Shown: positions 1 to 35,067 of the stretch, piece after piece
Layout of the letters: every line of letters begins with the position of its first letter
Position numbering within the stretch: the stretch's first letter is position 1
Origin: Actinomycetota bacterium
GTDB taxonomy: Bacteria > Actinomycetota > Actinomycetes > S36-B12
Direction of reading: 5' to 3'
Length of the DNA stretch: 35,067 nucleotides
Assembly (NCBI GenBank): GCA_017856385.1
Contig: JAFMFD010000015.1
Coordinates: forward strand, 1 to 35,067
Notes under the pieces: model-generated
Databases searched by the model: none
What the model was told of the DNA's origin: nothing
What the model saw: only the letters and a program-made list of their open reading frames with translations
Made by a program: the position numbers and the translations under genes

Positions 1-587
1 AGATCCGCATCGATGCGAACGGCGCATGGTCCGTGGACGAGGCGACGAGTGTGCTGCAGGCGCTGGCACCACTCGGGTTGGAGTACGTCGAGCAGCCGTG
101 CCGATCCGCATCAGAGCTGCGCGAGCTGCGATCCCGCATCGAGGTGCCGATCGCGGTCGACGAGACCATCCGGCAGTCGGCCGGCCCAGTCGCATCCGTC
201 GCGGACTTCGCCGACGTCGCGATCCTCAAGCCCGCGCCGCTCGGCGGTGTGGCTGCGACGCTGGCCCAGGCCGAGTTGCTCGACGTTCCCGTCGTGGTCA
301 GCGGATCGCTGGACTCATCGGTCGGCCTGGCGACCGCTCTGGCCGCCGCCGCGGCGCTGCCCGGACTTGACCGGGCCTGCGGGCTGGGCACCGGGGCACT
401 CCTGGCAGCCGACGTGTGCGCACCCCTGGAGCCGAGCGAGGGGACGCTGCCCGTCGTGCGTCGATTGCCGGACGTCGCGATGCTCGACGCGGCCCGTGAT
501 CGGGTCGGCCCCGAGCGTCGGGAAGCCTGGCGGGAACGACTGGTCGCCTCATGGCACGCGCTGGAACGTGAAAGGGTGCTGCCGTGA
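1..587 (+). CDS. menC: o-Succinylbenzoate synthase, 3' part (gene begins before the window)
   Basis: This is the C-terminal part of an enolase-superfamily enzyme that dehydrates SHCHC to o-succinylbenzoate in menaquinone synthesis. The reading frame is open from base 3 and begins IRIDANGAWS, the family motif whose Asp is a metal ligand. Further on are VEQPC (Glu ligand), AVDETIR (Asp ligand) and AILKPAPLGG (catalytic Lys), in the usual order and spacing. A start at the GTG at base 33 would cut through the DANGAW motif, so the true start is upstream and out of view. The TGA overlaps the menD start as GTGA, which indicates translational coupling. The MenC assignment over other enolase-superfamily members rests mostly on the menD neighbour. 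Confidence 0.93.
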   Translation, partial: IRIDANGAWSVDEATSVLQALAPLGLEYVEQPCRSASELRELRSRIEVPIAVDETIRQSAGPVASVADFADVAILKPAPLGGVAATLAQAELLDVPVVVSGSLDSSVGLATALAAAAALPGLDRACGLGTGALLAADVCAPLEPSEGTLPVVRRLPDVAMLDAARDRVGPERREAWRERLVASWHALERERVLP

Positions 588-2332
588 ACCCGTCCACGGC
601 GATGGCTACCGTGATCGTCGACGAGCTGCTGCGTTGCGGTGTTGCCGACGCCGTTCTCGCTCCCGGCTCTCGCTCGACAGCCATCGCGCTGGCCCTTGCC
701 GCGGTCGAGGCGCGCGGCGACATCACCCTGCACGTGCGACTCGATGAGCGGTCGGCGGCCTACACCGCCCTCGGCATCGCAAAGGCCACCGGCATGCCGG
801 CGGTCGTGGTGACCACCTCGGGCACGGCGGCGGTCAACCTGCACCCGGCGATCGTCGAGGCCGACGAGTCGTCCCTGCCGTTGCTCGCGATCACCGCGGA
901 CCGCCCTCCTCGGCTCAGGGATGTCGGTGCGAACCAGGCCATCCGGCAGCCGGGGATCATGGGGGACGCGGTGCGTCTGTCGATCGACATGGGCGTGCCC
1001 ACTGGCGTCGACGGTGCCGTGCGCTACTGGCGATCGACCGTTGCGCGGGCGGTGGCGATGGCCACGGATGCGCTGCGCCCCGGGCCGGTCCACCTGAACG
1101 TCCCGTTCGAGGAGCCGCTGGTCCCCGATGACGATGCCGCGTGGCGCGAGGAGCTCGACGGCCGTCCCGATGGGCGCCCGTGGACGGCCGATGCGCGACT
1201 GGTCGCCGGGATGAGCACGCCGCTCGACGACGTGCTCGGCGCGCTCGTCGACGGCGAGGTCGTGCCGGCCCGGGGTGTCATCGTGGTGGGCGACCAGCAG
1301 TACGACGAGGCGATCGAGCTGATCGACGACCTCGCCGACTCCCTCGCCTGGCCGGTGATCTCCGAGCCGAGCGGCAACGGTGCCGGCTGCAGCACCGCGC
1401 TCAGCCACGCACCCCTTCTGCTGGCTGACGAGTCCTTCGCGGATGCGCACGTGCCGGACCTCGTCCTTACGGTGGGTCGCGTCGGGCTCTACCGCTCCGT
1501 GCTGAGGATGATCGGCCGCGCCAGTCTGCACATCGCGGTCGACACGCGGCCCCAGTGGAGCGACCCCACCAGGTCGGCGGACATCGTCGTCGCGTCGGTG
1601 CCTCTGCCACCGGTCGAGGCGGAGATCGACGAGGACTGGCTGCAGTCCTGGCAGCGCGCCGACGTGCTCGCCGCCGCGGCGATCGAGACGGCGATGTCGT
1701 CGACGGACGACCTGCTGACGGGCATGCATGTCGCTCGGCGCACTGCTGCGCAGGTGCCGGACGGCGGGATGCTCTTCGTCGGCGCATCGTGGCCGGCGCG
1801 TCATATGGGCTCGTTCGCCGCGAACACCGTCCAGGACGCCGTCGTGCTCGCGAATCGCGGCACGTCCGGGATCGACGGATGCGTGTCGACGGCCTGGGGG
1901 GCGGCCGGTGCGCTGCAGCGTGGGGGTGGAGCCGGTGCGATCGCGCTGCTCGGCGACCAGACGTTCCTCTACGACAGCAACGGCCTGCTCGTCCCGGGGG
2001 AGGAGGAGCGCCCCGACCTCGTCATCGTCGTCGTCGACAACGACGGGGGCGGCATCTTCTCCTCGCTCGAGCCTGCGCAGGTCGTTCCTGCATCGGTCTT
2101 CGAGCGCGTCTTCGGCAATCCGCTCGGCATCGACATCGCGGCGGTCGCGCACGCTGCAGGGCTGCCGGCGGTGGTCGTCGAGACCGCAGACGCTCTCGAC
2201 GCCGCGCTTGAGGACGCCCTCGGCACGGGCGGGGTGCGGATCATCGTCGCGCGCACGTGCTCGCGCGAGCGCGAGGCGCAGGTGCTGGCCGACGTCCAGC
2301 GTGCCGTGGGCTCGGCGCTCGAGTACGCCTGA
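584..2332 (+). CDS. menD: 2-Succinyl-5-enolpyruvyl-6-hydroxy-3-cyclohexene-1-carboxylate synthase MenD
   Basis: This is a 582-residue thiamine-diphosphate enzyme, normal length for MenD. It joins isochorismate and 2-oxoglutarate to form SEPHCHC, the first committed step of menaquinone synthesis. APGSRSTAIALA (about residues 26-37) and LDERSAAY, with the ThDP-activating Glu55, are MenD hallmarks. The block ITADRPPRLRDVGANQ is the family's central signature. The Mg-ThDP motif GDQTFLYDSNGLL lies near residue 460, followed by VVVDNDGGGIFSSLE. The GTG start overlaps the menC stop. It ends 21 bp from the convergent oxidoreductase gene, with no clear hairpin between them. Confidence 0.97.
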   Translation: MNPSTAMATVIVDELLRCGVADAVLAPGSRSTAIALALAAVEARGDITLHVRLDERSAAYTALGIAKATGMPAVVVTTSGTAAVNLHPAIVEADESSLPLLAITADRPPRLRDVGANQAIRQPGIMGDAVRLSIDMGVPTGVDGAVRYWRSTVARAVAMATDALRPGPVHLNVPFEEPLVPDDDAAWREELDGRPDGRPWTADARLVAGMSTPLDDVLGALVDGEVVPARGVIVVGDQQYDEAIELIDDLADSLAWPVISEPSGNGAGCSTALSHAPLLLADESFADAHVPDLVLTVGRVGLYRSVLRMIGRASLHIAVDTRPQWSDPTRSADIVVASVPLPPVEAEIDEDWLQSWQRADVLAAAAIETAMSSTDDLLTGMHVARRTAAQVPDGGMLFVGASWPARHMGSFAANTVQDAVVLANRGTSGIDGCVSTAWGAAGALQRGGGAGAIALLGDQTFLYDSNGLLVPGEEERPDLVIVVVDNDGGGIFSSLEPAQVVPASVFERVFGNPLGIDIAAVAHAAGLPAVVVETADALDAALEDALGTGGVRIIVARTCSREREAQVLADVQRAVGSALEYA

Positions 2333-2353
2333 CCTGCCGGAAGTCGCGTCCGC

Positions 2354-3325
2354 TCAGCCCTGCAGCGAGGCGACGACCTTGCCCGTCAGGCTCCGCCGCT
2401 CCATCGCTTCGAGTTCGGCGGGGATGTCATCCAGCGGGACCACGCGAGGCGGTACCGGCGTGATGCCTGCGGCCGCGAACGACGCCATGAGGTCCTGCCA
2501 CTGCTGGCGCATGTACCCGGGACGCGGGTAGGCGTAGGCGCCCCACCCCACGCCCACGACGTCGAGGTTGTTCAGCAGCAGGCGATTGGTCCGCACCTCG
2601 GCGATCTCGCCGGACGTGAAGCCGAGCACGAGCAGTCGCCCGCACGCGCGCAGGGAGCGCAGCGAGTCGGTCATCCGATCGCCGCCCACCGGATCGACGA
2701 CGATGTCAACCCCGTGGCCCCCGGTCGCCTCCTGGACGGCATCGCGGAAGCCCTCGGCCGGGATCGCCGCGTCGGCCCCTGCCTCGAGCGCTGCCGCGCG
2801 CTTGTCCTCGGAGGAGGCGACGGCGATGACCCTGGCCCCGCCGGCGCGCGCCACCTGGATCGCCGCAAGCCCGAGCCCGCCGCCGGCGCCATGGACGAGC
2901 ACGCTCTCGCCCTCGGCCAGGCGCCCTCGCACGGTCAGCCCGAACTGCATCGTCAGGTAGTTGATCGGCATGCCCGCGGCGGTCGCGAGGTCCAAGTCGT
3001 CGGGGATCGGGAGCACGCGGTCCGCGTCCACGCGCACCTGCTCGGCGAAGCCGCCGAGCTGCGGGTACGCGGCCACCCGCTGGCCGACGTCGAGCCCGCT
3101 GCCGTCGGGCGCGTCGAGGACGATGCCGGCGACCTCGCACCCGGGGATGAACGGCGGCTCGGGCCGCAGTTGGTAACGGCCCCGGCTCAGCAGCAGGTCG
3201 GGGAAGGCCAGCCCTGCCGCGCTGGTCCCGATGAGCACCGTGCCGGGCGCAGGCGTGGGCTCAGGGACCTCCTCGACGGCCATGGCCGAAGGTCCGTCGA
3301 GACGGGGGAGTACGAGTGCTCGCAT
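2354..3325 (-). CDS. Zinc-independent MDR family NAD(P)H:quinone oxidoreductase-like protein
   Basis: This is a 323-residue medium-chain dehydrogenase/reductase of the quinone oxidoreductase (QOR) type. The GroES-like N-terminal half contains PGCEVAGIV. The Rossmann half contains HGAGGGLGLAAIQVA, the NADPH-binding glycine motif. The structural-zinc cysteine cluster of alcohol dehydrogenases is absent. The start is placed at ATG 3325 (MRALVLPRLDG), preceded by GAGGA at a good distance; the frame runs open to 3367, but that extension is low in complexity and overlaps menF. It lies 38 bp downstream of menF on the same strand and is probably co-transcribed with it. The true substrate (quinone, enone or acyl-CoA) cannot be told from sequence. 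Confidence 0.85.
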   Translation of the reverse strand: MRALVLPRLDGPSAMAVEEVPEPTPAPGTVLIGTSAAGLAFPDLLLSRGRYQLRPEPPFIPGCEVAGIVLDAPDGSGLDVGQRVAAYPQLGGFAEQVRVDADRVLPIPDDLDLATAAGMPINYLTMQFGLTVRGRLAEGESVLVHGAGGGLGLAAIQVARAGGARVIAVASSEDKRAAALEAGADAAIPAEGFRDAVQEATGGHGVDIVVDPVGGDRMTDSLRSLRACGRLLVLGFTSGEIAEVRTNRLLLNNLDVVGVGWGAYAYPRPGYMRQQWQDLMASFAAAGITPVPPRVVPLDDIPAELEAMERRSLTGKVVASLQG

Positions 3326-3363
3326 CGACGGTGATCCTCGTCTTCCGGTGGGTGGGGCAGCGC

Positions 3364-4641
3364 TCAACGAACGGCGCTGCGGATCGGCTCGAGTTTGGCG
3401 GACGACTCGGCGAGTTCGTCGTCAGGGTCCGATCCCGCGACGATGCCGCATCCGGCGAAGGCGCGGAGCATGCCCGCGTCCGCGTCGATCTCCGCACAGC
3501 GCAGGGCGATGCCGAACTCTCCGTCGCCGTGACGGTCGAACCACCCCACCGGGCCGGCGTAGCGACCGCGGTCCAGGCCCTCGAGCTCGCGGATCATGGT
3601 GAACGCGCGCTCGGTCGGCGTGCCGCAGACAGCTGCGGTGGGATGCAGCGAGGCCGCGAGCGCGAGCACCGGCGCCTCGTCAGCGAGGCGACCGGTCACG
3701 TCGGTCGCCAGGTGCTGCACATTGGCCAGTTCCAGGACCCGTGGACGGTCGGGCACCTCGAGGTCGGTGCAGTGCGCGGCCAGGGCCTTGGCGACGGAGC
3801 GCACGGCGTACTCGTGCTCGATGGAGTCCTTGTCACTGGCGAGAAGGGCGCGGGCCAGGCCGGCATCGTCGGTGCTCCCGCGGCGGCGCACGGTCCCGGC
3901 GAGGACCCGGCTGGTGACGAGGTCGCCGGTGCGCCGCACGAGCAGTTCGGGCGTGGCGCCGATCAGGTGGTCGACGCAGAAGGTCCACGTGGACGGGTAG
4001 TCCTCGGCCAGCCGCGTCAGCAGGTAACGCGGGTCCAGCGGCTCGTCGAACTCTCCGACGATGTCGCGCGCGAGGACCACCTTGTCGAGCTCGCCGGCGT
4101 TGATGCGCCGGACCGCCTCGCTCACCACGGACTTCCACTCCTGTGCGCTGCGCGCGCCCTCGTGCCAGCGCACGTCCGACGGCGCCTGCGGCACCGAGGC
4201 TGGGGGAAGGGTCGTGGCGACGGCGTCCGACTCCGCGATCGACGTGATCCACGCCTGCCCCGCGCGTCGGCCCACGACGACCTTCGGCAGGACCACCACC
4301 GAGGTCGCCCGCTCGTCGTCGAACGAGAAGGACGCGAACGCGACCGGACCTGTCCCCGGCATGCTCACCGTGTCGTCCACGTCGAACGACGAGCACAGGG
4401 TCGACCACCAGCGCTGCGTGCGGCTGAACCGCTCCGGCCCGCGTACCTCCAGCCGCGCGGCCACCCCCCAGCCGATGAGCCCCTCGCCGTTGCGGACCCA
4501 GGCGACGGGGTCGGTGAGCGGCAGGTGGGCGAGCAGGTTCGCCGGATCTGCGATGGGTCGCGTGACCACGGCCAGGCGGCCGGCGACAGAGGGGGAGGGA
4601 AAGCCCCCGCGCGACGGAGCGTCCGCAGCGGGAGAGGTCAC
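3364..4641 (-). CDS. menF: Isochorismate synthase (menaquinone-type)
   Basis: This 425-residue chorismate-binding enzyme converts chorismate to isochorismate, the substrate of MenD. The C-terminal two thirds carries the whole family core: DKVVLARD with the catalytic-base Lys, ATPELLVRR, SRVLAGTVRRR, HEYAV, HPTAAVCGTP, YAGPVGW and FAGCGIVAGSDP. The start is GTG at 4641. No Shine-Dalgarno is present, but a TACCCT hexamer lies six nucleotides upstream, so a leaderless transcript is likely. Its closeness to menD and menG favours a menaquinone role over a siderophore or salicylate role, and no salicylate or siderophore genes are seen here. Confidence 0.94.
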   Translation of the reverse strand: MTSPAADAPSRGGFPSPSVAGRLAVVTRPIADPANLLAHLPLTDPVAWVRNGEGLIGWGVAARLEVRGPERFSRTQRWWSTLCSSFDVDDTVSMPGTGPVAFASFSFDDERATSVVVLPKVVVGRRAGQAWITSIAESDAVATTLPPASVPQAPSDVRWHEGARSAQEWKSVVSEAVRRINAGELDKVVLARDIVGEFDEPLDPRYLLTRLAEDYPSTWTFCVDHLIGATPELLVRRTGDLVTSRVLAGTVRRRGSTDDAGLARALLASDKDSIEHEYAVRSVAKALAAHCTDLEVPDRPRVLELANVQHLATDVTGRLADEAPVLALAASLHPTAAVCGTPTERAFTMIRELEGLDRGRYAGPVGWFDRHGDGEFGIALRCAEIDADAGMLRAFAGCGIVAGSDPDDELAESSAKLEPIRSAVR

Positions 4642-4647
4642 GGGTCA

Positions 4648-4653
4648 AGGGTA
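4648..4653 (-). promoter_or_regulatory. Candidate -10 element of a leaderless menF transcript
   Basis: On the minus strand TACCCT fits TAnnnT and is followed by TGACCC and then the GTG start at 4641. Transcription would therefore begin at or next to the start codon. The same arrangement recurs at other uncoupled genes in this window. This is a prediction from spacing only. Confidence 0.5.
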
Positions 4654-4674
4654 GGGGCACCGTGCGGGTGCGGC

Positions 4675-4743
4675 ATGTCCGAAGCGCGGCGCGCGGGATG
4701 TCCGAAGCGCAGCGCGCGGGATGTCCGAAGCGCGGCGCGCGGG
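4675..4743. repeat. Three tandem copies of a 23-bp unit in the menF/menG intergenic region
   Basis: Units run 4675-4697, 4698-4720 and 4721-4743. Each begins ATGTCCGAAGCG and ends GCGCGCGGG; the middle copy differs by one base (A for G). The array fills the middle of the 130-bp space between the two divergent genes. Each unit carries an ATG, and because 23 is not a multiple of three the three ATGs fall in different frames. Only the last is in frame with menG. The function is unknown. Confidence 0.92.
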
Positions 4744-4771
4744 GCTCGACGACGAGTGGTTGGATCGGCGT

Positions 4772-5467
4772 GTGGTTCGAGCCGATCTGGAGAAGTCCCC
4801 GGGCGACGTCGCCGCGATGTTCGACGAGGTGGCCGAGCGCTACGACGTCACCAATGACGTGCTCGCGCTGGGCCAGACGCGCCGCTGGCGTGCCGCTGTG
4901 GTGCGGGCGGTCGATCCGCAGCCGGGGGAGCGGGTGCTGGATCTTGCGGCGGGCACGGGGACGTCGAGCGTCCCCTTCGCCGCTGCGGGCGCGACCGTCG
5001 TGCCTGTGGACTTCTCGCTCGGCATGCTCCGCGTGGGGCGGCGTCGCCATCCCGGGCTGCCGTTCGTGGCGGGCGACGGCATGCGGCTGCCATTCGCCGA
5101 CGGGGTGTTCGACGCGGCCACGATCTCCTTCGGGCTGCGCAACATCCATGACCGCACCCGAGGCCTTGCCGAGCTGCACCGGGTGCTGCGCCCGGGCGGA
5201 CGGCTCGTGGTGTGCGAGTTCTCGCACCCGAGCTGGGCGCCGTTCCGCACGGTGTACACCGAGTACCTGATGGGTGCCCTGCCGGCGATCGCGCGACGGG
5301 TGTCGTCGAACCCGGACGCCTACGTGTACCTCGCCGAGTCGATCCGCGCGTGGCCCGATCAGCGGGCCCTGGCGGCCGAGCTCGGCCGGGCGGGATTCGA
5401 GGGAGTGCGGTGGCGCGACCTCACCGGCGGCATCGTCGCGCTGCATGCCGGGCGGCGTGCGGCCTGA
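4772..5467 (+). CDS. menG: Demethylmenaquinone methyltransferase MenG/UbiE
   Basis: This is a class I SAM-dependent methyltransferase of 231 residues that methylates demethylmenaquinone in the last step of menaquinone synthesis. The N-terminus has [20 protein letters not shown], the UbiE/MenG signature. [12 protein letters not shown] is SAM motif I, and [13 protein letters not shown] is the second family signature. The GTG at 4772 is chosen because [13 protein letters not shown] matches the length and character of actinobacterial MenG N-termini. The in-frame ATG at 4721 lies in a tandem repeat and would add a low-complexity leader. It is divergent from menF and 106 bp upstream of nuoA. Confidence 0.94.
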
Positions 5468-5514
5468 CCGGCGCGCAGGGGGGCGGGCGGGTCCTGACCC
5501 GGACGGACCCCCAC

Positions 5515-5520
5515 TATGCT
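5515..5520 (+). promoter_or_regulatory. Candidate -10 element of the nuo operon promoter
   Basis: TATGCT is the best TAnnnT hexamer in the 106 bp between menG and nuoA. CTGACC at 5494-5499 could act as a weak -35 with a short 15-bp spacer. A start site near 5527 would place the downstream palindrome at the beginning of the transcript. This is inference from sequence only. Confidence 0.35.
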
Positions 5521-5529
5521 GTGACCGGT

Positions 5530-5545
5530 CGTGAAGAGTTTCACA
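5530..5545. promoter_or_regulatory. CRP/FNR-family-like operator upstream of nuoA
   Basis: The sequence is CGTGAAGAGTTTCACA: exact GTGA and TCAC arms separated by six bases. It matches the TGTGA-N6-TCACA consensus of CRP, and of GlxR/Cmr-like actinobacterial regulators, at all but the first base. It lies about 30 bp before the nuoA start and just downstream of the likely -10. Binding there would more likely repress than activate if that promoter is right. Confidence 0.45.
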
Positions 5546-5573
5546 AGTGCGCAATTCGTGAGGAGATCCGGGC

Positions 5574-5933
5574 TTGAACGTCTACACCCCGATCCTCGTG
5601 CTCGGCCTGCTGGCCTTCGGATTCGCCGCCTTCTCCGTCGTCGCTGCGACGTTCAGCGGACCCAAGCGATATAACCGCGCGAAGTACGACGCGTACGAGT
5701 GCGGTATCGAGCCGACGCCCCAGCCGATCGGCGGCGGTCGCTTCCCCGTCAAGTACTACCTGACCGCGATGCTGTTCATCGTCTTCGACATCGAGATCGT
5801 GTTCCTGTACCCGTGGGCGGTCGCGTTCGACCAGCTCGCGCTGTTCGGGCTCATCGAGATGTTCCTGTTCATCATCACCGTCCTCGTCGTCTACGTCTAC
5901 GTGTGGCGTCGGCGCGGACTCGAGTGGGAGTAG
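5574..5933 (+). CDS. nuoA: NADH-quinone oxidoreductase subunit A
   Basis: This 119-residue membrane subunit of complex I sits beside NuoH at the quinone-chamber entrance. Three hydrophobic helices are visible: the N-terminal [14 protein letters not shown], a central [14 protein letters not shown] with the conserved acidic residues, and a C-terminal segment before [11 protein letters not shown]. The loop [10 protein letters not shown] contains the Cys characteristic of the deactivation loop. The start is TTG at 5574, preceded by GAGGAGA at good spacing; [11 protein letters not shown] matches actinobacterial homologues. It is the first gene of the nuo operon. Confidence 0.97.
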
Positions 5934-5940
5934 GGGAGCC

Positions 5941-6495
5941 GTGGGCCTTGAGGAGGCACTGCCGTCGGGCGTCCTGCTGACGACGGTCGAGAAGTTCGCC
6001 GGGTACGCCCGCAAGGGATCCCTGTGGCCCGCGACCTTCGGACTGGCGTGCTGCGCGATCGAGATGATGGCAGCGGGTGGACCCCGCTTCGACATTGCGC
6101 GCTACGGCATGGAGGTCTTCCGCGCCTCGCCGCGCCAGGCGGACCTGATGATCGTCGCTGGCCGCGTGAGCCAGAAGATGGCGCCGGTGCTGCGCCAGAT
6201 CTACGACCAGATGCCGAATCCCAAGTGGGTCATCGCCATGGGCGTGTGTGCATCGAGCGGCGGCATGTTCAACAACTACGCGATCGTCCAGGGCGTCGAC
6301 CACGTCGTACCGGTCGACATCTACCTGCCCGGCTGCCCGCCCCGGCCGGAGATGCTCTTCGACGCGATCCTGAAGCTGCACGACAAGATCCAGGACACCA
6401 AGCTCGGCGTGAACCGCCGCGACGAGGTCATCGAGCTCGAGGCGGTTGCCCTCACCGCGCCGTCGACCCTGGAGTTGAAAGGCCTCATGCGATGA
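5941..6495 (+). CDS. nuoB: NADH-quinone oxidoreductase subunit B
   Basis: This 184-residue subunit holds cluster N2, the terminal [4Fe-4S] donor to menaquinone. Ligands are Cys37-Cys38 (FGLACCAIE), Cys103 (GVCASSGG) and Cys132 (PGCPPRPE). The loop [11 protein letters not shown], which lines the quinone tunnel, is intact. The GTG start follows a GGGGAG ribosome-binding site. The TGA overlaps the nuoC ATG as ATGA. A second, shortened NuoB-like protein is encoded at 27148-27579. Confidence 0.98.
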
Positions 6496-7196
6496 GCGAG
6501 CCCACCGCCTCGGTTGTGCCGCAGGGTGTCGAGCAGCTCGACATCATCGGTGTCCGCCACGGAGCATTCGGCGCGACGGGTGCGGGCGACACCAGCGGAT
6601 TCGGTGGCCTTGTCGAGCCGATCGTCCTGCCCGGTCCGGCACACCGGCCCTTCGGCGGCTGGTTCGACGAGGTGTCCGACGAGCTCGAGCTGGCGCTGAG
6701 GGCCCATGGCCTGCCGGCCGGCGAGGTGATCGAGAAGGTCGTCATCCACCGCGACGAGATCACGTACCACGTGGGCCGCGAGCACCTGGTCCCGTTCGCC
6801 ACGCTGCTGCGCGACGAGCCCGGGCTCCGGTTCGAGATGTGCCTCGGAGTCGACGGCGTGCACTACCCCGGCGAGGCGGGCCGTGAACTGCACGCGATCT
6901 ACCACTTCCTGTCGATCACCCACAACCGTCGGGTGCGGGTCGAGGTAGCGGTACCTGACGGCGATGCGGTCATCCCGTCCCTCGTCGCGGTCTATCCGAC
7001 CTGCGACTGGCACGAGCGCGAGACCTGGGACTTCTTCGGCATCGTGTTCGAGGGCCATCCCGCCCTCACGCGGATCATGATGCCCGACGACTGGCCTGGC
7101 CATCCGCAGCGCAAGGACTACCCGCTCGGCGGCATCCCCGTGGAGTTCAAGGGCGGCACCATTCCACCACCGGATCAGCGGAGGTCGTACCACTGA
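6492..7196 (+). CDS. nuoC: NADH-quinone oxidoreductase subunit C
   Basis: This 234-residue '30-kDa' subunit of the peripheral arm bridges NuoB and NuoD. The family signature [19 protein letters not shown] lies near residues 172-190, followed by the conserved basic end RKDYPLGG. The N-terminal 60 residues are variable, as is usual. The ATG at 6492 overlaps nuoB by ATGA. The frame extends open far upstream, but that part is antiparallel shadow within nuoB. Its stop overlaps the nuoD start by one base (TGATG). Confidence 0.97.
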
Positions 7197-8557
7197 TGTC
7201 GACCGACAACGTCACCTTCACCAGCGCCGATGCTCCCGAGGCCGACAGCTACGCCGGCTCGTACGAGACGACCGAGGGGCGCATCTACACCGTCTCAGGC
7301 GGTGACTGGGACTCGGTGCTGCCGGCGGCCGAGGGCGAGCACGACCGCATCGTCGTCAACATGGGCCCGCAGCATCCCTCCACGCACGGTGTCCTCCGGC
7401 TGATCCTCGAGATCGACGGCGAGACCGTCACGGAGGCCCGCGCCGGCATCGGCTACCTGCACACGGGCATCGAGAAGAACATGGAGTTCCGGTCGTGGGT
7501 CCAGGGCGTCACCTTCGTGACCCGCATGGACTACCTGACCCCGATGTTCAACGAGACGGCGTACTGCCTCGCCGTCGAGAAGGCGCTCGGCATCACGGAT
7601 CAGATCCCTGAGCGCGCGAACGTCATCCGCGTGATGATGATGGAGCTCAACCGGATCTCCTCCCACCTCGTGGCTCTTGCGACCGGCGGCATGGAGCTCG
7701 GCGCGCTGACGGCCATGGAGTTCGGCTTCCGCGAGCGCGAGCTGGTCCTCGACATCTTCGAGATGGTGACCGGCCTGCGCATGAACAGCGCCTACGTGCG
7801 TCCGGGCGGTGTCTCCCAGGACCTCCCCGCCGACGGTGCGCAGAAGATCCGCGAGACCATCCCCCTGCTGCGCAAGCGCCTCAAGGACACCGCGGACCTG
7901 CTCGTCGACAACTCCATCTGGATGGGTCGCACCGTCGGTGTGGGATACCTCGACCTCGCCGGCTGCATGGCCCTCGGCATCACCGGGCCGTGCCTGCGCT
8001 CGACCGGCCTCCCTCACGACCTGCGCAAGTCGCAGCCCTACTGCGGCTACGAGAACTACGAGTTCGACGTCATCACGAAGACCACCGCCGACGTCTACGG
8101 CCGCTTCCTCATCCGCATCGAGGAGATGGAGCAGTCGCTGCGCATCGTCGAGCAGGCGCTCGACCGGCTCGCACCGGGCCCGGTCATGGTCGAGGACAAG
8201 AAGATCGCGTGGCCCGCGCAGCTGTCGATCGGCAGCGACGGGCAGGGCAACTCCCTCGAGCACATCAAGGAGATCATGTCGGAGTCGATGGAGGCCCTGA
8301 TCCATCACTTCAAGCTGGTCACCGAGGGATTCCGCGTCCCGGCGGGCCAGGTCTACGCGGCTGTCGAGTCGCCCAAGGGCGAGCTCGGCTGCCACATCGT
8401 CAGCGATGGCGGCACGCGGCCCTACCGGGTGCACTTCCGCGACCCGTCCTTCACCAACCTGCAGTCGATGGCCGCGATGTGCGAGGGCAGCATGATCTCC
8501 GACGTGATCGCCGCGGTCGCGAGCATCGATCCCGTCATGGGCGGCGTGGACCGGTAG
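7196..8557 (+). CDS. nuoD: NADH-quinone oxidoreductase subunit D
   Basis: This 453-residue '49-kDa' subunit forms the quinone-binding pocket with Nuo[14 protein letters not shown] carries the His of the quinone site. [20 protein letters not shown] and [10 protein letters not shown] follow in family order, and the protein ends [10 protein letters not shown]. No NiFe cysteine ligands are present, so this is a true quinone-type subunit. The N-terminus has an extra, poorly conserved stretch of about 45 residues. It is the only NuoD in the window, which matters for the small NuoB/C/I set near 27.1-28.4 kb. Confidence 0.98.
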
Positions 8558-8570
8558 GGCGAGGAGCGAC

Positions 8571-9227
8571 ATGTCGATCAGCGAGACCACGCGCGCGCAG
8601 CTCGAGGAGCTTGTGGCCAGGTACCCCCGGCCCCGCTCGGCACTGATGCCGATGCTCCACCTCATGCAGAGCCTCGACGGCGAGGTGACCCCCGACGGCA
8701 TCGATGCCTGCGCAGAGCTGGCGGGCGTGAGCCCTGCCGAGGCGACGGCTGTCGCGTCCTTCTACACGATGTACCGGCGCTCACCCGGCGGCGCCCACCA
8801 CATCGGCGTGTGCATCAACACGCTCTGCGGCCTGCTGGGCGGCGACGCCGTGTACGAGGCGCTGAGCGAGCGGCTCGGCGTGGGCCACGACCAGACGACC
8901 CCGGACGGCCGGTTCACGCTCGAGCGGATCGAGTGCCAGGCCGCCTGCACGCACGCACCCGTGATGACCGTCGACTGGGAGTTCATGGACGACGTCACCC
9001 CCACGTCGGCCGTCGACGTGGTCGACCGGCTCGAGCGCGGCGAGACGGTCCGATCCACGCGCGGCCCCGTCATCCGCACCTGGCGCGACACGGAGCGCTC
9101 GCTGGCCTTCCCGGACGACGGCCTTGCCGCCGAGGGGACCCCGGTCGATGCCAAGATGCTCGCCGGGCTGAGCCTGGCCAAGGAGCGCGGCATGGCCGCA
9201 CCGACCACTGCACAGGAGGGCCGATGA
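8571..9227 (+). CDS. nuoE: NADH-quinone oxidoreductase subunit E
   Basis: This 218-residue thioredoxin-fold subunit of the NADH-oxidising module carries [2Fe-2S] cluster N1a. Ligands are Cys81 and Cys86 (CINTLC) and Cys122 and Cys126 (CQAAC). It is longer than the roughly 160-residue enterobacterial form because of a C-terminal tail, as in other actinobacteria. A GAGGAG ribosome-binding site precedes the ATG at 8571. The stop overlaps nuoF as ATGA. Confidence 0.97.
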   Translation: MSISETTRAQLEELVARYPRPRSALMPMLHLMQSLDGEVTPDGIDACAELAGVSPAEATAVASFYTMYRRSPGGAHHIGVCINTLCGLLGGDAVYEALSERLGVGHDQTTPDGRFTLERIECQAACTHAPVMTVDWEFMDDVTPTSAVDVVDRLERGETVRSTRGPVIRTWRDTERSLAFPDDGLAAEGTPVDAKMLAGLSLAKERGMAAPTTAQEGR

Positions 9228-10531
9228 CTCCGCTGACCCCGGTCATCACCGAGCACTGGGACGACCCCGAGCTGTTCACCCTTGCGGGCTACCGCCGGCA
9301 CGGCGGATACACCGCCCTCGCCTCGGCGCTGAAGCAGGATCCCGACGCGCTCATCGGCATGGTCAAGGACTCCGGCCTGCGCGGCCGGGGCGGCGCAGGG
9401 TTCCCCACCGGCCTGAAGTGGAGCTTCGTGCCGCAGAACGACGGCAAGCCCCACTACCTCGTCGTGAACGCCGACGAGTCCGAGCCGGGTGCCTGCAAGG
9501 ACATCCCGATCATGATCGCCAACCCCCACTCCCTCATCGAGGGGGTCATCATCACGTCGTACGCGATCCGCGCGAACCACGCGTTCATCTACATCCGCGG
9601 AGAGGTGCCGGAGGCCATCCGCCGGGTCGCCCTCGCCATCCGCGAGGCCCGCGAGGCTGGGCTGATCGGCCGCGACATCGCGGGCAGTGGCTTCGACCTC
9701 GACGTCGTCGTGCATGCCGGCGCCGGCGCTTACATCTGCGGCGAGGAGACGGCCCTACTGGACTCCCTCGAGGGGTTCCGCGGGCAGCCGCGACTGAAGC
9801 CGCCCTTCCCGGCGGTGGCGGGCCTGTACGCATCGCCCACCGTCATCAACAACGTCGAGACCATCTGCAACATCCCCTACATCGTCGGCCGCGGCGTCGA
9901 GTGGTTCCGGCAGTTCGGCACAGAGAAGTCGCCCGGCTTCAAGGTGTTCGCGGTGTCCGGCCACGTCAACCGGCCCGGGATCTACGAGGCTCCGCTCGGC
10001 ATCACGATGCGCGAGCTGCTCGACTACGCGGGCGGCATGCTCGACGGGCGCGATGTCAAGTTCTGGCTTCCGGGCGGCTCGTCCGTGCCGCTGCTGACGG
10101 CCGACCATCTCGATGTCCCGATGACGTATGAAGCCATGGCCGAAGCGGGGACGATGCTGGGGACGGGCACCCCCATGGTGTTCAACGACACCGTGAGCGT
10201 CGTGAAGGCGGTGACCCGCTGGCTGGAGTTCTACAAGCACGAGTCGTGCGGCAAGTGCACCCCGTGCCGCGAGGGCACGTACTTCATCACCGGCACGCTC
10301 GAGCGCTTCGAGCACGGCCACGGCAGCGAGCGTGAGATGGAGACGCTGGTCGACCTGTGCGACCAGATCGCGGGCCGTTCGTTCTGCGCCCTCGGGGATG
10401 CCGCCGCGACCCCGTACCCCTCGGCCCTGAAGTACTTCCGTGACGAGTTCGTCGCGGCCACCACGACGCCGGTCGACGAGCAGTTCGACCCGGCGAGCGC
10501 ATATGTGTTCTCGGGAGCGGCAGCGCGATGA
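9224..10531 (+). CDS. nuoF: NADH-quinone oxidoreductase subunit F
   Basis: This 435-residue subunit binds FMN and NADH and carries [4Fe-4S] cluster N3. [16 protein letters not shown] is the nucleotide-binding glycine loop, and [14 protein letters not shown] is the second FMN/NADH motif. The cluster ligands are Cys342, Cys345 and Cys348 (CGKCTPC) and Cys388 (FCALGD). The start at 9224 is fixed by the ATGA overlap with nuoE and by alignment; the open frame further upstream is shadow. The stop overlaps nuoG. Confidence 0.98.
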
Positions 10532-12912
10532 CCGTCACCAGCAACAGCGGGCCCGGATCCGACGTCGCGATGCCGACCGACCTGATCGCCGTCATCATCG
10601 ACGGCGTCGAGATGAGCGTGCCCAAGGGCACGCTGGTGATCCGGGCCGCGGAGCAGCTCGGCATCGAGATCCCACGCTTCTGCGACCACCCCCTGCTCGA
10701 CCCTGTTGCTGCCTGCCGCGCCTGCCTCATCGAGGTCGAGGGCATGCCCAAGCCGCAGCCCGCCTGCGCACAGGTGCTCACCGACGGCATGAACGTCCGC
10801 ACGCAGTACGCATCCGAGGTCGCGCGCGCGGCCCAGGAGGGCGTCATGGAGTTCCTGCTGCTGAACCACCCGCTCGACTGCCCGGTGTGCGACAAGGGCG
10901 GTGAGTGCCCGCTGCAGAACCAGGCGATGACGGTGGGCCGCGCCGAGTCGCGCTTCGACGGCGAGAAGCGAGAGTTCGAGAAGCCGGTCAACGTCAGTGC
11001 ACAGGTCCTCCTCGACCGCGAGCGCTGCGTGTCCTGCGCGCGCTGCACGCGATTCGCAGAGCAGATCGCCGGCGATCCGTCGCTCGAACTGCTGCAGCGG
11101 GGCGCCAAGCAGATCGTCGGCACCGCTGATGACACGCCCTTCGAGTCGTACTTCTCCGGAAACGTCGTGCAGATCTGCCCGGTGGGTGCGCTGACCAGCG
11201 CGTCGTACCGGTTCCGCTCGCGGCCCTTCGACCTCGTCTCAGTGCCCACGACCTGCGAGCACTGCGCGTCCGGCTGCTCGCTGCGCACCGACTACCGCCG
11301 TGGTGTCGTCACGCGGCGACTCGCATGGGACGACCCGCAGGTCAACGAGGACTGGAACTGCGACAAGGGCCGCTTCGCGTTCGCCTACCAGGTGCACGGG
11401 CGCCTGGAGAGCCCGATGATCCGCGAGAACGGCGAGCTGCGCGTCGCATCCTGGCCCGAGGCCATCGATGCCGCCGCACGCGGGCTCGCTGCTGCGCGCG
11501 GCCGGGTGGGCGTGCTCGTCGGCGGTCGCAGCACCGTCGAGGACGCCTACGCGTATGCCCGCATCGCCCGCACCGCCCTGGCCACCGACGACATCGACTT
11601 CCGGGTGCGCCAGACCTCCGTGGAGGAGGACGCCTTCCTTGCCGCCGTGGTCGCCGGCACTCCTGTGTCGGTGACCTACGAGGCGCTGGAGTCGGCGCCT
11701 GTCGTGCTGCTCGTCTGCCTCGAGCCGGAGGACGAGTCGCCGATCCTGCAGCTGCGCCTGCGCAAGGCCGCGCGGAACGGAACCCCTGTCGTCTCGATCG
11801 GTGCGGTGCGCTCGCCCGGGCTCGGCAAGGTGCGCGGACGCCTGCTGCCTGCCAGGCCCGGGGGCGAGGGCGCGGTGCTGGCGGCCCTGCCCGACGACGT
11901 GCGGGCACTGCTGGCCCAGCCCGGTGCGGTCGTCCTTGTCGGCGAGCGGGCTGCCGGCTCGGCCGGGGCACTGTCCGCAGCAGCCGCCCTGGCGCGAAGC
12001 ACGGGTGCCGGGCTGGCGTGGGTGCCACGTCGCGCCGGTGAGCGCGGTGCACTCGATGCTGGAGCCCTCGCGGGCCTGCTTCCGGGTGGCCGACCGCTGT
12101 CGGACGCGTCGGCTCGCGCCGACGTCGCCCGCGCGTGGGGCATCGCGCCGACGGACCTGCCGGCACAGCGCGGACGGTCCGGCGACTCCCTGCTCGCCGC
12201 GGCCCGCGACGGCCAGCTCGGGGCGCTGCTCGTCGGCGGCGTGGAGCTTTCGGACTACGCCGATCCCCGTGGAGCGCAGGAGGCGATTGACGCCGTCGGG
12301 TTCGTCGTGTCGCTGGAGAACCACCACTCGGCCGTCACCGAGCGGGCCGACGTGATCCTGCCGGTCGCGGCGGTGACCGAGAAGGCGGGCACCTTCCTGG
12401 ACTGGGAGGGCCGGCCGCGTCCGTTCGAGCAGGTCTTGCGCGATGCCCTCACGATGTCGGACGCGCGGGTGCTGGCGATGATCGCCGACGCGATGGACGT
12501 GCGCATGCCGGCCGACGTGCGCGCCATCCGCGCGGAGATGGGGTCCCTCGGCCCGTGGACAGGTGCGCGCGGCGAGGCCCCGAGCGTGGCCCCCGCGGCG
12601 TCGACCGACGCCACCGTCCTCGCCTCGTGGCGCCAGTTGCTGGACTCCGGCCTCATGCAGGACGGTGAGCCGCACCTCGCGGCGACGGCACGCCCGACCG
12701 TTGCCCTCGTCTCGGCCGCGACGGCTGCGGGAGTCGGGGAGAGCGTGACGGTCACCGGGCCTGGTGGATCGATCACGCTGCCCGTCGAGGTCGGCGACGT
12801 GGTCGACGGCGTCGTGTGGGTGCCGATGAACTCCCCGGGCTGCCACATCCACGCTGATCTCGGCGCGGTGCCCGGGTCGGGCGTACGGCTCTCCCCAGGA
12901 GGCACGGCATGA
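10528..12912 (+). CDS. nuoG: NADH-quinone oxidoreductase subunit G
   Basis: This 794-residue subunit forms the Fe-S chain between the flavin and NuoI. Visible ligand sets are [2Fe-2S] Cys52/63/66/80; N5 His114/Cys118/121/127; N4 Cys167/170/173/217; and an additional set Cys243/246/250/278 matching off-pathway cluster N7, which many lineages have lost. The rest is a degenerate molybdopterin-oxidoreductase-like domain without molybdenum ligands. It overlaps nuoF and nuoH by ATGA at both ends. Confidence 0.97.
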
Positions 12913-14267
12913 GCGACTCCCAGTTCGGGCTCTTCGGCGTCGATCCGTGGTGGCTGGTCCTGCTGAAGGTCCTCGCCATCTTCGTCATGCTCGTGCTGCT
13001 GACCCTGTTCACCATCTGGTGGGAGCGTCGTGTCGTCTCCCGCATGCAGAACCGCATCGGGCCCAACCGGGTCGGCCCGCAGGGCCTCCTGCAGTCCCTG
13101 ATGGACGGCATCAAGCTGGCCCTGAAGGAGGAGATCATCCCCAAGTCGGCCCACGTGGCCGTCTACTGGCTCGCCCCGGTCATCTCGGCGACCATGGCGT
13201 TCCTCGCCTTCGCCGTGATCCCGTTCGGTCCGGAGGTCTCGATCTTCGGCGTCATGACGCCGCTGCAGCTCACCGACTTCCCGGTCTCGGTGCTGTACGT
13301 CCTTGCGATCGCCTCCATCGGCATCTACGGCATCGTGCTGGGCGGCTGGGCCTCGGGCTCGACCTATCCGCTCCTCGGCGGCCTCCGGTCGAGCGCCCAG
13401 ATGATCTCGTATGAGATCGCCATGGGGCTGTCGTTCGTCGCGGTGTTCCTCTACGCCGGGTCGATGTCGACGTCCGAGATCGTCATCGCACAGGAGCCCA
13501 TCTGGTTCGCAGTGATCCTGCTGCCGTCGTTCCTCATCTACTGCACGGCCATGGTCGGTGAGACCAACCGCGCCCCCTTCGACCTCCCCGAGGCCGAGGG
13601 CGAACTCGTGGGCGGTTTCCACACCGAGTACTCGTCGCTGAAGTTCGCGCTGTTCTTCCTGGCCGAGTACATCAACATGGTCACGGTCTCCGCAATGGCG
13701 GTCACCTTGTTCCTCGGCGGGTATCTCGCCCCCTGGCCCCTCTCGCTGTGGGCCGACGCCAACTCCGGCTGGTGGCCGATGCTCTGGTGGCTGCTCAAGG
13801 TGCAGATCTTCATCTTCATCTTCATCTGGCTGCGCGGCACCCTTCCGCGGATGCGCTACGACCAGTTCATGCGGTTCGGCTGGAAGGTGCTCATCCCGGT
13901 CTCCATCGGCTGGATCATGGTCGTCTCCGTAGCGCGTCTGCTGCGCGAGGACGTGTCCTTCTCCACCACGGAGATCCTCATCGCAGGAGCGGTCCTCATC
14001 GTCCTGCTGCTGCTCGCCTCGTGGATCGTGCAGTCGCGCCAGGACCGTCGCCAGCGAGCCCAGGACGAGGCCGACGAGGCGGCGGCTGCCGCCCCGTTCG
14101 ATCCGCTGGAGAGCGGGTTCCCGGTGCCGCCGATGCCCGGCCAGTCCTTCAGCTACACGTCCCGCCGGGCCGCTGCGGCAGGGACCACCGTCGTCCAGGA
14201 GCAGCCCGTGATCACAGCATCCGACACGTCGGGCATCGACGACCCGGAGGAGGATCGGAATGGCTGA
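12909..14267 (+). CDS. nuoH: NADH-quinone oxidoreductase subunit H
   Basis: This 452-residue membrane subunit connects the quinone cavity to the proton-pumping subunits. [19 protein letters not shown] and [20 protein letters not shown] are the diagnostic loops. About eight to nine hydrophobic helices are visible. After the last helix there is a charged, Ala/Pro-rich cytoplasmic tail of about 75-80 residues that enterobacterial NuoH lacks; actinobacterial homologues often have one. The stop overlaps nuoI by 8 bp. Confidence 0.97.
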
Positions 14268-14814
14268 GCTGCCCCAGGTGGTGCGCGGGTTCGGCGTCAC
14301 CTTCCTGACGATGTTCAAGAAGGTCGTCACCGAGCAGTACCCCGAGCAGAAGGTCCCTCCCGCTCCCCGATTCCACGGACGCCACCAGCTCAACCGCTGG
14401 GCCGACGGCCTCGAGAAGTGCGTCGGCTGCGAGCTGTGCGCTTGGGCCTGCCCGGCCGACGCCATCCTCGTCGAGGGCGCGGACAACACCGACGAGGAGC
14501 GGTTCTCGCCGGGGGAGCGCTACGGCCGGGTCTACCAGATCAACTACCTGCGCTGCATCCTGTGCGGACTGTGCATCGAGGCGTGCCCGACCCGTGCGCT
14601 GACGATGACGAACGAGTACGAGCTCGCCGATGACTCGCGCGCCAAGCTGATCTACGAGAAGGAGGACCTCCTGGCCCCGCTCCTTCCCGGCATGGTGGCC
14701 CCGCCGCACGAGATGTACCCCGGCACGACGGAGCGCGACTACTACGCGAACAAGGTCACGGGCGCCTCGCCCGAGCAGGTGACCACCCGGGTGGCACAGG
14801 AGGAGTCGGCGTGA
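14260..14814 (+). CDS. nuoI: NADH-quinone oxidoreductase subunit I
   Basis: This 184-residue ferredoxin-like subunit carries clusters N6a and N6b, which pass electrons from NuoG to NuoB. The two ligand sets are Cys54/57/60/64 ([12 protein letters not shown]) and Cys99/102/105/109 ([12 protein letters not shown]). The N-terminal amphipathic helix expected to lie on NuoH is present. The C-terminus is longer than the minimal core. It overlaps nuoJ as GTGA. A smaller NuoI-like protein is encoded at 28043-28363. Confidence 0.98.
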
Positions 14815-15629
14815 TCATCCCCCTGGCCGAGACGGCCACCGAGACCAATGTCGGGGAGCAGGCGGTGTTCTGGGTCTGCGCCACGCTTGCAGTGGCGGGC
14901 GCGCTCGGCATGATCCTCTCCCGCAAGGCGGTGCACAGCGCCCTGTGGATCGCGCTGACCATGATCAACCTCGCGATCCTCTACGTCGCGAACTCGGCAC
15001 CCTTCCTCGGGATGGTGCAGATCATCGTCTACACCGGCGCGGTGATGATGCTGTTCCTGTTCGTCCTGATGGTTGTGGGCGTCGACGCATCGGACTCCCT
15101 GATCGAGACCATCAAGGGCCAGCGCATCGCCTCCATCCTGCTGGCGGTGGGGTTCGCGATCCTGCTGGTCTGGGGAGTCGGCAGTGCGCTGACAGAGGTC
15201 TCACCAGTGGGCGTCACCGCAGCCAACGACGAGTACGGCGGCAACGTCCAGGGCATCGCCCACGTGATCTTCATCCAGTACCTCATTGTCTTCGAGCTCA
15301 CGTCGGCGCTCCTCATCACGGCCGCCATGGGCGCGATGGTCCTCGCACACCGGGACCGCTGGAAGGCGCTGCTCAGCCAGCGTGAGCTCTCGATCGAGCG
15401 CTTCCGCAGCGGTGGCCACCCGGGCAACCTGCCCACACCGGGCGTGTTCGCCCGGCACAACGCGGTCGACACCCCTGCGCTGCTGCCGGACGGCGGGATC
15501 AGCGAGCTGAGCGTCCCGGCGCCGGTCCGAGTGCGTGGCGACGAGCGGCCACTCGACCGGGTCGACATCGACGAGGTTCGCCAGATCAGCGAGGGCGAGA
15601 CCGACCTGCCGGAGGGGAGGCAGTCATGA
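14811..15629 (+). CDS. nuoJ: NADH-quinone oxidoreductase subunit J
   Basis: This 272-residue membrane subunit next to NuoK and NuoA has five hydrophobic helices in the first 190 residues. [26 protein letters not shown]-like sequence marks the third helix, which holds the pi-bulge region in known structures. The last 80 or so residues are hydrophilic and form an actinobacterial-type cytoplasmic tail. The GTG start overlaps nuoI, and the stop overlaps nuoK as ATGA. Confidence 0.95.
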
Positions 15630-15925
15630 ACCCGGCCAATTACGTGCTCCTCTCGGCGGTGCTCTTCAGCATCGGGGCCGTCGGCGTCCTGGTGCGACGC
15701 AATGCGATCGTCGTGTTCATGAGCGTCGAGCTGATGCTCAATGCTGCGAATCTGGCGTTCGTGGCCTTCGCCCGCATGAACGGCAACCTCGACGGGCAGA
15801 CGGTCGCCTTCTTCGTGATGGTCGTCGCCGCGGCGGAGGTGGTGGTCGGCCTGGCCATCATCGTGACCATCTTCCGCACCCGCCGCTCGGCGTCCATCGA
15901 CGAACCGAACCTGCTCAAGTACTGA
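15626..15925 (+). CDS. nuoK: NADH-quinone oxidoreductase subunit K
   Basis: This 99-residue subunit has three transmembrane helices and is related to Mrp[19 protein letters not shown] contains the conserved membrane Glu used in proton transfer, and a second Glu lies in [10 protein letters not shown]. Length and order are standard. Its ATG overlaps nuoJ. It is followed by a 33-bp gap, the largest in the latter half of the operon. Confidence 0.97.
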
Positions 15926-15958
15926 CATCCCCCACCCCCGACGATCGATAGGACTGCC

Positions 15959-17854
15959 GTGACCGAGTTGATGCCCGCTGAGGGGGTGTTCTCCCTCATC
16001 TGGCTGCTCATCGCCCTGCCCCTGGCCGGGGCCGTGATCCTGCTGTGCGCCGGGCGCCGTACCAACTCATGGGGCCCGTACCTCGGCGTCCTGACGGTCA
16101 GCGCCTCCGCTGTGCTCGGCTGGGTGATGCTCTGGGAGATGCTGCAGGTCTCCCCGGAGCAGCGCACGGTGGAGCAGAACCTCTACTCGTGGCTCGTCGT
16201 CGGGGACTTCCAGGCGGACATGGCCTTCCAGCTCGACCAGCTGTCGATGGTGTTCGTGCTGCTCATCACGACCGTGGGTGCGCTCATCCACGTGTACTCG
16301 ATCGGATACATGTCCCACGATCGGGACCGTCGCAAGTTCTTCGGCTACCTCAACCTCTTCGTCGCCGCGATGCTCATCCTGGTGCTGGCAAACAACTACC
16401 TCCTGCTCTACGTCGGCTGGGAGGGCGTCGGCCTCGCCAGCTACCTGCTGATCGGCTTCTGGCAGTACAAGCCATCGGCTGCGGCGGCCGCGAAGAAGGC
16501 GTTCGTCATCAACCGGGTGGGCGACGTGGGCCTGAGCCTGGCGATCATGCTGATGTTCGTCACCTTCGGAACGGTCAGCTTCGAGGGGGTATTCGGTTCC
16601 GCCGATGAGGCCAGCCAGGGCACCCTCAACGCGATCGGCCTTCTGCTCCTGCTGGCGGCAGCGGGCAAGTCCGCACAGTTCCCTCTCCAGGCCTGGCTGC
16701 TCGACGCGATGGAGGGCCCGACCCCGGTCTCCGCCCTGATCCATGCGGCCACCATGGTCACCGCAGGCGTCTACCTGATCACCCGCAGCAACGCGATCTT
16801 CGACATCGCGGAGCTCGCGGCGACCGCGGTCATCGTCGTCGGCGTGATCACTGTGTTCATGGGCGCGATCATCGGCTCAGCCAAGGACGACATCAAGAAG
16901 TCGCTCGCCGGATCGACCATGAGCCAGATCGGCTACATGGTCGCGGCGGTGGGCCTCGGACCGATCGGGTACGTCTTCGGCATCTTCCACCTCCTGACCC
17001 ACGGCGTGTTCAAGGCCGGCCTGTTCCTCGGTGCCGGCTCGGTAATGCATGGCATGAACGACAACGTGAACATGCGCCGCTACGGCGCGCTGCGCACCGT
17101 CATGTTCATCACCTTCATCACGTTCGCCGCGGGCTGGCTGTCAATCCTCGGAATCCCGCCCTTCTCGGGCTTCTGGTCCAAGGACGAGATCATCCACGCG
17201 GCGTTCGAGCAGGGCGTGGTCGTGGGAGTCCTGCTGGTCATCGCCGCGGGCATCACGGGCTTCTACATGACGCGCATGTTCATCATGACCTTCCTGGGCA
17301 AGGCTCGATGGGAGGAGGGCGTGCATCCCCACGAGTCGCCCAAGGTCATGACGATCCCGCTCATCATCCTCGCCCTCGGCTCGACCTTCCTCGGCATGGC
17401 CCTGCTCTTCTGGGGCGACATCGAGTCGTGGCTCGAGCCGGTGGTCGGCTTCGAGTCGAAGCCTGCGGCTCTGTCGACTGCAGCCACGATCGCCATCTCC
17501 CTGACGGTCGTGATCATGGGCGCGATCGTCGCCTACGTCATGTACTGGCGGCGCCCGGTCCCGATCGAGGAGCCCCGCGGCTCGTGGCTCACGCGCGCGG
17601 CCCGCGAGGAGCTCTACGGCAACCAGGTGAACGACGCACTCGTCGTCAAGCCCACCTACGTCGCAGCCCGGGCCACCGCGGTGCTTGACGCCAAGGTCGT
17701 CGACGGGGTGGTGAACGGATCGGCCGCCTTCGTCGGCGCCCTGTCCACCCGGCTCCGCCGGTACCAGACCGGCTTCGTCCGCTCGTACGCACTGTCGATG
17801 GTGGGAGGCGCCGTTCTCGTCGTCCTCGCCCTGGTCCTGGTGAGGGCATCGTGA
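15959..17854 (+). CDS. nuoL: NADH-quinone oxidoreductase subunit L
   Basis: This 631-residue antiporter-like proton-pumping subunit lies at the far end of the membrane arm. [18 protein letters not shown] contains the key Glu, and [19 protein letters not shown] the key Lys. [10 protein letters not shown] carries the later conserved Lys. The C-terminus includes the long lateral-helix region. The start is GTG at 15959, with only a weak AGGA upstream. The stop overlaps nuoM as GTGA. Confidence 0.97.
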
Positions 17855-19404
17855 ACTACCCGTGGCTGACGACCCTGATGGTCGTGCCCCTGGTCGGGAG
17901 CATCGTCGTCGCGCTGCTGCCGCGTGCCCGAGGCGTGCTCGCCAAGCAGGTCGCGCTCCTGTTCTCCCTCGTCACCCTCGGCTTGACGATCGCGGTGGCG
18001 CTGCAGTTCTCCGCGACCTCCGCCGAGCGCTTCCAGTTCGTCGAGTCCCATCCGTGGATCCCGGCCTTCGGCATCTCCTACTCGGTCGGCATCGACGGCA
18101 TCAGCCTCGTGCTCATCGCCCTGGCGGCCACCCTGGTCCCGATCGTGATCCTGGCGGGATGGAACGAGGCAGACACCGCGGCGGGCGGGTCGGTCAAGGG
18201 CTACTTCGCGCTGATCCTCGTCCTCGAGGCCCTCATGATCGGGGTCTTCGCAGCCACCGACGTGTTCCTCTTCTATGTCTTCTTCGAGGTCATGCTGGTT
18301 CCGACCTACTTCATGATCGGGCGCTTCGGTGGGCCGCAGCGGTCCTACGCCGCGGTCAAGTTCCTGATCTACAGCCTTGTCGGCGGCCTGCTGATGCTGG
18401 CCGCCCTGATCGGCCTGTACGTGGTGTCCGCCCAGGTGACCGGGACCGGGACCTTTGACTTCGGCGCACTTGTCGGCATCGAGATCGACCCCGATCTGCA
18501 GAAGCTGCTGTTCCTCGGTTTCTTCATCGCCTTCGCCATCAAGGCGCCGCTGTGGCCATTCCACACGTGGCTGCCGGACGCCGCCGCCGAGGCCAGGCCC
18601 GGCACGTCGGTGCTCCTTATCGGCGTGCTCGACAAGGTGGGCACATTCGGGATGATCCGGTACTGCCTGGAGATCTTCCCCGCGGCATCGGAGTTCTACG
18701 CACCGATCGTGATCGCCCTCGCCGTGATCGGCATCTTCTACGGGGCCCTGCTCGCGCTGCGGCAGCACGACATGAAGCGACTGTTCGCGTACTCGTCGAT
18801 GTCCCACTTCGGGTTCATCACGCTCGGCATCTTCGTGTTCACCTCGCAGGGGCAGTCCGGCTCGGTCGTCTACATGGTCGCCCACGGCCTGTCCACGGCT
18901 GCGCTGTTCCTCACCGCCGGGTTCCTGATCGCGCGCAGGCACGGCTCGAGCCTGATCTCGGACTACTCGGGTGTGAACTCCGTGGCCCCTGTGCTGGCCG
19001 GGTTCTTCCTGGTCGCAGCGCTGTCGTCACTGGCGCTGCCGGGCATGCTGTCGTTCGTCGGCGAGTTCCTCGTTCTGCTGGGCGCCTTCGAGCGGTACCT
19101 GTGGGTCGGTGCCGTGGCCACGATCGGCATCGTCATCACGGCCGCGTACGTCCTGCGGCTCTACCAGAAGACCATGACCGGCCCGCTCAAGCCCGGGCTC
19201 GAGGGCATCGGCGACCTGAAGGGCCGTGAGGTGACCGCACTGGTGCCCGTGGCGGTGCTGAGCATCGTCCTCGGCTTCTTCCCGGCCCCGCTCACCGACG
19301 TGATCAACCCGGCGGTGGACCAGGTGATGACCTCGATCGGTGCCACCGATCCCGAGCCGGAGATCCGATCAGCCGGCGCGACGACGGAAGGGGGCTCGTC
19401 GTGA
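17851..19404 (+). CDS. nuoM: NADH-quinone oxidoreductase subunit M
   Basis: This 517-residue antiporter-like proton-pumping subunit has about 14 helices. [18 protein letters not shown] carries the conserved Glu. [18 protein letters not shown] starts with the conserved Lys, and [14 protein letters not shown] follows with the second Lys. It ends with a short hydrophilic tail. The GTG start overlaps nuoL, and the stop overlaps nuoN as GTGA. Confidence 0.97.
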
Positions 19405-20936
19405 CCGAGTTCACTCCTCCGGAGATCAACTACTACGCGATCGCCCCCATCCTGATCATGTTCGGGGCGGCCATCGTCTCCGTCCTCGTCGAGGCCTTCG
19501 TTCCGCGGCGCGGGCGCCGCCCGACCCAGCTCGTGCTGGTCATCGGCTCGATCGTCGCCGCCCTCGCCGTGACGATCGACCTGCGCGGCACACGCCTGGT
19601 CACCGGCGCCGGCGCTGTGGCGGTCGATGGACCCACCCTGCTGCTGTGGGCCGCGCTGCTGGTCATCTCGCTGCTCGGCGCCCTGCTCATGGCCGAGCGG
19701 ACCATCGACCCGGTCGGTGACTCCTTCGCGCCCCGGGCCTCGGCCCTCCCCGGGTCCGACGACGAGCAGCAGTTCGCGCGTCGGGGCTATCTGCAGACCG
19801 AGGTCTGGCCTTTCCTGCTCTTCGCGATCACCGGCATGCTCGTGTTCGTCGCCGCCAATGACCTGCTGATCATGTTCGTGGCCCTTGAGGTCATGTCCCT
19901 GCCGCTGTACCTGCTGGCCGGCATGGCGCGACGTCGTCGCCTGCTCTCGCAGGAGGCGGCCCTGAAGTACTTCATCCTCGGCGCCTTCTCCTCGGCCTTC
20001 TTCCTGTACGGCGCCGCCCTGCTCTACGGCTACAGCGGTTCCGTGGGATTCGTGGCCATCTCCGACGCGCTGACGGCCAAGCCCAGCGAGGGCACGCTCG
20101 TGGCGCTCGGCGTGGCGCTGGTGATCGTGGGCCTGCTGTTCAAGGTCTCCGCCGTACCGTTCCACCAGTGGACGCCCGACGTGTACCAGGGAGCCCCGAC
20201 CTCAGTCACCGCACTGATGGCCGCAACGGTCAAGATCGCCGCGTTCGGCGCCCTTCTCCGCGTCCTGTATGTCGCGGTCGGCGGTCTGCGCTGGGACTGG
20301 ACGCCGATGCTGTGGATCATCGCGGCGCTGACGATGCTCGTGGGATCCATCGTCGCGATCTCCCAGACGGACGTGAAGCGCATGCTGGCGTACTCGTCGG
20401 TGGCGCAGGCGGGCTTCATCCTCATCGGCGTGATCGCCGCGACCCCCGAGGGCCTTGCCAGCTCGCTTTTCTACCTGATCGCCTACGGCTTCACGACCAT
20501 CGGCACGTTCGCCGTCGTCTCCCTGGTGCGCAACGCCTCGGGTGAGGCGACCTCGATGGCGGCGTGGGCGGGCCTGGGCCGCAAGTCGCCTCTCACCGCG
20601 GCCGTGTTCTCGCTCTTCCTGCTGTCGCTGGCCGGCATCCCCCTCACCAGCGGATTCGTCGGGAAGTTCGCCGTCTTCACCGCGGCCATCGCCAGCGGCG
20701 GAACGTGGCTGGTCATCATCGGCGTGGTCGCCAGCATCATCGCGGCCTTCTTCTACGTGCGCCTGATCGTCCTCATGTACTTCGCCAAGCCCACCGAGGA
20801 CACCGCCTCCGTGGCGATCCCCTCGGCCTTCACCACCATCGCGCTGACGACTGCTGCGGTCCTGACCATCGCCCTGGGCGTGTTCCCCCAGTGGCTGCTG
20901 GACGTGCTCGAGCAGGCGGGCGTGTTCATCCGGTAG
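19401..20936 (+). CDS. nuoN: NADH-quinone oxidoreductase subunit N
   Basis: This 511-residue antiporter-like subunit completes the nuo set. FVALEVMSLPLYLLAGMAR carries the conserved Glu, and KVSAVPFHQWTPDVYQGAP the conserved Lys and family motif. DVKRMLAYSSVAQAGF is the late conserved helix-loop. The stop TAG at 20934-20936 abuts the probable promoter of the next gene, so the operon's protein-coding part ends here, although read-through is possible. Confidence 0.97.
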   Translation: MTEFTPPEINYYAIAPILIMFGAAIVSVLVEAFVPRRGRRPTQLVLVIGSIVAALAVTIDLRGTRLVTGAGAVAVDGPTLLLWAALLVISLLGALLMAERTIDPVGDSFAPRASALPGSDDEQQFARRGYLQTEVWPFLLFAITGMLVFVAANDLLIMFVALEVMSLPLYLLAGMARRRRLLSQEAALKYFILGAFSSAFFLYGAALLYGYSGSVGFVAISDALTAKPSEGTLVALGVALVIVGLLFKVSAVPFHQWTPDVYQGAPTSVTALMAATVKIAAFGALLRVLYVAVGGLRWDWTPMLWIIAALTMLVGSIVAISQTDVKRMLAYSSVAQAGFILIGVIAATPEGLASSLFYLIAYGFTTIGTFAVVSLVRNASGEATSMAAWAGLGRKSPLTAAVFSLFLLSLAGIPLTSGFVGKFAVFTAAIASGGTWLVIIGVVASIIAAFFYVRLIVLMYFAKPTEDTASVAIPSAFTTIALTTAAVLTIALGVFPQWLLDVLEQAGVFIR

Positions 20937-20942
20937 TAGCGT
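20937..20942 (+). promoter_or_regulatory. Candidate -10 element of a leaderless polyprenyl synthase transcript
   Basis: TAGCGT directly follows the nuoN stop and is followed by GAAGAA and then the GTG start at 20949. There is no separate Shine-Dalgarno at a usable distance. If real, this gives the synthase its own promoter in addition to read-through from nuo. Confidence 0.45.
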
Positions 20943-20948
20943 GAAGAA

Positions 20949-21944
20949 GTGAGCGATGCCCTGACGGGACTCCCCCTGCCCGATGCCGGGCTGGAGGCGA
21001 TCCTCGCCGGGCAGCTCGCCCTCGTCGAGTCCGGCCTGCGCGAGGCCGTCGCAAGCGACGACCCCTTCGTGGCCGATGCCTCCCGCTACCTTGTCGACGC
21101 GGGTGGGAAGCGGTTCCGGCCGCTGCTCGTCCTCGTGGCCGCCCAGTTCGGCGACGCGGACGCGCCGGGCGTGGTCCCGGCGGGTGTCGTCGTCGAGCTC
21201 ACGCACCTTGCGACGCTCTACCACGACGACGTGATGGACGAGGCCCAGCTGCGCCGGGGTGCTCCGTCGGCGAACGCGCGCTGGGACAACACGATCGCGA
21301 TCCTCACCGGCGACTTCCTCTTCGCCCGCTCGTCGAAGATCCTGGCCGACCTCGGGCCGGAGGCCGTGCGCATCCAGGCCCTCACCTTCGAGCGGCTGTG
21401 CCGCGGCCAGATCCGCGAGACTGTGGGGCCCCGTGACGGGCAGGACCCGGTGCAGCATCACCTTGAGGTCGTGGCCGACAAGACGGGCTCCCTGATCGCC
21501 GCGTCTGGCTGGTACGGCGGGCTCATGGCCGGTGCGCCTGCAGAGTACGTCGAGCTGCTGACCGCCTTCGGCGAGCGGATCGGCGTGGCGTTCCAGCTCG
21601 CCGACGACCTCGTCGACATCACCTCGGAGTCGCTGCAGTCCGGCAAGACGCCGGGCACGGACCTGCGCGAGGGCATCCTCACCCTGACCGGCCTCATCGC
21701 GCTCGCGAGCGACGATCCGCAGGACGCCCGGCTGAAGGACCTCCTGGGCCGACCGCTGCCCGATGATGATGAGCATGCCGAGGCACTGGCCCTCCTTCGC
21801 GCCCATCCCGGGGTCATCGAGGCCCGCAAGGAGGCGCACGGCTGGGCCGATGCCGCTCGGGACCTGCTGGCCGGGCTTCCGGCCGGACCAGCCAGGGACG
21901 TGCTGGCCCAGCTCTGCGACTACGTGGTCTCGCGTACGGGTTGA
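20949..21944 (+). CDS. Long-chain trans-polyprenyl diphosphate synthase
   Basis: This is a 331-residue E-type prenyl synthase that adds isopentenyl diphosphate units to an allylic primer. The first aspartate motif is DDVMD at 93-97 and the second DDLVD at 219-223. GGKRFRPLL is the substrate-binding block. The residues four and five positions before the first motif are small (Thr89, Ala88), which is the pattern of long-chain products rather than farnesyl diphosphate. Placed 12 bp after the nuo operon and near men genes, it most likely makes the menaquinone side chain (heptaprenyl to nonaprenyl). The exact chain length is not readable. Confidence 0.92.
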   Translation: MSDALTGLPLPDAGLEAILAGQLALVESGLREAVASDDPFVADASRYLVDAGGKRFRPLLVLVAAQFGDADAPGVVPAGVVVELTHLATLYHDDVMDEAQLRRGAPSANARWDNTIAILTGDFLFARSSKILADLGPEAVRIQALTFERLCRGQIRETVGPRDGQDPVQHHLEVVADKTGSLIAASGWYGGLMAGAPAEYVELLTAFGERIGVAFQLADDLVDITSESLQSGKTPGTDLREGILTLTGLIALASDDPQDARLKDLLGRPLPDDDEHAEALALLRAHPGVIEARKEAHGWADAARDLLAGLPAGPARDVLAQLCDYVVSRTG

Positions 21945-21993
21945 GCCAGCCGAGTCGCGGCTGACTTCGCCGACGATTCGTCTAGATGACTGA

Positions 21994-21999
21994 TACCGT
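21994..21999 (+). promoter_or_regulatory. Candidate -10 element of a leaderless MFS transporter transcript
   Basis: TACCGT ends six bases before the GTG start at 22006 in the 61-bp gap after the polyprenyl synthase gene. No Shine-Dalgarno at a normal distance is present. The spacing matches that at menF, the polyprenyl synthase and the small NuoB-like gene. Confidence 0.45.
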
Positions 22000-22005
22000 C
22001 CAGAG

Positions 22006-23178
22006 GTGTCCACTGCCTCTGCGGATGCCGCCCCGCGCCCGGTCCACGACCGACCCACGCTGGTCTCGTTCGCGTCGATCGCCGCGTGGTCGTGGTTCGT
22101 CTACGGCTTCGGGGCCAGCCTCGCCCTGCTCCGCGACGATCAGGGCACCTCGGCATGGCTGGGGGGACTGCACAGCACCGCGCTGGCGCTGGGTGGCGTC
22201 ATCGGGGCCCTGGTCACGCCACGGTTGAGCCACCGGTTCGGTCGCGGCGTCGTCGCGCGGGTCGGGGTCATCGGTGCTGCGGTGTGCATCACGGCCTACC
22301 TCTGGCCGGGCATGCCGGTGGGCGGGACCCTCGGGACGATCTTCATCACCTGCTTCTTCGGCAACATCGTCGTCGTCGGCGTGAACTCCTTCATCGCGGT
22401 GCACCAGGGTGCCGCGAGCCCGCCGGCCTTCACCGAGAGCCTGAGCCTCGCCGCGCTCATGGGCCTGCTCGCCCCGCTCGTGGTGGGCGCTGCCGCCGCC
22501 AGCGCCTTGGGCTGGCGCGCCGGACTCTTCGTCGCGGTCGTCGCCTTCGCGGTCATCGAGCTGTGGCGGGGACGGAGCCTCGCCGTCTACGGCGGTGCCG
22601 GCGAGGTGCGCATGCGCAAGGAGGGCGGGGCGCTGCCGTCCCGCACCTACTGGGCACTGACGGCGGGCATGCTCTACATCGGTGCGGAGTTCTGCCTCAG
22701 CCTGTGGGGCGTGGACCTGCTCCGGGAACGCGCCGGGCTGAGTCCCGCGGCCGCGGCGGCCGGGCTCAGCACCGTCCTCGGGGGCATCTTCCTCGGCCGG
22801 CTGGTCGGGATCCGGCTGACCGAGCGCATGCCGAGCGAGCGCCTTCTGCAGGTCTCGATCGTCGTCGGCCTGGCGGCGTTCCTCGTGGCGTGGGCGGTCC
22901 AGGAGACCGTCGTCATCCTCCTCGCACTATTCGTGACCGGGCTGGGCCTGGCTCTCGTCTGGCCGCTCAGCATCGCGCGGATCATCCGCTCGTCCGGCGA
23001 CAACCCGGACCGCGCCTCGGCCCTGTCGCTCGCCTTCACCACCGCGGCGATCGGCCTGGCGCCATTCATCCTCGGTGCGCTGGCGAGCAGCGTGGGCGTG
23101 CACTCGGCCTTCCTGCTGGTGCCGGTGCTCCTCGTCTCCGCCCTCGTGCTCGTCGCGCTCCGCCCGGTCCCTGCCTGA
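22006..23178 (+). CDS. Major facilitator superfamily transporter, substrate unknown
   Basis: This 390-residue protein is hydrophobic through most of its length, with about 12 predicted helices in two six-helix halves. The loop SHRFGRGVVARVG after the second helix resembles MFS motif A. A central charged loop (RMRKEGGALPSR) separates the halves. No substrate-specific signature was recognised. The GTG start is favoured by a TAnnnT hexamer just upstream. It ends five bases from the convergent rarD-like gene. Confidence 0.85.
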   Translation: MSTASADAAPRPVHDRPTLVSFASIAAWSWFVYGFGASLALLRDDQGTSAWLGGLHSTALALGGVIGALVTPRLSHRFGRGVVARVGVIGAAVCITAYLWPGMPVGGTLGTIFITCFFGNIVVVGVNSFIAVHQGAASPPAFTESLSLAALMGLLAPLVVGAAAASALGWRAGLFVAVVAFAVIELWRGRSLAVYGGAGEVRMRKEGGALPSRTYWALTAGMLYIGAEFCLSLWGVDLLRERAGLSPAAAAAGLSTVLGGIFLGRLVGIRLTERMPSERLLQVSIVVGLAAFLVAWAVQETVVILLALFVTGLGLALVWPLSIARIIRSSGDNPDRASALSLAFTTAAIGLAPFILGALASSVGVHSAFLLVPVLLVSALVLVALRPVPA

Positions 23179-23183
23179 CCGCC

Positions 23184-24113
23184 TCAGTCGGGCTCGATGA
23201 CCTCGAGCGCCGTCGTCCTGCTGCGCGTGTGGCGCAGTCCGTCGACCGTCAGGATGACCAGGGACGCCCAGACCAGCACGAAGCCCACCCACCTGCCGGT
23301 CGACATGACCTCCTGGAACACGACGACGCCGAGGAGGAACTGGAGCACGGGGGTCAGGTACTGCAGCAGTCCCAGTGTGGACAGCGGCATCCGCGTGGCG
23401 GCGCCGCCGAAGGCCAGCAGTGGCAGGGCCGTCACCAGGCCCAGAAGCACGAGCAGCACCGCGATCATCGGGTCACCGGTCGTGAAGCCGGACTCACCGC
23501 GCGAGGCGAAGGCGAGGATCACCACGACGGCCAGCGGGGCCAGGACGGCGGTCTCGATCGTCAGGCTGGCGACGGAGCCGATGCCCACCTGTTTCTTGAG
23601 CAGGCCGTAGATGCCGAACGACACGGCGAGCACGAGGCTGATCCATGGCACGCGCCCGTAACTTACGCCGAGCACGCCCACGGCGGCCACCGCGATGCCC
23701 ACGGCTGTCCACTGCGCGGGCCGCAGGCGCTCACGCAGAAAGAGGACTCCGAGGGCCACCGTGACGAGGGGGTTGATGAAGTAGCCGAGGGAGGCCTCGA
23801 CGACTTGGTCGGACTCGACGGCGTAGACGTAGACACCCCAGTTGACCGCGAGGAATGCGGCAGCGAGGGCCAGCAGGCCGACCGTGCGCGCGGATCTGGT
23901 GCTGCGCAGGATCGTGACCCAGGAGCGGGTCGCGGTGATGACGATCAGCAGGAACACGAGCGACCACACGACCCGGTTGGCCACGACCTCGACTGGAGGA
24001 ACCCGGTCGAGCAGGTTGAAGTAGAGCGGGAACAGACCCCACAGCCCGTAGGCGACGATGCCGAGGAGTACCCCGGTGCCCGCCTGACTGGCCGGACGGT
24101 GCAGACGGGTCAG
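23184..24113 (-). CDS. rarD: RarD/EamA-family drug/metabolite permease with probable CTG start
   Basis: This protein of about 309 residues has ten predicted helices and two EamA repeats. The family N-terminus GVLLGIVAYGLWGLFPLYF is encoded upstream of the first canonical start (GTG 23984), and NRVVWSL and YFINPLVTVALGVLFLRERL follow. No in-frame ATG, GTG or TTG exists between 23984 and the korB stop. The CTG at 24111-24113 overlaps the korB TGA as CTGA and is the best start. Starting at 23984 would delete the first helix. The transported substrate is unknown; RarD is linked to chloramphenicol sensitivity in other bacteria. Confidence 0.8.
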   Translation of the reverse strand: MTRLHRPASQAGTGVLLGIVAYGLWGLFPLYFNLLDRVPPVEVVANRVVWSLVFLLIVITATRSWVTILRSTRSARTVGLLALAAAFLAVNWGVYVYAVESDQVVEASLGYFINPLVTVALGVLFLRERLRPAQWTAVGIAVAAVGVLGVSYGRVPWISLVLAVSFGIYGLLKKQVGIGSVASLTIETAVLAPLAVVVILAFASRGESGFTTGDPMIAVLLVLLGLVTALPLLAFGGAATRMPLSTLGLLQYLTPVLQFLLGVVVFQEVMSTGRWVGFVLVWASLVILTVDGLRHTRSRTTALEVIEPD

Positions 24114-25153
24114 CTGACGATCCAGGTGTCTCCGCCGTCGATCAGCGCCTGCAGGTCCCCCGTGCCCTGCTTGGCCTGCACCTCGGCAAGCTGGTCGCGT
24201 ACGAGCCGGTCGTAGCTGGGTCGCTCGATGTCGCGGAAGACCCCGATGGGTGTGTTCTCCAGCGTGCGGGGGTTCGACAGCCGCGACAGGGCGAACGCCA
24301 GGCCGGGATCCTTCGCGTGCGCGTCGTGGCGGATGACGGCGTCCTCGCCGACCTCGGCGACGTTCGCCACGGCGATGTGGCCGTCCGCCGTGCGAATCAC
24401 GCCCTTCTCCATGTCCTTGCCGAACCGGATTGGCTCGCCGTCGACGAGGCGCATCATGACGTCGTCACGGGTGTCGCCGTCCTTCAGCGGCTCCCACGCG
24501 CCGTCGTTGAAGATGTTGCAGTTCTGGTAGATCTCGACGAGCGCGGTGCCCTCGTGGTTCGCGGCCGCCCGGAGGACGTCGGTCATGTGCTTGCGGTCGG
24601 AGTCGATCGTCCGCGCGACGAAGGTCGCCTCGGCGCCGAGGGCGAGCGACACCGGGTTGAACGAGTAGTCGAGCGAGCCCTCGGGGGTGGACTTGGTGAT
24701 CTTCCCCTGCTCGGAGGTGGGGGAGTACTGCCCCTTGGTCAGGCCGTAGATCCGGTTGTTGAACAGCAGGATCTTCAGGTTCACGTTGCGCCGCAGGGCG
24801 TGGATGAGGTGGTTGCCGCCGATCGACAGGGCGTCGCCGTCACCGGTGATGACCCAGATCGACAGGTCCGGGCGGCTCACCGCTAGGCCGGTCGCGATGG
24901 CGGGCGCGCGTCCGTGGATGGAGTGCATCCCAAAGGTGTTCATGTAGTACGGGAAGCGGGACGAGCAGCCGATGCCGGAGACGAAGACGATGTTCTCGCG
25001 GGCCAGGCCCAGTTCGGGCAGGAAGCCCTGCACGTTCGACAGGATCGAGTAGTCCCCGCACCCGGGGCACCAGCGGACCTCCTGGTCGGACTTGAAGTCC
25101 TTGGCGGACTGCTCAACGTCCGTCTTGGGGATGAGATCGAGGTAGGTGGTCAT
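24110..25153 (-). CDS. korB: 2-Oxoglutarate:ferredoxin oxidoreductase subunit beta
   Basis: This 347-residue ThDP- and [4Fe-4S]-binding subunit, with KorA, oxidises 2-oxoglutarate to succinyl-CoA and reduces ferredoxin. The cluster ligands are Cys29 and Cys32 (WCPGCGDYS), Cys63 (GIGCSSRFPYY) and Cys212 (YQNCNIFN). GDGDALSIGGNH at 104-115 is the Mg-ThDP motif. NNRIYGLTKGQYSPT is typical of the KorB/PorB family. The ATG at 25153 is preceded by GAGGA overlapping the korA stop region, seven bases downstream of korA. Confidence 0.96.
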   Translation of the reverse strand: MTTYLDLIPKTDVEQSAKDFKSDQEVRWCPGCGDYSILSNVQGFLPELGLARENIVFVSGIGCSSRFPYYMNTFGMHSIHGRAPAIATGLAVSRPDLSIWVITGDGDALSIGGNHLIHALRRNVNLKILLFNNRIYGLTKGQYSPTSEQGKITKSTPEGSLDYSFNPVSLALGAEATFVARTIDSDRKHMTDVLRAAANHEGTALVEIYQNCNIFNDGAWEPLKDGDTRDDVMMRLVDGEPIRFGKDMEKGVIRTADGHIAVANVAEVGEDAVIRHDAHAKDPGLAFALSRLSNPRTLENTPIGVFRDIERPSYDRLVRDQLAEVQAKQGTGDLQALIDGGDTWIVS

Positions 25154-25160
25154 CGGATCC

Positions 25161-27026
25161 TCACAGGCTCTGGACTGCTGCGGTGATGGCGGAGACGAGG
25201 TCGGTGGACTTGAACGGCATCCCGCGTACCTGCGTGATGCTCTGGATGTCGACGAGGTACCTGGCGCGCAGCAGCATGGCGAGCTGCCCGAGGTTCATCT
25301 CGGGCACCAGGACCGTGTCGTACGAGCGCAGCACCTCGCCGAGGTTCGACGGGAAGGGGTTGAGGTGCCGCAGGTGCGCCTGGGCGACCTTCGCCCCGGT
25401 GCGGCGGGTGATCTCGCATGCCGCACCGATCGGGCCGTACGTCGATCCCCAGCCGAGGACGAGCACGCGCGCGTCGCCGTCGGGGTCGTCGACCTCCAGC
25501 GGGGGGATGGTCTTCGCGATGGCGTCGACCTTGGCCTGGCGCAGCCGCACCATGCGGTCGTGATTGTCGGGGTCGTAGGAGATGTTGCCCGTGCCGTCGG
25601 CTTTCTCCAGGCCGCCGATGCGGTGCTCCAGGCCCTTGGTGCCCGGTATCGCCCAGGGCCGCGCGAGGGTGTCCTCGTCGCGCTTGTAGGGCCAGAACAC
25701 CGCCTCGCCGGAGTCGGTCACGTGGTTCGGGCCGGTGGCGAAGGCCGGGTCGATGACCGGCAGCTCGTCGACCTCCGGAACCCGCCACGGCTCGGAGCCG
25801 TTGGCGATGTAGCCGTCGGACAGCAGGAACACCGGCGTCCGGTACTCCACGGCGATGCGGGCCGCCTCGAGCGCGGCATAGAAGCAGTCCGACGGTGACT
25901 GCGGGGCCACGATCGGCACCGGGGACTCGCCGTTGCGGCCGAACATGGCCTGCAGGAGGTCGGACTGCTCCGTCTTGGTCGGCAGCCCCGTCGACGGCCC
26001 GCCGCGCTGGACGTCGATGATGATGAGGGGCAGCTCCAGCGACACCGCCAGGCCGATCGACTCGGACTTCAGGGCGATGCCCGGGCCCGAGGTCGTCGTC
26101 ACGGCCAGGGCGCCGCCGTAGGCCGCGCCGATCGCCGAGCCGATGCCCGCGATCTCATCCTCGGCCTGGAAGGTCGTGACGCCGAAGCGATGGTTGCGTG
26201 CGAGCTCGTGCAGGATGTCCGACGCCGGCGTGATCGGGTACGAGCCGAGGAACAGCGGCAGGCCCGATCGCTTCGAGGCCGCGATGAGTCCGTAGGCGAG
26301 GGCCGGATTTCCGCTGATGTTGCGGTAGCGGCCCTGGGGCAGATCCGACGCCTTGGCGACCTCGTACTGGACCGAGAAGATCTCGGTAGTCTCGCCGAAC
26401 GACCAGCCCGCCTCGAAGGCGGCGAGGTTGGCCGCGAGAATCTCCGGCTTCTTGGCGAACTTCTTCTCCAGGAAGGCCCGGGTGCCCTCGGCGGGGCGCG
26501 AGTACAGCCAGCACAGCAGGCCGAGGGCGTACATGTTCTTGCTCCGCTCGGCCTCCTTCTTGCTCAGGTCGAAGTCCTTGAGCGCCTCGACCGTCTGGGA
26601 GGTCAGCGCGATGGCGTGCACGTTGAAGGCCTCGAGGGAGCCGTCCTCCAGCGGGTTCGTCGCGTAGCCGACCTTCTCCAGGTTGCGCTTGGTGAACTCG
26701 TCGGTGTTGACGATGAGGTCCGCGCCGCGGGGCAGGTCCTTGACGTTCGCCTTCAGGGCGGCCGGGTTCATCGCCACCAGGACGTTGGGGGCGTCGCCCG
26801 GGGTCGTGATGTCGTGGTCGGCGAACGCCAGCTGGAAGGCCGAGACGCCCGGCACCGTGCCTGCTGGCGCCCGGATCTCAGCGGGGAAGTCGGGGAGGGT
26901 CGACAGGTCGTTGCCCATGCCGGCGGTCTCGGAGGTGAAGCGATCGCCGGTGAGCTGCATGCCGTCGCCGGAGTCCCCGGCGAATCGGATGACCACGCGA
27001 TTGACGGAGACCACCTGCTTGGACAC
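25161..27026 (-). CDS. korA: 2-Oxoglutarate:ferredoxin oxidoreductase subunit alpha (gamma-alpha fusion)
   Basis: This 621-residue fused subunit has an N-terminal gamma domain (about 1-190, IRFAGDSGDGMQLTG) and then an alpha domain. GSYPITPASDILHELA, FQAEDEIAGIGSAIGAAYGG and GPGIALKSESIGLA are the pyrimidine-binding-domain motifs. QRGGPSTGLPTKTEQSDLLQ is the KorA signature. The GTG start follows AGGGAAG at proper spacing. The enzyme provides an NAD-independent bypass of 2-oxoglutarate dehydrogenase and a source of low-potential electrons. It is divergent, across 121 bp, from the small NuoB/C/I-like operon. Confidence 0.96.
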   Translation of the reverse strand: MSKQVVSVNRVVIRFAGDSGDGMQLTGDRFTSETAGMGNDLSTLPDFPAEIRAPAGTVPGVSAFQLAFADHDITTPGDAPNVLVAMNPAALKANVKDLPRGADLIVNTDEFTKRNLEKVGYATNPLEDGSLEAFNVHAIALTSQTVEALKDFDLSKKEAERSKNMYALGLLCWLYSRPAEGTRAFLEKKFAKKPEILAANLAAFEAGWSFGETTEIFSVQYEVAKASDLPQGRYRNISGNPALAYGLIAASKRSGLPLFLGSYPITPASDILHELARNHRFGVTTFQAEDEIAGIGSAIGAAYGGALAVTTTSGPGIALKSESIGLAVSLELPLIIIDVQRGGPSTGLPTKTEQSDLLQAMFGRNGESPVPIVAPQSPSDCFYAALEAARIAVEYRTPVFLLSDGYIANGSEPWRVPEVDELPVIDPAFATGPNHVTDSGEAVFWPYKRDEDTLARPWAIPGTKGLEHRIGGLEKADGTGNISYDPDNHDRMVRLRQAKVDAIAKTIPPLEVDDPDGDARVLVLGWGSTYGPIGAACEITRRTGAKVAQAHLRHLNPFPSNLGEVLRSYDTVLVPEMNLGQLAMLLRARYLVDIQSITQVRGMPFKSTDLVSAITAAVQSL

Positions 27027-27135
27027 TGTCTTCCCTCGGTCGTTGGAGAGGTGCCGGAGACGTCCTCGTGAACAATGTGTGGACGTCCTACGAGCCTACA
27101 CCGCGAGCATGGGCTCCGCCCTCGGCTCCGCTCAC

Positions 27136-27141
27136 TAGCCT
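27136..27141 (+). promoter_or_regulatory. Candidate -10 element for the small NuoB/C/I-like operon
   Basis: TAGCCT is followed by GAGGGC and then the GTG start at 27148. The GAGGG lies too close to the start to act as a normal Shine-Dalgarno, so a leaderless transcript is favoured. It lies in the 121-bp region shared with korA; TAGGCT on the other strand (27093-27098) could serve korA, but with weaker support. Confidence 0.45.
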
Positions 27142-27147
27142 GAGGGC

Positions 27148-27579
27148 GTGCTCGCCCCCTTCCGCGCCAGGTCCGCACTGCGCCTCGCCGCGGATCCGGG
27201 GCTCGGCATCGACGTCATCGCGCTCGGGCTGGCGTGCTGCGCGGTCGAGGTCGATGCCGCGGTCGCGGCCGGACTGCTCAGGCCCGAGGAGGCAGGCGAC
27301 GACCCGGCACGGGTGCGGATCCTCGTGGTGGCCGGGACGGTGACCACGCCGCTTGCTCCGGTGCTGGAGGCGGCCGTCCACCAGGGGCCGGTCCCCGATG
27401 CGGTACTCGCCTTCGGGGCGTGCGCGAGTACCGGCGGCCCGTACTGGGACTCGCCGACCGTCGTGAACGGGGCCGACCTGGTCGTGGCGGTCGACGAGTA
27501 CGTGCCGGGCTGCCCGCCCCGCCCCGAGGCCCTCTGCCGGGCCGTGGCCGAGCTGGCCTCGAGGGTGGCGGCGCCATGA
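27148..27579 (+). CDS. Small NuoB-like Fe-S protein (orphan second copy)
   Basis: This 143-residue protein has the NuoB / group 4 hydrogenase small-subunit fold signature. Cys30-Cys31 (LGLACCAVE), Cys92 (GACASTGG) and Cys122 (PGCPPRPE) match all four N2-cluster ligands. Compared with the operon NuoB it is about 40 residues shorter and lacks the loop with PRFDIARYG that lines the quinone tunnel. The binding core is otherwise conserved, so it looks functional rather than decayed. It overlaps the next gene as ATGA. It may form an electron-transfer unit with the next two products; the terminal acceptor is unknown. Confidence 0.85.
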   Translation: MLAPFRARSALRLAADPGLGIDVIALGLACCAVEVDAAVAAGLLRPEEAGDDPARVRILVVAGTVTTPLAPVLEAAVHQGPVPDAVLAFGACASTGGPYWDSPTVVNGADLVVAVDEYVPGCPPRPEALCRAVAELASRVAAP

Positions 27580-28046
27580 GCCCGATCGACGTCGTCGACG
27601 TGCCCGATCCGGGTCAGTGGACCTCGACGCTGGCCGGGTCGGCGGACGATGCGTGCGAACTGCTCACCGCGATTGACCACGGAGCCGAGCTCGAGATCCT
27701 GGTCGTGCTGCGCGGCCGGGAGGGCCTGCGGATGCTGCGCACGCGGGTTCCGGCCAAAGATCCGTGCCTCGACTCGGCCGTCGCGGTGCTGCCCGCCGTT
27801 GCCTGGCACGAGCGCGAGGTGGCGGAGATGTTCGGCGTGACGTTCGCAGGGCATCCGGACCCGCGCCCGCTGCTCCTCCGTGAGCACGTCGAGGCACCTC
27901 CCCTGCGCCGCAGCACGCCGCTGCCGGAGCGCATCGCCCGACCGTGGCCCGGGGCACGGGATGCGGGGGCACGACGACGCCCCACCCCGCCCCCGGGCGT
28001 GCGGAACTCATGGCAGGGTCGCGACGTGGACGAGGGCGCACCATGA
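27576..28046 (+). CDS. Small NuoC-like protein
   Basis: This 156-residue protein resembles the C-terminal core of NuoC and the equivalent domain of group 4 hydrogenases. AWHEREVAEMFGVTFAGHPDPRPLLL is a clear version of the family signature (compare [18 protein letters not shown] in the operon NuoC). The end of the family core is reduced, and a Pro/Arg-rich tail of about 45 residues follows. The ATG overlaps the small NuoB-like gene by ATGA, and the stop overlaps the next gene in the same way. No NuoD domain is fused. The function is inferred only from its partners. Confidence 0.8.
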   Translation: MSPIDVVDVPDPGQWTSTLAGSADDACELLTAIDHGAELEILVVLRGREGLRMLRTRVPAKDPCLDSAVAVLPAVAWHEREVAEMFGVTFAGHPDPRPLLLREHVEAPPLRRSTPLPERIARPWPGARDAGARRRPTPPPGVRNSWQGRDVDEGAP

Positions 28047-28363
28047 CGACGTCGCCGCGACGCGGGGTCCTCCGGCTGATCCCGAGTGCCTGCACCTCCT
28101 GCATGATCTGCGCGCAGGAGTGCCCGGCGTGGTGCATCACCATCGATGCGCACACCGAGCAGGTGAGCGAACCCGGCGCGCGGCGTCCGCGGTCGGTCAG
28201 CGTCCTGGACGCCTTCTCGATCGACTTCGGGCTGTGCATGTACTGCGGGATCTGCGTCGACGTGTGCCCCTTCGACGCACTGGAGTGGTCACCGGAGGAT
28301 GACCACGCTGCCGAGCGGCGGGACGCGCTCGTGCACGACGTCGATCGGCTCGCCGCCCACTGA
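28043..28363 (+). CDS. Small NuoI-like 2x[4Fe-4S] ferredoxin protein
   Basis: This 106-residue protein has two complete CxxCxxCxxxCP sets: Cys17/20/23/27 (CTSCMICAQECP) and Cys65/68/71/75 (CMYCGICVDVCP). The 38-residue spacing and DFGLCMYCGICVDVCPFDAL resemble NuoI and hydrogenase HycF/EchF more than free clostridial ferredoxins. The N-terminal membrane-lying helix of NuoI is missing, so the protein may be soluble. It is the last of three genes joined by ATGA overlaps. It could accept electrons from KorAB (or a ferredoxin) and pass them to the NuoB-like protein; that is inference. Confidence 0.85.
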   Translation: MTTSPRRGVLRLIPSACTSCMICAQECPAWCITIDAHTEQVSEPGARRPRSVSVLDAFSIDFGLCMYCGICVDVCPFDALEWSPEDDHAAERRDALVHDVDRLAAH

Positions 28364-28365
28364 GA

Positions 28366-28383
28366 CGCGGTGTCGCCACCGCG
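28366..28383. terminator. Hairpin between convergent genes, probable two-way terminator
   Basis: CGCGGTG, loop TCGC, then CACCGCG form a perfect 7-bp stem in the 25 bp between the NuoI-like gene and yajQ. The position between converging genes suits a terminator for both strands. There is no U-tract, which is common in high-GC actinobacteria. Confidence 0.5.
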
Positions 28384-28388
28384 CATGA

Positions 28389-28880
28389 TCAGCGGTAGTT
28401 GACGAACTGCACCGCGAAGTCGAGATCCGCATCGCGCAGCAGGGCCTGCACGGCCTGCAGGTCGTCGCGGCTCTTGCTGGTGACCCGCATCTCGTCACCC
28501 ATGACCTGCGTCTTCACGGACTTGGGGCCCTCGTCGCGGATGAGCTTGCCGAGCTTCTTGGCCTGCTCCGACGAGATCCCCGCGGCGAAGGTCCCGTTGA
28601 TCTTGTACTCCTTGCCCGAGGCCCGCGGATCCCCGGCCTGGAACGCCTTGAGGCTGATGCTGCGTTTGATCAGCTTCTCGCGGAACACCTCCAGCGCCGC
28701 CGATGCGCGCTCCTCCGTGCTGGACGTGATCTCGACGACGAGCTCGCCCTTCCACTCGATCGTGGTCTGGGTGTTCTTGAAGTCGAATCGCTGCGCGAGC
28801 TCCTTGGCGGCCTGGTTGAGGGCGTTGTCCGCCTCCTGCCGGTCCACCTTGGACACGATGTCGAAGCTGCTGTCTGCCAC
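28389..28880 (-). CDS. yajQ: YajQ-family nucleotide-binding protein
   Basis: This 163-residue protein is the exact usual length of the YajQ (UPF0234) family. It starts [24 protein letters not shown]-like and contains FDFKNT and [15 protein letters not shown], all family hallmarks. Some YajQ proteins bind cyclic di-GMP; whether this one does is unknown. The GTG start at 28880 follows a strong GGAGG. The frame runs open upstream, but that extension is low-complexity. It converges with the small NuoI-like gene. Confidence 0.93.
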
Positions 28881-28973
28881 GGTTCCTCCCGGTTGGTGAC
28901 GACATTGTGCCAGCGCGGCGCAGGCGGCGGCAGCGCCGCCACGCAGCAGGCCTGGGCCACGGTGCCGGGCCCC

Positions 28974-28979
28974 TACGCT
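28974..28979 (+). promoter_or_regulatory. Candidate -10 element of a leaderless HAD hydrolase transcript
   Basis: TACGCT is followed by seven bases and then the ATG at 28987. No Shine-Dalgarno is present between them. The spacing is one base longer than at the four GTG-start examples in this window. Confidence 0.4.
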
Positions 28980-28986
28980 GGGCCGC

Positions 28987-29628
28987 ATGGCCGCCGACGC
29001 GCTGCTCCTGGACCTCGATCGCACGCTCGTCGACCTGCAGTCATCGACCGACTACGCCGCCGCCCTGCGCGACGTGGAGTCGATGATGGGGAGCTGGTCG
29101 TCGGCCGAGGTGCCCGCGACCGACTGGGATCAGCCGACGATGGCCTGCATGTCGGTGCTGCACTCCCTGCTCGGCGATGCCCGCTGGTCGGAGGTCTCCG
29201 AGGCGATTGCCGTGCACGAGCGTGCGGCCGTCCCGAGGTCGACGATCATGCCGACGGTGATGGAGTCGGTCCCGCTCCTGCGCTCGGTGCCCACGGCTGT
29301 CGTCACGCTGCTGCCCGCCTCCGTCGTGGACGACGTGCTGGCATGGCATGGACTCGGCCACCGGCCCGGAGGCGAGGTCGACCTGCTGGTCGGGCGCTCG
29401 GTCGACGTGCGGCCCAAGCCGGAGCCCGACGGCCTGCTCGTGGCGTGCGCAGCGCTCGGCGTCGATCCCGAGCGCGCTGTCATGATCGGCGACTCGTCGT
29501 GGGACGCCGAGGCGGCTCGACGGGCCGGGGTGCACTTCATAGGGGTGCCGACGGCACCGCAAGCGGGCGCGGGGATGGGTGTGACCGCCGCCAGCTTCCA
29601 CGACGCGGTGATGACGGCACTGGCCTGA
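28987..29628 (+). CDS. HAD-superfamily hydrolase, substrate unknown
   Basis: This is a 213-residue phosphatase-like protein. Motif I is [10 protein letters not shown], with the nucleophile Asp9 and acid Asp11. Motif III is the Lys in RPKPEPDG and motif IV is [16 protein letters not shown]. The helical cap between motifs I and II points to the phosphoglycolate phosphatase/beta-phosphoglucomutase type of HAD. No motif fixes the substrate. It ends about 50 bp before tRNA-Tyr, with that tRNA's own -10 in between. Confidence 0.85.
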
Positions 29629-29660
29629 CTGCGCCGGGACGAGGTCCGCGAGTGGCTGTG

Positions 29661-29666
29661 TATCCT
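29661..29666 (+). promoter_or_regulatory. Candidate -10 element of tRNA-Tyr
   Basis: TATCCT lies 13 bases before the tRNA 5' end. The same 13-base distance separates TAGAGT from tRNA-Thr, which supports both. No clear -35 was found. Confidence 0.5.
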
Positions 29667-29679
29667 TTCCGCTGCGCCC

Positions 29680-29761
29680 GGCGGGTTGCCCGAGCGGCCA
29701 ATGGGAGCGGACTGTAAATCCGTCGGCTTTGCCTTCGAAGGTTCGAATCCTTCACCCGCCA
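29680..29761 (+). tRNA. tRNA-Tyr (GTA)
   Basis: The acceptor arms GGCGGGT and ACCCGCC pair fully, and the discriminator is A at 29761. The anticodon GTA is at 29714-29716 in loop CTGTAAA. The T arm GAAGG-TTCGAAT-CCTTC is standard. The long variable arm is as expected for class II tRNA-Tyr. CCA is not encoded. Confidence 0.96.
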
Positions 29762-29766
29762 CGGCG

Positions 29767-29800
29767 CAGGGGCCCGGGTCCGTCAGGACCCGGGCCCCTG
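29767..29800. terminator. Strong 15-bp hairpin after tRNA-Tyr, probable two-way terminator
   Basis: CAGGGGCCCGGGTCC and GGACCCGGGCCCCTG form a perfect 15-bp stem with loop GTCA, six bases after tRNA-Tyr. The convergent ACT-domain gene ends at 29818, so the same structure can stop both transcripts. It lacks a U-tract. Confidence 0.75.
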
Positions 29801-29817
29801 CCTGTGCCATGGCCCCG

Positions 29818-30219
29818 TCAGCCGGGCCCGCGAGCGCTCAGGGCTGCCAGCGCGCGCACGGCGTCCGAGGATCTCTCCCAGGGCACGAGCAGGTGGTCGT
29901 GGAACCGGCCGGCGACGACGTTGCAGGTGATCCCCTCCTCGGCGAGCGCGGCACTCACGGCTGCGGTGAGTCCGACGGAGTCCAGCGCCGAGTGCACCCG
30001 CAGGGTGATCCAGGCCGCGACGAAGTCGAACGCCCATCCGCGCTCCTCGGCCTGCTGGCGGGTGACCAGCAGGCTCATGCCCTCGTCCTCCACGACCATG
30101 GCATGCGGCTGCAGCCCAGGAGGCACCGAGTCGGTGGTGACGAAGACGAATTCCCCGTCGACGAGCTCGGGGCGCATGCTCGCCAGCAGAACCGCCAGGT
30201 CGTGCTCGCCGGAGGTCAT
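29818..30219 (-). CDS. ACT-domain protein of the ACT_3 (formerly DUF2241) type
   Basis: This is a 133-residue protein. The conserved segments WAFDFVAAWITLRVHSALDSVG and ITCNVVAGRFHDHLLVPWERS, shown here by their key words, are typical of a small ACT-related family of unknown function. ACT domains generally bind amino acids or other small ligands for regulation, but no target is known here. The ATG at 30219 overlaps the stop of the SDR gene by ATGA, so the two are probably co-translated. The frame is open upstream inside the SDR gene; the overlap start is preferred. Confidence 0.8.
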   Translation of the reverse strand: MTSGEHDLAVLLASMRPELVDGEFVFVTTDSVPPGLQPHAMVVEDEGMSLLVTRQQAEERGWAFDFVAAWITLRVHSALDSVGLTAAVSAALAEEGITCNVVAGRFHDHLLVPWERSSDAVRALAALSARGPG

Positions 30220-31181
30220 GGCTGGTCGAACGGGTAGACGACCCCGGTGAGCTCCTCGCTGACGGTCCACAGGCGCTGGGCATCCGCCGAGCGGGTCGCG
30301 GTGGCCGCGACCTTGACGATGCGCGGATGGCCGCGGGTCTCGAGGAAGCCGTCGGGGCCGATGCACGATCCGCCGGGGAGTCCCGGTGCCGTGGCGGCGA
30401 AGAGGGTCGGCCACGCCCCCTGGTCGGCACTCTGCGCCAGGACGCGGTTCATCAGCTCCATCGGCCCGACGAGCCAGGTGCGCCCGTCCATCCGAGGCCC
30501 TGCGGCCTGCAGGTTCGTCGCGGCGTAGCCGGGATGCGCGGCGAGCGACAGCATCGGGATGCCGTGGATGTCGAGGCGACGCTGCAGTTCGCGCGTGAAC
30601 AGCAGGTTGGCGAGCTTGCTCTGCCCGTACGCGCCCCATCGCTGGTACCGACGGGTGGACTGCAGGTCGTCGAAGTGCATGCGCCCCATCCGGTGGGCCG
30701 TGGAGGAGACGGTCACGACTCGCGAGCGTGGGCGCGCGACCAGGGCCGGCAGGAGGAGCCCGGTCAGGGCGAAGTGACCGAGGTGGTTCGTGCCGAGCTG
30801 CATCTCGAAGCCGTCGGCCGTCTCCCGGCGGGGCAGCGCCATGACGCCGGCGTTGTTCACCAGCAGGTCCAGGCCCTCGGGGTGGTCGGAGGACCAGGCT
30901 GCCGAGAAGTCCCGGATGCTGGCGAGGTCGGCGAGATCGAACATCCCGACCTGCACATCCACCCCCGGGTGGGCTGCGCGCATGGCGTCTGCCGCGGCGG
31001 CTCCTCGGACGCTGTCGCGGACGGCCAGGGTCACCGAGGCTCCGACCCGCGCGAGCTCGCGTGCGGTCGCCAGGCCGATCCCGGAGTTCGCGCCCGTCAC
31101 GATCGCCCGACGTCCGCGCAGGTCGGGCAGGTCGGCGGCGGTCCAGCGGGCGTCGGCTGCTGCTCGTGAGGAGGTGGCCAT
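30216..31181 (-). CDS. Short-chain dehydrogenase/reductase
   Basis: This is a 321-residue classical [11 protein letters not shown] at 29-36 binds the cofactor, NNAGVM follows, and a Ser (TVSST) with YGQSK gives the catalytic Ser-Tyr-Lys set. The length and the segment [10 protein letters not shown] place it among the retinol-dehydrogenase-like SDRs common in actinobacteria, whose substrates are mostly unknown. The ATG at 31181 is chosen; the open frame continues to 31466 but would run antisense through two tRNA genes. No clear Shine-Dalgarno precedes it. It is coupled to the ACT-domain gene. Confidence 0.9.
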
Positions 31182-31251
31182 GGGGCCAGTCAACCCTGCC
31201 TGCGGACGTGCGCGCCAGATGGGCGATGTCAGGGGCAGGGGAATGCCCGGG

Positions 31252-31257
31252 TAGAGT
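31252..31257 (+). promoter_or_regulatory. Candidate -10 element of tRNA-Thr
   Basis: TAGAGT lies 13 bases before the tRNA 5' end, the same distance as at tRNA-Tyr. It is in the 90-bp gap divergent from the SDR gene. No good -35 was found. Confidence 0.5.
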
Positions 31258-31270
31258 GGGGCGGCTTCAT

Positions 31271-31342
31271 GCCCCTTTAGCTCATTGGCAGAGCGCTCCC
31301 TTGGTAAGGGCGAGGTACCGGGTCCGATTCCCGGAAGGGGCT
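31271..31342 (+). tRNA. tRNA-Thr (GGT) with two unusual positions
   Basis: Acceptor arms GCCCCTT and AAGGGGC pair fully, with discriminator T. The D arm is GCTC-ATTGGCA-GAGC. The anticodon GGT is at 31303-31305 in loop TTGGTAA. The anticodon stem CTCCC/GGGCG has a T-C mismatch at the second pair (28-42), and the T loop reads TCCGATT, so position 55 is C instead of the nearly universal T. The T stem CCGGG/CCCGG is intact. Otherwise it folds as a normal tRNA and is likely functional. Confidence 0.9.
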
Positions 31343-31349
31343 CGAGACT

Positions 31350-31382
31350 TCCCGGACAGGGCTCACGATCGCCCTCCCGGGA
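31350..31382. other. Imperfect inverted repeat between tRNA-Thr and tRNA-Met
   Basis: TCCCGG pairs with CCGGGA, and AGGGC with GCCCT, around an 8-base loop, with a small internal bulge. It could be a weak terminator after tRNA-Thr or an RNA-processing structure between co-transcribed tRNAs. The two cannot be told apart from sequence. Confidence 0.4.
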
Positions 31383-31408
31383 CGCGGTGGGAGAATGTGC
31401 CCACCCGC

Positions 31409-31481
31409 GGCGGGGTAGCTCAGTTGGTAGAGCAAGCGGCTCATAATCGCTGTGTCGCCGGTTCAAGTCCGGCCTCCGCTA
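31409..31481 (+). tRNA. tRNA-Met (CAT), probably elongator
   Basis: The 73-nt cloverleaf has acceptor GGCGGGG paired with CTCCGCT (two G-T wobbles), discriminator A, and anticodon CAT at 31442-31444. The T arm GCCGG-TTCAAGT-CCGGC is standard. The initiator hallmarks (unpaired 1-72 and three G-C pairs in the anticodon stem) are absent. A lysidine-modified tRNA-Ile with CAT is the alternative; the place before rpmG favours elongator Met. CCA is not encoded. Confidence 0.9.
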
Positions 31482-31508
31482 CTCGATCACGAACGCTCGG
31501 CAGGAATG

Positions 31509-31530
31509 CTCGGCAGGGACCCCTGCCGAG
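31509..31530 (+). promoter_or_regulatory. Hairpin in the rpmG leader with a duplicated left arm
   Basis: CTCGGCAGG pairs with CCTGCCGAG around the loop GACC, a perfect 9-bp stem ending 22 bases before the rpmG start. The left arm is also present 13 bases upstream (GCTCGGCAGG at 31495-31504), so the right arm could pair with either copy. It may be a terminator after tRNA-Met or a leader switch. Confidence 0.4.
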
Positions 31531-31552
31531 ACCACACGGAAGGCAGACGACA

Positions 31553-31720
31553 GTGGCCAAGGCAACGGACATCCGTCCGAAGATCACCATGGCGTGCGAG
31601 GAGTGCAAGAACCGCAACTACATCACCAAGAAGAACCGGCGGAACGATCCCGACCGGCTCGAGGTGAAGAAGTTCTGCCCCACCTGCGGCAAGCACACCG
31701 CGCACAAGGAAACCCGCTAG
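31553..31720 (+). CDS. rpmG: 50S ribosomal protein L33
   Basis: This 55-residue ribosomal protein contains two zinc-ribbon pairs, CEEC and CPTC, so it is the zinc-containing (C+) form. [20 protein letters not shown] is the L33 signature. The GTG start at 31553 follows GGAAGG, and the reading frame open further upstream runs through tRNA genes and is not coding. In actinobacteria this gene sits just before the MaoC pair, as here. A zinc-free paralogue may exist elsewhere in the genome but is not in this window. Confidence 0.96.
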
Positions 31721-31730
31721 TCCACGCGCA

Positions 31731-32186
31731 ATGGCGCTGAACCCGGACTTCGTCGGCCGCACGTACGCTCCCGCGGGGTCCTACCTCGTGGGCCGCGAGA
31801 AGGTGCGGGAGTTCGCCCTCGCCATCGGCGACGACAGCCCGATCTTCCGGGACCTCGAGGCCGCACGGGCCAGCGGCTACGCCGACCTCGTCGCCCCGCC
31901 CACCTTCGCGGTGATCCTCGCGCTGCAGTCGAGCCGGGTCGTCGTGCGTGATCCGGAGCTCGGCCTGGACTACTCGCGCGTGGTGCACGGGGAGCAGCGC
32001 TTTGCCTACGCACGCCCCATCGTCGCGGGCGACGAGCTCGTCGTGACGACGTCGATCGAGTCGATCCGCACCGCCGCGGGCAACGACATGATCACCACCC
32101 GCGGGGACATCGCGTCGCTCGACGGCGAGCCGGTGGTCACCACGTGGTCGCTCCTCGTCGCGCGCGGAGCGGAGGCCGACGCATGA
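31731..32186 (+). CDS. MaoC-like dehydratase N-terminal-domain protein (HadA-like subunit)
   Basis: This 151-residue hotdog-fold protein is of the HadA/UPF0336 type. VGREKVREFALAIGDDSPIF and GYADLVAPPTFA are its recognisable segments. In mycobacteria the HadA homologue is a non-catalytic partner that binds the acyl chain, while HadB supplies the catalytic residues; the same division is inferred here. It starts 10 bp after rpmG and overlaps the next gene as ATGA. The likely role is dehydration of (3R)-hydroxyacyl thioesters in fatty-acid metabolism. Confidence 0.85.
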   Translation: MALNPDFVGRTYAPAGSYLVGREKVREFALAIGDDSPIFRDLEAARASGYADLVAPPTFAVILALQSSRVVVRDPELGLDYSRVVHGEQRFAYARPIVAGDELVVTTSIESIRTAAGNDMITTRGDIASLDGEPVVTTWSLLVARGAEADA

Positions 32187-32605
32187 GCCCCCGGCTGGCG
32201 GACGTCGAGGTCGGGCACGAGTTGCCGACGCAGACCTTCCGCGTCACCCGCGCCGACCTCATCCGCTACGCGGGTGCCTCGGGCGACTTCAACGTCATCC
32301 ACTGGAACCAGCGCATCGCGACGGAGGTCGGCCTGCCGGACGTCATCGCGCACGGGATGCTCACCATGGCGCTGGCCGCGCGGGTGGTCACAGACTGGCT
32401 CGAGGACCCGGCCGCGCTCGTCGAGTACGGCGTGCGCTTCACGCGGCCCGTGGTCGTCCCCGACGACGATGCCGGTGCGCTGCTCCAGGTGTCCGCGAAG
32501 GTCACCGCGCTGGCCGAGGACGGCACGGCGCAGATCGCCGTGACCGCGTCCTGCGAGGGCGCCACCGTGCTGGGCAGGGCGCAGGCCGTCGTCCGACTGG
32601 CCTGA
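32183..32605 (+). CDS. MaoC-like (3R)-hydroxyacyl dehydratase (HadB-like subunit)
   Basis: This is a 140-residue hotdog protein with the hydratase-2 motif YAGASGDFNVIHWN: catalytic Asp35 and His40, with spacing as in HadB. GLPDVIAHGMLTMA completes the motif. It probably forms a heterodimer with the preceding HadA-like product and dehydrates 3-hydroxyacyl thioesters. No third subunit (HadC-like) gene follows; murB starts one base after the stop. The ATG at 32183 is set by the overlap and by family length. Confidence 0.9.
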   Translation: MSPRLADVEVGHELPTQTFRVTRADLIRYAGASGDFNVIHWNQRIATEVGLPDVIAHGMLTMALAARVVTDWLEDPAALVEYGVRFTRPVVVPDDDAGALLQVSAKVTALAEDGTAQIAVTASCEGATVLGRAQAVVRLA

Positions 32606-32606
32606 C

Positions 32607-33635
32607 GTGACCGGCTCGCCGACGCTTGCGTCGCGCACGACACTGCGCGTCGGCGGCCCCGCCGCCCGGTGGGTCGCTGCCACCACTCCCGACGAGCTCA
32701 TCCGCACCGTGCGCGAGTGCGATGAGAAGGGCGACCCCGTCCTGCTGCTCGGCGGCGGGAGCAACGTGGTCGTCGCCGACGAGGGATTCCCGGGCACGGT
32801 GATCGAGGTCGCCCTCCGCGGCATCCAGGAGCGTGATGGCGGCGACTCGGTCCTGCTCACCGTCGCAGCAGGCGAGCCGTGGGACGACCTCGTGGCCCAC
32901 ACGGTGCGTCGCACGCTGCAGGGGATCGAGAGCCTCTCGGGGATCCCGGGTTCCACCGGCGCGACCCCCATCCAGAACGTCGGTGCCTACGGGCAGGAGC
33001 TCGCCGACGTGATCGCCAACGTCCACGCCTGGGATCGCGCGACCGCGTCGGAGGTCGACCTGACCCCCGCCGAGTGCGGGTTCGGCTACCGCACCAGCCG
33101 GTTCAAGGCCGAGCCCGACAGGTGGGTGATCCTCGACCTCACGCTCCGGCTGCGCCACGGCGACGGCGTGGTGCGCTACGGCGAGGTCGCGTCCTTACTC
33201 GGCGTCGAGGTCGGCGCGCGCGCACCGGTCGCCCGGCTGCGGGAGACCGTCCTGGCCCTCAGGTCCGCGAAGGGCATGGTCCTTGACCAGGCCGACCATG
33301 ACACCTGGAGCGTCGGCTCGTTCTTCACCAATCCGGTCGTCGACGATGACGTCCTCGTGACGCTGCCCGGGGAGTGCCCTCGCTACGCCGCCCCGGGAGG
33401 GACGAAGGTGGGCGCTGCGTGGCTCATCGAGGCGGCCGGGGTCGGGCGGGGCTTCGCGCTCGGCGAGCCGCCGCGTGCGACGGTGTCGTCGAAGCACTCG
33501 CTCGCGCTGACCAATCGGGGCACGGCCACGACGGCCGACATCCTCGACCTGGCGCGTGCCGTGCGCGCCGCCGTGCGCGACCGCTTCGGCATCGAACTCG
33601 TGCCTGAGCCGACGCTCGTCGGGTGCCGTCTGTAG
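32607..33635 (+). CDS. murB: UDP-N-acetylenolpyruvoylglucosamine reductase
   Basis: This 342-residue FAD enzyme makes UDP-N-acetylmuramic acid for peptidoglycan. The FAD-binding segment LLLGGGSNVVVAD and SGIPGSTGATPIQNVGAYGQE, shown by key words, are typical. The catalytic residues are Arg162 (FGYRTSRFK), Ser238 (GSFFTNP) and Glu334 (PEPTLVG). The Tyr loop and Ser position fit type I MurB. The GTG start is one base after the HadB-like stop and lacks a clear ribosome-binding site, so it depends on coupling. It ends three bases from the convergent aspC. Confidence 0.96.
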   Translation: MTGSPTLASRTTLRVGGPAARWVAATTPDELIRTVRECDEKGDPVLLLGGGSNVVVADEGFPGTVIEVALRGIQERDGGDSVLLTVAAGEPWDDLVAHTVRRTLQGIESLSGIPGSTGATPIQNVGAYGQELADVIANVHAWDRATASEVDLTPAECGFGYRTSRFKAEPDRWVILDLTLRLRHGDGVVRYGEVASLLGVEVGARAPVARLRETVLALRSAKGMVLDQADHDTWSVGSFFTNPVVDDDVLVTLPGECPRYAAPGGTKVGAAWLIEAAGVGRGFALGEPPRATVSSKHSLALTNRGTATTADILDLARAVRAAVRDRFGIELVPEPTLVGCRL

Positions 33636-33638
33636 CGG

Positions 33639-34844
33639 CTACTGGGCCTCGCCCAGCAGCGCCGCCATGCGGCCGACGCCCTCGGTGATGTCGGCGTCGG
33701 AGGTCGCGTACGACAGTCGCAGGTAGCCCGGGGTGCCGAACGCCTCGCCGGGCACGACAGCCACCTCGACCTCGTCGAGGATCAGGCCGGCGAGCTGCGC
33801 GGACGACTCGATCGTCGTTCCCCGGAGGGTCCGGCCGAGGAGCGCCTTGACGGACGGGTACACATAGAACGCGCCCTCGGGCGTCGGGCACGTGACCCCG
33901 GGGATCGCGTCGAGCAGTCCGGAGATCAGCAGGCGTCGGCGGTCGAACGCGACCTTCATCTCCTCGACCGCGGCCAGGTCGCCGGAGACGGCCGCGAGGG
34001 CGGCGACCTGCGAGACGTTCGCGACATTGGACGTGGCATGCGACTGCAGGTTCGTGGCGCCCTTGACGATGTCGTTCGGCCCGATCATCCAGCCCACGCG
34101 CCACCCGGTCATCGCGTAGGTCTTGGCGACGCCGTTGATGATGACGCACGTGTCGGCGAGCGCGGGAACCTGCACGGGCATCGACGAGAACTCCGCATCG
34201 CCGTACACGAGGTGCTCGTAGATCTCGTCGGTGACGACCCACAGCCCGTGCGCGGCAGCCCACTCGCCGATCTCGCGGACCTCTGCGGGGGAGTACACCG
34301 CGCCCGTCGGGTTCGAGGGTGAGACGAACACCAGCATGGTCGTGCGGTCGGTGCGTGCTGCCTCGAGCTGGTCGACCGTCGCGCGGTAGCCGGAGGTCTC
34401 GTCGGTCGGGATCTCGACCGGCACGCCCCCAGCAAGCTGGATGGACTCCGGGTAGGTCGTCCAGTACGGGGCGGGCAGCAGCACCTCGTCTCCGGGGTTG
34501 ATCAGCGCGGCGAACGCGTTGTAGAGGGCCTGCTTGCCGCCGTTCGTCACCAGCACCTGTGAGGCCGAGACCTCGTAGCCGGAGTCGCGCAGCGTCTTCG
34601 CGGCAATGGCCTCCTTCAGCTCGGGCAGGCCCCCGGCGGGGGTGTAGCGGTGCCACCGGGCGTCAGCGCAGGCCGCCTGGGCCGCGGCCACGATGTACTC
34701 GGGGGTCGGGAAGTCGGGCTCTCCTGCACCGAACCCGATCACCGGCCGACCGGCGGCCTTGAGGGCCTTGGCCTTGGCATCGACGGCGAGCGTGGCGGAC
34801 TCGGAGATGGCCGCGATGCGGCGGGAGAGGCGGGAGTCGGTCAT
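33639..34844 (-). CDS. aspC: Class I/II aminotransferase, probably aspartate aminotransferase
   Basis: This is a 401-residue fold-type I PLP enzyme. Key residues are Lys241 ([11 protein letters not shown], Schiff base), Asn178 (PSNPTG), Asp206 and Tyr209 (VTDEIYE) and Arg376 (YLRLSYA, substrate carboxylate). The pattern is that of subgroup Ib aspartate aminotransferases, some of which also act on prephenate. The ATG at 34844 follows AAGGA. It lies divergent from tRNA-Trp, as in other actinobacteria. Confidence 0.93.
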
Positions 34845-34927
34845 GGCACCATCCTTGCAGCCGGTCACGCATCCGGGTCCCCGTACCCCAGCGGGGGACC
34901 GGGGGAGAGCCCGGTCCGGCGAGCGCG

Positions 34928-34933
34928 TAGACT
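34928..34933 (+). promoter_or_regulatory. Candidate -10 element for tRNA-Trp
   Basis: TAGACT is the clearest TAnnnT hexamer in the 159 bp between aspC and tRNA-Trp. It is 70 bases from the tRNA, so the transcript would have a leader of about 63 nt, unlike the short leaders of tRNA-Tyr and tRNA-Thr. Confidence 0.35.
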
Positions 34934-35003
34934 GGCGCGTCGCTGAAGTAGGTCGGCGTGAGCCTGCCCTCCGACGCGCCGACGGTGCCCCCTGGGGCTC
35001 CGG

Positions 35004-35067
35004 AGGGTCGTAGCTCAATTGGTAGAGCACCGGTCTCCAAAACCGGCGGTTGGGGGTTCAAGTCCCT
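35004..35067 (+). tRNA. tRNA-Trp (CCA), 3' end beyond the window
   Basis: The acceptor 5' strand AGGGTCG, D arm GCTC-AATTGGTA-GAGC and anticodon stem CCGGT/ACCGG are complete. Loop CTCCAAA gives the anticodon CCA at 35037-35039. The window ends at the T arm. In related genomes secE and nusG follow. Confidence 0.93.

Follow-up and report, generated by a model that had tools for sequence, protein, structure and literature searches.

A short operon of complex I-like genes, lying back to back with the genes of a 2-oxoacid:ferredoxin oxidoreductase (korAB), raises the question of whether the two belong to a single electron route, and of where such a route would lead. The first-pass annotation of this locus had seen a promoter region controlling both sides and a chain running from 2-oxoglutarate through KorAB, a NuoI-like and a NuoB-like protein into respiration, bypassing NADH. 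The analysis reported here suggests another answer, in which the operon belongs to what is left of a second complex I and works as a free-standing Fe-S enzyme, and not as an entry to the respiratory chain. The feature is real, and it is more interesting than first described, as the retained hydrophilic half of that second complex. The window, which is the whole stretch of 35,067 nucleotides analysed, corresponds to the entire contig C112 of an actinobacterial genome of 2.6 Mb (G000); the closest relatives with a name are MAGs assigned to Actinomycetes and Candidatus Nanopelagicales.

Gene order and promoters of the divergent locus

As had been noticed, korAB and the small Nuo-like operon diverge across 121 bp (Table 1). 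The identity of korA and korB is backed by Pfam and NCBIfam models (POR, POR_N and TPP_C domains), and the pair has the features of the KorAB type, a fused gamma-alpha subunit together with a TPP/Fe-S beta subunit; its assignment as a 2-oxoglutarate enzyme is putative, the name being taken only from its likeness to actinobacterial KOR. The same fused gamma-alpha plus beta enzyme is found in M. tuberculosis (KorAB, Rv2455c/Rv2454c), in an operon with Rv2452c-Rv2453c whose description reports no adjoining nuo-like genes (PMC2773412). On the opposite side, three genes span positions 27148-28363 (+), and both of their junctions are ATGA overlaps. An 8Fe ferredoxin-like and a NuoB-like protein had been correctly recognised among their products. 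The order, however, is B, C, I, with the NuoB-like gene next to the promoter; the NuoC-like gene had gone unnamed, and the operon is incomplete, an unlinked NuoD paralog belonging with the trio.

Table 1. Position, strand and supporting evidence of the features described in the window
Feature	Position	Strand	Evidence
nuoA-N, the genome's canonical operon of 14 genes	5574..20936	+	holds the genome's only NuoH and its only three NuoL/M/N homologs
korB, 2-oxoacid:ferredoxin oxidoreductase beta subunit, 347 aa	24110..25153	-	PF02775; PorB_KorB 244 bits
korA, fused gamma/alpha subunit, 621 aa	25161..27026	-	TIGR03710 (OAFO_sf) 665 bits, cut-off 483; PF01855, PF01558, PF17147
Divergent intergenic region, 121 bp	27027..27147	.	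sequence; similar gaps in relatives
Palindrome GGACGTCC (TAGGACGTCCTA in several genus relatives)	27081..27088	.	could be an operator, close to where korA transcription starts
Candidate korA -10 box TAGGCT, adjoining the palindrome	27093..27098	-	consensus inference from intergenic sequences of genus relatives
nuoB2 -10 box TAGCCT, 6 bp before GTG	27136..27141	+	comparison with relatives
nuoB2, NuoB-like, 143 aa, GTG start	27148..27579	+	PF01058 65.6 bits; alignments; predicted fold
nuoC2, NuoC-like, 156 aa, motif WHEREVAEMFG..GHPD	27576..28046	+	PF00329 76.7 bits; alignment
nuoI2, NuoI-like 2[4Fe-4S], 106 aa	28043..28363	+	Fer4_7 45.9 bits; NuoI 63 bits; N-terminus comparison

Scans for sigma-70 promoters and for terminators gave no matches, and the -10 boxes were obtained from the comparison of relatives. 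Of 26 distinct upstream regions, 19 have a TANNNT box whose distance to the nuoB2 start is 6-8 bp, when mononucleotide shuffling yields 2.2 such regions on average and 7 at most in 2000 shuffles; this distance from the start codon predicts a leaderless nuoB2 transcript. On the korA side there is a palindrome that occurs only once in the window and is present in 7 of the distinct korA-nuoB2 gaps, almost all of them from this genus; in the genus relatives the palindrome, in the form TAGGACGTCCTA or close to it, is followed by TAGNCT read towards korA. The boxes of the two directions are about 40 bp apart, which makes two separate promoters placed back to back. The joint control proposed for both operons is not supported, given the separate boxes and a palindrome that is almost limited to one genus and lies on the korA side.

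The divergent arrangement of korA and nuoB2 was found in about 25 related loci from several families, with gaps mostly of 64-187 bp (253-357 bp in three relatives). A second NuoB, distinct from the canonical one, occurs in 51 of the 59 genomes of the window's family, counting matches stronger than about 1e-23, since canonical NuoB scores about 1e-22. The family keeps the order nuoN, GGPPS, (MFS), EamA, korB, korA, trio and yajQ, and the syntenic block, from nuoA-N via korBA, the trio and yajQ to murB, reaches other families of the order and class. Because yajQ, maoC and murB, which have no known link to korAB or the trio, are kept in the same block, the adjacency of korAB and the trio is by itself weak evidence of a functional link. 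Taken to its end, this argument would have both operons adjoin only through an inherited block (nuo-GGPPS-EamA-korBA-trio-yajQ-murB), sharing neither function nor control, which would agree with the loss of either korAB or the trio alone in some genomes, and with promoter elements that differ between the two directions. We hold this possible, if doubtful, given that korAB also lies near nuo2 in genomes with an otherwise reshuffled block, such as a Streptomyces-like locus in which a two-component system sits between korAB and nuo2. It is compatible with the soluble enzyme proposed below for the trio itself, and the divergence of nuoB2 and korA is in any case mostly an inherited gene order with separate promoters.

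Further upstream in the window, a MenD-like gene, recognised by eye, lies at 584-2332 before nuoA-N, and a polyprenyl diphosphate synthase follows nuoN at 20949-21944, so the canonical complex I operon seems to have menaquinone genes on either side.

The nuo2 module and its membrane arm

A search for NuoD in the same genome revealed a diverged second copy on another contig (C146:6109-7230). This nuoD2 is kept across the family, alone between DUF2520-panC-nadB-nadC and folate genes/ftsH, which rules out membrane subunits hidden beside it. NCBIfam ranks its product as NuoD (215 bits), with hydrogenase models at 24 bits or less; a hydrogenase core was dropped as a candidate, as every model calls D2 NuoD. 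About 45 residues of canonical NuoD are absent from every nuoD2 (for instance L039 6109-7230), including those of membrane-bearing genomes. No promoter element common to nuoD2 and nuoB2 was found, the TANNNT box being present in none of 22 nuoD2 upstream regions. In the family, a box CAGGAT, CAAGAT or CACACT precedes the nuoD2 start by about 6 bp (e.g., L039 before 6109), and the transcript looks leaderless too, judging by this different box.

Among 297 genomes of the class, the initial counts gave D2 in 116 and B2 in 117. Five of the doubtful genomes were checked by locus inspection, which exposed three false B2 calls (the borderline hits of G203, G098 and G116 are canonical NuoB) and corrected two missed ones (G105 and G311, where B2 is present). 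After these checks both genes occur in 111 genomes, a single one in 5 and 5, and neither in 176. Hence B2 and D2 coincide in 111 of the 121 genomes having either, a match whose p-value is meaningless as a probability because the genomes are related, but which still spans many families.

By synteny and alignment, the trio and nuoD2 make up the hydrophilic half of nuo2, the second complex I of actinobacteria; in the window's family its membrane subunits have been lost. Near korAB, a larger set (A2, B2, C2, H2, I2 and J2-N2, with nuoD2 elsewhere) is present in the Streptomyces-like G076 and in G267, G304 and G231, and the same larger set occurs in G295 without korAB. A position near korAB, as observed in G076, is common to the Streptomyces cluster and the module described here. 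We take SCO4594/4595 to be the korAB genes of Streptomyces. Streptomyces nuo2 itself (SCO4599-SCO4608 plus an unlinked nuoD2; PMC3765725, PMC9239103) has the same orthologous B2, C2, I2 and D2, with D2 again unlinked and no NuoEFG; its genes are contiguous except for nuoD2 (PMC3765725), and its function is given as unclear (PMC9239103). The genome under study likewise carries orthologous NuoB2, C2 and I2 without NuoE, F or G, and an unlinked nuoD2. The two differ in that the Streptomyces version has A2, H2, J2-N2, the YP..P...RG region of I2 and the quinone-cavity segment of B2, whereas the version in the window has none of them. The NuoC2 described here was found by similarity and is not recognised in the published description of nuo2. 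The NuoC2 of G076 (L140 9857-11311) has a tail that is long, of low complexity and repetitive, with units such as TPQAADEPSAAP; the published description calls nuo2 NuoC-free.

No A2, H2 or J2-N2 subunits of a second complex were found in G000, which encodes one NuoH and three NuoL/M/N proteins, all canonical. A nuo2-type NuoH is present in 16 of 58 tested genomes, and in none from the window's family, nor in the closed or near-closed genomes G216, G104 and G150. Among the genomes that have B2 and D2 but lack it are G216, a single contig of 7.4 Mb, and G088, a single contig of 3.1 Mb; in the latter only a NuoH fragment is left, between C2 and I2. Most genomes are fragmented MAGs, so the main absences rest on a few closed genomes, and these rule out assembly gaps as the reason for the missing membrane arm. 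A quick tree of D2, with some long branches, places at least three changes between forms with and without the arm on its starred branches (G216 with G074, G088, and a large group that holds the window), which indicates that the arm was lost repeatedly, at least three times. In one member of the window's family, G041 (20 contigs, about 90% complete), no homolog of NuoB, NuoD, nuo2 or KorA was found; the whole of complex I has possibly been lost there.

Clusters, membrane contacts and quinone site

The sites for the Fe-S clusters are intact in both proteins of the trio that carry them. Alignments give two [4Fe-4S] motifs in I2 and all four N2-type cysteines in B2, with invariant ligands, and I2 is the most conserved member of the trio. 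Between close pairs, dN/dS is 0.08-0.17 for B2, C2, I2 and D2, and 0.02-0.04 for korA (the B2 value of the pair G020/G028 was left out, one sequence being incomplete). The four genes are under purifying selection, and their decay without function is ruled out by these values.

Canonical NuoI has an N-terminus of the form RGFxVTF...VTEQYPE...PRxxG; the corresponding anchor region of I2 (TxxYP..xP...RG) is present in all five membrane-bearing genomes read, and is missing in the membrane-less ones except two in which the arm was lost recently: G088, where it is intact, and G216, where part of it persists. The I2 of the window is without the membrane-associating N-terminus of NuoI. In complex I structures, the part of NuoB that runs from the tandem cysteines to the PRQAD motif (helix 2 to strand 1) lines the quinone cavity and contacts NuoH and NuoA. 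In B2 this segment behaves like the I2 anchor and is shortened in membrane-less genomes, and AlphaFold2 predicts for B2 a NuoB fold without the segment (pLDDT 82), the best PDB match of which is NuoB of complex I (E 1e-7).

For D2, the sequence of Thermus Nqo4 with its residue numbering (His38, Tyr87 and Asp401) served as a provisional ruler. The canonical RMDY reads RHDW in every D2 read (RFDW in G068 and RHEW in G193), membrane-bearing genomes included, which changes the tyrosine to tryptophan; this change is independent of the ruler, since RMDY is also what the canonical NuoD encoded in the window shows at that alignment position. At the position of Asp401 there is Phe or Pro, also in membrane-bearing forms. 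His38 is kept in the D2 of this genome and in membrane-bearing D2, and is replaced by N, V, Q, T or P in several membrane-less ones. The quinone-site pair of His38 and Tyr87 is thus not complete in the genome's own D2, where the histidine is kept and the tyrosine is Trp. Most membrane-less D2 retain the HP..H loop, which extends into the quinone cavity. With no second membrane arm in the genome or the family, and with the parts that contact the membrane and the quinone cavity lost or changed, the route into respiration that had been proposed for the locus is not borne out.

The reading towards which we lean is that nuoB2-C2-I2 and nuoD2 represent the hydrophilic module of nuo2 after loss of its membrane arm, and that their products form a soluble B2-C2-D2-I2 Fe-S oxidoreductase. 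A low-potential donor (a ferredoxin, or, in genomes that have it, KorAB, whether directly or indirectly) would reduce the two [4Fe-4S] clusters of I2, from which electrons would move on to the N2-like cluster in B2. They would exit to a soluble acceptor where B2 and D2 enclose what used to be the quinone cavity. We infer the assembly of the four subunits, the direction of the electrons and the solubility of the acceptor. The co-occurrence of B2 and D2, the repeated loss of the arm along with the I2 anchor and the B2 segment, the dN/dS values and the kept ligands all point to such a complex. The unlinked position of nuoD2 argues against it, and so does the kept HP..H loop, since such a loop would agree with use of a quinone or of the membrane arm of canonical complex I.

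That loop bears on the strongest form of the respiratory route, where B2-C2-D2-I2 would dock on the canonical membrane arm in place of NuoBCDI and NuoEFG, as a ferredoxin-fed, proton-pumping menaquinone reductase. The membrane-less genomes examined do keep canonical nuoA-N, and a hybrid of nuo and nuo2 products has been proposed for Streptomyces (PMC9239103). However, the I2 anchor and the B2 segment vanish together with the membrane subunits, the quinone-binding tyrosine and Asp401 are replaced in D2 even where a membrane arm exists, and His38 is substituted in several forms without it; we consider this docking unlikely.

Electron donors and possible function

The soluble B2-C2-D2-I2 enzyme would still need a donor, and the original proposal had named one. 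The literature leaves the post vacant from the other end, since the physiological electron acceptor of actinobacterial (M. tuberculosis) KOR is unknown (PMC2773412). The gene is also commoner in genomes with D2 (korA in 102 of 116) than in those without (127 of 181), and in several families korAB adjoins the trio, in conserved divergent placement, or its full-length ancestor nuo2, which makes a low-potential donor plausible. A stricter version would have KorAB as the specific donor to NuoI2, with both operons co-regulated from the region between them. The co-occurrence is not strict, however. A domain search found POR_N in none of 12 genomes that keep B2 and D2 (G021, G029, G037, G052, G001, G014, G024, G011, G183, G193, G295 and G184), ten of which belong to lineages without the membrane arm. 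The loci of G021, G011, G001, G193 and G183 were read and hold an intact trio, beside which, in G011, lie fragments of korAB. Conversely, 127 genomes have korA without D2, and in G112 and G094 korAB is located elsewhere. The persistence of the trio and D2 without POR_N in 12 genomes means that KorAB cannot be the obligatory donor, and it may be at most one optional donor where present. Of the chain from KorAB through the NuoI-like to the NuoB-like protein, the intact cluster ligands and the nearby korAB of several families stand, and the dependence on KorAB falls with those 12 genomes. Taking in the separate promoter boxes as well, we consider the specific, co-regulated version unlikely.

To the idea that these proteins build or tune canonical complex I, passing no electrons to a new acceptor, we give very little credence: canonical complex I is present in membrane-less genomes and the proteins evolve faster than korA, but none of their cluster ligands has been replaced, I2 varies least among the trio, and the nuo2-bearing G184 has only a nuo2-type NuoH.

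The proposed soluble oxidoreductase can be set beside two families of known enzymes. The 11-subunit ferredoxin-type complex I-like enzymes (for instance Desulfitobacterium, cyanobacterial NDH-1) likewise have no NADH module, and the four N2 ligands of their NuoB and the pair of [4Fe-4S] motifs of their NuoI are present here too; their electrons are thought to come from ferredoxin or from an oxoacid:ferredoxin oxidoreductase (PMC11238625). They differ in having a full membrane arm; the present D2 has Trp at the position of the quinone tyrosine. The group 4 membrane-bound [NiFe] hydrogenases (Ech, Hyc and Mbh) have the same B/C/D/I hydrophilic core by descent, but D2 scores as NuoD, and the genome studied here encodes neither another NuoH nor additional antiporter subunits.

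Since the membrane arm was lost repeatedly and the hydrophilic module was kept, the module must do something without a proton pump of its own. More tentatively, and with somewhat less than even confidence, we propose that the hydrophilic half of complex I turned several times into a free-standing cytosolic enzyme in actinobacteria, where electrons from ferredoxin would reduce a soluble substrate in the open cavity of B2 and D2. Both the function of Streptomyces nuo2 (PMC9239103) and the acceptor of actinobacterial KOR (PMC2773412) are open in the literature; the membrane-less module offers a small soluble target for the former question, and a natural experiment on the separation of complex I into its modules.

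Two further observations concern other genomes of the set. In G184 (L211, C1:265001-285000), a full nuo2 cluster supplies the only NuoH, of nuo2 type, with no korAB or other POR_N protein, and nuo2 may be the sole complex I of that organism. In a few relatives, separate clusters with distant NuoD, NuoC, NuoB and NuoH plus antiporter homologs, resembling group 4 hydrogenases or formate hydrogenlyase, are present at L212, L213 and G050:C62:161320-168064.
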